A DNA stretch of 64,000 nt from Jiella sonneratiae. Its GTDB lineage: Bacteria > Pseudomonadota > Alphaproteobacteria > Rhizobiales > Rhizobiaceae. The DNA lies in assembly GCF_017353515.1 (NCBI RefSeq), contig NZ_JAFMPY010000013.1, positions 1 to 64,000 on the forward strand. The letters run 5' to 3'. The notes under the pieces are model-generated. The model was not told the DNA's origin and did no database searches. It was given only the letters and a program-made list of their open reading frames with translations. How positions within the stretch are numbered: the stretch's first letter is position 1; each line of letters begins with the position of its first letter. Shown in pieces: positions 1 to 64,000 of this stretch. A program made the position numbers and the translations under genes.

Positions 1-236
1 TCGACGGGAACCAGCAGATAGCCGTCGCGCCACTGCACCGCGCTCTCGTCGACATTGCCGACGAAGGCGCCGGCCGTCGGCCCCGCCGAGGGCAGCGCCG
101 CGCAGCCGGACAACAGCCCCGCCGCCAGCCCCGCCAGAACCAGCCGCGCGCAGCCGCCCCGCGCCCTCACGGCCTTCCTGCGCACGACCTCGCCCCCGGA
201 CATCGTCTTCGACGCGCCCCAGCCAACAGCCTTCAT
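1..236 (-). CDS. Polysaccharide export outer-membrane lipoprotein (Wza/KpsD-like), N-terminal part only
   Basis: The leftward reading frame is open at the window edge, so only about 78 residues are seen. Translation gives a basic N-terminus, a hydrophobic stretch and a lipobox (LLSGC), then ALPSAGPTAG and later GYLLVPVD. A lipid-modified cysteine followed by a Pro/Ser-Gly-Pro segment is typical of Wza/KpsD-type polysaccharide export proteins, which form the outer-membrane channel. It is divergent from kpsM, which fits a capsule export locus. In-frame ATGs lie at 260, 245, 236 and 203; I chose 236 but cannot settle it. Family assignment rests on the short N-terminus plus context. Confidence 0.6.
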   Translation of the reverse strand, partial: MKAVGWGASKTMSGGEVVRRKAVRARGGCARLVLAGLAAGLLSGCAALPSAGPTAGAFVGNVDESAVQWRDGYLLVPV

Positions 237-260
237 CGATACCATGCAATGCCACTCCAT

Positions 261-689
261 GCCGGCCGGCCCCGCCGAGAAAAGCTCGTGCGGGGTCCGG
301 CCCGTCTGCCACGCTCGAAGCGCCGAAGCGCTTCGACGCGCCCGACTTTCCGGCGGCCCCGGTGCATCGCCACGCGCAGCGCGCAATGGCGACGACGGGG
401 CCCGTCGGGCCGGGCTGCCGGCGACGTTCTGCCACAGGGAGAAGCGGCATGGGTAAACGCAGATCGGCTGCGACGCCTGACAGGTCAGGAATCGTCAGTC
501 TCTGTTGGCATTCTGCAACATCTTCGCCCGGCATGATCGTGGCAACGCAGAGGGTCGCGCATCGCGCGCGGCCATCACCACAAAATCGGCACAAGACCTG
601 CCTAACGCCGGGCGCTTGCAGGATGGTGCCTGAAACCGGTATCGCAGAGACGATGCCACGGAAATTTCACCGGGCGGCAGGAGCGTGAC
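261..689. other. Intergenic region between divergent export genes
   Basis: This stretch of about 430 bases separates the leftward export lipoprotein from rightward kpsM. Short open frames cross it on both strands, but none has a good ribosome site or recognisable protein. It probably holds the divergent capsule promoters. I could not define a convincing -35/-10 pair. Confidence 0.4.
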
Positions 690-716
690 ATGATGGTTCT
701 GGGTTTCGCCCGATGA
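690..716 (+). CDS. Eight-codon leader ORF coupled to kpsM
   Basis: A strong Shine-Dalgarno AGGAG (679-683) lies 6 bases before ATG 690. That ATG opens a tiny frame encoding MMVLGFAR, with TGA at 714-716. The stop overlaps the presumed kpsM ATG (713-715) as ATGA, and kpsM has no ribosome site of its own there. The arrangement suggests translational coupling. Whether the peptide is made is inference. Confidence 0.4.
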   Translation: MMVLGFAR

Positions 717-1567
717 CAATGACGACCGAGCGAGGCGACGACCGGCGCCGGGCAGACGATCCGCGCGGCCCACAGAGAGGCGTCGTCCGGCTGTTCTTCA
801 CGCGCCTCGCCGTGCAGTGGCGGGTGATCCGCGCCCTGATGATCCGCGACATGATTGGCCGCTACGGCCGCGAGAACATCGGCTTCCTGTGGCTGATCGG
901 CGAGCCGGTTCTCATGATAGGCGGCATCATCGTGCTCTGGTCGCTGATGCGAGGCGCCGTCACGCACGGCCTGTCGGTCGTCACCTTCGCGCTGACGGGC
1001 TATTCCATGCTGACCCTGTGGCGGCACATGGTATCCCGTGGAACGAGTGCCCTCCGCCAAAATGCCGGGCTTTTGTTCCACCAGAACGTCAAGGTGGTGG
1101 ACACGGTGCTCGCAAACATCTTCTCCGAGTGCATCGGGTGCTTCGTCTCGTTCCTGTTCTGTTATATTTTGTTGTACATCTTCGGAGTGGTGAACTTGAT
1201 ATACGATCCGTTGCTCATGGCATTGGCTTGGCTTGGCATGACACTGTTTGCCGGCGGCTTCGCTCTACTGCTCGGCGCACTCGTGCAATCCTCGAAGCCG
1301 TTCGGGCGCATGCTTCAACCAATCATGTATTTCACCCTGCCGCTGACCGGCGCCTTCTATCTCGTCGACTGGATGCCGCAGCGTGCGCAGGATTTCCTGG
1401 TCTGGGTGCCGATGGTCAATGCTCAGGAGATGTTCCGGGCCGGCTTTGTCGGCCCCGTCCTCACCTTCCATTATGATCCGTGGTATCTTTTCCTCACCGG
1501 TATCATCGCCTGGGCTGGCGGCATCACCGCGCTGAAGTTCGGCGAACGCAAAATTCATGTGGGCTAG
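713..1567 (+). CDS. kpsM: Capsular polysaccharide ABC transporter permease, KpsM-like
   Basis: The 284-residue product is the membrane subunit of an ABC-2 type exporter that moves polysaccharide across the inner membrane. After a charged N-terminus there is the family-typical region VIRALMIRDMIGRYG, then about six hydrophobic segments from residue 55 to 275 (for example IGGIIVLWSLM and VSFLFCYILLYIFG). Length and topology fit KpsM/CtrC. It is followed by kpsE, overlapping by 11 bases, and then kpsT. ATG 719 is an alternative start; ATG 713 lacks a Shine-Dalgarno and overlaps an eight-codon leader ORF. Confidence 0.85.
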   Translation: MTMTTERGDDRRRADDPRGPQRGVVRLFFTRLAVQWRVIRALMIRDMIGRYGRENIGFLWLIGEPVLMIGGIIVLWSLMRGAVTHGLSVVTFALTGYSMLTLWRHMVSRGTSALRQNAGLLFHQNVKVVDTVLANIFSECIGCFVSFLFCYILLYIFGVVNLIYDPLLMALAWLGMTLFAGGFALLLGALVQSSKPFGRMLQPIMYFTLPLTGAFYLVDWMPQRAQDFLVWVPMVNAQEMFRAGFVGPVLTFHYDPWYLFLTGIIAWAGGITALKFGERKIHVG

Positions 1568-3299
1568 AATTCGGATGTCGTCACTTGTCGAACGCCTGGC
1601 TCAGCGCGTCCACCACATTTCCGCCGACGCCCAGCTCGCGGCAGGGGAAAGACCGACGAATGTCAGGCAGCACGCCGATCGAATGCCCGGCGAACCTGCA
1701 ACGGGCGTGGCCGCGCGGACAGGCGAGGCGCTGACGACTGCCGTGCCGCCGCATCGTCTTGACGATCGCCCCCGCCCCGCCGACCACGGCCCGTTGGTAA
1801 GGGCGCGTCGGGTCCTCGACGCGCCGATCCGCAAGGTCGGGGGCATCCTCGGGACGATCGAAGATCTCGACTTTCTGCCGTTCCGTAGAACCGTCGAGGC
1901 CGCCCACCGCGGGGCACCGGCAGACGCGAGGAGTTCACCCGTGTCCACAGACGTCAAAAACTCCTTGGTGCCGCATCCGGGACGGACAGAGACGACACAC
2001 GTCAAAAGGTCCGAACCGAGACTTGAGCCCACGGACGGAAACCGTGCAGGCCGGGCGCCGACGGTCGCCCCACCAGTTGCCGCGCACTTGCCGGCCGGAT
2101 ATCAGGCGCCCCGGCCCCTTGCCGAGCCTCGTCCCCGCCTTCCGGAAACCGAAACCTGGGAGCTGACGCCCGAGGCGGCGGGGACGATCCGACGCCTGGA
2201 CGAGGTGGCGGTGAAGCCAGCCGGGGGCCGCGAGCGGCCTTGGCTGTTCCTGGTGTGCGTCGTCCTGCCGACGCTAGTGGCGGGGACGTATCTGTTGGCG
2301 TTCGCCCCCGACCTCTACACCGCCGAGGCAAGCTACATCCTGCGCAAGGGCGGCGCGGCGCTCACGGTGGGATCGGTGATTCCCGGGCTCGGACGGTCTG
2401 ACGATTCCAGCGAAGCGATCGTCGTGTATTTTCAGTCACGCGACGCGGCAGAACATCTTGCCGCCGACGAAAAGCTCAAGGCCGCCCTCATGCCGGACAC
2501 CTCGTCGAGCTTTTTCAGCGGCTTGCCGGGCTTGTCCGAGAACACCCGCGAAACATTCTACAGGGCGATGCTCGATTCCGTCGATGTCAGCATCGATACG
2601 GACACCGGCATCTCGACGCTCGCAGTTACTGCCTCGTCTGCCGCCGACGCGAAGATGCTGAACGAGGCCCTGCTCGACGAGGCGGAAAACCTCGTCAACA
2701 GGCTGAATGCCCGCGCCGTGAAGGACACGATCTCGTTCGCCGAAACCGTCGTTTCCGAAAACGAAGACCGCGTCCGCGACGTGCAGAAGCGCATGACGGC
2801 ATTCCGGAACTCGGAAAGCATACTCGATCCCGGCGCCCAATCGACCGGCCAGATCGATCTGATGACGCAGCTCACCCAACAGGTGACGAGCATCGACACT
2901 CAGATCGCCCAGCTGACGGCCTCCGCCCCGAAGAACCCGCGGCTCGCCAGTCTGAAGGCACAGCGCAAAGCCCTGGAAAATCAGATCGCCGAGGTTCGGC
3001 AGGGACTTGCGGGCGACGATACGTCGCTGGCGGGGAAACTCTCCGCCTACCAAAATCTCGACCTCGAACGGACTCTGGCGATCCAGGCCCTGACCAACGC
3101 TTACGCGTCCCTGGAGCAGGCCCGCGAGGAGGCATTCACCAGCCGCCTCTACCTTCAGACAATCGCGGCCCCCAATCTGCCCGAGAAGCCCTCCTATCCC
3201 CGTCCGATCCTCTGGACCGCAATCGTCGCCGCCATCGGTTTCGCCGTCTATACGACCGCGCGCACGATGGGGAAGGACACGATGGAACACTCGGCGTGA
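1557..3299 (+). CDS. kpsE: Capsule export inner-membrane protein, KpsE-like, with long N-terminal extension
   Basis: The 580-residue product has two membrane segments, near residues 227-248 (WLFLVCVVLPTLVAGTYLL) and 548-568 (ILWTAIVAAIGFAVYTT). They bracket a periplasmic, coiled-coil-rich region, the KpsE/CtrB/BexC architecture that links the inner-membrane ABC transporter to the outer-membrane channel. Family features include YILRKG after the first membrane segment, QSRDAAEHL, and IAAPNLPEKPSYPRP before the second. KpsE proteins are usually about 380-400 residues; here about 200 hydrophilic, Pro/Arg-rich residues precede the first membrane segment. A later start (ATG 1575 or a GTG near 1940) is possible. 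The stop overlaps the kpsT GTG. Confidence 0.82.
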   Translation: MWARIRMSSLVERLAQRVHHISADAQLAAGERPTNVRQHADRMPGEPATGVAARTGEALTTAVPPHRLDDRPRPADHGPLVRARRVLDAPIRKVGGILGTIEDLDFLPFRRTVEAAHRGAPADARSSPVSTDVKNSLVPHPGRTETTHVKRSEPRLEPTDGNRAGRAPTVAPPVAAHLPAGYQAPRPLAEPRPRLPETETWELTPEAAGTIRRLDEVAVKPAGGRERPWLFLVCVVLPTLVAGTYLLAFAPDLYTAEASYILRKGGAALTVGSVIPGLGRSDDSSEAIVVYFQSRDAAEHLAADEKLKAALMPDTSSSFFSGLPGLSENTRETFYRAMLDSVDVSIDTDTGISTLAVTASSAADAKMLNEALLDEAENLVNRLNARAVKDTISFAETVVSENEDRVRDVQKRMTAFRNSESILDPGAQSTGQIDLMTQLTQQVTSIDTQIAQLTASAPKNPRLASLKAQRKALENQIAEVRQGLAGDDTSLAGKLSAYQNLDLERTLAIQALTNAYASLEQAREEAFTSRLYLQTIAAPNLPEKPSYPRPILWTAIVAAIGFAVYTTARTMGKDTMEHSA

Positions 3300-4117
3300 A
3301 CTCTTCGTCGGATACCGCCGGCAAGCCGAGAAAGCCGGGCAGAGCGATGGTCAGGGCCGTGGCCGCTGCCGCGGCTTCCGTGGCGTCGAGGCCGCCGCGC
3401 ATTTTCGAGGGCGAGCGGATTGTCGCCACTCCAAAGCCGCGGGGGCCGGCCGTCGCCAACGAACGCGCGGTCATCGTCCGCGATCTGGTGAAATCCTACC
3501 ATGGGGAAGCAGGCACCGTCCGCGTCCTCGACGGGATCAGCTTCGAGATCGGTCCGGGCGAAAAGATCGCCATTCTCGGAAAGAACGGCGCCGGCAAGTC
3601 GACCCTCGTCAAGCTAATCGGCGGCGTCGAGCAGCCGACGAGCGGCATCGTCCATCGCGGCCTGAACATGTCCTGGCCGCTGTCCTTCGGCGGCGGCGGC
3701 GTTCATCCCGGGATGTCCGGTCTCGACAATGCCCGCTTCGTCGCCCGAGTCTACGGCAAGTCCATCGACGAGACGCTCGACTTCGTGGCCGACTTCGCCG
3801 AGCTCGGAAAGTATATCCGCTATCCAGTGAAGACCTACTCCTCGGGCATGCGGCAGCGTCTTGCCTTCGCGCTGTCGATGGCGGTCGACTTCGAATGCTA
3901 CCTGATCGACGAGGTTCTCGGCGTCGGCGACCAGCGGTTCCAGAAGAAGTGCCGCGACGCCCTGTTCGGAAAGGTCGAATCGAGCGCGATGATCCTCGTC
4001 AGCCACCATCGCCAGACGATCCTCGAATACTGCTCCAAGGCCCTCGTTCTGAAACGGGGGCGCAGCCGTCTGTTCGACGACGTCGAGTTTGCCCTCGACC
4101 TCTCCGCCTCCCTGTGA
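3296..4117 (+). CDS. kpsT: Capsular polysaccharide ABC transporter ATP-binding protein, KpsT-like
   Basis: The 273-residue ATPase powers polysaccharide export with KpsM. It has a Walker A (GKNGAGKST, about residues 95-103), an ABC signature (SSGMRQRL, from about 182), Walker B (CYLIDE, Asp205/Glu206) and the H-loop region VSHHRQT. The start is a GTG at 3296 overlapping the kpsE stop (GTGA), indicating translational coupling. About 60 basic, Ala-rich residues precede the ATPase core, longer than in E. coli KpsT (about 220 residues). The true start could be internal. Confidence 0.88.
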   Translation: MNSSSDTAGKPRKPGRAMVRAVAAAAASVASRPPRIFEGERIVATPKPRGPAVANERAVIVRDLVKSYHGEAGTVRVLDGISFEIGPGEKIAILGKNGAGKSTLVKLIGGVEQPTSGIVHRGLNMSWPLSFGGGGVHPGMSGLDNARFVARVYGKSIDETLDFVADFAELGKYIRYPVKTYSSGMRQRLAFALSMAVDFECYLIDEVLGVGDQRFQKKCRDALFGKVESSAMILVSHHRQTILEYCSKALVLKRGRSRLFDDVEFALDLSASL

Positions 4118-4216
4118 CGGCCTGAGGCACGCCTGAACGGTGCCTTCAGCAACGACCGTCCGAAGCGGTGATGCCGGCCAGCGGCGCAATTTCCAATCCT
4201 CGGCGAGAGGCACGTC

Positions 4217-5530
4217 ATGACGCTGTTCCTGGACCTGACGCGGATATCGTCGCGGCTGCTCCGAGGCGCCCCCACCGGCATCGACCGGGTCGAATACGCC
4301 TATGCCGAAGCGCTGGTGCTCAACCAAAGCTATGGCCCGGTCATGCCGGTGATCACCACGCCGCTCGCCACCGGCGCGATCGCCGTCGACACGATGCGCG
4401 AACATCTTCGAAAGATCGAAGCCGGCTGGCTGCGCGACCGGATCAACGCCGCCGAGGATCCGTTCTACATGAGCCTCAAGGCGGCGATCGAGGCCCCCGC
4501 AGATCCCCTCCAGACCGGCGGAAAGCGGCTGAAGCGTCAGAGCCGCCGCGAGGCGGTGGCCAAGACGCTGCACTTTCCGTTTCGTCGGATTGCCGCGGCG
4601 CCCTCGCTCCTGCGGCATACGCTGCGCGAGACCAGCAGCTCCGCCCGACGGTACTTCCACGCCTCGCATACCCAGCTCGACAAGCCGGACCGGTTTCGCT
4701 GGCTCGGCGAAAGCCACATCCGGTCGGCCTTTCTGATCCACGACGCCATTCCCGTCGACTATCCCGAATTCTGCTCGCCGGGCTCCGCCGACCGGCATCA
4801 TCGGCGGCTGAAGACCGTCGCCGAAAAGGGCGAACTGATCGTCGTCAATTCGGCCGCGACCGAAACGGCCGTCGCCGGCTACATGCGCAGCCAGGGATGG
4901 CGAGTCCCCCGGACCGAGGTGGTGCATCTCGGGGTCGACCGCTGGTTCTCGCTGGAGCGGACGGAGGACGCACCGGTGCCCGAGGCGCCCTATTTCGTCT
5001 GCGTCGGCACCATCGAGCCACGCAAGAACCTGATCTTTCTCCTCAATGTCTGGCGCGGCGTGGTCGAGCGTCTGGGCGCCTCGGCGCCGAAGCTCGTCCT
5101 CGTCGGACGCCGGGGATGGGAAAACGAGAACATCATCGACGTCCTCGAACGCTCCCGCGAGATCGGCCCGCATCTCGTCGAGGTCGCCGATCTCTCCGAT
5201 CTCGGCCTGTCGGCGCTTCTGAAGGGCGCGCGGGCGCTGCTCGCTCCCTCGCTGGTCGAGGGCTTCAGCCTGCCGGTGGCCGAAGCGCTCGCGATCGGCA
5301 CGCCGGTGATCGCTTCCGACATCGCCGTGCATCGCGAGATCGCCGACGACCGCGCGATGCTTCTCGGTCCGGTCGACGGCCGTGGCTGGCTCGAGGCGAT
5401 CCTCGACATCGGCATGGCAAGGAGCGATCTCAGGACCGAATGGGCAGGCCGGGCCTCCGGCTACAGGCCGATGGGCTGGGACGACCATGTCGAACGCACC
5501 ATGGCGGCGCTCGAGACGCTTTCCCGTTGA
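4217..5530 (+). CDS. GT4-family glycosyltransferase, capsule locus
   Basis: The 437-residue product has a GT-B fold. The C-terminal half carries the GT4 hallmarks: FVCVGTIEPRKN (about residue 256), then LAPSLVEGFSLPVAEAL with the E-x7-E pattern that contacts the sugar nucleotide. The N-terminus (LDLTRISSR, GAPTGIDRVEYAYAEAL) is typical of polysaccharide-locus glycosyltransferases. It would transfer a sugar from a nucleotide donor during synthesis of the exported polysaccharide; donor and linkage cannot be read from sequence. It lies 99 bases after kpsT, with a GAGAGG-like ribosome site. Confidence 0.85.
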   Translation: MTLFLDLTRISSRLLRGAPTGIDRVEYAYAEALVLNQSYGPVMPVITTPLATGAIAVDTMREHLRKIEAGWLRDRINAAEDPFYMSLKAAIEAPADPLQTGGKRLKRQSRREAVAKTLHFPFRRIAAAPSLLRHTLRETSSSARRYFHASHTQLDKPDRFRWLGESHIRSAFLIHDAIPVDYPEFCSPGSADRHHRRLKTVAEKGELIVVNSAATETAVAGYMRSQGWRVPRTEVVHLGVDRWFSLERTEDAPVPEAPYFVCVGTIEPRKNLIFLLNVWRGVVERLGASAPKLVLVGRRGWENENIIDVLERSREIGPHLVEVADLSDLGLSALLKGARALLAPSLVEGFSLPVAEALAIGTPVIASDIAVHREIADDRAMLLGPVDGRGWLEAILDIGMARSDLRTEWAGRASGYRPMGWDDHVERTMAALETLSR

Positions 5531-5699
5531 CCCCGCCAAGCGCAAGAACGCCGCACCAAATGACCGAAGTGCCCGGCGCGGCCGATTGTCCGCCGGTCGC
5601 AGGCCGCAGCGCACGGAGCATGTTGTCTCGCCGGCCGAAAAGGCTTAGCCCGATCCGACGATGCCCGTCCGCAATGCTTTTTCCTAATCTGGACCTCCC

Positions 5700-7028
5700 A
5701 TGACAGCACCGGTTTTGATCGAGGGCCGCAACCTCGCCATCAGGAACGGCACGGGCATTGCGTCCTATGCCCGCAATCTCACGGACACCCTGCGCAGCCT
5801 CGGATACGAGCTCGACCTCCTGTTCGACACCGAGTTCCGCCTCAGCCGCGACCGCGCCGACTGGAACGAGACGCGCCTCTACGACATGTCGCTACGGCAG
5901 TCGTCGCGGATCACCCGCCTGCAGCGCTACAGGCGGGCCTTCCGCTACCTCACCGTGCCGCCGATGGCGCTCGAGGCGCGGGAGGTCGCCGAGACGAACC
6001 TGATTGCCGACCAAAGCGTGTTTCCCGGCCTTCACGGCTTCGGCAAGCGCATGGCGATCGAGATGCTGTTCATGCGGGCCGACCAGCATCTGCTGCGCTA
6101 CGGCCGCCGGCTGACGGTCAAGCCGCTGCGCCAGCCGAAGGTCTTCCACGCCACGCATCCGGCCGCAATCGAGGTCAGAGACTGTCCCAACCTCTACACG
6201 GTGCACGATCTCGTTCCCTTGCGCCTGCCGCACATGACGCTCGACAACAAGCGCGCCTTCCACAAGACGCTGAGCGCCATCGCCGCCGGCGCCGACAGGA
6301 TCCTGACCGTCTCGGAAAGCTCACGGCGCGACTTCCTGCACTATTTCCCGGTCGAGGAAGACCGGGTCGTCAACACCTACCAGGCGGTGTCGCTGCCGGC
6401 CGAGTACCTCGCCCGGTCGGCGGAAGAGAAGGAGCGAGAGGTCAATGCCTTCGGCCTGACGCGCGAAGAGTATTTCGTCTTCGTCGGAGCGCTCGAGCCG
6501 AAGAAGAATCTCGAACGGCTGATCGACGCCTATCTCGCCGCCGGTTCACACCGGCCGCTGGTCATCGTCGGCAAGCTCGGCTGGGGCTTCGACGCGATCC
6601 TCGAGAAGCTGCACCGGGTGAGCGACCGACCTCCGGTCATGCCAGACGGCTCGCCCTCGCCGCTCAAGGAGCGGATCATCCACCTCTCCTACCTGCCTTT
6701 CACTCAGGTGCTCTCGCTGATCGAGAACGCCAGGGCGCTACTGTTTCCCTCGCTCTACGAGGGCTTCGGCCTGCCGGCGCTGGAGGCGATGCTGCTCGGG
6801 GCCCCGGTGATCTCGGCCGATACGAGTTCGCTGCCGGAGGTGGTCGGCGAGGCAGGCATCCTCGTCGATCCCTACGATCCGGTCGCGATCGCACGGGCGA
6901 TCCGGGACGTCGACCATGACGCCGACCTGCGCGCCGAACTCCGGCACCGCGGTCCGGCCCAGGCGGCGCTGTTCTCGCCGGAGCGCTTCACGGAGCGGAT
7001 GAAGGCAATCTACGATCGGCTGGCGTGA
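5700..7028 (+). CDS. GT4-family glycosyltransferase, capsule locus (second)
   Basis: The 442-residue GT-B enzyme has the GT4 C-terminal domain: FVFVGALEPKKNLERLIDAY (about residue 259), LFPSLYEGFGLPALEAM with both conserved glutamates, and SLPEVVGEAGILVDPYD. The middle YTVHDLVPLRLPHM resembles the donor-side loop of mannosyl/rhamnosyl transferases, but the sugar is not assignable. It follows the first glycosyltransferase by 169 bases on the same strand and presumably acts on the same polysaccharide. The ATG at 5700 follows TGGACCTCCC, a poor Shine-Dalgarno. Confidence 0.85.
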   Translation: MTAPVLIEGRNLAIRNGTGIASYARNLTDTLRSLGYELDLLFDTEFRLSRDRADWNETRLYDMSLRQSSRITRLQRYRRAFRYLTVPPMALEAREVAETNLIADQSVFPGLHGFGKRMAIEMLFMRADQHLLRYGRRLTVKPLRQPKVFHATHPAAIEVRDCPNLYTVHDLVPLRLPHMTLDNKRAFHKTLSAIAAGADRILTVSESSRRDFLHYFPVEEDRVVNTYQAVSLPAEYLARSAEEKEREVNAFGLTREEYFVFVGALEPKKNLERLIDAYLAAGSHRPLVIVGKLGWGFDAILEKLHRVSDRPPVMPDGSPSPLKERIIHLSYLPFTQVLSLIENARALLFPSLYEGFGLPALEAMLLGAPVISADTSSLPEVVGEAGILVDPYDPVAIARAIRDVDHDADLRAELRHRGPAQAALFSPERFTERMKAIYDRLA

Positions 7029-7368
7029 CGCAGAGGATGCATGCACCCCAGCGCACCGCCGGAACGATCCGCGCCGGCAGTTCGCGGCCGGGGCCGTATT
7101 CTCGCCCGATTGGCAACGCAACTGCGCCGATGGCGCATGACGTGGAGCGAGCGGGGCGATCCGGCTCCGTGAACGCCGAAGTGCCTGCCGGTTTCGCGTC
7201 GCCAATCGGACTGCAGCGGCGATGCCGCGGGTTGTCGAGACTTGCTCGGGGGATTGACGGATTGAGCAAATCGGCGGAATCAGCGACCGGTGATCCGGTC
7301 GGATGCGACCAAGGCCTTGTGGCCGAAGGCCGCAACGGCGGCTCGATCTGCAGCATAGAGGCTGACAC
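7029..7368. other. Intergenic region upstream of second kpsE, with long-range inverted repeat
   Basis: This stretch of 340 bases has no convincing gene; an open frame that crosses it lacks a ribosome site and protein-like composition. It contains a 14-base imperfect inverted repeat: CCGATTGGCAACGC at 7106-7119 and GCGTCGCCAATCGG at 7196-7209, one mismatch, 76 bases apart. It may hold a separate promoter and operator for the downstream kpsE-like gene. That role is inferred. Confidence 0.4.
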
Positions 7369-8550
7369 GTGTCTGCGCTGACGACATTCGATGACCTGAG
7401 GGCCCGGCTTCCGGGACGCGCGAAATCGCAGCGCAAGTCGCTGCGAAAGGCCTTCAGTGCCGGGCGGACCCTGTTCTACGTCATGGTCGTGCTGCCGTTC
7501 TGCGTGTCCGTCGTCTATTACGGCTTCGTCGCGACCGGCCGCTACGTTTCCGAAAGCCGCTATCTGGTGCGCAGCGCGTCGTCGCAGGACGTCAGCGGCT
7601 TCTCCTCCATCCTCAAGACATTCGGCATCAGCCGTTCCGACGACGACAGCTACGCGGTGCAGAGCTACATGCAGTCGCGCGACGTTCTTCACGAATTGAT
7701 GAAGACGCTGCCGATGGAGGAGATGCTCGATCCGAAAGGCATCGACCTGATCTCGCGGTGCTACTGGCCCTGGGAGGACCACGACTTCGAAAGCCTATAC
7801 CAGTGCTATCTCTCGCGGGTGAGCGCGATCCGCGAGGAGACGACCGGCATCAGCATGGTGACGGTGTCGCTCTACACGCCGGAAGATTCCAAGAAGGTCG
7901 CGGAAACGCTCATCGGTCTCGGCGAGGCGCTCGCCAACCGCATGAACCGGCGGGCCGAGAACGACGCGCTGTCCAATGCCACCGAATTCATGGCCCAGGC
8001 CGAGGCGCGGGTCATGGAGGCGGACAAGAACCTCACCGAATTCCGCAACGAACAGAAGATGCTGGACATCAAGGCCGGTGCGGCGCCGACGGCAAACGTC
8101 ATCGCCGGCCTGACCACCGAACTCGCCCACACCCGCGCCGAGATCGAGCAGCAGGAGCGGGTCTCGCCCTCCAACCCGGGACTGCCGTCGCTGAGAACCA
8201 AAGCCATGGTGATCGAAGATCAGATCACCAAGGAAAACGCCAAGCTGACCGGCAGCGGCGACTCTCTGTCGAACCAGATCTCGAATTTCGAGAACCTGTC
8301 GCTGCGCAAGCAGATCGCCGACCAGGCGCTGTCGATCGCCTCGCGGGCCATCGATCAGGCGCGGCTCGAGGCGAAGCGCCAGCGCATCTACATCGAAACC
8401 ATCGTGCAGCCGAACCTGCCCGACGAGGAGACCGAGCCGAACCGGCTGCGCATCATCGTCTCGGTGCTGGTGGTGTCGCTGATGCTGTTCGTCGTCGCCT
8501 GGATGCTGATGATCGGCGGACGCGAACATCTGAACAAGAACAACACCTGA
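7369..8550 (+). CDS. Second KpsE-like capsule export inner-membrane protein
   Basis: The 393-residue product has two membrane segments (about residues 35-60 and 360-383) around a periplasmic helical region. KpsE-family signatures are visible: ESRYLVRSASSQDVSGF after the first membrane segment, SYMQSRDVLHEL, and IVQPNLPDEETEPN before the second. Length is normal for KpsE, unlike the 580-residue paralogue at 1557. The start is GTG (7369), giving MSALTTFDDL. No kpsM or kpsT accompanies it, so it may substitute for, or assemble with, the first KpsE. Confidence 0.82.
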   Translation: MSALTTFDDLRARLPGRAKSQRKSLRKAFSAGRTLFYVMVVLPFCVSVVYYGFVATGRYVSESRYLVRSASSQDVSGFSSILKTFGISRSDDDSYAVQSYMQSRDVLHELMKTLPMEEMLDPKGIDLISRCYWPWEDHDFESLYQCYLSRVSAIREETTGISMVTVSLYTPEDSKKVAETLIGLGEALANRMNRRAENDALSNATEFMAQAEARVMEADKNLTEFRNEQKMLDIKAGAAPTANVIAGLTTELAHTRAEIEQQERVSPSNPGLPSLRTKAMVIEDQITKENAKLTGSGDSLSNQISNFENLSLRKQIADQALSIASRAIDQARLEAKRQRIYIETIVQPNLPDEETEPNRLRIIVSVLVVSLMLFVVAWMLMIGGREHLNKNNT

Positions 8551-8695
8551 CGAGCCCGCCGGCGCGGCCGCACAACGCTTGCGACGCGTATCGCATCGCC
8601 GCGAGGCGGGCCCCGCCGGGCCGCTGCCGCGTCCGTCCAAACAGGCCGGGCAGCGGCATCCGGGCGACCGCCGCCCCATGCCTGTCCGAAGCGGA

Positions 8696-9232
8696 TCATT
8701 CGAAGCAGCGGATCTCCGCCTCGGCCTGCGCACGGCGCAGGTCGTCGATCGCCGCCTTGCCCTCGGCAGCGCTGCGAAACAGGCTGCCGTTCTCGCCCGA
8801 GACCTGGCGCATCGACAGCCACGTCGAGGCTTCGACGTAGCGGCTGTAGGGTATCAGCGAGGCGACGACGTCGAAGGAGCAGGAACACTGGTTCAGCGCC
8901 GTCTGCGTGTTGCCGTTGGTGGCCATGCAGGCGAAGACGTAATCGGCGATCGTCGGCGTCGGATAGTCGGCCCGCGTCGACGACGGCGCCATGTCCGGCC
9001 CGACGGGCACTGCCGTCGCCCCGGCGTTCCCGCCGCTCATCGTGCCCGTGAACTTCTGGGCTCCGGCGCCCGCGCCGGGAACCGCGGCAGACCCCGGCGT
9101 CACCGCCTGCCCGCCGGAAACGGCCGGGCCCGTCGCGGTCTGGGCGCTGCCCGCTCCCGCCCCCGCAACGGCGAACGGCACGAAAAGCGCGAGCGCCGCG
9201 AGCGCCAAGCGTCGATTGAAGATCCTCGTCAT
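8696..9232 (-). CDS. Small secreted Cys-containing protein of unknown function
   Basis: The 178-residue product begins MTRIFNRRLALAALALF, a signal peptide ending near GAGSAQ. A low-complexity Gly/Ala/Pro/Val linker of about 60 residues follows. The C-terminal domain carries CMATNGNTQTALNQCSCSFD, the stretch SLIPYSRYVEASTWLSMRQV and a final EIRCFE, so four cysteines that could bind metal or form disulfides. I do not recognise the family with certainty. It is the last gene of a leftward cluster after an SRPBCC and a beta-propeller protein, 128 bases from the latter. The open frame extends upstream to 9364, but ATG 9232 fits the signal peptide. Confidence 0.7.
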   Translation of the reverse strand: MTRIFNRRLALAALALFVPFAVAGAGAGSAQTATGPAVSGGQAVTPGSAAVPGAGAGAQKFTGTMSGGNAGATAVPVGPDMAPSSTRADYPTPTIADYVFACMATNGNTQTALNQCSCSFDVVASLIPYSRYVEASTWLSMRQVSGENGSLFRSAAEGKAAIDDLRRAQAEAEIRCFE

Positions 9233-9360
9233 CTGGCTTCCTCCCGAAGCGGGCCGCCAGCCGGCGCAATCCCGCCTCCCATGATTTCCGTCGCAAATGG
9301 CGTCGGGCGCCGTTTTCCCGCAAAGCGCCGCGGGAAAGGTTCCCGATCTTGACCGCGCGG

Positions 9361-10389
9361 TCACTTCTTTCGAGCGCCCGCCTCGTCCGCCGTCGCCGGC
9401 GCCGGCCCGACGAAGCTGCCGAAGGCGCGCGGCCCGTCCGGAACGTCGACGCTGCCGGTCTCCTCAAGGCCGGCCGCATCGAGCCTGACCAGCGTGTTGG
9501 CGAACCAGTTCGCGACATAGACGCTGGTCCCGTCGCTGCCGGCGGCGATCCCCTCGGGATAGTCGCAGCAGTCGAGTTGGCCGAGCCGCTCGCCATTCGC
9601 CGGATCGAAGACCGTGACGCTCCCGCCATACTGGTCGGTGACGAAGACCTTCCCCATCGTCTCCACCGCATCGTAGGGGTGGGAGCCGACCGGGACGGTG
9701 CGCAGGACGACATGGCTCTCGGCATCGACGACGCTGACCGAATCCGAGCCGACATTGGCGGCATAGACCCGTTTTCCGTCCGGCGAGAACGACACGCCGA
9801 ACGGCCGCTCCCCGACGCCGACGCGGGCGATCACCGCCCCGCTCCGCGCCGCGAAGAATGACAGCTGATCGGAATCGCGGTCGGCGGTGACGACCACTTC
9901 CCCATCGGCGGAGACGACGACGCCTGAGGGCGACTTGCCGGTCTCGAAGCGGCCGGTCACGGCACGCCTTTCCGGATCGACGAGCAGCAGCGAATGGGAA
10001 TACCAGTCGGCGACGTAGACCGGCGCGCCGGACGGGTGGACGGCGATGCCGAGCGGCCCGCCGCCGACATCGACCTCCGCGATCAGCCGGCCGGCCTGCG
10101 TGTCGACGATGGCGACCTGTTTGGAATCCGGCTGCGAGACGTAGGCGCGCCGGCCGTCGCGGCTTACCGCGATGCCGGCAGGCTTGCCGGGGATGTCGAT
10201 CGTGCGGACGACCGCCATCCGGTCGAGATCGACGATCGACAACGTCTCCGCCTCCTGGCTGGTGACATAGGCGCGATCGCCGGCCAGGGCCGGCGTCTGC
10301 GCCGTCGCCACGGCCAGCAGCGCGCCGGCGAGAGCGGCCGCGACGCGCCGAGCCGCCGGTCTGCGCAGCGAAGCGATCGGCCGGCTCAC
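9361..10389 (-). CDS. Secreted YVTN-family beta-propeller protein
   Basis: The 342-residue product has an N-terminal signal peptide (AALAGALLAVATAQTPALA) and about seven repeats of roughly 42 residues. Repeats alternate sequences such as RAYVTSQEAETLSIVDL, PVYVADWYSHSLLLVDP and SVYVANWFANTLVRLDA with the linker pattern P-x-G-I/V-A/S-V/F-S/H-x-D/S-G. This is the YncE/YVTN beta-propeller signature, a periplasmic binding or scaffold fold. The start is GTG 10389 overlapping the SRPBCC stop (GTGA), so the two are translationally coupled. In other bacteria such propellers sit near PQQ dehydrogenases, but none is in view. Confidence 0.8.
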   Translation of the reverse strand: MSRPIASLRRPAARRVAAALAGALLAVATAQTPALAGDRAYVTSQEAETLSIVDLDRMAVVRTIDIPGKPAGIAVSRDGRRAYVSQPDSKQVAIVDTQAGRLIAEVDVGGGPLGIAVHPSGAPVYVADWYSHSLLLVDPERRAVTGRFETGKSPSGVVVSADGEVVVTADRDSDQLSFFAARSGAVIARVGVGERPFGVSFSPDGKRVYAANVGSDSVSVVDAESHVVLRTVPVGSHPYDAVETMGKVFVTDQYGGSVTVFDPANGERLGQLDCCDYPEGIAAGSDGTSVYVANWFANTLVRLDAAGLEETGSVDVPDGPRAFGSFVGPAPATADEAGARKK

Positions 10390-10922
10390 GAGCCCGCTTC
10401 GACCTTCTTCTTCAGGCCTTCGAGGCCTTCGGTGATGAAGCCGGTCACGCCCTTCACCGAGGCTTCGTCGTTGAGCTCGGCCGGCGGGTCGTTGTTCGGA
10501 TAGCCGCGATAGAAGGCGGCGCGCCAGGTCACCTCGGACTTCGCCCCGCCGTCTGCGGGCTTGACGGTGATGGTCGAGGAGTAGTTCGTCGCCGGCAGGA
10601 GGTCGGTGTTCACATGGCCGATGAAGGTGGAATAGCTCATCTTGTCGGCGTCGTATTTGGAGAGTTCCTCCTCCATCATCCCGCCGGACTTGAAGCCGAG
10701 CGTGCGCACCGACCCCTTCTCGTTGCCCTTGCTGGCGTCGGTCATGGCGATCCGCGGATGCCAGGACATGTCGCCGAAATTCTCGATCGCCGCCCAGACC
10801 TTCTCGGGGGCCGCATCGATGGTGATCGTGTCGCTCGCCTTCTGGCGGGTCGGACCATGCGCCGCGGCGATGCCCGGCAGGACGAAAAGCGCCACGACCA
10901 GCGCGGCGAAAGCTCTGAACAC
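10386..10922 (-). CDS. Secreted SRPBCC (START-like) domain protein
   Basis: The 178-residue product has a signal peptide (ALVVALFVLPGIAAAHG) and then an SRPBCC/polyketide-cyclase-like domain: ITIDAAPEKVWAAIENFGDMSWHP is the canonical first strand and helix of this fold, and the C-terminal helix ends GLEGLKKKVEAGS. SRPBCC proteins bind hydrophobic ligands in a deep pocket; export of one is less common. It is the first gene of the leftward three-gene cluster and is coupled to the beta-propeller gene. It faces an acyl-CoA dehydrogenase across a 298-base divergent intergenic region. Confidence 0.78.
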   Translation of the reverse strand: MFRAFAALVVALFVLPGIAAAHGPTRQKASDTITIDAAPEKVWAAIENFGDMSWHPRIAMTDASKGNEKGSVRTLGFKSGGMMEEELSKYDADKMSYSTFIGHVNTDLLPATNYSSTITVKPADGGAKSEVTWRAAFYRGYPNNDPPAELNDEASVKGVTGFITEGLEGLKKKVEAGS

Positions 10923-11220
10923 GGCCAGACTCCTCTTTCGATTCGGTGCCCACCCGAACCATCGGCCGGCGTGACCCTAGTCACAAGGCCCGGCGAGGGA
11001 AAGGGGCATCGCGCCGGCCGGCGCCGGCCCGATGCGCCTGCAGCTCTGCCGGGACGGCCGCATCGATTTACTCTTACGTTCGCGTCAATTATGCTAGAAT
11101 CGCGGCGAAGCGGCGATGCCGTTTCGCGTCGCATCGCGCCCTAGCACGCCCGCCCGTTCCGCATTGCATCGGGCGGCATTCGCATCGGGGCGACGCGGGC
11201 GACGACCGGGAGGACGAGAC

Positions 11221-12423
11221 ATGGACCTGACCTTTTCAGCCGAAGAGACGGCGTTCCGCGCGGAGGTCCGCGCCTTCATCGCCGAGAACGTGCCGAGGGA
11301 CGCAAAGGAAACGCTGCGCGCCGGCCGCCATGTGACGAAGGACCAGCTGCAGCGCTGGACGCGCATCCTGAACGCAAAGGGCTGGTCGGTCCCGCACTGG
11401 CCGGTCGAACACGGCGGCACCGGCTGGGATCCGATCCGCCAGTACATCTTTCTCGACGAGATGCAGCGCGCGCCGGCACCGCAGATGCTGCCCTTCGGCC
11501 ATTCGATGGTCGGGCCGGTGATCTACACCTTCGGCTCCGACGACCAGAAGAAGCGCTTCCTGCCGCGCATCGCCAATCTCGACGACTGGTGGTGCCAGGG
11601 CTTTTCCGAGCCGGGCGCCGGCTCCGACCTCGCCGGCCTCACGACCAAAGCGGTGAAGGACGGCGAGACCTATGTCGTCAACGGCCAGAAGACCTGGACC
11701 ACCCTCGCCCAGCATGCCGACTGGATCTTCTGCCTGGTGCGCACCGACCCGGCGGCGCCGAAAAAGCAGATGGGCATTTCCTTCCTCCTGATCGACATGA
11801 CGACGCCCGGAATCACCGTGCGGCCGATCCGCACCATCGAGGGCGGCCACGAGGTCAACGAGGTGTTCTTCGACGACGTCAGGGTGCCGGCGGAAAACCT
11901 CGTCGGCGAGGAGAACCGCGGATGGGACTATGCGAAGTTCCTGCTCGGCAACGAGCGCACGGGGATCGCCGGCGTCGGCGCCACCAAGGAACGCATCCGC
12001 CGGCTGAAGGAGATCGCCAGGGCGGAACCGTCCGGCGCCGGCACCGTCTGGGACGATCCGCGCTTCCGCGAGAAGGTGGCGGCCGTCGAGATCGAGCTGA
12101 AGGCGCTGGAGATGACGCAGCTGCGCGTCGTCTCGGCGGAAGCGCGGCGCGGCCACGGCAAGCCGGACCCGGCATCCTCTATCCTCAAGATCAAGGGCAC
12201 TGAGCTGCAGCAGGCGGCGACCGAGCTTCTGATGGAGGCGATCGGCCCCTTCGCCCTGCCCTTCGAGGCCGAGGAGATCGAAGGACGCAACGAGCCGCCC
12301 GTCGGGCCGGACTACGCCGCGCCGATCGCGCCGAACTATTTCAACACGCGCAAGGTGTCGATCTACGGCGGCTCCAACGAGATCCAGAAGAACATCATCG
12401 CCAAGGCGATCCTGGGGCTGTGA
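11221..12423 (+). CDS. Acyl-CoA dehydrogenase, large-subunit type (pimeloyl-CoA dehydrogenase PimC-like)
   Basis: The 400-residue flavoenzyme would oxidise an acyl-CoA to its 2-enoyl-CoA. Visible hallmarks are WWCQGFSEPGAGSDLAGL (flavin and substrate contact), VNGQKTWTT, and IYGGSNEIQKNIIAKAILGL near the C-terminus. The N-terminus MDLTFSAEETAFRAEVRAFI resembles the large subunit of the pimeloyl-CoA dehydrogenase (PimC) group. GGGAGG sits just before ATG 11221. A second, shorter acyl-CoA dehydrogenase follows on the same strand; such pairs can form heteromeric enzymes. The substrate is inferred from family resemblance only. Confidence 0.85.
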   Translation: MDLTFSAEETAFRAEVRAFIAENVPRDAKETLRAGRHVTKDQLQRWTRILNAKGWSVPHWPVEHGGTGWDPIRQYIFLDEMQRAPAPQMLPFGHSMVGPVIYTFGSDDQKKRFLPRIANLDDWWCQGFSEPGAGSDLAGLTTKAVKDGETYVVNGQKTWTTLAQHADWIFCLVRTDPAAPKKQMGISFLLIDMTTPGITVRPIRTIEGGHEVNEVFFDDVRVPAENLVGEENRGWDYAKFLLGNERTGIAGVGATKERIRRLKEIARAEPSGAGTVWDDPRFREKVAAVEIELKALEMTQLRVVSAEARRGHGKPDPASSILKIKGTELQQAATELLMEAIGPFALPFEAEEIEGRNEPPVGPDYAAPIAPNYFNTRKVSIYGGSNEIQKNIIAKAILGL

Positions 12424-12462
12424 GGGGGCGCTGAGTCTTCTGGCTGGCGTTGGCGCATGCAT

Positions 12463-12636
12463 ACCCCCCTCTGTCCTGCCGGACATCTCCCCCACAAGGA
12501 GGGAGATCGATCCTGCGCAGAGGGCTACGCCAATCTCAGACGCCCGAAACCGCATAAACGCTGGAAGTGAGGCGACGACGACGAAGCCGCCGATCTCCCC
12601 CCTTGCGCGGGAGATGCCGGCAGGCAGAGGGGGGTG
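12463..12636. repeat. Long palindromic intergenic repeat (rhizobial dispersed type)
   Basis: Two imperfect complementary arms, 12463-12509 and 12591-12636, lie between the two acyl-CoA dehydrogenase genes. The left arm reads ACCCCCCTCTGTCCTGCC then GGACATCTCCCCCACAAGG. The right arm is its inverse with a few mismatches (CTTGCGCGGGAGATGCCGG, CAGGCAGAGGGGGGT). From general knowledge, closely similar palindromes recur in rhizobial genomes. The arms could form a large cruciform or RNA stem. A short related piece occurs at 37080-37104. Confidence 0.75.
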
Positions 12637-12725
12637 CCTCGGCACCGCCTGATCAGAACATCATGTCGACGTCGTTGCCGCAGCAAGGCGGCCCGCCATC
12701 GACGGCAATTTCCGGGAGGAACCAC

Positions 12726-13874
12726 ATGGATTTCGATCTCTCCGAGGAACAGCGCCTCATCAAGGACTCGGTGACGCGGCTGCTGCGCACCGAATACGGC
12801 TTCGAGGCGCGCGAGAAGCATCGGGCCGAGGCGGCCGGTTTTTCCGAAAAGCTCTGGGCATCCTTCGCCGAACTCGGCCTTCTCGCCATCCCCTTCGACG
12901 AGGCCGACGGCGGCCTCGGCGCCGGGCCGGTCGAGACGATGATCGTCATGGAGGCCTTCGGCCGCGCCCTCGTGGTCGAGCCCTATCTCGCCTCGGTGGT
13001 GATGGCGGGCGCCGCCCTGCGCCATGCCGGTTCGCCAGAACAGCGGGCCGAATGGCTGCCGGGCATCGTCGATGGATCCAGCCGCCTCGCCTTCGCCTTC
13101 GCCGAGCGCGGGACACGCTACGATCTCTCCCAGATTGCCATGCGGGCGACCCCGGAGGACGACGGTTTCCGCCTGTCGGGGGAAAAGACGCTGGTGCTGC
13201 ACGGCGACACGGCGACGGGTTTCGTCGTCGCCGCCCGGACGGCGGGGGAGGCCGGCGAAGCGGAAGGCCTCGGCCTGTTCCTCGTGCCGGCCGACGCCGA
13301 GGGGCTGTCGCGGCGCGGCTTTCCGACCCAGGACGGGATGCGCGCCGCCGAACTTTCCTTCGCCGACGTCCGCGTCCCGAAGGAAGCGGTGCTCGGCGAG
13401 CCCGGTGCGGCCGCGGCGACGATCGCCCGGATCGAGGCCGAGGCGATCGCGGCGCTCTGCGCCGAGGCGGTCGGGTCGATGGAGCGGATGGTCGAACTGA
13501 CCGTCGCCTACATCAAGGAACGCAAGCAGTTCGGCGTGCCGATCGCCGCCTTCCAGGTGCTGCAGCACAAGGCGGCCGAGATGTACATCGCGCTCGAACA
13601 GGCCCGCTCGATGGCGATCTTCGCGGCGATGAACGCGGCCGAGAGCGACGAGGGCGCGCGCCGGACCGCCATGGCCGCGGCGAAGGTCCAGATCGGCCGT
13701 TCCGGCCGCTTCATCGCCCAGACCGCGGTCCAGCTTCACGGCGGGGTGGGCGTGACCATGGAGTACGAGATCGCCCACCACTTCAAGCGCCAGGCGATGA
13801 TCGACCTTTCCTTCGGCGATGCCGATCACCACCAGCAGATCGTGGCGGCTGAAGGCGGCCTCGACGACCGGTGA
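12726..13874 (+). CDS. Acyl-CoA dehydrogenase, small-subunit type (PimD-like)
   Basis: The 382-residue product begins MDFDLSEEQRLIKDSVTRLL, characteristic of the PimD-like small subunits that pair with a PimC-like dehydrogenase. The fold is retained: AFAERGTRYDL in the flavin-contact region, AYIKERKQFGVPIAAFQVLQ, and QLHGGVGVTMEYEIAHHFKR near the C-terminus. Whether its own active site is functional is uncertain, since the flavin/substrate region is degenerate compared with the partner. ATG 12726 follows GGGAGGAACCAC, a strong ribosome site. The 302-base gap from the partner is mostly palindromic repeat. Confidence 0.85.
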   Translation: MDFDLSEEQRLIKDSVTRLLRTEYGFEAREKHRAEAAGFSEKLWASFAELGLLAIPFDEADGGLGAGPVETMIVMEAFGRALVVEPYLASVVMAGAALRHAGSPEQRAEWLPGIVDGSSRLAFAFAERGTRYDLSQIAMRATPEDDGFRLSGEKTLVLHGDTATGFVVAARTAGEAGEAEGLGLFLVPADAEGLSRRGFPTQDGMRAAELSFADVRVPKEAVLGEPGAAAATIARIEAEAIAALCAEAVGSMERMVELTVAYIKERKQFGVPIAAFQVLQHKAAEMYIALEQARSMAIFAAMNAAESDEGARRTAMAAAKVQIGRSGRFIAQTAVQLHGGVGVTMEYEIAHHFKRQAMIDLSFGDADHHQQIVAAEGGLDDR

Positions 13875-14008
13875 GGTGGTTCGGCCGGCCTTTCGGGCCC
13901 GGCTGACACCATTCGTTACATATCGATACCGGCGACGAATGGAAGCGCGCCCGCCGGCGACGTATTTCTGGGAGTGTCCCAGACCTCAATTCCCGCGTGC
14001 GTCCGCCG

Positions 14009-15190
14009 ATGAAGCTTCCCGCCATCCGATGGAAACCGACCTGCGTCCTCGTCCTGACGGCCTGCCTCGTCGTCGCCGGGGCGATCCGCATGCCCGAGCG
14101 GCATACCGGCAGCGAGGATGCCGCGAGCGCGGCCTCCGCCGCCGCGCCCGACGCGGCTTCGGACCAGCCGGCGAGCCTGACGGTCACCACCGACACGGTC
14201 CGCCATGACACGATCGGCCGGACGATCGTCGGCAACGGCGTCGTCGCGGCGCATCGCGAGGTCACCATCGGGGCGGAGGCGACCGGCCTCGCTCTCACCG
14301 ACGTCCTCGTGGCACAGGGCGACCGCGTCGAGAAGGGGCAGGTGATCGCGCGGCTCGACGGCTCGCTCCTGAAGGCTCAGATCGCCGAACAGGACGCCGC
14401 GATCGACAGCGCCGAGGCGACGCTCGCCAACGCGGTCTCGACCAGCGACCGCAGCCAGCGGCTGATGAAGTCCGGCACCGTCTCGCGGGAGACCGCCGAG
14501 AGCAACGCCACCAGCGTCGCCACCGCGAAAGCCGCACTCGCCGAGGCCGAGGCGGCCAGAAAGACGCTGGAGGTGCAGCTCGCACGGACCGAGATCCGCG
14601 CCCCCTTCGCCGGCGTCGTCTCCGCCCGGCCTTCCGTGCCGGGCATCATCGTCCAGGCATCGACCGAGATCGCCCGCATCCAGGAGGACGGCGCGCTCGA
14701 GGCGCGGGTCGACGTGCCCGAAGCGGCCGTTTCGAGCCTCGAAGCGGGCGCGAGCGCCGAGATCACCGCCCCCGACGGCCGCACCATCGCAGCGAAGCTC
14801 GCCTCGCTCGACGAAGTGGTCGATTCCGACACCCATCTCGCCCTTGCCGTCGTCCCGCTTCCCGACGGGTCGGGCCTCAGGGCCGGCATGTTCGTCACGG
14901 CGAAGATCGAGGCGGGCGGTGCCGACAGCCTGACCGTCGCCGACCGGGCGCTGACCTGGCAGGAGGGCAAGACCGCGGTGTTCCGGGTCGGCGCCGACGA
15001 TACCGTCGCCGCGATTCCGGTGGCGGTCGGCGCGCGCAGCGACGGCCGCGTCGCCGTCGCCGGCGACCTTGCCGCCGGCGACCGGGTGGTGACGAGCGGC
15101 GCCGGCTTCCTGCAGGACGGCAACAGGGTCCGGCTGGTCACCGAGCAGGCGTCGGCGGAAGCGACCGGCCAGAAGGAGGGCGGCCAGTGA
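14009..15190 (+). CDS. RND efflux periplasmic adaptor (membrane fusion protein)
   Basis: The 393-residue product has an N-terminal membrane anchor or signal (CVLVLTACLVVAGAI) and the HlyD/AcrA adaptor order: a beta-barrel and lipoyl half (VVAAHREVTIGAEATGLALTDVLVAQGDRVEKGQVIARLD), a helical hairpin (about 120-190), the second lipoyl half (LARTEIRAPFAGVVSARP) and barrel/membrane-proximal domains. It bridges the inner-membrane pump to an outer-membrane channel, which is not in the window. ATG 14009 is preferred to the upstream GTG 13997. Its stop overlaps the pump GTG. Substrate is unknown. Confidence 0.88.
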   Translation: MKLPAIRWKPTCVLVLTACLVVAGAIRMPERHTGSEDAASAASAAAPDAASDQPASLTVTTDTVRHDTIGRTIVGNGVVAAHREVTIGAEATGLALTDVLVAQGDRVEKGQVIARLDGSLLKAQIAEQDAAIDSAEATLANAVSTSDRSQRLMKSGTVSRETAESNATSVATAKAALAEAEAARKTLEVQLARTEIRAPFAGVVSARPSVPGIIVQASTEIARIQEDGALEARVDVPEAAVSSLEAGASAEITAPDGRTIAAKLASLDEVVDSDTHLALAVVPLPDGSGLRAGMFVTAKIEAGGADSLTVADRALTWQEGKTAVFRVGADDTVAAIPVAVGARSDGRVAVAGDLAAGDRVVTSGAGFLQDGNRVRLVTEQASAEATGQKEGGQ

Positions 15191-18100
15191 AGAACGTCTC
15201 CGCCTGGGCGATCCGCCACCCGCTGCCGACCATCGTCCTGTTCCTCGCCCTAGCGATCTGCGGTGCCTGGGGGTTCACCCAGCTGCGCGTCAACAACATG
15301 CCGGACATCGACTTCCCGATGGTCAAGGTGACGGTCGCCGAGACCGGCGCCGCGCCGACGGAACTCGAGACCCAGGTGACCGACCTCGTCGAGAATTCCG
15401 TCGCGACGATCTCCAACGTCGAGAGCGTCTCCTCGACGATCAGCGAGGGCTCCTCGGTCACGTCAATCGAGTTCAAGCTCGGCACCGACCTCATCGAGGC
15501 GACCGACGACGTCCAGAATGCCGTCGACGACATCCAGAGCCAGCTCCCGGACGCGGCGGAAACGCCGGTCGTCTCGCGCGTCGAGGCCGGCGATAACGCC
15601 ATCCTGACCTATGTGGTCGACGCGCCCGGCATGAAGCCGGACGAACTCTCCTGGTATGTCGACGAGGACGTCTCCAAGGCACTCCTCGGCGTCGAAGGCG
15701 TCTCGAAGATCGAGCGCTCCGGCGGCGTCGACCGGGCGATCCTCGTCAAGCTCGACCCGGCGCGCATCGACGCCTACGGCACGACGGTCGCCGCCGTCAC
15801 CAAGGCGCTCGCGGCCCAGAATCTCGATCAGGCGGGCGGGCGAACCGTCATCGGCGGCACCGAACAGTCGGTTCGCACGCTCGGCAGCGCCGGCTCGATC
15901 GCCGAGCTCGCGGCAACGCCGATCACCGTCGGCTCGGGCAAGTCGGTGCGGCTGTCCGATCTCGGCCAGGTCGTCGACGGCTGGGAAGAGCCGCGCAGCA
16001 GGGCCCGGCTGAACGGCAAGGAGGTCGTTTCCTTCGAGGTCTACAGCGCCAAGGGCTCGAGCCAGATCGGCGTCACCAAGGCGGCGCGCGCCGCAGTCCA
16101 GGCGATGGACGCCGCCGACCCGAAGGTGAGCTTCACCGAGGTCACGTCCTCGTCGGACTTCGTCCAGGAAAGCTACGACGCCGCCATCGAAGCGCTCTGG
16201 CTCGGGGCGCTGCTCGCCGTCGCCGTGGTCTTCCTCTTCCTCAGGGACGTCCGCGCCACCATCGTCGCCGCGACCGCCCTGCCGATGTCGCTCGTCCCGA
16301 CCTTCTTCGTGATGGAGTGGCTCGACCTTTCGCTCAACAACATCACGCTGCTCGCCTTGTCGCTGGTCGTCGGCATCCTCGTCGACGACGCCATCGTCGA
16401 GATCGAGAACATCGTCCGGCACATGCGCCAGAGCGGCAGGAGCGCCTACGAGGCGGCGATCGAGGCGGCCGACGAGATCGGCCTCGCCGTCGTCGCCACC
16501 ACCGCGACGATCGTCGCGGTGTTCCTTCCCGTCGGCTTCATGCCCGGCATCCCGGGCAAGATGTTCGTCTCCTTCGCCATCGCCGTCTGCGTCTCGGTCG
16601 GCTTCTCGCTGGTCGTTGCGCGGCTGCTGACGCCGCTGATGGGGGCCTATCTCGTCAAGGCCGGCCATGGCTCGACGGAAGAGGACACGCCGCGCTGGGT
16701 GCCGGCCTATCTCGCGCTCCTGCGCCAGGCGCTGCGGTTCCGCTGGCTGACGGCGCTCATCGGCGTCGCCTTCTTCGCCGGATCGGTCTATGTCGCGCTC
16801 GGCCTGCCGACCGAGTTCATGCCCTCGTCCGACCGCGGGCGCTCCCTCGTCGCGGTCGAGCTCGTGCCCGGTTCGAGGCTGGAAGAGACCGACGCGGTGG
16901 TGAAGAGGGTCAGCGCCGTCCTCGAAAAGCAGCCGGAGGTCGAAAGCGTCTTCGCCTCGATCGGCACGGCGAGCGAGGGCGGAGGCGGCCCGCAGCGCAA
17001 CACCACGGCGAGCGTCAATTCGGCGACGGTGACGGCCAATCTCGTCGACCGCGACGCACGGTCCGTCAGCCAGCAGGCGTTCGAAAAGCGCCTCTCCGGG
17101 GCCTTCGACGACATTCCGGGCGCGCGGATCCAGTTCGGCGCCGACGACCAGTCCGGCGCGAAGGTCAAGATCACCCTCGCCGGCGCGGACGGCAAGAAGC
17201 TCGCCGAGACGGCGAACGCGCTCGCCGCCGAAATGCGCGACGTGCCGGGCCTGCTCAATCCGATCTCCGACGCCGCGGCGGCCAAGCCGGAACTCGTCGT
17301 GACGCCCGACAAGCAGCGCATGGCCGCGTTCGGCATCACGGCGAGCGACGTCGCGACGCTCCTGTCGGTCGCCACCATCGGCGCCGACGAGGCGTCGCTG
17401 GCGAAATACAGCCTCGGCGACCGGCAGGTCTACGTCGTCCCGACGCTGAGCGACGACGCGCGGGGCGACCTCGACCGGATCAAGGCGTTGAAGATCGCCG
17501 GAACGTCCGCCTCCGTTCCTCTCGGCTCGATCGCGGATTTCGGCTTCGGCGCCGGCCCGACGACCATCACCCATTACGACGGCGAGCGCACCGCGAGCGT
17601 CGAGGCGGAGCTTTCCGGCATCACGCTGGGCGAGGCGGAGAAGGCGGTCAAGGCCCTGCCCGCGATGCGCGACCTGCCGGCCGGCATCCACGAGAAGGCG
17701 CAAGGCGACGCCAAGCGGATGAACGAGATGTTTTCCGGCTTCGAGATGGCGATGATCACCGGCGTCCTGTTGATGTTCGCGACGCTGGCGCTGCTCTTCA
17801 ACTCGTTCCTGCAGCCGATCACCATCCTGACCGCGCTGCCGCTGTCGATCGGCGGTGCCTTCGGCTTCCTGTGGCTGACCGGCTCGGCGGTGGCGATCTC
17901 GGTGCTGATCGGCGTCCTGCTGCTGATGGGCATCGCCGCCAAGAACTCGATCCTGCTCGTCGAATACGCCATCGTCGCACGGCGGGAAGGAACCTCGCGC
18001 TTCGAGGCACTGATGGAAGCGGCGCAAAAGCGCGCCCGGCCGATCGTCATGACGTCGATCGCCATGGGCGCCGGCATGGCGCCGCTCGCCCTCGGCTTCG

Positions 18101-18309
18101 GCGCCGACGCCGAGACGCGCGCGCCGATGGCGATCGCGGTGATCGGCGGCCTCGTCTCCTCGACGCTGCTCAGCCTCGTCTATGTGCCGGTGGTCTACAC
18201 GATCGTCGACGATCTCGAGCGGGTCCTCGGCCGCTGGCTCGGCAGGCTCCTGCCGACGGACGACCGGACCCCGTCGGGCGGCGCCGGGGCGGCAGCGCCG
18301 GCCGAATAG
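15187..18309 (+). CDS. RND-family efflux pump, inner-membrane transporter
   Basis: The 1040-residue product has full AcrB/MdtC-like length, twelve membrane segments and two large periplasmic loops. Proton-relay residues are visible: GILVDDAIVEIENI with Asp400/Asp401, and the partner lysine (Lys919) in GIAAKNSILLVEYA. The N-terminus (WAIRHPLPTIVLFLALAICG) is typical of HAE-1 pumps. It starts at GTG 15187, overlapping the adaptor stop (GTGA), so the two are co-translated. No outer-membrane channel or local regulator is adjacent. Drug, heavy metal or lipid substrates cannot be separated from sequence alone. Confidence 0.9.
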   Translation: MKNVSAWAIRHPLPTIVLFLALAICGAWGFTQLRVNNMPDIDFPMVKVTVAETGAAPTELETQVTDLVENSVATISNVESVSSTISEGSSVTSIEFKLGTDLIEATDDVQNAVDDIQSQLPDAAETPVVSRVEAGDNAILTYVVDAPGMKPDELSWYVDEDVSKALLGVEGVSKIERSGGVDRAILVKLDPARIDAYGTTVAAVTKALAAQNLDQAGGRTVIGGTEQSVRTLGSAGSIAELAATPITVGSGKSVRLSDLGQVVDGWEEPRSRARLNGKEVVSFEVYSAKGSSQIGVTKAARAAVQAMDAADPKVSFTEVTSSSDFVQESYDAAIEALWLGALLAVAVVFLFLRDVRATIVAATALPMSLVPTFFVMEWLDLSLNNITLLALSLVVGILVDDAIVEIENIVRHMRQSGRSAYEAAIEAADEIGLAVVATTATIVAVFLPVGFMPGIPGKMFVSFAIAVCVSVGFSLVVARLLTPLMGAYLVKAGHGSTEEDTPRWVPAYLALLRQALRFRWLTALIGVAFFAGSVYVALGLPTEFMPSSDRGRSLVAVELVPGSRLEETDAVVKRVSAVLEKQPEVESVFASIGTASEGGGGPQRNTTASVNSATVTANLVDRDARSVSQQAFEKRLSGAFDDIPGARIQFGADDQSGAKVKITLAGADGKKLAETANALAAEMRDVPGLLNPISDAAAAKPELVVTPDKQRMAAFGITASDVATLLSVATIGADEASLAKYSLGDRQVYVVPTLSDDARGDLDRIKALKIAGTSASVPLGSIADFGFGAGPTTITHYDGERTASVEAELSGITLGEAEKAVKALPAMRDLPAGIHEKAQGDAKRMNEMFSGFEMAMITGVLLMFATLALLFNSFLQPITILTALPLSIGGAFGFLWLTGSAVAISVLIGVLLLMGIAAKNSILLVEYAIVARREGTSRFEALMEAAQKRARPIVMTSIAMGAGMAPLALGFGADAETRAPMAIAVIGGLVSSTLLSLVYVPVVYTIVDDLERVLGRWLGRLLPTDDRTPSGGAGAAAPAE

Positions 18310-18461
18310 GCCGCGCCGGCGCGACCCGGTTCACAGGTCTTTGCCAGCGGGCGAAGACGCCGACGCGTCCGCCCGTTGAACACATCCGGATTTTCAATGC
18401 GACGCCAGAGGCTTGGATCCGGAACCGAGAGTCGCTTCCAGCGCCTCCTGGTCTCATACGG

Positions 18462-18492
18462 TTTCCGGCAGATCACTTCGTGATGCCGGAAA
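18462..18492. terminator. Strong hairpin between convergent RND pump and ccrM genes
   Basis: The arms TTTCCGGC-AG-ATCAC and GTGATGCCGGAAA pair around a TTC loop, with a two-base bulge. A second, weaker dyad (GATACGAGCCCCGCT against AGCGGATCTCGTCTC, three mismatches) lies at 18518-18554. There is no T-tract on either side, so this may be a dispersed palindrome rather than a classical intrinsic terminator. Confidence 0.45.
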
Positions 18493-18552
18493 AGACGCTC
18501 ATTCGCCGCGCGGGCTTGATACGAGCCCCGCTGTGATCGAGCGGATCTCGTC

Positions 18553-19734
<1,182 letters not shown>

Positions 19735-19963
19735 TTACCGAACAGCGTAAACAATCGATAAAGTCTGCAGAACATGTCGACCGGCGGCGCCAAGGCCGCA
19801 GCTTTGGCGGGACGACGCGGGCGGACCGCGCATCCCCGGGCCTCGCGCAGGCCCGATGGCAGTTTGCCGCATCATCCCGCCATGCTAACCCGCTTGGCCG
19901 AAAACGCCGATCATCGCTCGCCGCGGCGAGCGACACCCTCCAAGGCGCCGAGAAAGGATCATC

Positions 19964-20644
19964 ATGGGCCACCCACAGCTCCTCATCTTCGACTGCGACG
20001 GCGTCCTGATCGATTCCGAGATCATCGCGGCGAAAGTCCAATGCGAGCTGCTCGGCGAGGAGGGGATCGAGATCGACGCAGGCGAGATCGCGGCGCGATT
20101 CGCCGGCCTCACGTGGCCGACGATCGTCGAGCGGCTGGGCGAAGAGACCGGACGGCGGTTTTCCGCGGCCTTCATGAAGCGCGTCGACGAGGAGATCGAC
20201 CGGCGGCTCGCCACCGAGGCCGAAGAGATCGCCGGCGCCCACGAGATGCTCGACAGGCTTGAGATGGCCCGCTGCATCTGCTCGAATTCGACCGCCCACC
20301 GCCTCGAACTCGAACTCGACCACGTCGGCCTGTGGGACCGGTTCCGTCCCTACGTCTTCTCCGCGGTCGACGTCGGCAAGGCCAAGCCCGCGCCGGACGT
20401 CTTCCTGCACGCCCTGAGCGTGTTCGGCGTTCCGGCCGACAGGGCGATCGTCCTCGAGGATTCGGTCCATGGCGTCGCCGGCGCCCGGGCGGCGGGCTGC
20501 CGCGTCGTCGGCTTCACCGGCGCCGGGCACAGCTATCCCGGCCACGCCGACGCCCTGACCGAGGCCGGTGCCGAGACCGTCATCAAGCGTCTCGCCGATT
20601 TCCCGGCGCTGGTCGAGGTTCTCGCCGCCTGGCAGGATGCCTGA
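19964..20644 (+). CDS. HAD-superfamily phosphatase, subfamily IA
   Basis: The 226-residue product has the HAD nucleophile motif FDCDGVLID (Asp10, Asp12) at the N-terminus, motif II around ICSNSTAHRL, motif III lysine in VGKAKPAPDVF, and motif IV VLEDSVHGVAGARAAG. The small helical cap of type IA hydrolases lies between motifs I and II. It resembles beta-phosphoglucomutase/phosphoglycolate-type enzymes. The substrate is unknown. It is divergent from ccrM. ATG 19964 has AAAGGA upstream. Confidence 0.85.
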   Translation: MGHPQLLIFDCDGVLIDSEIIAAKVQCELLGEEGIEIDAGEIAARFAGLTWPTIVERLGEETGRRFSAAFMKRVDEEIDRRLATEAEEIAGAHEMLDRLEMARCICSNSTAHRLELELDHVGLWDRFRPYVFSAVDVGKAKPAPDVFLHALSVFGVPADRAIVLEDSVHGVAGARAAGCRVVGFTGAGHSYPGHADALTEAGAETVIKRLADFPALVEVLAAWQDA

Positions 20645-20944
20645 TCTTCCGCCCGCGGGACGGTTCTTTCCAACTATACTTAGCTGATATTTTGCCCAGA
20701 TCGCCGCATTCGCGCGATCGATTGGCATTCCTGTGCATATATTATGCTTGACGCATCGTTTCCCTAAGCAACTTTTGAGTCTTTGACTGAGCCTTTGCGC
20801 TGCAGGTCGACGAGGGGTTTATTAAGATATTTTTCTACAATTAGGACGTAATTTAATTTCGCCCCTCCACGCGGCAAGCCAGCAATAACATCAGTCGGCT
20901 TTACATTGGTTCGGGTTTATCCGCGTCCCCACAAGAGAACGAAG
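20645..20944. promoter_or_regulatory. AT-rich leader region upstream of chemotaxis gene
   Basis: This 300-base region is clearly richer in A+T than the rest of the window (for example TTATTAAGATATTTTTC near 20820-20840). It holds a GANTC site (GAGTC near 20776) and several -35-like TTGAC hexamers (TTGACG near 20748, TTGACT near 20782). No single promoter is convincing. The base composition itself is the evidence that this is the control region for the downstream gene. Confidence 0.4.
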
Positions 20945-22732
20945 ATGTCGCTTCCCTTTCGCCGTAGCAATCTCGCAGGTCAGAAGATCGCCGCCCTGGA
21001 CGCCCTGCGCGCCAATGTGATGATCGCCGACGCCAAGCTGAACATCTCCTACATGAATCCGGAACTCGAGCGCCTGCTGCGCCAGGCCGAGCCGGAGCTC
21101 AAGCGTGAGTTGCCGCGGTTCAACGTCGATACGCTGGTCGGCGCCAACATCGACATCTTCCACAAGAACCCGGGCCATCAGCGCAACATGCTGGCGGGCC
21201 TGCAGCGTCCGCATGCCGCGACGATCAAGGTCGGCGGCCGGGTGTTCGATCTGCTGGTCACCCCGCTTCGCGACGGCAACACGACGACGGGCTTCGTCGT
21301 CGAATGGGCGGACGCCAAGGAACGGCTCGAGAACCTCGACTATTCTGGCCAGATCACGGCGGTCAAACGCTCGCAGGCGGTCATCGAATTTTCGACCGAC
21401 GGCACCATCCTCACCGCCAACGACAATTTCCTGACGACGATGGGCTACAAGCTCGACGAGATCGCCGGCAAACACCATTCGATGTTCGTCGAACCCGGCT
21501 ATCGCGACAGCCAGGCCTATCGCGAATTCTGGGAAGAGCTCAGGGCCGGCCGTTACCAGGCGGCGGAATACCGCCGCTTCGGCAAGGGCGGCGCCGAGGT
21601 CTGGATCCAGGGTTCCTACAACCCGATCCTCGACGCGTCCGGCAAGGTCACCAAGGTCGTCAAATACGCCGTCGACGTCACCCAGCGCGTCAAGGCCGTC
21701 GCCGAGATCGGCTCGGCCCTCGCCGCGCTCGCCGAGGGCAAGCTCGACCGCCGCATCGCCGTGCCGCTGACGCCGGAACTCGACAAGGTGCGCGAGGACT
21801 TCAACCAGGCGCTGGAGGGTCTCGAAAGCGCCATGGGCCAGGTGAAGGCGGCGACGACCACCATCGGCGAGGGCATGAGCGAGATCAACACCGCGGCCAA
21901 CGACCTGTCGCAGCGCACCGAGCAGCAGGCCGCGAGCCTGGAACAGACCGTCGCGGCGCTGTCGGAGATCACCCGCGGCATCAACGCCACCGCCGCCGAC
22001 GCGGTGAAGGCCAACCAGGCGACGACGACGGCGCTGCGCGACGCCGAGAACGGCGGCACGGTGGTCGCGCAGGCGGTCAATGCGATGAGCGCCATCGAAG
22101 GCTCCTCGCAGAAGATCTCGCAGATCATCGGGGTGATCGACGAGATCGCCTTCCAGACCAACCTCCTCGCCCTCAACGCCGGCGTCGAGGCGGCGCGGGC
22201 GGGCGAGGCCGGCAAGGGTTTCGCCGTCGTCGCCCAGGAAGTTCGGGCGCTCGCCCAGCGCTCCGCCGAAGCGGCCAAGGAGATCAAGGGCCTGATCATG
22301 ACCTCGTCCGAACAGGTCGAGAGCGGCGTGCAGCTCGCCCGCGCCTCCGGCAAGAGCCTCGAGGAGATCGTCGCCCGCGTCCAGGAGGTGAGCCAGCTCG
22401 TCGCCGAGATCGCCCGCAGCGCCGACCAGCAGGCCGGGACGCTGCGCGAGGTCTCGACCGCCGCCGACCAGATGGACAAGGTGACCCAGCAGAACGCCGC
22501 GATGGTCGAGGAGACGACGGCGGCCGCGCGCAACCTCAGCGTCGAGACCGAGCAGCTCGGGACGCTGATGCAGCGCTTCCGGACCGCCGCGGACGCAAGC
22601 GTCGCCGCCCGCCGTCCCGCCCCGCGACCGGCCGCGGCCCGGCCGCGCCCGGCCAACCAGTCCCGCCCGGCGACGGCCGGCAACACCGCCCTGAAGGCGG
22701 CGCCGAGCGAGGAGAGCTGGACGGAATTCTGA
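20945..22732 (+). CDS. Soluble methyl-accepting chemotaxis protein with two PAS domains
   Basis: The 595-residue product has two PAS domains (about 12-115 and 125-240), a HAMP-like linker (about 250-300) and a full signalling domain. Its hairpin tip reads [22 protein letters not shown] followed by [19 protein letters not shown] see no membrane segment, so the receptor should be cytoplasmic and may sense an internal ligand or redox state. After an Ala/Pro/Arg-rich linker it ends ESWTEF, matching the W-x-x-F pattern of C-terminal CheR/CheB tethers. ATG 20945 follows GAGAACGAAG. No che or flagellar genes are near. Confidence 0.88.
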
Positions 22733-22792
22733 GCCGGCCCGGCATCCGCAAAGGCAGGGCGGCACGCCCCGATCGTCCCTGCCCCGCCGCAC

Positions 22793-22820
22793 GGCCGCCG
22801 CAAGGCGGCCGGCGGCTCCT
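22793..22820 (+). terminator. Terminator-like GCAA-loop hairpin after chemotaxis gene
   Basis: GGCCGCC (22793-22799), tetraloop GCAA and GGCGGCC (22804-22810) form a stable stem 60 bases past the stop. A pyrimidine-rich CTCCTTCTTCGTTC follows. It would serve the rightward chemotaxis gene; the converging lipoprotein gene ends at 22828. Confidence 0.5.
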
Positions 22821-22827
22821 TCTTCGT

Positions 22828-23483
22828 TCAGGTGATGACGGGCCCCCGCGGCAGGCCCCCCCCGTGTAGCCACCGCCCAGCATAGGCGGCCCCTCGTCGA
22901 AGCCCGCATAGACGATGATGCCGCCCTTGGCGGGCGGGATCAGGATCTCGTCGTCGACATAGCGGAAGCTGCGGGACGCCGCCCCCTTCTCGACCGAGAG
23001 CGGCAGCTTGCCGAGTTTCGAATAGATCACCCCGTCCTGGCCGACGACGGCGATGCGGATCGGCAGTTCCACGCCGCGGGTCTTGGCGGCGCGGCCGGGC
23101 ATCAGCCGGCCCTCGACGCCGACGGTGATCTTCAGCTTGCCGCCGACGATGCGGCAATCGCGCTTTGCATTGACGATCACCGCCTGATAGTCGAGTGCAT
23201 CCCCGTCCTTCTTCTGGAGCGTCGAGGTTCCCTCGCGGATCGAGGCCTGCGGGCAGTAGCGTGCTTCGCCGCCCACGGCCTCCGCCTTCCTGGTGGCGTC
23301 GCCGGCGGCAGGATCGGCGCTCGCGACGTCGGCCGAGGCGGCGGTGTCGGCGGCGGCCGGCTCGGATGCCGCGGCGGGCGGGCCGAGATCGGTGTTCTCG
23401 ATCCTGTCGGCCGTGGTGCAGGCGGCGAGGCTTGCCGCAAACGCTGCGACGAAGAGGCTCCGGATGACCGGCACGGTATGCAT
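22828..23483 (-). CDS. Putative lipoprotein of unknown function with apparent frameshift at a G8 run
   Basis: The leftward gene begins MHTVPVIRSLFVAAFAASLAACTT, a lipoprotein signal with lipobox (LAAC). After an Ala/Asp-rich linker comes a globular domain (ARYCPQASIREGTSTL, IVGGKLKITVGVEGRLMPG, SRSFRYVDDEILIP, IIVYAGFDEGP). At 22856-22863 the coding strand has eight G residues. In the frame as given, translation continues about 320 bases antisense into the chemotaxis gene. One extra G, or a -1 slip, gives GGGLPRGPVIT and a stop at 22828, which is the expected end. The gene is probably intact apart from a sequence indel or slippage. I do not recognise a function. Confidence 0.65.
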
Positions 23484-23612
23484 CGCTGGGTTCTTCCCTT
23501 ACTGTGACGGGCCGTTCTATATCAGCCGGACATCGGATAGGCGACCCGACCGCCGGCGGGCAAGCCGGGCGGCCGCGGTTCCACCGCCGGTCCGGCAGGG
23601 AGTTTTGACCAC

Positions 23613-25028
23613 GTGAGGTATCTGAGTACGCGCGGCGAGGCCGAAATCCTCGGCTTTTCCGACGTCCTTCTGAAGGGGCTCGCCAGCGATGGCGGGCTCT
23701 ATCTGCCGGAAAGCTGGCCCAGCCTTTCCCATGCGGAGATCGAGGCCTTCGCCGGCCGGCCCTATGCCGACGTCGCCGAGGCGGTCTTCCGCCCCTTCGT
23801 CGGCGACGACATCGCCCCGGCGGCGCTGCGCGCCATGATCGACGAGGCCTACCGGACCTTCCCGCACCCCGCCGTCGCGCCGCTGGTGCAGCTCGGGCCG
23901 GCGCATTTCGTCCTCGAGCTCTTCCACGGCCCGACGCTCGCCTTCAAGGACGTCGCCATGCAGCTGATCGCGCGGCTGATGGATCACGTCCTGAAGGAGC
24001 GGGGCCAGCGCGCCACCATCGTCGGCGCCACCTCCGGCGACACCGGCGGCGCCGCCATCGCCGCCTTCGCCGGCTCCGAGCGCACCGACCTCTTCATCCT
24101 CTTCCCCAACGGCCGCGTCTCGCCGGTGCAGCAGCGCCAGATGACGACCTCCGGCGTCGACAACGTCCATGCCGTCGCCGTCGACGGGCATTTCGACGAC
24201 TGCCAGGCGCTGGTGAAGGCGATGTTCAACGACCGCAGGTTCCGCGACGAGGTGGCGCTGTCGGGCGTCAACTCGATCAACTGGGGCCGGATCATGGCCC
24301 AGATCGTCTACTACTTCACCAGCGCGGCGAGCCTCGGCGCGCCGCACCGGAAGATCTCCTTCACCGTGCCGACCGGCAATTTCGGCGACGTCTTCGCCGG
24401 CTATGCGGCCCTGCGCATGGGCCTGCCGGTCGAGAAGCTGGTGATCGCCACCAATGCCAACGACATCCTGGCGCGCAGCCTCGCGACCGGGCGCTACGAG
24501 ACCGGCGAGGTCCATGCGACGATGTCGCCTTCGATGGACATCCAGGTCTCGTCGAATTTCGAGCGGCTGATCTTCGAGGCGAGCGGCCGCGACGCCGCGC
24601 TTGTGCGCCGGCTGATGGCCGGCCTTTCCCAGTCCGGCGGCTTCGACCTACCGCCCGAGCTGCTGCAGACCATGCTTTCGACCTTCGCGGCCGGGACCAG
24701 CGACGAGGCGGCGACCGCCGCGACGATCCGCCGGGTGCTGGAGGAGACGGCCTGCCTGCTCGATCCGCACACGGCCGTCGCCGTCGGCGTTGCCGAAACG
24801 ACGGACACGCCGCCCGACACGGCGATGATCACCCTCGCCACCGCCCATCCGGCGAAGTTCCCGGAGGCGGTGAAGCGCGCCTGCGGGCGCGAGCCGGCAT
24901 TGCCGCCGGCGCATGCCGGGCTGATGGAAAAGGCCGAGCGCTTCGACCGGCTGCCCGCCGAGCTCGCCGCGGTCGAGGACTACATCCGGGCGCGAACCCG
25001 CGCCGCAACCGCAGGAGCAAGGCCATGA
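23613..25028 (+). CDS. thrC: Threonine synthase
   Basis: The 471-residue PLP enzyme converts O-phosphohomoserine to threonine. The cofactor lysine is Lys112 in GPTLAFKDVAMQL, and the phosphate/PLP-binding GATSGDTGGAAI lies near residue 139. The N-terminus MRYLSTRGEAEILGFSDVLLKGLASDGGLYLPE is typical of the long bacterial/fungal ThrC class. It starts at GTG 23613. Its stop overlaps the ATG of the M16 peptidase gene (25025-25028). Homoserine kinase (thrB) lies about 10 kb away in another cluster. Confidence 0.94.
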   Translation: MRYLSTRGEAEILGFSDVLLKGLASDGGLYLPESWPSLSHAEIEAFAGRPYADVAEAVFRPFVGDDIAPAALRAMIDEAYRTFPHPAVAPLVQLGPAHFVLELFHGPTLAFKDVAMQLIARLMDHVLKERGQRATIVGATSGDTGGAAIAAFAGSERTDLFILFPNGRVSPVQQRQMTTSGVDNVHAVAVDGHFDDCQALVKAMFNDRRFRDEVALSGVNSINWGRIMAQIVYYFTSAASLGAPHRKISFTVPTGNFGDVFAGYAALRMGLPVEKLVIATNANDILARSLATGRYETGEVHATMSPSMDIQVSSNFERLIFEASGRDAALVRRLMAGLSQSGGFDLPPELLQTMLSTFAAGTSDEAATAATIRRVLEETACLLDPHTAVAVGVAETTDTPPDTAMITLATAHPAKFPEAVKRACGREPALPPAHAGLMEKAERFDRLPAELAAVEDYIRARTRAATAGARP

Positions 25029-26326
25029 GCGTCGAGGTCACCCGGCTGGCCAACGGCCTCACCATCGCGACCGAGACCATGCCGACGCTGGAAAGCGCCG
25101 CGCTCGGCATCTGGGTGAAGGCCGGCGCCCGCGACGAGACCGCGGGCGAGCACGGCATCGCCCATCTTCTCGAACACATGGCCTTCAAGGGCACCAGCCG
25201 GCGCACGGCGCGGCAGATCGCCGAGGAGATCGAGGACGTCGGCGGCGACCTCAACGCCGCGACCAGCGTCGAGACGACCTCCTACTACGCCCGCGTCCTC
25301 AAGGACGACGTGCCGCTGGCGATCGACATCCTCACCGACATCCTGGTCGATTCCCGCTTCGACGAGGCCGAGCTCGAGCGCGAGCAGCAGGTGATACTGC
25401 AGGAGATCGGAGCCGCCGAGGACACGCCCGACGACATCGTCTTCGACCATTTCCAGCAGGCCGCCTTCGCCGACCAGATCATCGGCCGGCCGATCCTCGG
25501 CACCCGCCAGACGGTGCGCTCCTTCACGCCGGACGATCTGAGAGCCTATCTCGCCCGCCACTACGGCCCGGACCGGATGGTGGTGGCAGCCGCCGGCGCG
25601 GTCTCCCACGACGCCGTCGTGCGGCAGGTCGCCGAGGCGCTCGGCGCCGACGCCGCGCCGGCGCCGCCGGCCGCCGAGGCGCGCAGCCCGGCGACCTATG
25701 TCGGCGGCGAGCACCGCCAGGAACGCGACCTCATGGACGCGCAAATGGTCCTCGGCTTCGAGGGCCGGCCCTATTACGCCCGCGACTTCTACGCCAGCCA
25801 GGTGTTGTCGCTGATCCTCGGCGGCGGCATGTCGTCCCGGCTCTTCCAGGAAGTGCGCGAGCGCCGCGGCCTCTGCTACGCCATCTACGCCTTCCACTGG
25901 AGCTTCTCCGACTCGGGCGTCTTCGGCGTCCATGCCGCGACCGGCGAGGAGGAACTCGCCGAACTCGCCCCGGTCATCGTCGACGAGCTCGTCGCGGCGG
26001 CGGAGGGAATCACCGACGCCGAGGTGACCCGGGCACGGGCGCAGATGCGCGCGAGCCTCCTGATGTCGCAGGAAAGCCCGGCCTCGCGCGCCGGCCAGAT
26101 CGCCCGGCAGCTGATGTTCAACGGCGAGGTCATCCCCAACGAGGACCTGATCGCCCGGCTCGACGCGATCACCGCGCCGCGCCTCGCCGATCTCGCGGGG
26201 CGGACCTTCACCGGCTCGTCGCCGACGCTGGCGGCCATCGGTCCGGTGTCGCGGCTGCCCTCCATGGCCGATCTCGGCGAGCGCCTCGCCGGCCGGCCGC
26301 CGTTGCGGGCCGCCGCCGGGCGATGA
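25025..26326 (+). CDS. M16-family zinc metallopeptidase (mitochondrial processing peptidase-like)
   Basis: The 433-residue product has the inverted zinc motif HLLEH (residues 47-51) in HGIAHLLEHMAFKGT, and the third-ligand region IEDVGGDLNAATSVETTSYYARV. The C-terminal domain includes the Arg/Tyr region GGGMSSRLFQEVRERRGLCYAIYA. This single-chain M16B type is often called PqqL- or MPP-like and is a regular neighbour of thrC in alphaproteobacteria. It starts with an ATGA overlap with thrC and ends with an ATGA overlap with the acetyltransferase. Confidence 0.92.
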   Translation: MSVEVTRLANGLTIATETMPTLESAALGIWVKAGARDETAGEHGIAHLLEHMAFKGTSRRTARQIAEEIEDVGGDLNAATSVETTSYYARVLKDDVPLAIDILTDILVDSRFDEAELEREQQVILQEIGAAEDTPDDIVFDHFQQAAFADQIIGRPILGTRQTVRSFTPDDLRAYLARHYGPDRMVVAAAGAVSHDAVVRQVAEALGADAAPAPPAAEARSPATYVGGEHRQERDLMDAQMVLGFEGRPYYARDFYASQVLSLILGGGMSSRLFQEVRERRGLCYAIYAFHWSFSDSGVFGVHAATGEEELAELAPVIVDELVAAAEGITDAEVTRARAQMRASLLMSQESPASRAGQIARQLMFNGEVIPNEDLIARLDAITAPRLADLAGRTFTGSSPTLAAIGPVSRLPSMADLGERLAGRPPLRAAAGR

Positions 26327-27060
26327 GGCGCTTCGCTCTTGCGGGCGCCCGATCTTCTCGGCTAACCGGCTTCGACGCCGCATGCCATCGTATTCATCTC
26401 TCGTCGCGCGCCATGGGCCTGATCGATCATCTCAGCCGGCCGAACGTTCCCGTCCTGACCGGCGATGGCGTCGTGCTGCGGCTGCCGCGCCGCGCCGACT
26501 TCGCCGCCTGGCGGGCCCTGCGCGAGGAGAGCCGGGAGTTCCTGACCCCCTGGGAGCCGGTATGGACGAGCGACGAACTCACCTACGCCTCGTTCCGCCG
26601 CCGCGTCGTCCGCTACAATCAGGAGGCCCGGGAGGCGAGCAGCTACAGCTTCTTCCTGTTCGACGCAGACGAGACGACGCTGATGGGCGGGATCAGCGTC
26701 GGCCACATCCGGCGCGGCGTCGCGCAGGCCTGCACCCTCGGCTACTGGATGGGCCAGCGCTTCGCCGGCCACGGCCACATGCGGCGCGCCGTCGAGGCGG
26801 TGAAGCTCTTCGCCTTCGAGGTCGAGGGGCTGCACCGGATCGAGGCAGCATGCCTGCCGAGCAACCAGCGCTCGATCGGCCTTCTGGAGCGCTGCGGCTT
26901 CACCCGCGAGGGCCATCTGCGCGGCTATCTCAAGATCGCCGGAAAATGGGAAGATCATTGCCTCTACGCCATCCTCGCCGAAGAATGGTCGCGCGCCGCG
27001 GCGGCGCGGGGGCGGAGCGCGCCGGCCCTGCGGGCGGGCATCGTCGAGATGAACGGATGA
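26323..27060 (+). CDS. GNAT-family N-acetyltransferase, RimJ/RimL-like
   Basis: The GNAT core runs from about residue 35: LTGDGVVLRLPRRADFAAW, then LGYWMGQRFAGHGHMRRAV (acetyl-CoA loop) and CLPSNQRSIGLLERCGFTREG, ending LRGYLKIAGKWEDHCLYAIL. This is the RimJ/RimL pattern, whose members acetylate protein N-termini or small molecules. The ATG at 26323 overlaps the peptidase stop, implying coupling. The first 30 residues are unlike the family, and ATG 26413 (MGLIDHLSRPNVP) is a plausible alternative start. The substrate is unknown. Confidence 0.85.
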   Translation: MRRFALAGARSSRLTGFDAACHRIHLSSRAMGLIDHLSRPNVPVLTGDGVVLRLPRRADFAAWRALREESREFLTPWEPVWTSDELTYASFRRRVVRYNQEAREASSYSFFLFDADETTLMGGISVGHIRRGVAQACTLGYWMGQRFAGHGHMRRAVEAVKLFAFEVEGLHRIEAACLPSNQRSIGLLERCGFTREGHLRGYLKIAGKWEDHCLYAILAEEWSRAAAARGRSAPALRAGIVEMNG

Positions 27061-27229
27061 TTGCAGCTTCACCACAGTGCCGAAAACTGCGACAATCCGG
27101 ACCGGCGGGGGCAATCATGGCGACGGAGCTGATGCAGGCGAGACTGAGAGCAGCGGGCACGACGAGCGGGAACTTTCACCGGTGACCGATGGACGGGCTG
27201 TAGCAGCCGACAGGAAGGCGCCGCCGGCA

Positions 27230-30130
27230 ATGCCCCTCGCGAAGCTCCGCCGGCTGGTCGTCGGCCTCGTGCTTCTCGCCGTCTTCCTGGTGGCGGCGGG
27301 CGCGCCGACGCCGGCGCGGGCGCTGGAGCCGGTCGGGGTCTCCAAGGACGACGTCGCCATCGACCTGAAGCCGGCGACCGACCTCTATTTCGGCCAGGGC
27401 CGCAATTTCCAGGTGACCACCGTTCCCGGCGCCGACGGCATCGTCCGGCGCATCGAGGTCGAGGCGAAATCCGCCGCCGCCTCAGGCAACTGGGCGGTCT
27501 TCGCGCTTGCCAACAACACCGACGACCAGATCGACCGGCTGGTCGTCGCCTCGCATTTCCGGCTGGTCGGCTCGGGAATCCTCTCGCCGGATCTCGGCTC
27601 GCAGCGGATCGCCTCGATCACGCCGAGCCAGGGCTTCGCGCTGGAACGCCAGGCGAGCAGCGACGCCGACGTCTTCCTCGTCACGCTCGATCCCGGCTCG
27701 GTGGTGACCTTCGTCGCCGAACTGACGAGTTCGCGGCTTCCCGAGCTCAGGCTCTGGGACCCCAACGGCTACAAGGACACGATCAACGCCTTCACCCTCT
27801 ATCGCGGCATCGTGCTCGGCATCGCCGGCCTGCTCGCGGTGTTCCTGACGATCCTCTTCGTCGTCAAGGGGTCGGCGATGTTCCCCGCCGCCGCGGCGCT
27901 CGCTTGGGCGGTGCTCGCCTATATCTGCATCGACTTCGACTTCTGGCAGAAGCTCCTGCCGCTCGCCCCAGGCCAGGAGCGGATCTGGCGCGCCTGGACC
28001 GAGGTCGCCCTCGCCTTCACGCTGGCGATGTTCCTGTTCGCCTATCTCAACCTCAACCGCTGGCACCGGGCGCTGTCGATCACCCTGCTCGTCTGGCTGA
28101 CGCTGCTCGCCGGGCTCGGCGGTCTCGCCGCCTTCGAGCCCGTCGCCGCCTCGGGGATCGCGCGGCTGTCCCTGGCGGCGACCGCCGGCATCGGCCTCGC
28201 GCTGATCGTCGGGCTGGCGTTTCAGGGCTTCGACCGCGCCGTCATGCTGATCCCCACCTGGTGCCTGATCATCCTCTGGCTCGCCGCGAGCTGGATGACC
28301 GTCACCGGCCGGATCGACAACGACATCATCCAGCCGGCGCTCGGCGGCGGCCTCGTCCTCATCGTCCTCCTCATCGGCTTCACGGTGATGCAGCACGGCT
28401 TTGCCGGCGGCAGCTTCGCGCAGGGGCTGCTGTCGGACATGGAGCGGCGCTCGCTCGCTCTCGCAGGGGCCGGCGACGCGGTGTTCGACTGGGACGTCTC
28501 GCGCGACCGGATCTTCCTCGACGCCGACGGCGACACCCTCTCCGGCATGCCGATCGCGGCGATGAACGGCGCCGCGCGCGACTGGCTCCCCGTCCTTCAT
28601 CCCGACGACCGCGACCGCTTCAAACTGACCTTCGACACGGTGATCGAGCATCGCCGCGGCCGCATCGTCCAGGAATTCCGCGTCGCCGACGAGGACGGCC
28701 ATTATCACTGGATGCAGCTGAGGGCCCGTCCCGTGCTCGGTTCGGACGGCGAGGTGGTGCGCTGCGTCGGCACGCTGAAGGACGTCACCGATCTGAAGAA
28801 GGCGGAGGAGCGGCTGCTCCACGACGCGCTGCACGACCAGTTGACCGGGCTTCCGAACCGCGAGCTGTTCCGCGACCGGCTGGAGGCGATCGGGATCCTC
28901 GCCGCGACACGCGACGACGTCCGCCCGACGATCTTCGTCATCGACGTCGACCGCTTCAAGCAGGTCAACGACGATTTCGGCCTCGCCGTCGGCGACACCA
29001 TCCTTCTGACCGTCGGGCGGCGGCTGAAGCGCATCCTGAAGCCGCAGGATTCGCTCGCCCGGCTCGGCGGCGACCAGTTCGGCCTGATCCTCGTCTCGGA
29101 GAGCGACGTCGCCGCCGTCGCGGCCTTCGCCGAATCGCTGCGCGAGGCGATCAAGGCGCCGATCGCGCTCGCCGGCCGCGAGATCGTGCTCACCGGCTCG
29201 ATCGGCCTCTCCGGCTGGGCCGAGGGAGCGACCAGCGAGGAGACGCTGAAGGAGGCCGAACTCGCGATGTATCAGGCCAAGCGGTTCGGCGGCGACCGGA
29301 TCGAGCCGTTCCGCCCGGCCTACAAGACCATCGGCGCGGGCAGGCTGCAGCTCGAATCCGACCTTCGCCGCGCCTTCGAGCGCTCCGAACTGTCGCTGGC
29401 CTTCCAGCCGATCGTCGATCTCGCGGCCGAGACCGTCGCCGGCTTCGAGGCGCTGCTGCGCTGGGAGCATCCGCGCCGCGGGACGATCTCGCCGGCGGAA
29501 TTCATCCCGATCGCCGAGAACACCGGCCTGATCGTCAGCCTCGGCCAGTTCGCCCTCGAGGAGGCGGCCAAGCGGCTCGGCGACCTGCACCGGGCGACCG
29601 GCGACGAGAGCTTCTTCATGTCGGTCAACATCTCCAGCCGGCAGCTGATCCGCCAGGACCTCATCGCCGACGTCAAAAGCGTCCTCGAGCGCTACAAGCT
29701 GGCGCCTTCCGTCCTGAAGCTGGAACTGACCGAATCGATGGTGATGGACAATCCGGAGCGCTCCGCGCGGCTGCTCGCCCGGCTGCGCGAGCTCGGCGTC
29801 GGCCTTTCGCTCGACGACTTCGGCACCGGCCATTCCTCGCTTGCCTATCTGATGCGCTTTCCCTTCGACACGTTGAAGATCGACCAGTCGTTCCTGCGCA
29901 ACAACAGCCAGCCGCAGCGGCCGATCATCCTGCATTCGATCGTCACCATGGCCCACGATCTCGGCCTGAGGGTCGTGGCGGAAGGCGTCGAGAGCGAGAG
30001 CGACATCGTCCAGCTGAAGCAGCTCAACTGCGAATACGCCCAGAGCTTCGCCTTCTCGCCGCCGCTCAACTTCGAAATGGCGCGGCGGCTGCTGGTCGAT
30101 CGCTCCGCCAGCCTGAAGCGCGCGAGCTGA
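27230..30130 (+). CDS. Seven-TM sensor with PAS, degenerate GGDEF (GGDQF) and intact EAL domains
   Basis: From ATG 27230 the product is 966 residues: signal peptide (LVVGLVLLAVFLVAAGAPTPARA), a periplasmic sensor region of about 150 residues, seven membrane helices (about 185-400), a PAS domain (DAVFDWDVSRDRIFLD), then GGDEF and EAL domains. The GGDEF site reads RLGGDQFGLIL, Glu replaced by Gln, so cyclase activity is doubtful. The EAL domain keeps FEALLRWEHP, ELTESMVMDN, SLDDFGTGHSSL, LKIDQSFL and VAEGVES, consistent with an active c-di-GMP phosphodiesterase. The frame is open upstream to GTG 27077; the signal peptide and AGGAAGG favour 27230. Confidence 0.88.
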   Translation: MPLAKLRRLVVGLVLLAVFLVAAGAPTPARALEPVGVSKDDVAIDLKPATDLYFGQGRNFQVTTVPGADGIVRRIEVEAKSAAASGNWAVFALANNTDDQIDRLVVASHFRLVGSGILSPDLGSQRIASITPSQGFALERQASSDADVFLVTLDPGSVVTFVAELTSSRLPELRLWDPNGYKDTINAFTLYRGIVLGIAGLLAVFLTILFVVKGSAMFPAAAALAWAVLAYICIDFDFWQKLLPLAPGQERIWRAWTEVALAFTLAMFLFAYLNLNRWHRALSITLLVWLTLLAGLGGLAAFEPVAASGIARLSLAATAGIGLALIVGLAFQGFDRAVMLIPTWCLIILWLAASWMTVTGRIDNDIIQPALGGGLVLIVLLIGFTVMQHGFAGGSFAQGLLSDMERRSLALAGAGDAVFDWDVSRDRIFLDADGDTLSGMPIAAMNGAARDWLPVLHPDDRDRFKLTFDTVIEHRRGRIVQEFRVADEDGHYHWMQLRARPVLGSDGEVVRCVGTLKDVTDLKKAEERLLHDALHDQLTGLPNRELFRDRLEAIGILAATRDDVRPTIFVIDVDRFKQVNDDFGLAVGDTILLTVGRRLKRILKPQDSLARLGGDQFGLILVSESDVAAVAAFAESLREAIKAPIALAGREIVLTGSIGLSGWAEGATSEETLKEAELAMYQAKRFGGDRIEPFRPAYKTIGAGRLQLESDLRRAFERSELSLAFQPIVDLAAETVAGFEALLRWEHPRRGTISPAEFIPIAENTGLIVSLGQFALEEAAKRLGDLHRATGDESFFMSVNISSRQLIRQDLIADVKSVLERYKLAPSVLKLELTESMVMDNPERSARLLARLRELGVGLSLDDFGTGHSSLAYLMRFPFDTLKIDQSFLRNNSQPQRPIILHSIVTMAHDLGLRVVAEGVESESDIVQLKQLNCEYAQSFAFSPPLNFEMARRLLVDRSASLKRAS

Positions 30131-30257
30131 GGGGAACGCCTCGGGTTATCCGCAGAACGCTGCCGTGGCGGCTGGCGTCAAGCCATCGCGTCACGCCTGC
30201 GTCTTCCAGGCAGCGCCCGAAAACCGGGACCGCCCCCCGTCACACGACGGAGTGCCG

Positions 30258-30872
30258 TCAGGCATGCCCCGCTTCGCCGGCGAGGAAGACCGGCTCGATG
30301 CCGAGAAGGCCGAGGGCGCGCTTGTACTTCGCCTCGAGGTCGGTGTCGAAGACGATGCCGAGATCGGCCTTGCAGGTCAGCCAGCCATTCGCGGCGATTT
30401 CCTCCTCGAGCTGGCCGGGCGCCCAGCCGGAATAGCCGAGCGCCATGATCGCCGTCTTCGGACCGACGCCCTCCGAGATGGCGCGCAGGATGTCGACCGT
30501 CGGGGTCAGCGCGATGTTCTCGGCGACATGGACGGTGGATTCGGAATCGTAGTCGTCGGAATGCAGGACGAAGCCCCGCCCTTTCTCCACCGGCCCGCCG
30601 ATGCAGACAGACACCTCGCGGCCGCCGGAAGGCAGGCGGATGTCGCCTTCGCTCTCGACGATGCCGAGCTGGGTCAGGAGGGCCGGAAAGCTCATCGGCT
30701 GCGACTTGTTGATGATGAAGCCCATCGCGCCGTTGGGAGAATGCGCGCAGACATAGATCACGGTTCCGGCGAAGGGCTCGTCGCTGATCGCCGGCATGGC
30801 GATGAGGAAATGCCCCTCGAGCGAGTTGGCGACCTCACCTGCCTCGGAGTCGAAATCGATATCGAGCTTCAT
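30258..30872 (-). CDS. YqgE/AlgH family protein (DUF179)
   Basis: The 204-residue product carries the family hallmarks LEGHFLIAMPAISDEPFAGTVIYVCAHSPNGAMGFIINK and, further on, IALTPTVDILRAISEGVGPK and GYSGWAPGQLEEEIAANGWL. YqgE/AlgH proteins are conserved cytosolic proteins of poorly defined, possibly regulatory, function. It is divergent from the DsbD-like gene and peroxiredoxin, a common rhizobial neighbourhood. ATG 30872. Confidence 0.9.
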   Translation of the reverse strand: MKLDIDFDSEAGEVANSLEGHFLIAMPAISDEPFAGTVIYVCAHSPNGAMGFIINKSQPMSFPALLTQLGIVESEGDIRLPSGGREVSVCIGGPVEKGRGFVLHSDDYDSESTVHVAENIALTPTVDILRAISEGVGPKTAIMALGYSGWAPGQLEEEIAANGWLTCKADLGIVFDTDLEAKYKRALGLLGIEPVFLAGEAGHA

Positions 30873-31144
30873 ACTTCCTCACCGCACAGTTTGCGACAGC
30901 GAAACCTTCGATGACGTGGCACTCCTCGCGACGACGCCGCTCCATGGACACCGGGCCGCCCTCGCGCCGTGACCGGCCGTCTCGGAAGACCGGCGGCCTC
31001 CACCGCGACGTCCGGCACGACTTCGGGCCACCGCCGGGCCACCGTCCCTGAAACGAAGGTGGCATTCGCATCGAACTATGACCAGAGCGAAATTGTCACG
31101 AGCATTCCGAATTCGACAAAAAGCCGTTATCTCCCCATGGAACA

Positions 31145-32083
31145 ATGGAAATGAGACCGTCCATGCAGATCCGCCGAACCGCAGGCGAGAGCACCGTCGA
31201 AAAGCCCCGCCGCCGATTTCGGGCCGGGCCGGCCTTTCTGGGGGCGACGACGAGCGCCGCCCGGGCGGCACTCGCGGCGATCGCCATGTCTTCCGCCGGC
31301 CTCGCCACGCTGCCCGCCGCCGCCGCGGGCCAGGATGCGACGTTCCAGAACGACGAGGTGACGCTGCAGCTGGTCAGGGCGGCGGACCCGGTGGACGACA
31401 AGGTTCGTACCGCGCTCCTCGTGTCGCTTGCTCCCGGCTGGCACAGCTACTGGCTCGACCCGGGGGCGTCCGGCGTCCCGCCGCAGATCGACCTTTCCGC
31501 GACGAAGGGCGCCGGCAGCGTCCGGCAGCGGCTGCCGGCGCCGCGGCGTTTCGGCGAGGGAGAGACCCGGGCGAACGGCTACGAGGGCGAAGCCGCCTTC
31601 GCTTACGAGATCGCTCCGGAAAAGGGCGCGACGATCGGAACGGTGAAGGCCACGGTCTTCATGGGCGTCTGCAAGGAGATCTGCATTCCGGTGACGGCTG
31701 AGCTTGCGACCGACGGCAGCGACCCGGCAGCCGAGGCAGCTGTCGCGGCGGCCTTCGCCGCGCTTCCCGAGGAGGCGCCGGACGGCGCCGTCACCGTCTC
31801 GGCGGCCGGCGACGGGAAGACGCTGCGTGTCGCCGTGAAGAACGCTGCTGCCGAAGGGACGTCCGGCGACACGCCGGACCTCTTCGTCACCTCCGGCGAC
31901 GGCTGGTTCTTCGACGAGCCGACCGTGGCGGAGCGGACGGACGACGCCACGGTCTTCGACGTGCCGGTCGTCGAAAGCCCCGCTAGTACGGCGACAGCGC
32001 CGGCCAGCGTCGACGTCCTCGTCACCGCCGGCGGCGGCCGGGGCGTCGAGGCGCGCTCCGTGCCGGTCTCGCCCGGAAGCTGA
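31145..32083 (+). CDS. Secreted DsbD N-terminal-domain (thiol-disulfide interchange) protein
   Basis: The 312-residue product has a Tat-unlike signal region (AALAAIAMSSAGLATLPAAAAG) after a basic N-terminus. A DsbD alpha-type immunoglobulin domain follows: WHSYWLDPGASGVPPQIDLS, and the redox pair CKEIC in VFMGVCKEICIPV. It lacks the membrane and thioredoxin domains of full DsbD, so it probably accepts electrons from a separate partner in the periplasm. ATG 31160 is an alternative start. It is followed by a peroxiredoxin gene, which fits a redox role but does not prove it. Confidence 0.82.
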   Translation: MEMRPSMQIRRTAGESTVEKPRRRFRAGPAFLGATTSAARAALAAIAMSSAGLATLPAAAAGQDATFQNDEVTLQLVRAADPVDDKVRTALLVSLAPGWHSYWLDPGASGVPPQIDLSATKGAGSVRQRLPAPRRFGEGETRANGYEGEAAFAYEIAPEKGATIGTVKATVFMGVCKEICIPVTAELATDGSDPAAEAAVAAAFAALPEEAPDGAVTVSAAGDGKTLRVAVKNAAAEGTSGDTPDLFVTSGDGWFFDEPTVAERTDDATVFDVPVVESPASTATAPASVDVLVTAGGGRGVEARSVPVSPGS

Positions 32084-32243
32084 GGGCCGGCGGCGGGCGG
32101 CGTTTTGCGCCGCGCGCGCCTGCGTCGATTTGCACCAGCGGGCCGGGCTGCGCTGGACAAGCGCCGCGGCGACGCCAGTTCGATGCTCGGCGGGCCGCAG
32201 CAGCGCACGCCGCCCAACGATTTCTCCGAGGGGAGCATCCGCC

Positions 32244-32729
32244 ATGACCATCGCCGTCGGGGACAAGATCCCGAACGCCACCGTCAAGACCCGCACCGAG
32301 GACGGCCCGGCCGACCTTTCGACCAACGAGATCTTTTCGGGCAAGACCGTCGTCCTGTTCGGCGTTCCGGGGGCCTTCACCCCGACATGCTCGATGAACC
32401 ACCTGCCCGGCTTCATCACCCATAACGACGAGTTCCGGCAGAAGGGCGTCGACACCATCGCCGTCGTCGCGGTCAACGACATCTTCGTCATGGGCGCCTG
32501 GGAGAAGGCGAGCGAGGCGGGGGGAAAGATCCTCTTCCTGTCGGACGGCAACGGCGACTTCACCAGAGCGCTGGGGCTCGACATCGACCTCTCGGTCGCC
32601 GGCCTCGGCGTCCGCTCCAAGCGCTATTCGATGCTCGTCGAAGACGGCACGGTGAAGCAGCTCAACATCGAGGAAAGCCCCGGCCAGGCCGACAAGTCGA
32701 GCGCCGAGGCGCTGCTCGAACAGATGTGA
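32244..32729 (+). CDS. Peroxiredoxin (Prx5/hybrid type)
   Basis: The 161-residue thiol peroxidase has the peroxidatic cysteine in FGVPGAFTPTCSMNHLPGF, and NDIFVMGAWEKASEAGGKILFLSDGNGDFTRALG, typical of the Prx5 group. These reduce hydrogen peroxide and alkyl hydroperoxides using glutaredoxin or thioredoxin. ATG 32244 has GAGGGGAGC upstream. The gene is complete and of normal length. Confidence 0.92.
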   Translation: MTIAVGDKIPNATVKTRTEDGPADLSTNEIFSGKTVVLFGVPGAFTPTCSMNHLPGFITHNDEFRQKGVDTIAVVAVNDIFVMGAWEKASEAGGKILFLSDGNGDFTRALGLDIDLSVAGLGVRSKRYSMLVEDGTVKQLNIEESPGQADKSSAEALLEQM

Positions 32730-32859
32730 CGCCGCAGGCGGGGCCGGAGCGGGCGCGAGCCGCCATTGGCCAGCGCGCGATCGGTCGAATGACGCGGCGC
32801 ATTCGACCGCTGGCCCTGAGCGCCGCCGCCGCTCTTCCTTCGCCGCGGCTGCCCGTGCC

Positions 32860-33903
32860 TCAATGCGCCGAGATGAAGGCCGTCAGGATCTCGCGGGCGG
32901 CATGAAGATCGCGCTTGTCGATCATCTCTGCGACGGTGTGGATGTAGCGGGTCCCGACGACGATGCCGATCGCCCGCGCTCCGGCGCCGGTCTGCTGGGC
33001 TGCCGCGCCGTCCTGTCCGCCCTTGGCGAGGATGGTGCGCTGGCAAGCGATGCCCCGCTCTTTCGCCAGCGTCTCGATCTCCTTCACGAGGCCGTAGTCG
33101 GCGATGAAGGAGCCGTCCTTCATGTGCAGGCCGAAGCCCTCGCCCTGGACCGTCGTGCGGTCTTTTTCGGGAACGCCCGGCGTGTCGCAGGACAGCGTCG
33201 TGTCGACGCCGATGGCGATGTCCGGTTTGACGCCGTAGGAGGCCGTCTTGGCGCCCCTGAGGCCAACCTCCTCCTGCGCGGTGAAGGCGACGGTCAGTTC
33301 GCAGTCGTGGGAATGCCCGTCCTCGACCAGCTTGCGCACCGCCTCGATCCCCAGCCAGCAGGCGATTCGGTTGTCGAGCGCCTTGGAGACGATCTTTTCG
33401 CCCATCTCCTCGAAGGGCTCGTTCATCACGACGTAGTCGCCGATCCGGATCCTCTCCTTCGCCGCCGTTCCGAGACCGGTGTCGACGACGAACTCGTTCG
33501 GCTCCGGCATCTTCTTGCGCTCGTCGGGCGACTGGATGTGGATCGGCTTGCCCTCGGCGTTCATCACGCCCTTGATGTCGCCGTCCTCGGTGCAGACGAG
33601 GACGCGGCGGGAGAAAAGGTTGCGCGGATCGAAGCCGCCGACCGGATCGACATGGACGAAGCCCTTGTCGGTGACGTGGCTGACGAGGAAGCCGATCTCG
33701 TCCATGTGGCAGAGGAGGAGCAACTTCTGCGGCGTGTCGCCCTTGCCCTTGCCCTTGCGCCTGCAGATCAGCGAGCCGAGGGCATCGATACGGATCTCGT
33801 CGAAGAGGCCGCCGACCTCGGCTTCGATCAGCGCGCGCACGCGGGTTTCGCGGCCGGGAACGCCCGGCGTTTCGCAGAGCCGCTTGAGGAGGTCGAGATT
33901 CAT
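32860..33903 (-). CDS. M42-family aminopeptidase
   Basis: The 347-residue enzyme begins MNLDLLKRLCETPGVPGRET and has the M42 metal-site sequences LLLLCHMDEIGFLV (His and Asp), DNRIACWLGIEA (bridging Asp), FTAQEEVGLRGA (Glu pair) and GVDTTLSCDTPGVPE. Such di-zinc or cobalt aminopeptidases are cytosolic, form tetrahedral dodecamers and degrade peptides. The frame continues upstream to 33945, but ATG 33903 with GGAAC matches the family start. It converges with the peroxiredoxin gene across 130 bases that show no clear terminator. Confidence 0.9.
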   Translation of the reverse strand: MNLDLLKRLCETPGVPGRETRVRALIEAEVGGLFDEIRIDALGSLICRRKGKGKGDTPQKLLLLCHMDEIGFLVSHVTDKGFVHVDPVGGFDPRNLFSRRVLVCTEDGDIKGVMNAEGKPIHIQSPDERKKMPEPNEFVVDTGLGTAAKERIRIGDYVVMNEPFEEMGEKIVSKALDNRIACWLGIEAVRKLVEDGHSHDCELTVAFTAQEEVGLRGAKTASYGVKPDIAIGVDTTLSCDTPGVPEKDRTTVQGEGFGLHMKDGSFIADYGLVKEIETLAKERGIACQRTILAKGGQDGAAAQQTGAGARAIGIVVGTRYIHTVAEMIDKRDLHAAREILTAFISAH

Positions 33904-34068
33904 CGATTCAGTTCCTTGGAATTCTGGATTGCGGGCGAATGCCACACGCCTTCGTTTGGCTGAAATTCGTCCGGGGGAGGCAGATTGCGCCCGAGGTCGG
34001 GATTATTGCCGAGACGAGCACCTTGTCCGACCCGACGGGCGCCGGGACGGCGGTACTCGCAGCGTTTG

Positions 34069-34164
34069 TCAGCGCGAACTGCTGGTGAAGTACAGGGTCG
34101 CAAGCCCGAGTACCAGCAGGCTCACCGGGCCGAGAAGTGCCAGCCAGAGGTTGAGATCGCTCAT
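34069..34164 (-). CDS. 31-residue single-helix membrane micro-protein
   Basis: A short frame encodes MSDLNLWLALLGPVSLLVLG then a short tail, essentially one membrane helix with a polar end (TSSSR). Its ATG (34164) overlaps the stop of the 93-residue membrane protein gene in an ATGA junction, strong evidence of coupled translation. It is too short for most gene finders. Function is unknown; single-helix proteins of this size often modulate a larger membrane partner. Confidence 0.5.
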   Translation of the reverse strand: MSDLNLWLALLGPVSLLVLGLATLYFTSSSR

Positions 34165-34442
34165 TTGCGCAGCGCTCGCTGGAGATAAGATCTTGTCGCC
34201 CAATGTAGGCCCGCGGAGCCCGACAGGCAAACGAGGCTGACGACGCCGAGGCGCCACATCCCGACAGAAAGCGGCTGCTTCGCGTATATGGCAGTGAAAA
34301 CCGGCGCGATGCCACCCACCGCGGCAAGCGCGATGGCGACGCCATTGACATAGCTCGCCGTCAACTTGGCAGCCTCGCGGCGGGCTTCTTCGTCTCCCGG
34401 CCTGACACGCGTCGTCAATCCCGCGTTCGTCGGCAGCGTCAT
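34161..34442 (-). CDS. Small two-helix membrane protein of unknown function
   Basis: The 93-residue product has a charged N-terminus (RVRPGDEEARREAAKLTASY), then two hydrophobic helices (VNGVAIALAAVGGIAPVFTAIY and LGVVSLVCLSGSAGLHW) and a basic tail. It starts 3 bases after the rnhA stop and ends in an ATGA overlap with the 31-residue ORF, so it belongs to the ispH-thrB-rnhA transcription unit. I recognise no family. Confidence 0.65.
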   Translation of the reverse strand: MTLPTNAGLTTRVRPGDEEARREAAKLTASYVNGVAIALAAVGGIAPVFTAIYAKQPLSVGMWRLGVVSLVCLSGSAGLHWATRSYLQRALRK

Positions 34443-34445
34443 CGC

Positions 34446-34928
34446 TCACTCCGCGGCGGCCGGTCGCCTGCCCTTGCGCTTGAACGGCTCCATGCCGGAT
34501 CGCGCCAGTTCGTCGGCGCGCTCGTTCTCCTCATGGCCGGCATGGCCGCGGACCCAGTGGAAGGTGACGTCGTGACGGTCCTTTTCGCTCTCCAGCGCCT
34601 GCCAGAGCTCGGCATTCTTCACCGGCTTGTTGTCGGCGGTCTTCCAGCCCTTGCGCTTCCAGCCGAAGATCCACTTGGTAATGCCGTCGCGCAGATAGTT
34701 GGAGTCGGAATAAAGATCGACGGCACAGGGCCGGTTCAGCGCCTTCAGCGCCTCGATCGCCGCCGTCAGCTCCATGCGGTTGTTGGTGGTCTCCGCCTCG
34801 CCGCCCTTCAGCTCCTTCTCCTGGCCACGAAAGCGCAGGATCGCGCCCCAGCCGCCCGGGCCCGGATTTCCCGAACAGGCACCGTCGGTGAAGATCTCGA
34901 CGCGGTCGGCGCCGCCTGCCTCGCTCAT
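34446..34928 (-). CDS. rnhA: Ribonuclease HI
   Basis: The 160-residue enzyme cleaves RNA in RNA-DNA hybrids. Catalytic acids are visible: Asp15 in [17 protein letters not shown], Glu53 in [13 protein letters not shown], Asp75 in [10 protein letters not shown], and the C-terminal [19 protein letters not shown] 34928 overlaps the thrB stop (ATGA). The order thrB-rnhA is common in alphaproteobacteria. Confidence 0.95.
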
Positions 34929-35914
34929 TCGCTTCCTTTCGTCACTTCCGCCCGGTCGAGCCCGTAGGCCGAAGCCTCGCGCACGCCGCGGTGGAAGCGC
35001 AGCTTTCTCAGATATTCGCGCGGATCCTTCTTGGTGACGAAGGAATCGTCCGGCACGTTCAGCCAGTCGTAGAGCCGCGTCAGCAGGAAGCGCATCGAGG
35101 CGCCGCGGCACAGCATCGGCAGCGCCTCGTATTCCCGCGGCGCCAGCGGGCGGACCGAGACGTAGCCGGAAATCAGGGCCCGGCCCTTGGTGACGTTGTA
35201 GGAGCCGTCAGGTTCGAAGCACCAGGCGCCGAGCGTGATGGCGAGGTCGTAGGCGAGAAGGTCGTTGCAGGCGAAGTAGAAGTCGATGAGGCCCGACAGC
35301 TCGCCGGCGAGGAAGAAGACGTTGTCGGGGAAGAGGTCGGCATGGATCACCCCTTCCGGCAGGTCGGCCGGCCAGTTGGCTTCGAAGTCCGCGAGTTCCG
35401 CCTCGATCTCGGCCGACAGACCCGGCTCCACCGTGTCGGCGCGGCCGGCGCAGCTGTCGTAGAGCGGCCGCCAGTCGGCGGGGGCGAGGCCGTTGCGCCG
35501 TGCGATCGGAAAGCTCCGGGCGCTTTCGTGCATCCTCGCCAGCGAAACCCCCACCGCCCGGCACTGCTCGGGGCTCGGGCGCCGCGTCCACATGCCGTCG
35601 AGAAAGGTGAACACCGCGGCCGGCCTGCCGGCGAGCTCGCCGAGGGCATTGCCGGAACGGTCGTGCACCGGCAGCGGGCAGGAGAGGCCGCGCTCGGCCA
35701 GATGCTCCATCAGGCCGATGAAGAACGGCAGATCGCCGCGGTTCACCCGCTTTTCGTAGAGCGTGAGAATGTAGGTGCCGGCGGTGGTGCGCAGCAGGAA
35801 GTTGGAGTTCTCGACGCCCTCGGCGATCCCCTTGTAGCTGGACAGGCTGCCGAGATCGTAGCGGCCGAGAAAGGCGGCGAGATCTTGTTCCGTAACGTCG
35901 GTGTAGACGGCCAA
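34925..35914 (-). CDS. thrB: Homoserine kinase (aminoglycoside-phosphotransferase fold)
   Basis: The 329-residue kinase phosphorylates homoserine for threonine synthesis. It is the APH-fold ThrB of alpha- and gammaproteobacteria rather than the GHMP type. Visible features are [11 protein letters not shown] near the N-terminus, the catalytic loop [11 protein letters not shown], and the metal-binding [17 protein letters not shown]. It starts 5 bases after the ispH stop and overlaps rnhA. The enzyme acting on its product, thrC, is at 23613. Confidence 0.93.
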
Positions 35915-35919
35915 GTCGG

Positions 35920-36930
35920 TCAGGCTCCGCCGTTGACGAAGGCCATGTCGGCGCTGGTCAGCGGCACGTCGCGCAGCGCACGCATGACGGGGAAGTTCTC
36001 GTTCTCCTCGGCCGTCTGCACCAGTTCGAGCCGCAGGTCGAAGCGTTCGCGCAAGGCGGCGATGATCGCGTCGACGAGCACCTCCGGCGCCGAGGCCCCG
36101 GCCGACATGCCGACCACCGGATGCTCTTGCGTCAGCATCTCGAACGGAATCTCATCTGGTCCCTCGACGAGAAGGCCGTGCGCCGCCCCGGCCCGCTCGG
36201 CCACCTCGACGAGGCGCCTGGAATTCGACGAGTTGGGCGCGCCGACGATCAGAAACAGATCGCTGCCCTCGGCCGAGGCCTTCACGGCCTCCTGGCGGTT
36301 GGTCGTCGCATAGCAGATCGATTCCGACGAGGGCGCCGTCATCTGCGGAAACTTCGCCTTGAGCGCGGCGACGATGTCCGCCGTGTCGTCCAGCGACAGC
36401 GTCGTCTGGGTGACGAAGCCGAGGGCGGCGGGATCGGCGGGCTCGAAGGCGGCGACATCCGCCACGGTCTCGATCAGGCTGGCGGTGCCGGGCGCGAGCT
36501 GGCCCATTGTTCCGACCACCTCCGGGTGGCCCTTGTGGCCGATCAGCACGACGTGGCGGCCGCGTTTCACGTGCAGCATCGCCTGTTTGTGGACCTTGGA
36601 GACCAGCGGGCAGGTGGCGTCGAGATAGAGCATCTCGCGCGTCGCGGCCGCGGCGGGCACCGATTTCGGCACGCCATGCGCCGAGAACACCACCGGCTGG
36701 CCGTCGTCGGGGATCTCGTCGAGTTCCTTGACGAACACCGCCCCCATGTCGCGCAGCCCGTCGACGACGTATCGGTTGTGGACGATCTCGTGGCGCACAT
36801 AGACCGGCGCGCCGTATTTCTTCAGCGCCAGGACGACGATCTGGATCGCCCGGTCGACGCCGGCGCAGAAGCCGCGCGGCTCGCACAGGCGAAGGGTCAG
36901 CTTCGGCTTTGTCGGCGCGTTGAAGGACAC
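35920..36930 (-). CDS. ispH: 4-hydroxy-3-methylbut-2-enyl diphosphate reductase
   Basis: The 336-residue iron-sulfur enzyme performs the last step of the MEP isoprenoid pathway, giving IPP and DMAPP. Its three cluster cysteines lie in [29 protein letters not shown] and [10 protein letters not shown]. Substrate residues appear in [23 protein letters not shown] and [15 protein letters not shown]. It begins the thrB-rnhA group; 220 bases separate it from surf1 and include a partial palindromic repeat. Confidence 0.95.
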
Positions 36931-37079
36931 GGGATCTCCAATGGCGATGGGCGGGCGCCGGGCCTTTCTCGCGAGCCTGCGGCGTCGGCCCGAATGAAGG
37001 CATCCGCCCCCGCCCTGTCAAGCACCGGGCCTCTGCAGCCAGCGCGATCGCTTGAAGGCAGCCGCCGCCACCGACGCTT

Positions 37080-37104
37080 CGATCTCCCCCTTGCGGAGGA
37101 GATC
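37080..37104. repeat. Partial copy of the rhizobial palindromic element
   Basis: CGATCTCCCCCTTGCGGAGG followed by AGATC closely matches the inner part of the right arm of the repeat at 12591-12636 and is itself an inverted repeat. It lies in the 220-base gap between surf1 and ispH. It looks like a remnant or solo half-element. Confidence 0.5.
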
Positions 37105-37150
37105 AGCCCCATCGCGAATGCGGCCACCTGCTCCAAGCGAACGCCCTGCC

Positions 37151-37978
37151 TCAGCCGCGCCGCCGAAACCGCCGAACCACCATCAGCCCGGTCATGACCA
37201 CCAGGACGAGGCAGAGACCGTACCAGGTGATGGCATACTGCAGATGGTCATTGGGCAGCGAGACGACGGTGACGCCGCCGACCGGCCAGCCGCCCTCGGC
37301 GCGGCCGGGCCCGGCATCGACGAAGAACGGCAGCAGCCGGCCGCCGGGCGGGATCGCCACGCCCTGCCCCATCGCCGCGAGGTCCTGCCAGTAGAACTCG
37401 GCCTTTTCCGGGGCGTTGTCCGGCGTGAAATAGTCCGGCTTCTGAGCCGGCGGGATGCGGACGAGGCCGGTGACCGTCACCGGCCCCGAAGGCAGGCCGG
37501 CGCTGCGCCGCGCCGGCTCGCGCAGCGCGTAGGGCACGAAGCCGCGATTGACGAAGACGACGTCGCCGCCATCGAGCACGAGCGGCGTGTAGACGTTCCA
37601 CCCCGCCTCCCCCTCGAAGGTCGAGAGGAAGTAGCGCTCCTCGGCGTTGCGGAAGCGGCCGGAGATCGTCACGGGCGTGTAGTCGACCGGCTGGCCGGCG
37701 GAAAGCCGCGACTCGATCGTCGCCAGATCGGCCGGTGCGGCATGGATGCGCCGGTCGATGGCGGCGATCAGCCCTTCCTTCCAGTGCAGGCGCTGCAGCT
37801 GCCAGGTGCCGAGCGAAAACAGGATGGCGATGCCGACGAGGCAGAAGGCGAGCGCCGTGAAAAACCGGCCCCGCCGCATTGGCAGGGACACCGCCCCGGC
37901 GTCGGCACCGACGCCCGAGCTTGCGGGCTGCGCGGTGCCCGCGTCTCGACGGCCGGTTTCGGCCGGCCCCGCCGTCAC
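37151..37978 (-). CDS. SURF1 family cytochrome oxidase assembly protein
   Basis: The 275-residue product has the SURF1 topology: an N-terminal helix (FTALAFCLVGIAILFSLGTWQLQRL) and a C-terminal helix (YAITWYGLCLVLVVMTGLMVV) around a periplasmic domain with VFVNRGFVP and WPVGGVTVVSLPNDHLQYA. SURF1 assists heme a insertion into oxidase subunit I. It starts at GTG 37978, directly after the DUF983 gene, at the end of the cta gene row. Confidence 0.92.
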   Translation of the reverse strand: MTAGPAETGRRDAGTAQPASSGVGADAGAVSLPMRRGRFFTALAFCLVGIAILFSLGTWQLQRLHWKEGLIAAIDRRIHAAPADLATIESRLSAGQPVDYTPVTISGRFRNAEERYFLSTFEGEAGWNVYTPLVLDGGDVVFVNRGFVPYALREPARRSAGLPSGPVTVTGLVRIPPAQKPDYFTPDNAPEKAEFYWQDLAAMGQGVAIPPGGRLLPFFVDAGPGRAEGGWPVGGVTVVSLPNDHLQYAITWYGLCLVLVVMTGLMVVRRFRRRG

Positions 37979-37979
37979 G

Positions 37980-38378
37980 TCACGCGCTCCCGTCGCCCCG
38001 CCCGTCGAGGCGGCCTTCCGCGGCCCGGTTGCGGTATTGCAGGCCGATCATCGTGCCCTTCAGGAGCCGCAGCAGCGGCAGGCAGAGGACGAAGGTCAGC
38101 GGGATCCAGAGAAGGAAATGCACCCAGAGCGGCGGCGAGACGCTGACCTCGAGCCACAGAGCGAGGCCGCAGACGACGAAGCCGATGATCAGGATGACGA
38201 AGACCGCCGGCCCGTCGCCGGCATCGGCGAAGTCGTAGTCGAGGCCGCAATTGCCGCAGCGCGGCCGCAGCGACAGGAAGCCGGCGAACAGCCTGCCCTC
38301 ACCGCAGCGCGGGCACCGGCCCCGCGTCGCCGCCTTCACCGGGTCGGTCTCGGCATGGAGCGCGCGATCCTCGGTCAT
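37980..38378 (-). CDS. DUF983 zinc-ribbon membrane protein
   Basis: The 132-residue product has two Cys pairs (CPRCGEGRLF and CGNCGLDYDF) forming a zinc ribbon, then two membrane helices (VFVILIIGFVVCGLALWL and WVHFLLWIPLTFVLCLPLL). DUF983 genes regularly sit between ctaE and surf1 in alphaproteobacteria, suggesting a role in oxidase biogenesis. The biochemical function is not established. Confidence 0.88.
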   Translation of the reverse strand: MTEDRALHAETDPVKAATRGRCPRCGEGRLFAGFLSLRPRCGNCGLDYDFADAGDGPAVFVILIIGFVVCGLALWLEVSVSPPLWVHFLLWIPLTFVLCLPLLRLLKGTMIGLQYRNRAAEGRLDGRGDGSA

Positions 38379-38484
38379 GGTGACGTCCCCTCGAACGGCA
38401 AGGGCGGCCCGTCAGCCGGCGCCGCCCCGCTCGCGTTTCATCCTGACGCCCCGGCCGAAAGGGCCGGAGCGGATGCGGCGACGA

Positions 38485-39363
38485 TCAGGCCGCGTGCACC
38501 GGCGCGCCCCAGCCGCCCCAGACATAGATGCAGAAGAACAGGAACAGCCACACCACGTCGACGAAGTGCCAGTACCAGGCCGCCGCCTCGAAGCCGAAAT
38601 GCTTCTGCGGCGTGAACTGGCCCATCATCGCGCGGATTAGGCAGACGGTCAGGAAGATCGTGCCGATCATCACGTGGAAGCCGTGGAAGCCCGTCGCCAT
38701 GAAGAAGGTCGAGCCGTAGATCGAACCCGAGAAGGCGAAGGGCGCGTGGGCGTATTCGAAGAACTGCACGTAGGAGAAGATGGCGCCGAGCACGATGGTC
38801 AGCGCCAGGCCGATCTTCAGGCTCTTGCGGTCGTTGTGCAGCAGCGCGTGGTGCGCCCAGGTGACCGTCGTGCCGGAGAGCAGCAGCGTGATGGTGTTGA
38901 ACAGCGGCAGGTGCAGCGGGTCGAGAACCTCGATGCCGACCGGCGGCCACTGCCCGCCGAGCACCTCGACGCGCTGCGCCTGCACCGCCTCGTTGGGAAA
39001 CAGGCTGGCGTCGAAGAAGGCCCAGAACCAGGCGACGAAGAACATCACCTCGGAGGCGATGAACATGATCATGCCGTAGCGAAGATGCAGCGACACGACG
39101 CGCGTGTGGGCGCCCTCCTGGCCCTCCTTCACCGTGTCCGACCACCAGGCGAACATGGTGTAGAGGACGATGGCGAGACCGAGCAGGAAGATCCACGGCG
39201 TCGCGAGGTTGAGGCCGAGGATGTTGAAGTCGAGCCCGCCGTGCCAGCGCATGAAGCCGACGGCGCCGATCATCATGATCAGAGCGCCGATCGATCCGAC
39301 GAACGGCCAGGGGCTCGGGTCGATGATGTGGTAATCGTGTTTCTTCGCGTGCGCGTCCGCCAT
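38485..39363 (-). CDS. ctaE: Cytochrome c oxidase subunit III
   Basis: The 292-residue product has seven membrane helices in the COX3 pattern. Landmarks are HDYHIIDPSPWPFVGSIGAL at the N-terminus, EVMFFVAWFWAFFDASLFP (helix III, with the lipid/proton-antenna Glu), and TGFHGFHVMIGTIFL with the C-terminal FVDVVWLFLFFCIYVWG. It supports stable proton pumping by the aa3 oxidase. It follows ctaG by 102 bases. Confidence 0.95.
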   Translation of the reverse strand: MADAHAKKHDYHIIDPSPWPFVGSIGALIMMIGAVGFMRWHGGLDFNILGLNLATPWIFLLGLAIVLYTMFAWWSDTVKEGQEGAHTRVVSLHLRYGMIMFIASEVMFFVAWFWAFFDASLFPNEAVQAQRVEVLGGQWPPVGIEVLDPLHLPLFNTITLLLSGTTVTWAHHALLHNDRKSLKIGLALTIVLGAIFSYVQFFEYAHAPFAFSGSIYGSTFFMATGFHGFHVMIGTIFLTVCLIRAMMGQFTPQKHFGFEAAAWYWHFVDVVWLFLFFCIYVWGGWGAPVHAA

Positions 39364-39465
39364 GGCTCTCCCCGCTCACTCCCCTTTTCGGCCCATCCGG
39401 TTTCTACATCACCGCGGCGCCGTACTCCAGCAATCCCATCGTCGCGGGTTCCTCCCGCCGGGCTC

Positions 39466-40089
39466 TCAACTGTCCTTGCCCTTTTCCGCCGCATCGGAGG
39501 GCCGGTTCGGCGCCGCGACTTCCGCCGGATCGTCGACAGGAAAGAAGGTGTAGGACAGGGTGATCGCCAGAAGGCTCTTCAGCTCTTCGGTGTCTGCCAT
39601 CTCCGGATCGACGTAGAAGACGATCGGCATGTCGGCGGTCTCGCCCGGCTGCAGCGTCTGGCTCGAGAAGCAGAAGCAGGCGATCTTGTTGAAGTAGAGC
39701 CCCGCCGCCTCCGGCGTCACGTTGAACAGCGCCTGCCCGGTGATGGCGTGATCGGAGCGGTTCTCGACATGGTAGCTCACCTCGGTCTTTTCGCCGAGAT
39801 GGACGCGCACCTCGCGCTGGTTCGGCCGGAACGTCCAGGGCAGGCCCTCCGCGACGTTGCCGTCGAAGCGCACGGTCACCTGCTTGTCGCTGACGCTGGT
39901 CGGCGCGGCCTCCGCCCGCTGGGTGGTGCCGCCATAGCCGGTGACCTGGCAGAACAGGCGGTAGAGCGGCACCGACGCGAAGGCGGCGCCCAGCATGCCG
40001 GCGGCGAAGGCGGCGCAGACGAGCGGAACGACGATGCCGCGCATTCCCTTGCCGCGGTTCGGCGACGGGCGGTTCTTGTCTTCGCTCAT
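39466..40089 (-). CDS. ctaG: Cytochrome c oxidase copper chaperone CtaG/Cox11
   Basis: The 207-residue product has one N-terminal helix and a periplasmic immunoglobulin-like domain. The copper-binding CFCFSSQTL and the conserved MPIVFYVDPEM are present. It delivers copper to the CuB site of subunit I. Its ATG (40089) overlaps the stop of the 47-residue coxF-like ORF as ATGA. The C-terminus ends with a variable Ala/Pro tail. Confidence 0.94.
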   Translation of the reverse strand: MSEDKNRPSPNRGKGMRGIVVPLVCAAFAAGMLGAAFASVPLYRLFCQVTGYGGTTQRAEAAPTSVSDKQVTVRFDGNVAEGLPWTFRPNQREVRVHLGEKTEVSYHVENRSDHAITGQALFNVTPEAAGLYFNKIACFCFSSQTLQPGETADMPIVFYVDPEMADTEELKSLLAITLSYTFFPVDDPAEVAAPNRPSDAAEKGKDS

Positions 40090-40229
40090 GACGCCATCTT
40101 CGCCAGCGTAACGAAATAGAAGATCACGACGAGGCCGACGAGGACGGCGCCGATCGCCAGCGAGCGGTTGCGCCGCGCCCGCTGCTCGGCCTCCGTCAGC
40201 CTGACCCTGTCCTCCCGCTCCACGATCAT
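40086..40229 (-). CDS. CoxF-like 47-residue single-helix protein
   Basis: The small frame encodes [20 protein letters not shown], then one helix ([19 protein letters not shown]) and KMAS. It overlaps ctaB upstream (ATGA, 40226-40229) and ctaG downstream (ATGA, 40086-40089), so it is translated as part of the cta operon. A protein of this size and position is conserved between ctaB and ctaG in rhizobia (CoxF-like). Its precise role is unknown. Confidence 0.75.
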
Positions 40230-41179
40230 CCTCCTAGGGCGACCTTGAGCGCGGCGTCGACGAGCAGCATGGCGAAGAGGCCGAAGAGATAGAGGATGGA
40301 GAAGCCGAAGAGCTTCTTCGCCGGGATCATCTTCGCGTCGCCGTCCGCCATCTTCAGGACGGCGAAGGCGTGGCGCAGGAAGTTGAGGCCGAGAAGGATC
40401 GAGGCTGCACCGTAGACCGGGCCGGCATAGCCTAAGATGAAGGGCGCGACGCCGACCGGCGCCAGCACCAGCGAATAGGCGAAGATCTGGATGCGGGTCG
40501 CCCGCTCGCCGGCGACGTTCGGCAGCATCGGGACGTTGGCGGTGCCGTAGTCGCGCAGCTTGAACAGCGCCAGCGCCCAGAAATGCGGCGGCGTCCACAG
40601 AAAGATGATCAGGAAGAGGATGATCGATTCGGGCGAGACCGTCCCGGTCGCGGCGGCATAGCCGATCATCGGCGGAAAGGCCCCGGCCGCGCCGCCGATG
40701 ACGATGTTCTGCGGCGTCGAGCGCTTAAGCCCCATCGTATAGACGACGGCGTAGAAGAAGATCGTGAAGGCCAGGAAGGCGGCGGCGAACCAGTTGGAGG
40801 CGAGGCCGAGCAGGCAGACCGAAAGCAGCGACAGGGCGAGGCCGAAGGCGAGCGCCGCCTCGCCGCTCACCCGGCCGGTCGGCACGGGGCGCTTCGCCGT
40901 GCGGGTCATCATCGCGTCGATGTCGGCGTCGTACCACATGTTGAGCGCGCCGGCCGCACCCGCGCCGATGGCGATCGCGAGGATCGAGATCACCGCCAGC
41001 GTCGGATGCATGGTGACCGGCGCGACGACGAGCCCGGTGAGGGCCGTCAGCACGACGAGCGACATCACCCGCGGCTTCAGAAGCGCGACGAAATCCTTCG
41101 GCTCGGAGAGGCTGATCGCTGCGGGAGAAGCGATGGGGGCCTGTGCGTCGACTAGCGTCAATTCTCCAACCTCGATCAT
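40226..41179 (-). CDS. ctaB: Protoheme IX farnesyltransferase (heme O synthase)
   Basis: The 317-residue UbiA-type prenyltransferase has about nine helices and the two Asp-rich motifs: [21 protein letters not shown] and the C-terminal-half loop [18 protein letters not shown]. It adds farnesyl to heme b, the step before heme a formation for the aa3 oxidase. Its stop overlaps the coxF-like ATG. The 213 bases between it and ctaD show no gene. Confidence 0.95.
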
Positions 41180-41392
41180 CAGGGCCCGGCGGGCGGTACG
41201 CGTTCGGCGCTCTCCGCCCGTGGGCCGAAATCCGCCGGCGGAACCCGCCGCCGGCGATAGGAGCCGCGGCAGCCCGCGGCCGTCTTCTCAATCTGGTGCC
41301 CGGCCCTTCCCGGCCGGGGCCGGCAGCCGGTCGCTTTCACATGGCCACGGAGCGCGGAACGCCCGCTCTCCATGTCCAGGCTCCGGCGTCCG

Positions 41393-43952
<2,560 letters not shown>

Positions 43953-44352
43953 GTTCTCCCCTCACACGCACGGTCGGCGCCGAAGCGACGCAACCGCGAT
44001 CGACGCCGGGCGTCGCCCGGCTCCCGCGTTGAATCGTCCTAAACTTCGGTGACCCGCAAGCTTCAAATCACGAAACCCGGCAAATCGCAACTCCATAACA
44101 AGGCCCGAAGCTTGCGGCATATTGGCGGATTCCGCTGCGGAATCGGCGGCCGTTCCCGGGCACGGCCGGCGCATTTCGCTGCACTGCGCCGCCGCCCGCG
44201 TGCGCCGCGGGACTTCCGGTCGCAATCTGGTCGGCGTAAGTTCCCGGCAAGACGCGACGCAACCGCGGCCGGCACCCGCATCCGCGGCCCGGGCGCTTGA
44301 CCGCGGCGACGCTTTCGCCGACCCCGACCACGCAACTGATTCGGATCGTTTC
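43953..44352. promoter_or_regulatory. Divergent ctaC/ialB control region with inverted repeat
   Basis: This 400-base divergent region holds no gene. It contains a perfect 11-base inverted repeat, CCGCAAGCTTC at 44054-44064 and GAAGCTTGCGG at 44107-44117, separated by 42 bases and located 100-165 bases before ctaC. The repeat could be an operator pair or form an RNA stem in a long ctaC leader. No canonical promoter stands out. Confidence 0.45.
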
Positions 44353-44901
44353 ATGACCAAAGTGCCGAGACCGCCCGCCTTCGTCCTTTCGATCGCGGCC
44401 GCGCTCGCTTTCCTCGTCTCCCTCGCCTGCGCCGGTCCGGCCGCCGCCCAGGCCGGGGCGACCGGAACCGTGAAGTCCAAGCACGGGGCATGGGCGGTGG
44501 TCTGCGACAAGCCGGCCGGCGCCGGCGGCGAGCAGTGCGCCCTCCTGCAGAACGTCGTCTCCGACAAGCGGCCCGAGCTCAGCCTTTCCGTCGTCGCGCT
44601 GAAGACCGCCGACGGCAAGGCGCGGATCCTCCGGGTGCTGGCGCCGCTCGGCGTGCTGCTGCCGCTGCCGGACTACGGGCTCGGCCTGATCATCGACGGC
44701 AAGAGCGTCGGGCGCACGCAGTTCACCCGCTGCTTTTCCGACGGCTGCTACGCCGAGGTGCCGCTCGACGACAATCTTCTGAAGATGCTGTCGGACGGCA
44801 AGGAGGCGGTGTTCACCTTCTTCCAGTCGGCCGAGCCGAACGGCGGCATCGGCATCTCGGTCGACCTGAAGGGCTTCAGGGAGGGCTTCGACGCCCTGTG
44901 A
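44353..44901 (+). CDS. Invasion-associated locus B (IalB) family secreted protein
   Basis: The 182-residue product has a signal peptide (FVLSIAAALAFLVSLACAGPAAAQ) and the IalB domain: KHGAWAVVCDKPAGAGGEQCALLQ, LPLPDYGLGLIIDGKSVG, and FTRCFSDGCYAEVPL. In Bartonella IalB promotes erythrocyte entry, but the family is widespread in free-living rhizobia, so no host role is implied. The frame is open upstream to 44122; ATG 44353 fits the signal peptide. Confidence 0.88.
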   Translation: MTKVPRPPAFVLSIAAALAFLVSLACAGPAAAQAGATGTVKSKHGAWAVVCDKPAGAGGEQCALLQNVVSDKRPELSLSVVALKTADGKARILRVLAPLGVLLPLPDYGLGLIIDGKSVGRTQFTRCFSDGCYAEVPLDDNLLKMLSDGKEAVFTFFQSAEPNGGIGISVDLKGFREGFDAL

Positions 44902-45088
44902 GCCGGGCCGGGCCCGGCGGGGCGCTGGCGGCTCCCGCCGCATGGCCCGCGGCACGGCATTCGCATCGCCGCTGGCGCGACCCTATCTTCGGCGGGCCGA
45001 CGACATCGAGGCCGGCCCCGACCGGACGGCCGACGAAACAGCAACCCGGTGCGGCGTCCGCCGCCGCCGCCGCGAGGACGACAAGACG

Positions 45089-46507
45089 ATGGCCATCTCC
45101 CTCATCGACCGTTTCGATATTTCCCGCGAGAGCGTCGAGGCGGTGCTCGCCGAGACGCTCGCGGGCGCCGACGACGGCGAACTCTTTCTCGAATACCGCG
45201 AATCGGAGAGTCTCGTCTTCGACAACGGCCGGCTGAAATCCGGCAACTTCTCGATCGACCAGGGCTTCGGCATGCGGGCGGTCGCCGGCGAGGCGGTCGG
45301 CTACGCCCATGCGGGGGATTTCTCGGCAGCGGCGCTGAAGCGCGCCGCCGACGCGGTCGCCGCCGTCAAGACCGGCCATTCCGGCACGGTCGCCGAACCG
45401 CCGGCCGGCACCAACCGGCGGCTCTATGGCGACGAGAACCCGATCCCGACGCCCGGCTTCGAGGCCAAGGTGAAGCTGCTGCAGGCGATCGACGCCTATC
45501 TGAGGGCCAAGGGCGACGACGTTCGCCAGGTCTCGGCGACGCTCGGCGCCACCTGGCAGACGGTCGAGATCCTCAGGGCCGACGGGCGGCTGGTGAAGGA
45601 CGTGCGGCCGCTGGTCAGGATCAACGTCTCGGTGGTCTGCGGCAGCGGCGACCGGCAGGAGACCGGCTCCTCCGGCGCCGGCGGCCGCCGCGGCTTCGGC
45701 GAGTTCCTCGCCGACGGCTCGTGGCAGACGATCGCCGACGAGGCGCTGCGCCAGGCCCGCGTCAACCTCGAGGCGGTGCCGGCGCCGGCCGGCAGCTTCG
45801 ACATCGTGCTCGGCGCCGGCTGGCCGGGCGTGATGCTGCACGAGGCGGTGGGCCACGGCCTCGAAGGCGACTTCAACCGCAAGAAGACCTCGGCCTTCGC
45901 CGGGCTGATGGGCAGCCAAGTGGCGGCCAAGGGCGTCACCGTGGTCGACGACGGGACGATCGCCGAGCGCCGCGGCTCGCTCACCATCGACGACGAGGGG
46001 ACGCCGACCAACAAGACCGTGCTGATCGAGGACGGCAGGCTGGTCGGCTACATGCAGGACCGGCAGAACGCCCGGCTGATGGGCATGGCGGCCACCGGCA
46101 ACGGCCGCCGGCAGTCCTATGCTCATGTCCCGATGCCGCGCATGACCAACACGATGATGCTCGAAGGCCCCTACGGCTCGGACGAGATCGTCGCCTCGGT
46201 GAAGGACGGCATCTACGCCGTCTCCTTCGGCGGCGGCCAGGTCGACATCACCTCGGGAAAGTTCGTCTTCGGCTGCACCGAGGCCTACCGCATCCGCGAC
46301 GGCAGGGTCGCCGAGCCCTTGAAGGGCGCCATGCTGATCGGCAACGGGCCGGAGGCGATGCACCGGGTCTCGATGGTCGGCAACGACGTCGCCCTCGACA
46401 CCGGTATCGGCATGTGCGGCAAGAACGGCCAGGGCGTTCCCGTCGGGGTCGGCCAGCCGCATCTTCGGATGAACCAGGTGACGGTCGGGGGGACCGAGGC
46501 GGGGTGA
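45089..46507 (+). CDS. tldD: Metalloprotease TldD
   Basis: The 472-residue product is the zinc-binding subunit of the TldD/TldE (PmbA) peptidase. The metal motif HEAVGH (residues 251-256) lies in GVMLHEAVGHGLEGDFNRK, and the C-terminal cysteine in FVFGCTEAYRIRDG follows. The complex degrades CcdA antitoxin and processes microcin in E. coli. Its usual position beside ctaC in alphaproteobacteria is preserved. The start at ATG 45089 follows GAGGACGACAAG. Confidence 0.95.
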   Translation: MAISLIDRFDISRESVEAVLAETLAGADDGELFLEYRESESLVFDNGRLKSGNFSIDQGFGMRAVAGEAVGYAHAGDFSAAALKRAADAVAAVKTGHSGTVAEPPAGTNRRLYGDENPIPTPGFEAKVKLLQAIDAYLRAKGDDVRQVSATLGATWQTVEILRADGRLVKDVRPLVRINVSVVCGSGDRQETGSSGAGGRRGFGEFLADGSWQTIADEALRQARVNLEAVPAPAGSFDIVLGAGWPGVMLHEAVGHGLEGDFNRKKTSAFAGLMGSQVAAKGVTVVDDGTIAERRGSLTIDDEGTPTNKTVLIEDGRLVGYMQDRQNARLMGMAATGNGRRQSYAHVPMPRMTNTMMLEGPYGSDEIVASVKDGIYAVSFGGGQVDITSGKFVFGCTEAYRIRDGRVAEPLKGAMLIGNGPEAMHRVSMVGNDVALDTGIGMCGKNGQGVPVGVGQPHLRMNQVTVGGTEAG

Positions 46508-46917
46508 GCTGTCGATGGCCGCCTCGACGGATGAGGTTTCCACCGCGGCCGTGCCCTCGGCCCGACTTCAAGTCGGCTTGAATCACTCTTGCCAAATTAA
46601 ACTTTTCGGCCTCAAACTTTAATTTGAGGCGCTCCGTTCAAAGCGGCTTTAATGGACCCTGCCGGATCGAGCTAGTCTCCCGCTGGCTGAAGGCTCGGGG
46701 CGTGGCGCGGTCGATGGATCGGCTTTTTTCTTCCTCGTGATGGTCAAGAACGCCGCCCAGCCGGCTATACGGGCGATCGAGCGTCTCTGAGCGCTCCGCC
46801 GGACGCCTCGCTTTCCCGCTCACGCTTCACCATTTTCCTTCCCCCATCCTGTCGTGATAGTCCTTGCCCTCGTCGCGTGGGGTCCGGCACCGCCCGTCGC
46901 GCGGCGATGGGAGGAGC
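46508..46917. promoter_or_regulatory. AT-rich leader of the MoxR operon with overlapping hairpins
   Basis: This 410-base gap has no gene. CCGACTTCAAGTCGG (46562-46576) is a perfect palindrome around one base. CAAATTAAA (46593-46601) can pair with TTTAATTTG (46618-46626), and GCCTCAAA (46609-46616) with TTTGAGGC (46623-46630). The last two share bases and exclude each other. There is no T-tract. A GANTC site (GAATC near 46580) is present. Whether these act in the moxR leader or as a tldD terminator region is undecided. Confidence 0.45.
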
Positions 46918-47943
46918 ATGGTGGACCGTCCGCTGGCCGAGGCGCTGACCGCATCGAACGACCGTCGACAAACGGATGCCGCGCCGCTCGGGGCCGCAGC
47001 GCCGCTCGCCCGGCTGCGCGAAACCGTCGAGGCCGGGCTGATCGGTCGCTCGAGCCTCGTCGAGCGGCTCCTGATCGCGCTGCTCTCGGGCGGCCACCTG
47101 CTCGTCGAAGGCCCGCCCGGCCTTGCCAAGACGCGGGCGGTGAAGCTGCTCTCGGGCGGGCTCGAGGCCTCGTTCTCGCGTATCCAATGCACCCCCGACC
47201 TGATGCCCGCCGATCTCACCGGCACGCAGGTCTTCAGGCCGGAGACCGGTCGCTTCGAATTCGTCGAGGGCCCGATCTTCCACTCCCTCGTCCTCGTCGA
47301 CGAGATCAACCGCGCCCCGCCCAAGGTCCAGTCGGCCCTGCTCGAGGCGATGGCCGAGGCGCAGGTGACCGCCGGCGGCGTCACCTACACGCTGCCGCAG
47401 CCCTTCATGGTCGTCGCCACCCAGAACTCGATCGAGCACGAAGGCACCTTCCCGCTCCCCGAGGCCCAGCTCGACCGCTTCCTGATGCATGTGCTCGTCG
47501 ATCTGCCGGATGCCGAATCGGAGCTGAGGATCCTCGACCTCGTCGAGCGCGAGGCCGCCGGCGAGACCGCGTCCCGCCATCCGCCGATCGCGAGCGAGGC
47601 GATTCTCGACGCGCGGCGCCAGGCGGCTTCCATCCACCTCGCCCCGGCGCTGAAGGACTACATCGTCCGGCTGGTCATGGCGACGCGCAAGAGCGGCGCG
47701 ATGCCGGACCTCGCGGAGAAGATCGAACACGCCGTCTCGCCGCGCGGCTCGCTCGCCCTCGCAGCGGCGGCCCGGGCGCGCGCGCTGCTTGCCGGCCGCG
47801 ACTACGCCGTGCCGGAGGACGTCGCCGAACTCGCGCCCGACATCCTCGCCCATCGCGTCATCCCGACATGGCGCGCCAGCGCCGAGGGAGTGACCGGGCG
47901 CAGCCTCGTCGAACGGCTGATCGCCCGCGTCGAGCCGCTGTGA
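46918..47943 (+). CDS. MoxR-family AAA+ ATPase
   Basis: The 341-residue ATPase has Walker A (GPPGLAKT, 65-72), Walker B (LVLVDEINRAPP, Asp128/Glu129) and FMVVATQNSIEHEGTFPLPEAQLDRF, the MoxR sensor-1 region, followed by the winged lid. MoxR proteins act with VWA-domain partners in maturation or metal insertion. ATG 46918 has an excellent GGGAGGAG. Its stop overlaps the DUF58 start, opening a seven-gene operon. Confidence 0.93.
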   Translation: MVDRPLAEALTASNDRRQTDAAPLGAAAPLARLRETVEAGLIGRSSLVERLLIALLSGGHLLVEGPPGLAKTRAVKLLSGGLEASFSRIQCTPDLMPADLTGTQVFRPETGRFEFVEGPIFHSLVLVDEINRAPPKVQSALLEAMAEAQVTAGGVTYTLPQPFMVVATQNSIEHEGTFPLPEAQLDRFLMHVLVDLPDAESELRILDLVEREAAGETASRHPPIASEAILDARRQAASIHLAPALKDYIVRLVMATRKSGAMPDLAEKIEHAVSPRGSLALAAAARARALLAGRDYAVPEDVAELAPDILAHRVIPTWRASAEGVTGRSLVERLIARVEPL

Positions 47944-48914
47944 TGCTGGCGCCGGCACCGGATCTCGCCGCGGAGGCGGTCGACGTCGACGCCGCACGGC
48001 TCTTCGCCCTCCGCCACATCGTCCGCCACGTCCCCGAGCGCGGCCTTGCTCCGACCGGCCGGCCGGGCGGATTTGCCGGCAGGCGCCGCGGCAACGGGCT
48101 GGAGATCGTCGACGTCAGGCGGTTCTCGCCGGGCGACGACATCCGCCACGTCGACGCGGCGGCGACGGCGCGGACGGCAAAGACGCATGTCCGCACCTTC
48201 CGCGACGAGCGCGACCGGGCGGCGCTGCTCGTCGCCGACTTCCGGGCGGCGATGTTCTTCGGCACGCGCGGACGGCTGCGCTCCGTCGCCGCTGCCGGTG
48301 CCCTCGCCCTCGCCGGCTGGCGGGTGGTCGAGGCCGGCGGCCGCGTCGGCCTTCTCACGGCTGCGGCCGGCAGCAGCAGCTTCCTGCCGCCGCGGCCGCG
48401 CGAGCGGGCGATGGCGGCGATCGCCGGAGCGCTGGAAAGCGCCCATGCGGCGGCGGCAGAGGCGCTAGCCGCCGGCGGCGGCCAGCCGGAGCCGAGCCTT
48501 GCTGGCATTCTGGAAGAAGCCGTCGCCCGCGCGACGCCCGGCACCTCGATCCTTCTCGCCACCGCCCTCGACGACGAGGGCGAGGACTTCTACCGCCTCG
48601 CCGGCGCCGCCTGCCGGCGGTTTCCGACGACGGTGATGCTCCTGCGCGACCGTTTCGAGGCCGAGCCGCCGACCGGCGCCTATCCCTACCGGCTGGCGGG
48701 CGCGCGCGGTGCCGGGCCGATGCGCTGGGCGCTCGTCGCCCGGCGCGACCGGCAGGCCAAGCACGCGCAGCAGGCCAAGCCGCTGCCGCGAAGGCCCGAG
48801 GATGCGCGCGTCGAACGCCTCGCCGCCGCCGGCATCACGGTGCGCAGCCTCTATGCCGACGCTTCCTTCGAGGCGATGGCCGCCGAGATGGAGGGGGCCG
48901 ATGGCCGCCGCTGA
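47943..48914 (+). CDS. DUF58 domain protein
   Basis: The 323-residue product carries the DUF58 signature RRRGNGLEIVDVRRFSPGDDIRHVDAAATARTAKTHVRTFRDERD and a degenerate VWA-like fold (ALLVADFRAAMFF). DUF58 proteins are encoded next to MoxR throughout bacteria and are presumed adaptors of the ATPase. ATG 47943 overlaps the moxR stop (TGATG). The frame extends further upstream as an artefact within moxR. Confidence 0.9.
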   Translation: MLAPAPDLAAEAVDVDAARLFALRHIVRHVPERGLAPTGRPGGFAGRRRGNGLEIVDVRRFSPGDDIRHVDAAATARTAKTHVRTFRDERDRAALLVADFRAAMFFGTRGRLRSVAAAGALALAGWRVVEAGGRVGLLTAAAGSSSFLPPRPRERAMAAIAGALESAHAAAAEALAAGGGQPEPSLAGILEEAVARATPGTSILLATALDDEGEDFYRLAGAACRRFPTTVMLLRDRFEAEPPTGAYPYRLAGARGAGPMRWALVARRDRQAKHAQQAKPLPRRPEDARVERLAAAGITVRSLYADASFEAMAAEMEGADGRR

Positions 48915-49320
48915 CCCCGATCTCGTGGCGCGGCTCAAGCCGGTGCGCCTGCCGCCGGGCTTCGACGCGCTCGACTGGAACGGCATCCTGGCGGTGTTCG
49001 CGCTGGCGCTGGTCGCTGGCCTCGTCCTCGCGCTTATCCTGCGCGCCTTCACCGCGCCGCGGCTTTCCGAAGGCGAGGCCGCCGAACGCGCGCTCGCCGC
49101 TGAGCGCGGCCTGTCTCCCGCCGACCGGCTTCTCGGCCAGTCCCGCCTCGTCGCCCGGCTCGCGCGCCGGCAGGACGGCGGCCGGGCCGCCGCGGCCGCG
49201 GCGCGGCGGCTCGCCGAGCTGAAGGCGACGATCGACGCCGAGCTCTACCGGCGCGAGCCGGCGCTCGATCCCGACGCGGTCGAGGCCGCGATCCTCGAGG
49301 CGCTCGGAAGGCGGGGCTGA
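48901..49320 (+). CDS. DUF4381 family membrane protein
   Basis: The 139-residue product has one membrane helix (GILAVFALALVAGLVLALILRAF) after a short PVRLPPGFDALDW segment, then a basic, Ala-rich cytoplasmic tail. Size, helix position and operon place match DUF4381 proteins found between DUF58 and VWA genes. ATG 48901 overlaps the DUF58 end by 14 bases. Its role is unknown, perhaps anchoring the complex. Confidence 0.8.
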   Translation: MAAADPDLVARLKPVRLPPGFDALDWNGILAVFALALVAGLVLALILRAFTAPRLSEGEAAERALAAERGLSPADRLLGQSRLVARLARRQDGGRAAAAAARRLAELKATIDAELYRREPALDPDAVEAAILEALGRRG

Positions 49321-49323
49321 GCG

Positions 49324-50277
49324 ATGTTCGACTTTGCGACGCCCGCCGCCTTCCTGCTCCTGCCGCTGCCGCTTCTCGCCATGCGGCTGCTGCCGGGCCG
49401 CGAGGCGGTGACCGGGGCGCTGATCCTGCCCGAGAGCATCGGCCGGGTGCTGCCGAAAGACGCGCGCGAGGGCGTCAGCGTCAGGATCCGCCGCACCGTC
49501 CCCATCATCCTGTGGCTGTCGCTGGTTCTCGCGCTGGCCGGGCCGCAGCGTCTCGCCCCGGTCGATGCGCTGCCGGTCTCCGGCCGCGATCTCGTCGTCG
49601 CCCTCGATCTTTCCGGCTCCATGGAACAGAAGGACTTCACCCTCGACGGCGACACCGTCTCGCGGCTCGAAGCGGTGAAGGCGGTCGGCAAGCGCTTCGT
49701 CGAGGGCCGTGGCGGCGACCGCGTCGGCCTCGTGCTGTTTGCCGAAAAGGCCTATGTCGCCGCGCCGCTGACCTTCGACGTCGCCGCCGTGTCGCGCGCC
49801 ATCGACGAGGCGACGATCGGCATTTCCGGCCGCTCGACGTCGATCGCCGGCGGCCTCGGCGTCGCGCTGAAGCGGCTGGAACGCGGCGAGGCGCGATCGC
49901 GCGTCGTCGTGCTTCTGTCCGACGGCGCCGACACGTCGGGCAACGTCCTGCCGGCCGACGTCGCGCGGCTGGCGAAGAGCCTCGGCGTCACCGTCTACAC
50001 GATCGCCCTCGGGCCGGAGGATCAGGAGGCGCGGCCGAACGATCCCGACGCGGTCGACACCCGCACCCTGAGGCAGGTCGCCGAGGCGAGCGGCGGCCGG
50101 ACCTTCCGCGTCAGGTCGACGAACGACCTCGAACAGGTCACCGCCGCGATCGACCGGCTGGAACAGAGCGGCCTCGACCGGCCGCCGGCGACCGTCCGCA
50201 GCGACGACTGGATCTGGCCGGCTTTGGTCGCCTTCGCCTGTTCGTTGTTCCTCGTCGTCAGCCGGAGGGCGATGTGA
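49324..50277 (+). CDS. Membrane-anchored VWA-domain protein, BatA-like
   Basis: The 317-residue product has an N-terminal helix pair (AAFLLLPLPLLAM, VPIILWLSLVLALAGP), a von Willebrand A domain with an intact MIDAS (DLSGSM, 95-100; LLSDGADTSGN later) and a C-terminal helix (WIWPALVAFACSLFLVVS). This is the BatA/BatB layout with the domain in the periplasm. It begins 3 bases after DUF4381 and overlaps the next VWA gene (GTGA). Confidence 0.9.
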   Translation: MFDFATPAAFLLLPLPLLAMRLLPGREAVTGALILPESIGRVLPKDAREGVSVRIRRTVPIILWLSLVLALAGPQRLAPVDALPVSGRDLVVALDLSGSMEQKDFTLDGDTVSRLEAVKAVGKRFVEGRGGDRVGLVLFAEKAYVAAPLTFDVAAVSRAIDEATIGISGRSTSIAGGLGVALKRLERGEARSRVVVLLSDGADTSGNVLPADVARLAKSLGVTVYTIALGPEDQEARPNDPDAVDTRTLRQVAEASGGRTFRVRSTNDLEQVTAAIDRLEQSGLDRPPATVRSDDWIWPALVAFACSLFLVVSRRAM

Positions 50278-51203
50278 CGGCGGCGCTCGGCTCTCTCGTG
50301 CTTCTGCGGCCGCTCTGGCTCCTGGCGATCCCGGCGCTCGCCATCCTCGCCTTTCTCGCGCTGCGCCGGGCGCGCGGCCTCGGCGCCTGGGAGAGCGCGA
50401 TCGACCCGGTGCTGATGCAGGCGCTCGAACGCTTCGGCCGCGTCGTTCCCGGCCGCGGCCGGCGCCTGCTCATCCCCGTCGCGGTGGCGGCGCTCGTCGC
50501 GCTGGCGCTCACGGGTCCCGCGCATCGGATCGCCGACCCCGAGACCTTCCGCAATCTCGACGGGATCGTCGTCGCCGTCGATCTCTCCCGCTCGATCGTC
50601 GAGAGCGACGGTCTCGCCGACGCCCAGGCGGCGACGCAGCTGGTGTTGCAGCGGGCGGGCGGCCGGCCGGTGGCGATGATCGTCTATGCCGGCGAGGCCT
50701 ATGTCGCGAGCGCCTTCACCGAGGACGCCGCAGCGCTTTCGCCGCTCGTCGCCGTCCTCGACGGGACGGTGGTGCCCAATCCGGGCTCGCGCACCGACCG
50801 GGCGCTGGCGCTGGCGGCGCGGATGTTTCAGGAGGCCAACGTCCTCAAGGGCGACGTCGTCCTCGTCACCGACGGGGACAACCTGTCGCCCGCGGCCTTC
50901 GACACGGCGCGGGATCTCGGCGGCCGCGGCATTCATGTCGACGCCTATCTGGTGCGCCCGGCGACGAAGAACGGCGACGCGCCGCCGCCCGACGCCGATG
51001 GGCTGAAACGGCTGGTGGCGGCGGGCGACGGCAGCTTCGGCGTCGCGGAAGACCCCTTCGCGCTCGCCGAGACCATCGCCGGCCGGGCCGCGAGCGACCT
51101 TGCCAGGGGCGACACGGCGGCGTTGTTCTTCGCCGATTTCGGCCGTTACCTGCTCGCCCTCGCGCTCTTCCCGGCGCTGCTCCTCTTCCGCAAGGCGACC
51201 TGA
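50274..51203 (+). CDS. Second membrane-anchored VWA-domain protein, BatB-like
   Basis: The 309-residue product repeats the layout of its neighbour: two N-terminal helices, a VWA domain with MIDAS DLSRS (103-107) and VVLVTDGDNLSPAAF, and a C-terminal helix (ALALFPALLLF). It starts at GTG 50274 in an overlap with the first VWA gene. Sequence divergence between the two suggests distinct partners or a hetero-oligomer. Confidence 0.88.
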   Translation: MTAALGSLVLLRPLWLLAIPALAILAFLALRRARGLGAWESAIDPVLMQALERFGRVVPGRGRRLLIPVAVAALVALALTGPAHRIADPETFRNLDGIVVAVDLSRSIVESDGLADAQAATQLVLQRAGGRPVAMIVYAGEAYVASAFTEDAAALSPLVAVLDGTVVPNPGSRTDRALALAARMFQEANVLKGDVVLVTDGDNLSPAAFDTARDLGGRGIHVDAYLVRPATKNGDAPPPDADGLKRLVAAGDGSFGVAEDPFALAETIAGRAASDLARGDTAALFFADFGRYLLALALFPALLLFRKAT

Positions 51204-51208
51204 CGGCG

Positions 51209-51859
51209 ATGCGAAGCCGGACCCTTCCCCTCGCCGCCCTCTGCCTCGCCGGCGCCGCGGTCGCCGCCTTTGCCGCCGGTCCTGAGGCCTTCGGCAGGCT
51301 CGCCCTCGCTTCCGGCCTGCCGCGGCTCGCCCTGCCGCTGCTCGCCGACCCGCATGCGCGCGGCGTCGCCCTCTATGCCGCCGGCGACTATGCCGGCGCC
51401 GACCGCGCCTTCGCCGAGGCCGGCCGCAAGGCGACCTACGACCGCGGCCTCTCGCTCGCCGCCACCGGCAGATACGCCCTCGCCGTCGGCTATTTCGACG
51501 GCGTCCTCTTCGTCGATCCGGCCGATGCCGACGCCCGCTTCAACCGCGACCTCGTCGTAGCGAAGGTGCCGGGCGTGATCGGCGAATCGAATTCCATCGA
51601 CGGCGTCGCCGCCGACGCTGCGGCAAACGGCCCGTCCGAGGCGACCACCTCCGACCGCGACCTCATCAAGGCGAAGAGCCTGGCGATCCAGCTCAGCATC
51701 CTCGATCCGCGGGTGAAGAGCTTCACCGCCGCCACCGAAAGCTGGCTGACGACGCTGGAAGACGAACCGGCGCTCTACCTGAAGCGCCGGATCAAGGCCG
51801 AATATCAGCGCCGCCAGGATCTCGGCCTCGCCAATCCACCGGAGGACACCGCATGGTAG
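51209..51859 (+). CDS. TPR-like membrane/secreted protein, BatC-like
   Basis: The 216-residue product has an N-terminal signal or anchor (LPLAALCLAGAAVAAFAAG) and tetratricopeptide-like helices (ARGVALYAAGDYAGADRAFAEAG, TGRYALAVGYFDGVLFVDPADADARFNRDL). This matches the BatC position in Bat operons. It lies 5 bases after the second VWA gene and overlaps the BatD-like gene. A C-terminal polar tail (NPPEDTAW) is present. Confidence 0.8.
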   Translation: MRSRTLPLAALCLAGAAVAAFAAGPEAFGRLALASGLPRLALPLLADPHARGVALYAAGDYAGADRAFAEAGRKATYDRGLSLAATGRYALAVGYFDGVLFVDPADADARFNRDLVVAKVPGVIGESNSIDGVAADAAANGPSEATTSDRDLIKAKSLAIQLSILDPRVKSFTAATESWLTTLEDEPALYLKRRIKAEYQRRQDLGLANPPEDTAW

Positions 51860-53199
51860 CCGGAAGATCGGGACGGCAAGGTCGCGCGGCGCTCCGTGGC
51901 CGCCGGCCCGTCGCCGCATTTTACTGGGCCGCGTTCTTCGGGGCACTCTTCTCCGTGGCCCTCTTCTTCGGAGCCGCCGCGGCCCGGGCGGCGACGCCGG
52001 ACCTCACCCTCACCGCGACTATCGAGGCCGACGCGCCGGAACCCTTCGTCGGCGAGATGGTGATCCTGACGCTGAAGGGCGACTACGACGCCTTCATCAC
52101 CCGCGAGCGCTTCGAGGGGGTCGAGCTTGCCAACTTCACCTGGCTGCAGCTCGGCCGCGACATCTGGTCGAAGGGCCGCAAGAACGGCCGGGAATACACC
52201 ACGGTGGAGCGCAAGCTGGCGCTCTATCCGCAAAAGGCCGGCAGTTTCACCATCGGGCCGTTCCGCCACCAGCTGACCATCGACGACGGGACCGGGCGCT
52301 GGACCGAGACCGCCGTCGTCTCCAACGCCGTCACCCTCACCGTGCTGCCGAAGCCGTCGACGGGCGGCGGCTGGTGGCTGCCGGCACGGAACGTGACCGT
52401 CGACGACCGTTTCGACATGGACACCGCCCATCTCGCCGACGGGGCGACCGCGACGCGCACCGTGACGATCACCGCCGTCGGCCAGACCGCCGCGGCCCTG
52501 CCGCCGCCGCCGAAGCTGGTGGCGCCGTGGCTGATCGCCTTCATCGCACCGGAGGAGCGCACGACGACGCTGACCCGCGACGGGCCGATCGGCACCGTGC
52601 GCTGGCAGTGGCGGCTGCGGCCATCGAAGGCCGAGCCCGGCAATCTGCCGGCCTACGACATTCCCTGGTTCGACACGAGGAGCCGGCAGATGCGCGACAT
52701 CGTGCTGAAATCCGCCCGCTTCGCCTATGCGACGATCACCGCCCCGGAAGGCCGGGCGGCGCGCACGAATCTCGCCGCGTGGCTGCTGCCGCTGCTGCTC
52801 GGCCTTTCTCTGCCGCTCGTCGCGGCGCTTGCCGGCCGCCGGCCGCTGCCGGCGGGAACGCTTGGCGCCCGTCTTCGCCGGCTGCTGCCCGACCGGGAGG
52901 CTCCGGCGATGCGTCTCGCCCGCGGGCGGGGCGACCTGCGCGCCTATCGCCGCCATGCCGCGCGGCGTCTTGCGAGACACGGCCTTTCGCCCGAACGGGC
53001 GCTCGCGCCGCTCGACGCCGCACTGTTTCGCAGAAGGGCCGGAGATGCCGCCGGATCGGCCGCGCCGGTCGACCTTGGCGCCATCGACCGGGCGGTCATG
53101 GCCGCGCTGCGCCGGCAGGGCGCGCGGACCGACGCGGACACGCGCCCTGCCCATGGGGGAGACGCTGCGCCGGTCTATTCGCCGTCGAGCTCCAGATAG
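51853..53199 (+). CDS. BatD-like oxygen-tolerance family protein
   Basis: The 448-residue product has a signal peptide (FGALFSVALFFGAAAARA), two beta-sandwich domains (ATIEADAPEPFVGEMVILTLKGDYD; then WLPARNVTVDDRFDMD) and one helix (LLPLLLGLSLPLVAALAG) before a basic cytoplasmic tail. This fits BatD-family periplasmic proteins of MoxR/VWA operons. It ends the operon. Its last 25 bases overlap the end of a converging GST gene. Confidence 0.82.
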   Translation: MVAGRSGRQGRAALRGRRPVAAFYWAAFFGALFSVALFFGAAAARAATPDLTLTATIEADAPEPFVGEMVILTLKGDYDAFITRERFEGVELANFTWLQLGRDIWSKGRKNGREYTTVERKLALYPQKAGSFTIGPFRHQLTIDDGTGRWTETAVVSNAVTLTVLPKPSTGGGWWLPARNVTVDDRFDMDTAHLADGATATRTVTITAVGQTAAALPPPPKLVAPWLIAFIAPEERTTTLTRDGPIGTVRWQWRLRPSKAEPGNLPAYDIPWFDTRSRQMRDIVLKSARFAYATITAPEGRAARTNLAAWLLPLLLGLSLPLVAALAGRRPLPAGTLGARLRRLLPDREAPAMRLARGRGDLRAYRRHAARRLARHGLSPERALAPLDAALFRRRAGDAAGSAAPVDLGAIDRAVMAALRRQGARTDADTRPAHGGDAAPVYSPSSSR

Positions 53200-53906
53200 C
53201 GCCGGAAGATGCCGTCCTCGTTGAAGGCAAGCCGCCGGTCGCTTGCGAGATAGGCGGCGATCCGCGGCTCTTCGGCGAGGCGTGCGCAGAGCGCCTCGAC
53301 GCGCGGATAGGAGCCCGCAAGGCTTTGCATGCGCCGGGGAAAGGCGTAGCGCAGCCCCGCCACCGTCTGGAAAAGGCCGAGATCGGCATAGCTCGGCGCC
53401 TTGCCGACGAGCCAGCCGCTCGCCGCAGGATTTGCCGTGAGGAGCGCCTCGTACCAGCCGAGGAACTTCGGCATCCGCTCGGCGCGGAAGCCTTCGGCCC
53501 TACGCGCCGCCTCGGCCTTCTGCTCGTCGTAGTAAAGGCCCGACCCGACCGGATGGTGGGTATCGTGCGCCTCGGCGACGAAGTCGGCCGTCGTCACGGC
53601 AATCGACCGCGCGAACAGCCGGTCGGCCTCGCCTTCCGGGGCAAGACCGTGGCGCTCGCCGAGGAAGGCCGCGATCACCGCCGTCTGCGAGACGACGATG
53701 TCGCCGGAAACGAGGAAGGGCGGGGCGAAGGGGCGATGGGCGCCCTTTTCGCCCTTCATGAAGGCGAACATCGCCTCGATGCCCCCACCCTTCGAAGCGG
53801 GGAGCCGCGCCATGTCGCGATAGGCGAGCCCGGCGGCCTCGAGGACCAGCCGCACATATTCGCCGCGGCCGGGGATCGAAGGCCAGTAATAGAGATCGTA
53901 GGTCAT
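53175..53906 (-). CDS. Glutathione S-transferase
   Basis: The 243-residue product has the thioredoxin-like N-terminal GST domain (MTYDLYYWPSIPGRGEYVRLVLEAAGL; later GDIVVSQTAVIAAFLGERHGL with the gamma-glutamyl Ser) and an all-helical C-terminal domain (SGWLVGKAPSYADLGLFQTVAGL). Tyr6/Tyr7 are candidate catalytic residues. It would conjugate or bind glutathione adducts. The frame runs upstream to 54074, but ATG 53906 is the family start. It converges with the BatD-like gene. Confidence 0.88.
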   Translation of the reverse strand: MTYDLYYWPSIPGRGEYVRLVLEAAGLAYRDMARLPASKGGGIEAMFAFMKGEKGAHRPFAPPFLVSGDIVVSQTAVIAAFLGERHGLAPEGEADRLFARSIAVTTADFVAEAHDTHHPVGSGLYYDEQKAEAARRAEGFRAERMPKFLGWYEALLTANPAASGWLVGKAPSYADLGLFQTVAGLRYAFPRRMQSLAGSYPRVEALCARLAEEPRIAAYLASDRRLAFNEDGIFRRYLELDGE

Positions 53907-54211
53907 CGGTTCAGGGCTCCTGATGTCTCCGTCGCCGGCCGCCGCGCCGGCGCTCATGCCTTCCGGCACCGAGGATAGTGCGGCCGGGCGCCGGCGCCAC
54001 GCGGGGCCCCTGACGGGAGCATCGGGTCGAAAGTCAGGGAGGAGAGTGCGGGCGTGACCGATCCGCCGCACCATGCCGGCAATCTGGCGCCCCTTCAGGC
54101 GCGACCCGTCTTTGCGGTGGAACCGTCCGAATTTCGCGCCGATTGGTGATCGAGACTTGCGGGCAACGTGCCCGAGGCTTCGAAGGGCGGTCGATCCGAA
54201 GGACGCAAAGC

Positions 54212-55228
54212 ATGAGACAATCGCCGACGCCGCGTCTTGCGGCTGCTTTGTTCGTCGGACTTCTCGCCGCGGCGACCGGCATCGGCCCCGTCTTCGCCGA
54301 AACGCCGGCGAAGACGCTGTTTTCGGCCGAGCGCGCGCCGTCGGCGGGCGGGACGCAGAGCCTCGGCTTCTATTCGGACGGATGCATCGCAGGCGCCGCG
54401 GAACTGCCGCCGGACGGGCCGAACTGGCAGGTGATGCGGCTGTCGCGCAACCGGCGCTACGGCCACCCGGCCACAGTCGCGCTGATCGAGCGGCTGGCCG
54501 GCGAGGCGGCTCGGCGCGGCATCTGGCCGGGGCTTCTCGTCGGCGACGTGTCGCAGCCGCGCGGCGGTCCGATGGCGTCGGGCCACGCCTCCCACCAGGT
54601 CGGCCTCGACTTCGATCTCTGGCTGCGGCCGATGCCCTCGCCGCGGCTGAGCGTCGAGCAGCGCGAGACCTATCCGTTCCGCTCGGTCCTGAAGAAGGGC
54701 ACCTTCACCGTCGACGACCGGATCTGGAACGGCCACTATCTCGACCTGATCCGGCTCGCCGCCGAGCAGCCCGAGGTGCAGCGGATCTTCGTCAATCCGG
54801 GCATCAAGAGAAAGCTCTGCGAAACGGCGGGCCGTGGCCGCGGCTGGATGGCGAAGGTCCGCCCCTTCTACGGCCATGACGAGCATTTCCACGTCCGGCT
54901 GTTCTGCCAGCCGGGCTCGCCGGGCTGCAAGCCGCAGCAGGCGGTGGGGCGCGGCGACGGCTGCGACGAGCTCGACTGGTGGTTCAACGTCGCGCTGAAG
55001 CCGCCGCCGCCGGGGTCGAAGCCGCCGAAGCCGAAGCCGCCGCTGACCCTCTCCGGCATGCCGGCGGCGTGCAAGGCCGTGCTCGCCGCACCGGCCAGGG
55101 GCAGTGCCCGGCCGGACGCCGCCCCGGCCGGAAGCTCGACCGGCATGGAGCCGGCCGGGGCCTATGCCAGCGCCTTCGCCCCGCCCGCCGCCAGCGTTCC
55201 CGTGCCGACCCCGCGCCCCGCGCGGTGA
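54212..55228 (+). CDS. mepA: Penicillin-insensitive murein endopeptidase MepA
   Basis: The 338-residue periplasmic zinc peptidase (M74) cleaves cross-links in peptidoglycan. After a signal peptide (ALFVGLLAAATGIGPVFAE), the zinc ligands are visible: His128 and Asp135 in ASHQVGLDFDLW and His225/His227 in DEHFHVRLFC. The region LGFYSDGCIAGAAELPPDGPNW is also characteristic. The C-terminal Pro/Lys-rich extension of about 80 residues is longer than in E. coli (274 residues). ATG 54212. Confidence 0.92.
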   Translation: MRQSPTPRLAAALFVGLLAAATGIGPVFAETPAKTLFSAERAPSAGGTQSLGFYSDGCIAGAAELPPDGPNWQVMRLSRNRRYGHPATVALIERLAGEAARRGIWPGLLVGDVSQPRGGPMASGHASHQVGLDFDLWLRPMPSPRLSVEQRETYPFRSVLKKGTFTVDDRIWNGHYLDLIRLAAEQPEVQRIFVNPGIKRKLCETAGRGRGWMAKVRPFYGHDEHFHVRLFCQPGSPGCKPQQAVGRGDGCDELDWWFNVALKPPPPGSKPPKPKPPLTLSGMPAACKAVLAAPARGSARPDAAPAGSSTGMEPAGAYASAFAPPAASVPVPTPRPAR

Positions 55229-55421
55229 CAGCTGCCCGGCGGCCGTGCTGCCTGCGGCCGGCAAGGCTCCGAACGCTGCCGGGTAGACCTTCCGGCGGCG
55301 GCCGAACGCCACCGCCCGACGCGTGCGAAAGGCACCTTCGACGGGCCGCGGCCGCTTTGCCTTCGCAGGCCGGATGTCCTATGTCGATGCCATCCAAATC
55401 GATTTGAGCGGCGGGCATCAG

Positions 55422-56447
55422 ATGGCATCGACACGCGAGGTCAGCGACGCGCTGAAATTTCCCATCCTGATCGGGGACATCGGCGGAACCAACGCCCGTT
55501 TCGCGATCATCGTCGACGCCTATGCCGAGCCGAAGATGTTTCCGGTGGTGCAGACGGCGGACTACGAGAACATCGACGCGGCGATCCAGGAGAGCGTGCT
55601 CGACAAGACCTCGTTGCAGCCGAAATCGGCGGTGCTCGCGGTGGCGGGCCCGATCGACGGCGACGAGATCGACCTCACCAACTGCCCCTGGGTGGTCCGG
55701 CCGAAGGCGATGATCGCGGCCCTCGGGATCTCGGAGATCATCGTCCTCAACGACTTCGAGGCACAGGCCCTCGCCATCTCGTCGCTGAAGGACGACGCGC
55801 GGACGCAGATCGGCGGCGGCATCGTCCGCGAGGGCGCGAGCCGCGCCGTGCTCGGGCCGGGCACCGGCCTTGGCGTCGCCGGCCTGGTGCGCGCCCGCAA
55901 CATGTGGATCCCGGTAGCCGGCGAGGGCGGCCACATCGACATGGGGCCGCGCAGCGAGCGCGACCTCCAGATCTGGCCGCATCTCCAGACCATCGAGGGG
56001 CGCGTCTCCGGCGAGCAGATCCTCTGCGGCCGCGGCCTCGTCAATCTCTACCGGGCGATCTGCGCGACGAAGAGCGTCGAGCCGTCGCTGGAGACGCCGC
56101 AGGCGATCACCGAGGCGGCGATCAACCGCATGGACGCGGAAGCCGGCGAGGCGGTCGATCTCTTCGCCACCTATCTCGGCCGCATCGCCGGCGACATCGC
56201 CCTGGTATTCATGGCCCGCGGCGGCGTCTTCATCGGCGGCGGCATCTTCCAGCGGCTGATTCCGGTGGTGAAGAAGAACCACGTGCGCGCCGCCTTCGAG
56301 GACAAGGCGCCGCATTCCAACCTGATGCGCGAGATCCCGCTCTATGTGGTGACCGAGCCGCTGGCGGCGCTGGCGGGTCTTGCGACCTTCGCCCGCACGC
56401 CGCGCTTCTTCGGGCTGGAGACGACCGGCCGGCGCTGGGTCGGCTGA
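55422..56447 (+). CDS. glk: Glucokinase
   Basis: The 341-residue sugar kinase of the Glk family phosphorylates glucose at C6. It has the phosphate-1 motif [13 protein letters not shown] (from about residue 15), [21 protein letters not shown], the catalytic Asp in [12 protein letters not shown], and [12 protein letters not shown]. The start is ambiguous: ATG 55374 and 55422 are both possible; 55422 gives a typical length. It is followed by a 515-base gap before the converging porin. Confidence 0.92.
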
Positions 56448-56900
56448 GGCCCCCGGCCGCGCGCGTCCTCCGGGACGCACGGAGACCGTTCCGACATCGC
56501 CACTCTCCGCGGCATGCCTGCCGAAGTCGCTTTCACGGTCCGGGGCGGCGGCGGGAGGCCGGCACGTTATCGCATTGACCGACGACGCCGATCCGGTTGA
56601 TCGGGAAAGCCCATCCCGCCTTCCGGCGCCGGGCCGTCGCGCATGGTCGCTTGGAAAGCCCCGCTCCCACCGATGGCCCCGCCGGAATCGCCGGACGCCC
56701 CGTGCCACAGGCGGTGTCGCCCGATCTTTCTCTCGATACCGGCGAGCAAGAACGCCGAGGCGTCCCCCCGCCGAATGCGGCGGAAGGCCCCGACCCTCCG
56801 GTAAGATTCAGGCTTCGACCGGTCGGCGTGCCCTTCCCGCCGCAGTGGCCGAACCCGCGGCATAATCTCGGGACCGCGCGAAACCGACCACGCAAACGAA
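56448..56900. other. Non-coding stretch between glucokinase and porin terminator
   Basis: This stretch of about 450 GC-rich bases lies between converging glk and porin genes. Open frames on both strands are long because of base composition, but they have no ribosome sites, biased codon pattern or recognisable domain. I see no repeat or RNA gene. Confidence 0.4.
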
Positions 56901-56930
56901 AAGGGGCCCGGCGCGAACGCCGGACCCCTT
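56898..56930 (-). terminator. Rho-independent terminator of the porin gene
   Basis: On the coding (minus) strand, AAGGGGTCCGGCG, loop TTCG and CGCCGGGCCCCTT pair (one G-T wobble), followed by TTTTCGTTT. The stem begins 33 bases after the porin stop. It is a textbook intrinsic terminator. Confidence 0.9.
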
Positions 56931-56962
56931 CATCATGTATTCCTGGCTTGTCGCTGCTTCGA

Positions 56963-58228
56963 TCAGAAGGAGCGGACGAAGCGGAGGAAGCCGGCGGTCT
57001 GGTCGACCGAGTTGCCGCTGAAGTCCGACACGGCAGTGTTGGTGCCGTCGAAGTCGATGTTGGCGTAGGAAACTTCCGCCAGCATGTCGAAGTTCTTGGT
57101 GATCTCGTAACCGACGTTGCCGACGATCTTGTAGTACTTGCCGCGGCCGAGGTCGGCGACGGTCGTCGGGCCGACAGCGGTGACGCCGTCGATCGCGAAG
57201 GTCTCGCCGTAGGCGCCCGACAGGGCGACGCCGAGCTTGCCGAATGACTGCGAGTAGCCCGCACCCACCTGCCACTCGACCGGGAGCGGCGTGCCGGCGA
57301 GCGTGCCGACGAGCGTCGTGCCGACGGTCGAGGTGTTGAACAGGCCGATCGTCATGTAGCTCGACGGATCGAACGCGTAGCCGCCCTCGATGCGCAGCTC
57401 GGAGTCGGTGGCGATCAGGTCCTTCAGGCTCAGGCCGCCCTTGAGGGCGAAGGCGCCGTCGTTGCGGCCCTGGTCGAAGTCGCTGATGAAGAAGTCGCCC
57501 GGCAGGCCGGTGTTGACCGCGTAACGGTTGCTGATGAGACCACCGGCCTCACGCTCGTCGTACGAACCGGCGATGTAGACGCGGCCCCAGCCACCGGCAT
57601 AGGCCAGACGGCCGACCACGTCCGGACGCCAGTCACCCGAAGCGTCGTCTTCGATCGCCAGAGCGGCCGAGAAGCCGTTCGAGGCGTAGGTGTAGGAAAT
57701 GCGGTTGGTCTGGTAGTCGCCGAGGGCGAGGTCGGTATCGGTAAGGAGGCCGTCGTCCTCGGTCCAGAGGCTGTCGAGGTAGCCCATGGTCAGACCGCCG
57801 AGCTGGATGTAGCCCTGGTCCATCGCGTAGGCCTGATCGGCCGAGTAGGCGCCGAAGGAGTTCGTGGCCTGGACGCGGGCGAAGGCGCGCAGGGTGCCGA
57901 GCTCGGTCTCTTCACGGGCGTCGAAGTTCAGGCGGACGCGGACCTGCGAACCGACGAGGTAGTTGGTGCCCTCGTTGTTGAACAGGTAGTTGGTGCCGAA
58001 GTCGTCCTCGACCTTGCTGAACGCGTTGATCTGGTAGCGGACGTAGCCACCGATCGACAGGCAGGTCTCGGTGCCCGGGATGTAGTAGAAGCCGGTGCCG
58101 TAAACGTCGCAGACCTTGACGTATTCGACGGGTTCCGGCGCAACCGGAACGATGACGTCCGCAGCGCGGGCGCCGGAAACTGCGACGAGGGCCGCAGCGG
58201 AGCCGAGAAGAAGGCTCTTGATGTTCAT
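56963..58228 (-). CDS. Rhizobial Omp2b-type outer-membrane porin
   Basis: The 421-residue product has a signal peptide (SLLLGSAAALVAVSGARAAD) and the Porin_2 hallmarks: VCDVYGTGFYYIPGTETCLSIGGYVRYQI near the N-terminus and alternating beta strands through to FLRFVRSF, with the terminal Phe typical of beta-barrel assembly. Two cysteines in the N-terminal region (VCDVYG, TCLSIG) are conserved in Omp2a/Omp2b. ATG 58228 follows GGAGGTCAGGAC, an excellent ribosome site. A strong terminator follows. Confidence 0.94.
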   Translation of the reverse strand: MNIKSLLLGSAAALVAVSGARAADVIVPVAPEPVEYVKVCDVYGTGFYYIPGTETCLSIGGYVRYQINAFSKVEDDFGTNYLFNNEGTNYLVGSQVRVRLNFDAREETELGTLRAFARVQATNSFGAYSADQAYAMDQGYIQLGGLTMGYLDSLWTEDDGLLTDTDLALGDYQTNRISYTYASNGFSAALAIEDDASGDWRPDVVGRLAYAGGWGRVYIAGSYDEREAGGLISNRYAVNTGLPGDFFISDFDQGRNDGAFALKGGLSLKDLIATDSELRIEGGYAFDPSSYMTIGLFNTSTVGTTLVGTLAGTPLPVEWQVGAGYSQSFGKLGVALSGAYGETFAIDGVTAVGPTTVADLGRGKYYKIVGNVGYEITKNFDMLAEVSYANIDFDGTNTAVSDFSGNSVDQTAGFLRFVRSF

Positions 58229-58655
58229 GTCCTGACCTCCAGTCAATTAATAGGTTAGGGTTGGGCCTTGTATGAAGGACAGCCTTCCCTGCCCCATCCC
58301 CTCTGCGAAAGTCCGAAGCCGTTTGCCCCCGCGATCTTTCTGACGCGACAATATCCAGCCGGGAAATCGATGCAATCGCATAACTGCCACACTCGCGGTT
58401 TGGGACGCTTTGGTCACACCCGTGTTGCGCCGATGCCACTTTTTCGTTCACCAGCCGCTAACCACAGCCGGAACGCGGCGGTTTCGGAGCGTTTTTGAAC
58501 GGTTTTCGGCCGAGGAGGGCATCGGGGCGGCTCCGGCCGCGCGGCAGGGCCCCACGCCGGCCGCGGACGAAGCTTGCACGTGGCTTGAGCCCGCCCGAGG
58601 CTGACGTCGCGCGGCGGCTTGCGGCGGGCCGGGCAGCAGGGCCCGGCGGCCCGAA
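58229..58655. promoter_or_regulatory. Porin upstream region with candidate promoter
   Basis: This 427-base gap lies upstream of the porin on the same strand as the upstream YhaN-like gene. A possible minus-strand promoter is TTGCAT (58370-58375), 16 bases, TATTGT (58348-58353), leaving a leader of about 115 bases. A GC hairpin (GCCGGGC and GCCCGGC, 58628-58647) sits just past the YhaN-like stop but lacks a T-tract. No gene is seen. Confidence 0.35.
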
Positions 58656-61343
58656 TCACAGCCGGAAGGTCGGGGCTCCGAGGTCGCGGAAGTCGCGCTC
58701 GCGGCAGGTCAGCACGATCACCTGCAGATCCTTCGCCGCCTCGCGCAGCACCTGGTGCATGCGTTCCAGCCGGATCTCGTCGGTGTTGACCAGCGCGTCG
58801 TCGAGGATGACGGCCGCCGGATGGCCGCCCTGCTTCAGAACCTGGGCGAGCGCCAGGCGCGTCACCACCGCCACCTGCTCGCGCGCGCCCGCCGAGAGCC
58901 GCTCGAAGCGCTCGGCCACCCCGGCGCGGGTCAGCCCCTTCAGTTCGAGCGTCTCCTCGTCGAGGTCGATGTCGCTCTCGGGATGGATCAGCCGCAGGTA
59001 CGGCGCGACCCGCGTCTTGATCGGCCCGAGCCAGCGCTCGCGGGCCGCCCTTCGCGCCTCGCCGAGGGTTTCGTAGAGAAGCCTTGCGGCGGACGCCTCC
59101 AGCGCCGTGCGGGCGCGGCGCCGTTCGAGATCGGCAATCTCCTCTTCGAGGAGCTGCACCGTCTCGCCGAGGCCGCTGCCGCCGGAAACGCGCACCTCGG
59201 CTTCGAGGCCGATCGTCTCGTCGCGCAGTTCCTGCAGCGTACGGCCGATCTGGCGGAGCGTCCGTTCCGCCGCCTTCTGCCGCGCTTCGGCCGCCTCGCG
59301 CCCGTCGCCGACCCGCTCACGCTCCTTCAGAGCGAGGCGTCCGCGCTTTGCCTCGAGATCGGCATCGGCCTCGGCGAGCCGATCGACCAGGGTGGTGCGC
59401 GGGGCCGCGGCCTCCGCACCTTCGCATTCGGAGCGCAGGCGCAGCGCCTGGGCTTCGAGATGGCTGCGATCGCTCTCCGCCGCGGCACGGCGCAGCGCCG
59501 CGGCTTCGCTTTCCTTGGAGGCCGCCCGCAGCCGCTCGTCGGCCGTGGCGGTGGCGCGGCGCGCCTTGTTCAGCGCCGCGACCAGGCTTTCGGCAAGGGC
59601 CTCGTCGTCCCCGCTCTCCCCCGCCGTCGCTTCAGCTTCAGCTTCCGCCGCGCCTTTTGAACCCTCGCCGCCGATCGCGGCGTTCAGCCGGTCGGCCGCC
59701 GCCTCGGCCGCGCGCAGCCTTGCCTTGGCGGCGTCGAGGCCGTCGGACACCAGCGCATCGCGGCGGGCCGAGACCAGCTTCAGCTCGGCCTCGACGTCCT
59801 GACGCTCGGCGAAAAGCCGCCGGGCCTCGTCGCCGCTCGCCGCGCCGCCGCCCTTCAGAAGCGCCGCGAGGGCGGCCTCCGCCTCGCGCAGCTCGGATTC
59901 GAGGTTGGCCGCGCCGCCGCCCGGCTCGATCGTCACGGCGCCGAAGCCGCCGAGAAGGTAGCGGCTGCGCGACGTCACGCGCGTGGGCACGCCGGCCGCC
60001 ACCGCCTGTCCGTCCTCCCGCTGCACCGCCCCGTCCGCCTCAGGCTCGAAGGTGACGGCGGGCGCCGCCACTTGCAGGCGCACCTCGCAGTCGCGCCGCC
60101 GGCGCTCGGCCTTCTCGACGGCTGCGAGGCTCTTCTGGTCGATCGGCAGGAGGTCGCGGTGCGCCGCGAGTGCCGCGATCCGCTCGGTCAGGTCGCCGGC
60201 CTCGGCGACGACCGCCGACAGCCGGTCCCGTTCCGCGACCGCGCGGGAAAGATCGGCGCGCCGGCGGTGGGATTCGTGCCGGTCCTCGGCCGCCTTCAGC
60301 GCCTTGCGCGCCTCTTCCTGGGCCTGAGCGGCCGCCGTGACCGCTTCGACCGCGAGGCGGGCGGCGGCGTCGATCTCGGCGTGATCGGCGGCGGCGCGTT
60401 CGAAGGCGGTGCGCGCCGCCTCCACCGCCTTGACCAGGTCGTCGCGGCGCTTCAGCGCCTCGGCCGCGCCGGTGCGCACCGCCTCGGCCTGCCGGACGGC
60501 GCTTTCGGCCGCCTGCCATTCCCGGTCGTGATCCTCGGCCCGGCGCATCGCCGCCTCGGCGGAGCGCAGCGCCTCCTCGGCCTTTTCGAGGGTCGCGGCC
60601 TCCTCGTATCCCTTGAGCGCCCGGCGCCGGTCTTCCAGCCGTTTGAGCTTCTCCTCGAGCTCGGCAAGCGCCGCCCGCCGGCCGACGAGGTCCTCCCGCG
60701 CGCGCGTCAGTTCGTCGTCGATCGCCTTCAGCGGCGCATTCGCCGCGGTCCGTCCCGTGGCGGTGAAATGCCGGTCGTTCAGCGCCTTGGCGGCGGCGAT
60801 CAGCGAGCGGCCGCGCTCGCCGCCGAGAATGGTGCCGACCTCGCCTTCCAGCGAGGCGGTCACCGCGTCGCGCCCGGCGCCGATGTCGAGGCCGCCGTTC
60901 GAGCGGCCCTGCTCGACCCAGAGCAGGCCGAAGGCGCCCTGATGCTCGGCGAGCTTGGAATCGCCCCGCCCGGGATGGACGAAGCCGAAGAGCTCGGCGA
61001 GCTTCTCCTCCACCGCGTCGCCCGACACCGGCGACGGCCAGGGCCCGAGGAGCTCGGCCGCGGGCCGGGTCAGGAAGCTCTTCGACAGGCGGTAGTCGGC
61101 GCCGCCATGGGAAAAGGCGATGGAAACGCTCGGCCGGCCCTCGCCGCAATAGGGCAGGAAGGCTTCAACCGTCTCGCCGCGGCCCCGATGCTTCTGGAAG
61201 AAGGCGGCGCGCAGCGCTTTGAGAAGCGTCGACTTGCCGGCCTCGTTGTCGCCGACGACGACGTTGAGGCCGGGATCGAGCGCTTCGAGCCTTGCCTCGG
61301 CGAGGCTGGCGAATTCGGAGACGGCGAGCGACTTCAGATACAT
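58656..61343 (-). CDS. SbcC/YhaN-like coiled-coil ATPase without zinc hook
   Basis: The 895-residue product has Walker A (GDNEAGKST, 31-39) at the N-terminus, two long Ala/Glu/Arg-rich coiled coils, an ABC signature (LSAGAREQV, from 816) and Walker B (VILDDALVNTD, about 845). It is Rad50/SbcC-like, but there is no CxxC hook. The middle (about 440-500) is instead a short Gly/Val-rich segment with FGAVTIEP, resembling YhaN. It is encoded one base after an SbcD/YhaO-like phosphoesterase, so the two likely form a DNA-end processing complex. Confidence 0.85.
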   Translation of the reverse strand: MYLKSLAVSEFASLAEARLEALDPGLNVVVGDNEAGKSTLLKALRAAFFQKHRGRGETVEAFLPYCGEGRPSVSIAFSHGGADYRLSKSFLTRPAAELLGPWPSPVSGDAVEEKLAELFGFVHPGRGDSKLAEHQGAFGLLWVEQGRSNGGLDIGAGRDAVTASLEGEVGTILGGERGRSLIAAAKALNDRHFTATGRTAANAPLKAIDDELTRAREDLVGRRAALAELEEKLKRLEDRRRALKGYEEAATLEKAEEALRSAEAAMRRAEDHDREWQAAESAVRQAEAVRTGAAEALKRRDDLVKAVEAARTAFERAAADHAEIDAAARLAVEAVTAAAQAQEEARKALKAAEDRHESHRRRADLSRAVAERDRLSAVVAEAGDLTERIAALAAHRDLLPIDQKSLAAVEKAERRRRDCEVRLQVAAPAVTFEPEADGAVQREDGQAVAAGVPTRVTSRSRYLLGGFGAVTIEPGGGAANLESELREAEAALAALLKGGGAASGDEARRLFAERQDVEAELKLVSARRDALVSDGLDAAKARLRAAEAAADRLNAAIGGEGSKGAAEAEAEATAGESGDDEALAESLVAALNKARRATATADERLRAASKESEAAALRRAAAESDRSHLEAQALRLRSECEGAEAAAPRTTLVDRLAEADADLEAKRGRLALKERERVGDGREAAEARQKAAERTLRQIGRTLQELRDETIGLEAEVRVSGGSGLGETVQLLEEEIADLERRRARTALEASAARLLYETLGEARRAARERWLGPIKTRVAPYLRLIHPESDIDLDEETLELKGLTRAGVAERFERLSAGAREQVAVVTRLALAQVLKQGGHPAAVILDDALVNTDEIRLERMHQVLREAAKDLQVIVLTCRERDFRDLGAPTFRL

Positions 61344-61344
61344 C

Positions 61345-62478
61345 TCAACCCTCGGAAGGGGTCAGGCGGCGATGTTCGACATAGGCCATCCGGATGGCGA
61401 GCCGCGCCGCCTCCCGCTCGGGATCGGCGGGATCGGCCGCTTTGGCCCGCAGGGTCTCGATGGCGCTGCGCACGAAGCCCGAGACGTCGATGCGGTCGAG
61501 ATCGTCCTCGTCGGGCTCGTCGTAGAGGTCCTCGTCCCGGAGGTCGAGATGAAAGAAGCGCTCGCGCCAGTGGCCGATCGCCGCTTCGAGCTCCACCCGC
61601 TGGCGCAGCGGCAGGCTGCCCGAGAGGACGAGCCGCAGGAGCGTGTGCCCGGGATCGGGAAAGGCGGCGAAGACCGCCTCCAGCCCGCCGGCGTCGCCGT
61701 CGATGCGCTCGGTCCGCACCGTCCAGGCATAGCGCGCGACGGCGACCCGCTCGATGCGCGGCGGCTCGCCCGGCCCGTCAAGTTCCACGAGGGCGACGTG
61801 GCCCGGCTCGTTGGCGGGGTAGCGATCCGGCTCCGGGGTTCCGGCATAGACGGTCTTCGGCGCGATCTCGACGAAACCGTGCCAGTCGCCGAGGGCGAGA
61901 TAGTCGAGCCGCGCGCTCGCCGCCCGGGTCTCGGCGATCGGGTTGCCGGCATCGGCGCCCTGCGGCAGGCGGTTCTCCAGCGCGCCATGGGCGAGGCCGA
62001 CCCGGAGCGCGGCCGCCGGCGTCTCGGCGGCGTCGAACCAGGCGGTGAGGTCGGCGCCCTCGTGGCGGCGGCGCAGCGGCGCCGGCAGGACGACGAGCCG
62101 CCCGCCCGCAAGCGCGATCGGTGCCGGCTCGTCGGCGATCACCAGATTGGCGACACCGCGCCGGAGAGCGAGGGGCCGCAGCCGGTCCCAGACGCTGCCC
62201 GTCGTCGCCGCGTCGTGATTGCCCGGAAGCAGGATCCAGGGTCCCTCATAGGCCGCCATCGCGTCGAGCACGCGGTTGAGGTCGCGCTCCTGCACGGTGT
62301 TGTCGTCGAAGGCGTCGCCGGCGACGAGCACGGCGTCGACGCCGCGGGTCGCGGCGAGCGCGGCGATCCGGCCGACGGCCTCGAACCGTGCCGCCCGCAG
62401 CCCGGCCCGCCGCTCCTCGTCGAAACCGCCGAAGGGCTTGCCGATCTGCCAGTCCGCCGTGTGGAGAAGCCGGATCAT
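61345..62478 (-). CDS. SbcD/YhaO-like metallophosphoesterase
   Basis: The 377-residue calcineurin-like phosphoesterase has the five metal motifs: LHTADWQIGK, VLVAGDAFDD, LLPGNHDAA, GLAHGALE and ALGDWHGF. The C-terminal part (DLRDEDLYDEPDEDDLDRID) is acidic. It is upstream of, and almost contiguous with, the SbcC-like gene. SbcCD/YhaON-type nucleases trim DNA ends and hairpins. The frame extends upstream to 62715; ATG 62478 (MIRLLHTADW) is the family start. Confidence 0.88.
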   Translation of the reverse strand: MIRLLHTADWQIGKPFGGFDEERRAGLRAARFEAVGRIAALAATRGVDAVLVAGDAFDDNTVQERDLNRVLDAMAAYEGPWILLPGNHDAATTGSVWDRLRPLALRRGVANLVIADEPAPIALAGGRLVVLPAPLRRRHEGADLTAWFDAAETPAAALRVGLAHGALENRLPQGADAGNPIAETRAASARLDYLALGDWHGFVEIAPKTVYAGTPEPDRYPANEPGHVALVELDGPGEPPRIERVAVARYAWTVRTERIDGDAGGLEAVFAAFPDPGHTLLRLVLSGSLPLRQRVELEAAIGHWRERFFHLDLRDEDLYDEPDEDDLDRIDVSGFVRSAIETLRAKAADPADPEREAARLAIRMAYVEHRRLTPSEG

Positions 62479-62738
62479 CGTCTGACGTCTGCGATTCGGG
62501 TTGCCGCCAATCTTGGCGGGAACGTGCCGGGCGGCGGCGGGCGATGCAAGGGCGAATGGCCGTTCGCGAGCCTTTTCAACGGCTTTTCCGGGCCGGCAAG
62601 GTGCGGCTTTCGGCGATGCCGCGCCGGCCGCGCTGCCCGGCACCCCCGGGCGCTTCGCCCTTCCGGCAGCGCTTGACCGCATGCGCCGCCATCGCGCAAA
62701 TTCCCGCGGCAACAAGAAGAAGAAGGAGAGGAGCGGCG

Positions 62739-63266
62739 ATGCCCGTCTATCAGCTCGGCGAGGACCGCCCCGAGATCGGCGAGGACGTGTTCATCGCCCC
62801 GAACGCCCAGGTGATCGGCCGGGTGCGGATCGGCCGCGGGGCGAGCGTCTGGTTCGGCGCGGTGATCCGCGGCGACAACGAGTGGATCGAGATCGGCGCG
62901 GACACCAACATCCAGGACAATGCGGTGCTCCACAGCGACCTCGGCTCGCCGCTGGCGATCGGTGCCGGCTGTACGATCGGCCATGCGGCGATCGTGCATG
63001 GCTGCCAGATCGGCGAGAACGTTTTGATCGGCATGGGCGCGACGGTGCTGAACGGTGCCAAGGTCGGCGACCGGTCGATCGTCGGCGCCAACGCCCATGT
63101 CACCGAGGGCAAGACGTTTCCGGAGAGTTCGCTCGTCGTCGGCGCGCCGGCCAAGGTGGTGCGCACGCTCGATGCGGCGGCGGCGGAGAAGCTGAAGGAA
63201 TCGGCCCGGCACTATCGCGACAACGGCCGGCGCTACGCCGCGGGCCTGAAGCGGATCGACGGATAG
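62739..63266 (+). CDS. Gamma-carbonic-anhydrase-like hexapeptide protein
   Basis: The 175-residue product is a left-handed beta-helix of hexapeptide repeats (IGRVRIGRGASVWFGAVIRGD, IGADTNIQDNAVLHSD, LIGMGATVLNGAKVGD). The three metal histidines of the gamma class are present: His65, His82 and His87. The C-terminal helix region RHYRDNGRRYAAGL is typical. It is a YrdA/PaaY-like trimer; carbonic anhydrase activity is possible but often low in this group. ATG 62739 follows AGGAGAGGAG. Confidence 0.88.
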   Translation: MPVYQLGEDRPEIGEDVFIAPNAQVIGRVRIGRGASVWFGAVIRGDNEWIEIGADTNIQDNAVLHSDLGSPLAIGAGCTIGHAAIVHGCQIGENVLIGMGATVLNGAKVGDRSIVGANAHVTEGKTFPESSLVVGAPAKVVRTLDAAAAEKLKESARHYRDNGRRYAAGLKRIDG

Positions 63267-63394
63267 ATCGTCCGGTCCGGCGGCCCGGCATCTTTTCCCG
63301 AAGGTCACGACCGCGTAAGACGCCTCACCTTCTTCACCTATGCCCGCGATCGGCTCGCCATACCCTGCCGGTCGCCAGACCGCCGGAACCGCCG

Positions 63395-64000
63395 ATGCCG
63401 CTCTTCACCGATCTCGCCCGCTCGCTTCCCGCCACCGTGCCCTTCGTCGGGCCGGAGACCCTGGAGCGTCGCATGGGACAGGCGTTCCGCGCCAGGCTCG
63501 GCGCGAACGAGAGCGTCTTCGGACCCTCCCCGGCCGTCGTCGAGGCCATGGCCCGGGCGGCGACCGAGAGCTGGGCCTATGGCGACCCGGAACAGTACGA
63601 GTTGAAACGCGCGATCGCCGCGCATCACGGGATCGGTCTCGAAAACATCGCGATCGGCGAAGGGATCGACGGCCTTCTCGGCCATCTGGTGCATCTTGCG
63701 ACCGACCCCGGCGACACGGTGGTCACTTCCTACGGCGCCTATCCGACCTTCAACTATCACGTCGCCGGCCATGGCGCGAAGCTCGACTTCGTTCCCTACC
63801 GGCCGGACGCCCACGAGGACGCCGAAGCCTTGGTGGAGCGGGCGACGGCGCTGCGGCCGAAACTTCTCTATTTCGCCAATCCCGACAATCCGACCGGCAG
63901 TTGGCACGACGCTCGAACGATCGAGCAGATGATCGACGCGGTGCCGGAAGAGACCATCCTCGTCCTCGACGAGGCCTATAGCGATCTCGCGCCGGAGGGC
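63395..64000 (+). CDS. PLP-dependent aminotransferase, class I/II (partial, N-terminal 202 residues)
   Basis: The frame is open through the right edge. Translation starts MPLFTDLARSLPATVPFVG and shows fold-type I features: [68 protein letters not shown] and LVLDEAYSDLAPEG, with Asn and Asp contacts to PLP. The internal lysine is beyond the window. It resembles histidinol-phosphate aminotransferases, but the substrate is not certain. ATG 63395. Confidence 0.85.
   Translation, partial: MPLFTDLARSLPATVPFVGPETLERRMGQAFRARLGANESVFGPSPAVVEAMARAATESWAYGDPEQYELKRAIAAHHGIGLENIAIGEGIDGLLGHLVHLATDPGDTVVTSYGAYPTFNYHVAGHGAKLDFVPYRPDAHEDAEALVERATALRPKLLYFANPDNPTGSWHDARTIEQMIDAVPEETILVLDEAYSDLAPEG

Follow-up and report, generated by a model that had tools for sequence, protein, structure and literature searches.

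Three exported-type genes at the locus

The window, by which we mean the whole 64 kb stretch of DNA that was analysed, carries on its minus strand three consecutive open reading frames of exported type, placed as an earlier note made from the sequence had described them. The genes and the two short features between them are these.

10922-10386, minus strand: SRPBCC/START-fold exported protein (P0003), GTG start, 178 aa
10389-9361, minus strand: YVTN beta-propeller exported protein (P0002), partner of the SRPBCC protein, GTG start, 342 aa
9232-8696, minus strand: small exported four-cysteine (Cys) protein, ATG start, 178 aa
10386..10389, minus strand: GTGA overlap of the SRPBCC gene stop and the propeller gene start, read from the sequence
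9240..9245, minus strand: GGGAGG, ribosome-binding-like, upstream of the ATG of the Cys gene, read from the sequence

The coupling of the first two genes by a GTGA overlap, also claimed in that note, is exact in the sequence (...CTCGTGAGCC...), and a gap of 128 bases separates the propeller gene from the Cys gene. A longer Cys reading frame is possible, with a GTG at 9364 as its start and 222 aa in length, but the 178-aa ATG start is preferred because it better fits a leader peptide and the homologues. All three proteins begin with an export-signal-like stretch, as judged by eye. A promoter and terminator scan returned no promoter-like sites and five terminator-like sites.

The domain calls of the earlier note hold for all three proteins. 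The SRPBCC protein matches PF10604 (E 2.5e-29, residues 27-175), and its gene has one further relative in the genome, at 37% identity. The propeller matches TIGR02276 (E 2.1e-51) and PF21783 (E 1e-19); its membership in TIGR03866 (PQQ_ABC_repeats) was considered and rejected, since its score of 141.7 bits lies under the curated cut-off of 287.3 bits. The Cys protein, whose gene is single-copy in this genome, belongs to no Pfam or NCBIfam family; a comparison of 20 family members with Pfam gave a best match of E 0.023, and three members compared with NCBIfam gave none. Eleven residues are invariant in 20 homologues (Y98, C102, N106, G107, C116, C118, S119, D121, Y132, Q169 and C176), among them four cysteines (C102, C116, C118 and C176) in the pattern C-x13-C-x-C followed by a later C. 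Copies from five genomes of other classes keep the four cysteines, again with a later C, the first part of the pattern reading C-x13-C-x-C in L171, L172 and L175 and C-x14-C-x-C in L173 and L174. An AlphaFold model of the protein, built from 18 sequences, has five helices (mean pLDDT 77.7, pTM 0.64). Foldseek gave 59 matches to this model, none at E 0.001, while VIA-align reached a best Z of 5.1 with no informative fold match, and sequence searches of solved structures with the protein and with its profile (at E 1) found no match.

The earlier observation that no dehydrogenase, cytochrome or pqq gene lies here is borne out, for the families searched, across the 64 kb window, in which tblastn at E 1e-3 gave no match for XoxF, XoxG-like, XoxJ, SoxYZ-like, zinc hydrolase or PqqB/C/E proteins. 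A tie between the trio and the adjacent acyl-CoA dehydrogenase genes was also considered. Among the best 80 of at least 560 relatives, none but the nine closest (L032-L040) show matches to those genes, on the opposite strand, so the dehydrogenase genes look like local neighbours.

The trio in relatives and the xoxF cluster of the same genome

Gene neighbourhoods were sampled by searching the SRPBCC protein against genome contigs and taking the best 80 of at least 560 relatives. In 78 of these 80 loci the SRPBCC gene has a propeller gene after it in the same orientation, whose match starts within 1.2 kb and no more than 1.1 kb past the SRPBCC match; the other two (L069 and L109) have a contig end soon past the SRPBCC gene. 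The SRPBCC-propeller pairing is thus nearly fixed. The Cys gene is present in 20 of the same best 80 stretches, comprising all 19 from Aurantimonadaceae (L032-L048, L075 and L105) and one from a Chromatiales metagenome-assembled genome (L074).

The earlier suggestion that the three proteins belong together and look periplasmic is upheld. Within this best-80 sample, the trio and XoxF are clustered in 15 of 19 Aurantimonadaceae loci, the gene for XoxF, a PQQ dehydrogenase, lying downstream on the strand of the trio. The usual order is SRPBCC, propeller, Cys, SoxYZ-like carrier, zinc hydrolase, XoxF, cytochrome c, XoxJ. In the 15 loci the SoxYZ-like carrier gene and a zinc metallohydrolase gene on the opposite strand usually stand between the trio and XoxF, with genes for cytochrome c and for a MoxJ-type protein beyond XoxF. 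Copies in L034 and L040 were assigned to TIGR03075 (XoxF), TIGR04557 (SoxYZ-like), TIGR04559 (zinc hydrolase) and TIGR03871 (XoxJ-type), while the cytochrome, with 155.3 bits, falls just below the TIGR03874 cut-off of 161.75. In a sixteenth locus of the 19 (L037) the dehydrogenase gene lies elsewhere in the same stretch, and in L041, L045 and L046 none was called within the stretch.

The arrangement reaches beyond this family. Three genomes of family f2 (L120, L122 and L135) have the same gene order with an orf7-type gene ahead of the Cys gene. In L174, from another class, xoxF, cytochrome and xoxJ are followed by orf7, Cys, SoxYZ-like, propeller, SRPBCC and zinc hydrolase genes, and in L176, from another order, the same genes are reshuffled, all within 13 kb. 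(The propeller gene of L174 precedes the SRPBCC gene, the reverse of the order in the window.) In Bradyrhizobium and Ancylobacter loci, by contrast with these clusters, the SRPBCC-propeller pair sits amid unrelated genes; a uvrA-like gene was noticed by eye in such surroundings, and a recQ-like cluster on scanning a Bosea locus.

The genome of the window has its own XoxF, encoded at G000:C71:80222-82060, so a pathway without a dehydrogenase was rejected. The protein is 91% identical to the L034 copy and exceeds the TIGR03075 cut-off (748.7 against 480.05 bits); the search of this genome gave one XoxF, otherwise only partial matches at 34-35%, and no MxaF. Its sequence contains vicinal CC and the motif HDEWDYDG, where the extra Asp typical of lanthanide enzymes is located. 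A second Asp is the criterion for such enzymes in PMC9291206. The C71 cluster consists of genes for the SoxYZ-like carrier, zinc hydrolase, XoxF, cytochrome, XoxJ (TIGR03871) and a CXXCW protein (TIGR03865). The full set is therefore present but lies on two contigs, with the Cys gene on one side of the break and the SoxYZ-like gene on the other.

The possibility that the trio and the xoxF cluster are adjacent and parted only by the assembly was considered, and the flanking genes on both sides speak against it. Outward on contig C71, more than 5 kb of other genes follow the SoxYZ-like gene and nearly 6 kb follow XoxJ. Beside the Cys gene in the window lie more than 8 kb of polysaccharide-type genes, so identified by eye. 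With other genes flanking both parts, the split looks real.

Distribution of the Cys family and XoxF

Presence was scored in two draws, 249 genomes of the order of the window and 329 genomes of its phylum, with up to five dehydrogenase candidates per genome in the order draw and up to three in the phylum draw, so that extra copies may be missed. XoxF in the order draw was called at no less than 60% identity to the L034 protein together with at least 760 bits, a line set post hoc at a gap: the lowest accepted match has 764 bits (G230, 76% over residues 185-610), and the next below has 671 bits (52%). In the phylum draw the line is 58% identity (G568).

The Cys profile matches 69 of the 249 genomes at E 1e-5, every match being 2e-35 or better, and XoxF is found in exactly those 69, with zero mismatch in either direction. 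(The Fisher value for the 249 genomes is 2.7e-63, a figure that ignores descent and treats as independent genomes that are not.) PQQ dehydrogenases of the XoxF/MxaF kind are more widespread, occurring in 77 of 249 at E 1e-150, and the Cys gene is absent from all eight order-draw genomes that have only MxaF or another PQQ dehydrogenase. Within one genus (g54) the Cys family and XoxF are both present in two of six sampled genomes and both missing from the other four. A link to PQQ dehydrogenases, raised in the earlier note as something to check by co-occurrence, is therefore found twice over: in the XoxF gene downstream of the trio in 15 of 19 loci, and in the identical patterns of Cys and XoxF across the 249 genomes.

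The co-occurrence does not depend on adjacency. Cys gene and xoxF lie on one contig within 20 kb of each other in 51 of the 69 genomes, and within 5 kb in 35; in 18 of 69 the Cys gene is outside that 20 kb one-contig range (6 farther off on the same contig, 12 on different contigs, the genome of the window included), and co-occurrence is still kept.

In the phylum draw, which overlaps the order draw such that 10 of its 29 Cys genomes are new, the Cys profile matches 29 of 329 genomes. Of these, 28 have an XoxF match of 58% identity or more (that of G230 partial). The 29th (G527) has the final 121 XoxF residues, at 80% identity, at a contig end about 3.7 kb from its Cys gene; the phylum XoxF search otherwise found only a 50% dehydrogenase in it. 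Zero genomes of this draw have an XoxF match without a Cys gene, and the three with only 46-49% PQQ dehydrogenases all lack the Cys gene. Five of the phylum Cys genomes belong to other classes, and in them about 8 kb or less separates the Cys gene from XoxF.

So strict a pairing with XoxF, together with absence where only MxaF-type enzymes occur, would also be expected of an overlooked small subunit of XoxF, a counterpart of MxaI, and the Cys protein is small, starts with a leader-like stretch and is predicted to be helical. We consider this very unlikely, since purified XoxF is a homodimer not known to have a small subunit, and the profile found no solved structure at E 1, nor was there any informative fold match.

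The other genes follow XoxF less closely. Matches to the SRPBCC protein occur in 53 of 249 genomes at E 1e-25, 52 of them with a PQQ dehydrogenase match. Orthologue-like copies, defined post hoc by a line of at least 145 bits, occur in 44 of 249, and 43 of these 44 genomes have XoxF; the exception, G177, has the SRPBCC-propeller pair without a detected XoxF or Cys gene. Conversely, an orthologue-like SRPBCC gene is missing from 26 of the 69 XoxF genomes, which makes the pair optional. The orf7 gene is found in 42 of 249 genomes, all with the Cys gene, of which it is the upstream neighbour there; it was not found in the genome of the window with a 6-row profile, which may miss distant copies.

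Since the trio heads the xoxF cluster in relatives, its own genome has a lanthanide-type XoxF, and the Cys family and XoxF co-occur, the trio very probably forms a cassette of periplasmic helpers of XoxF, a methanol dehydrogenase that depends on lanthanide and PQQ. Its most likely place is as an accessory gene set in lanthanide-dependent methanol oxidation, here split from the xoxF cluster. The undescribed periplasmic pathway proposed in the earlier note gives way to this known one.

Probable counterparts in Methylorubrum extorquens AM1 and in mxa operons

Methylobacterium-like genomes, so called by gene content, offer a bridge to the AM1 strain. In L138 the order is xoxF, cytochrome and xoxJ and then, further on, a folP-like gene, the Cys gene, a 236-aa orf, pqqE, pqqCD and pqqB, and L139 and L170 keep this order from the Cys gene to pqqB. 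A Cys homologue lies at the place of orf6, beside orf7-pqqE, in L137, L138 and L139 (by profile) and in L170 (by tblastn). The corresponding AM1 genes are numbered xoxF1 1740, xoxG 1741, xoxJ 1742, orf6 1746, orf7 1747, pqqE 1748, pqqCD 1749 and pqqB 1750 (PMC7391723, Table 1). The Cys protein is thus probably of the orf6/META1p1746 type, an assignment made by gene order only. The SRPBCC-propeller pair is 27 kb (L117) and 23 kb (L118) away from xoxF. At 4-5 kb from the pair stands a LutA-like gene, whose L117 copy belongs to TIGR03863, and the gene of a LutB-like propeller (TIGR03866) comes after it. In AM1, META1p1771 sits between xoxF1 and lutA (1778) (PMC7391723). The SRPBCC protein would then probably be of the META1p1771 ("mxaD homolog") type, assigned likewise by gene order only.

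In the AM1 study (PMC7391723, in the parts covered), orf6, orf7 and the mxaD homolog are needed only with La3+. Growth on methanol with La3+ is 0.16 per hour for the wild type, 0.04 after a lag for the xoxF1 xoxF2 mutant, 0.03 for orf6, 0.08 after a lag for orf7 and 0.11 for META1p1771, so that deletion of orf6 is as severe as loss of xoxF1 plus xoxF2 (PMC7391723). The probable counterparts of two trio genes, as assigned by gene order, thus have La3+-specific phenotypes in AM1 (PMC7391723), and "undescribed" is not the word for these genes either. From gene order and these published mutants together, XoxF function presumably depends on the Cys protein (orf6 type), and the full rate on the SRPBCC protein (META1p1771 type).

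The Cys protein and the pair might alternatively be passengers of the xoxF cluster with another job, such as formaldehyde or thiol stress, alongside the SoxYZ-like carrier and the zinc hydrolase. The Cys gene does adjoin the carrier and the SoxH-like hydrolase in full clusters, that set is of unclear role (PMC12997753, in the parts covered), and four cysteines would suit thiol chemistry. However, the SoxYZ-like family is wider than the Cys family (89 of 249 genomes above the curated cut-off, and 136 at E 1e-20, against 69), and the orf6 deletion in AM1 matches the loss of xoxF1 and xoxF2 in severity, and only with La3+ (PMC7391723). We rate the passenger reading as quite improbable.

A second system has a pair of the same kind. 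In a tree of 67 SRPBCC sequences chosen by us (41 of about 100 xox-side loci, all 22 mxa loci available and one distant paralogue), the 22 mxa-linked copies, encoded about 7-10 kb from mxaF, form one group with 100/100 support. The copy in the window and the one at the place of META1p1771 both fall outside this group, on an xox-side backbone that is partly unsupported. In 20 of the 22 mxa loci the gene of a propeller (28-37% identity) comes directly after the SRPBCC gene and in the same orientation; L192 and L196 gave no propeller match within the 5 kb examined. The gene after mxaD in the mxa operon is presumably the one named mxaE. The pair in the window is, from these comparisons, a paralogue of MxaD and the propeller after it, and with the propeller present in 20 of 22 mxa loci, the calcium and lanthanide systems both have an SRPBCC protein partnered by a propeller.

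The same observation bears on whether the pair binds or delivers lanthanide, as Lut-cluster propellers may. L117 and L118 each have, 6-7 kb away from the pair, a LutB-like propeller of TIGR03866 (27-30% identity to that of the window), the family call having been made on the L117 copy, and a YVTN protein is termed a LutB homologue in PMC9291206. The propeller in the window, however, is outside TIGR03866, and pairs of the same kind in the mxa operons of calcium enzymes (20 of 22 loci) argue for a role shared by calcium and lanthanide enzymes; lanthanide delivery by the pair is in our estimate unlikely.

On the preferred reading, the trio as a helper cassette for XoxF, the Cys protein would be a small helical periplasmic factor helping XoxF to reach or keep its active state, and the step it assists may be, as a guess, PQQ and lanthanide loading or the handling of thiols and disulfides. 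Like the MxaD pair of the calcium system, the SRPBCC-propeller pair might aid electron handover from enzyme to cytochrome or hold the two together. The mxaACKLRS set serves the calcium enzyme in maturation. It is a real possibility, though slightly less likely than not, that the four-cysteine protein replaces that set across Pseudomonadota, as an obligatory XoxF maturation factor still without a name. It would then be a periplasmic chaperone dedicated to loading lanthanide/PQQ or to handling thiols.

The discussion in PMC7391723 leaves unsettled how XoxF gets its lanthanide and PQQ. The Cys protein is a concrete target here, with presence matching that of XoxF in both draws, no Pfam or NCBIfam model, and an AM1 counterpart (by gene order) that matters as much as xoxF1 and xoxF2 combined, and it gives a lead to how XoxF is made or kept active. 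That an MxaD-type protein is paired with a propeller in the calcium and the lanthanide system alike suggests that the two share a helper unit. Among open-licence papers, preprints aside, only the AM1 study PMC7391723 was found to treat META1p1771, META1p1746/1747 or orf6/orf7. Neither the strict pairing of Cys protein and XoxF nor the occurrence of the SRPBCC-propeller pair in both systems was seen in the covered parts of the open-licence literature (PMC12628762, PMC10848612, PMC12482762, PMC9291206 and PMC12997753; no preprints). The propeller half of the shared MxaD-type unit is not discussed in the parts covered of the open-licence papers found, and for XoxI nothing relevant was found in the open-licence literature. 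The setting is a known one, and what is new in it is a single clear lead, the four-cysteine companion of XoxF.

Four known systems stand closest to the trio. The gene order of L138 matches that of AM1 1740-1742 and 1746-1750, which ties the Cys gene to orf6 (META1p1746); orf6, however, has its place beside orf7 and pqq genes, whereas the Cys gene in the window lies beside the propeller gene, with orf7 not found. The zinc hydrolase of SoxH-like type (TIGR04559) and the quinoprotein-associated SoxYZ-like carrier (TIGR04557) adjoin the Cys gene in relatives and are in the xoxF cluster of the same genome, but they are families other than those of the trio and have a wider distribution, the set also occurring in the Pseudomonas ped cluster (PMC12997753). 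META1p1771 has a published La3+-specific defect in growth on methanol (PMC7391723), and the pair is found at the matching place in L117 and L118; the covered parts of that paper leave the propeller unmentioned, and the place in L117 and L118 is near a LutA-like gene, whereas the pair in the window forms one unit with the Cys gene. MxaD stimulates, directly or indirectly, the interaction of the dehydrogenase with cytochrome cL (PMC7391723). Its system has, as in the window, the SRPBCC gene and then the propeller gene on one strand, and the SRPBCC proteins of the two share 37-47% identity, but the mxa-linked copies form their own 100/100 group, from which the SRPBCC protein of the window lies apart.

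Genes around the trio and in the xoxF cluster

The SRPBCC, propeller and Cys genes are adjoined in the window by genes identified by eye:

11116-18309, two genes resembling those for acyl-CoA dehydrogenases, along with an efflux pair of the RND type

Among the best 80 of at least 560 relatives found by the SRPBCC protein search of genome contigs, the two acyl-CoA-dehydrogenase-like genes have matches only in the nine closest loci. The xoxF cluster of the same genome, on another contig (stretch L115), continues beyond XoxJ with further genes:

within L115:12183-14057, after XoxJ, a CXXCW protein (TIGR03865)
within L115:12183-14057, beyond the CXXCW protein, a cupredoxin-like protein and a CCGC protein (both by eye)

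Arrangements in other genomes

All three genes of the trio are present in a MAG labelled Chromatiales (locus L074), the Cys gene being 36% identical. Tandem copies of the SRPBCC gene are followed by one propeller gene in two genomes (L117:10184-11347 and L124:10419-11704). In genome G154 (L125:5662-7828) the gene that lies between SRPBCC and Cys is of the orf7 type instead of a propeller, and pqqC/pqqE-like genes, identified by eye, separate SoxYZ from XoxF.

Propeller genes in mxa operons

A YVTN-type propeller is encoded directly after MxaD, the SRPBCC protein of the calcium-dependent methanol dehydrogenase system, in 20 of the 22 mxa operon loci counted (L133, L134 and L178-L197), at the place of mxaE.
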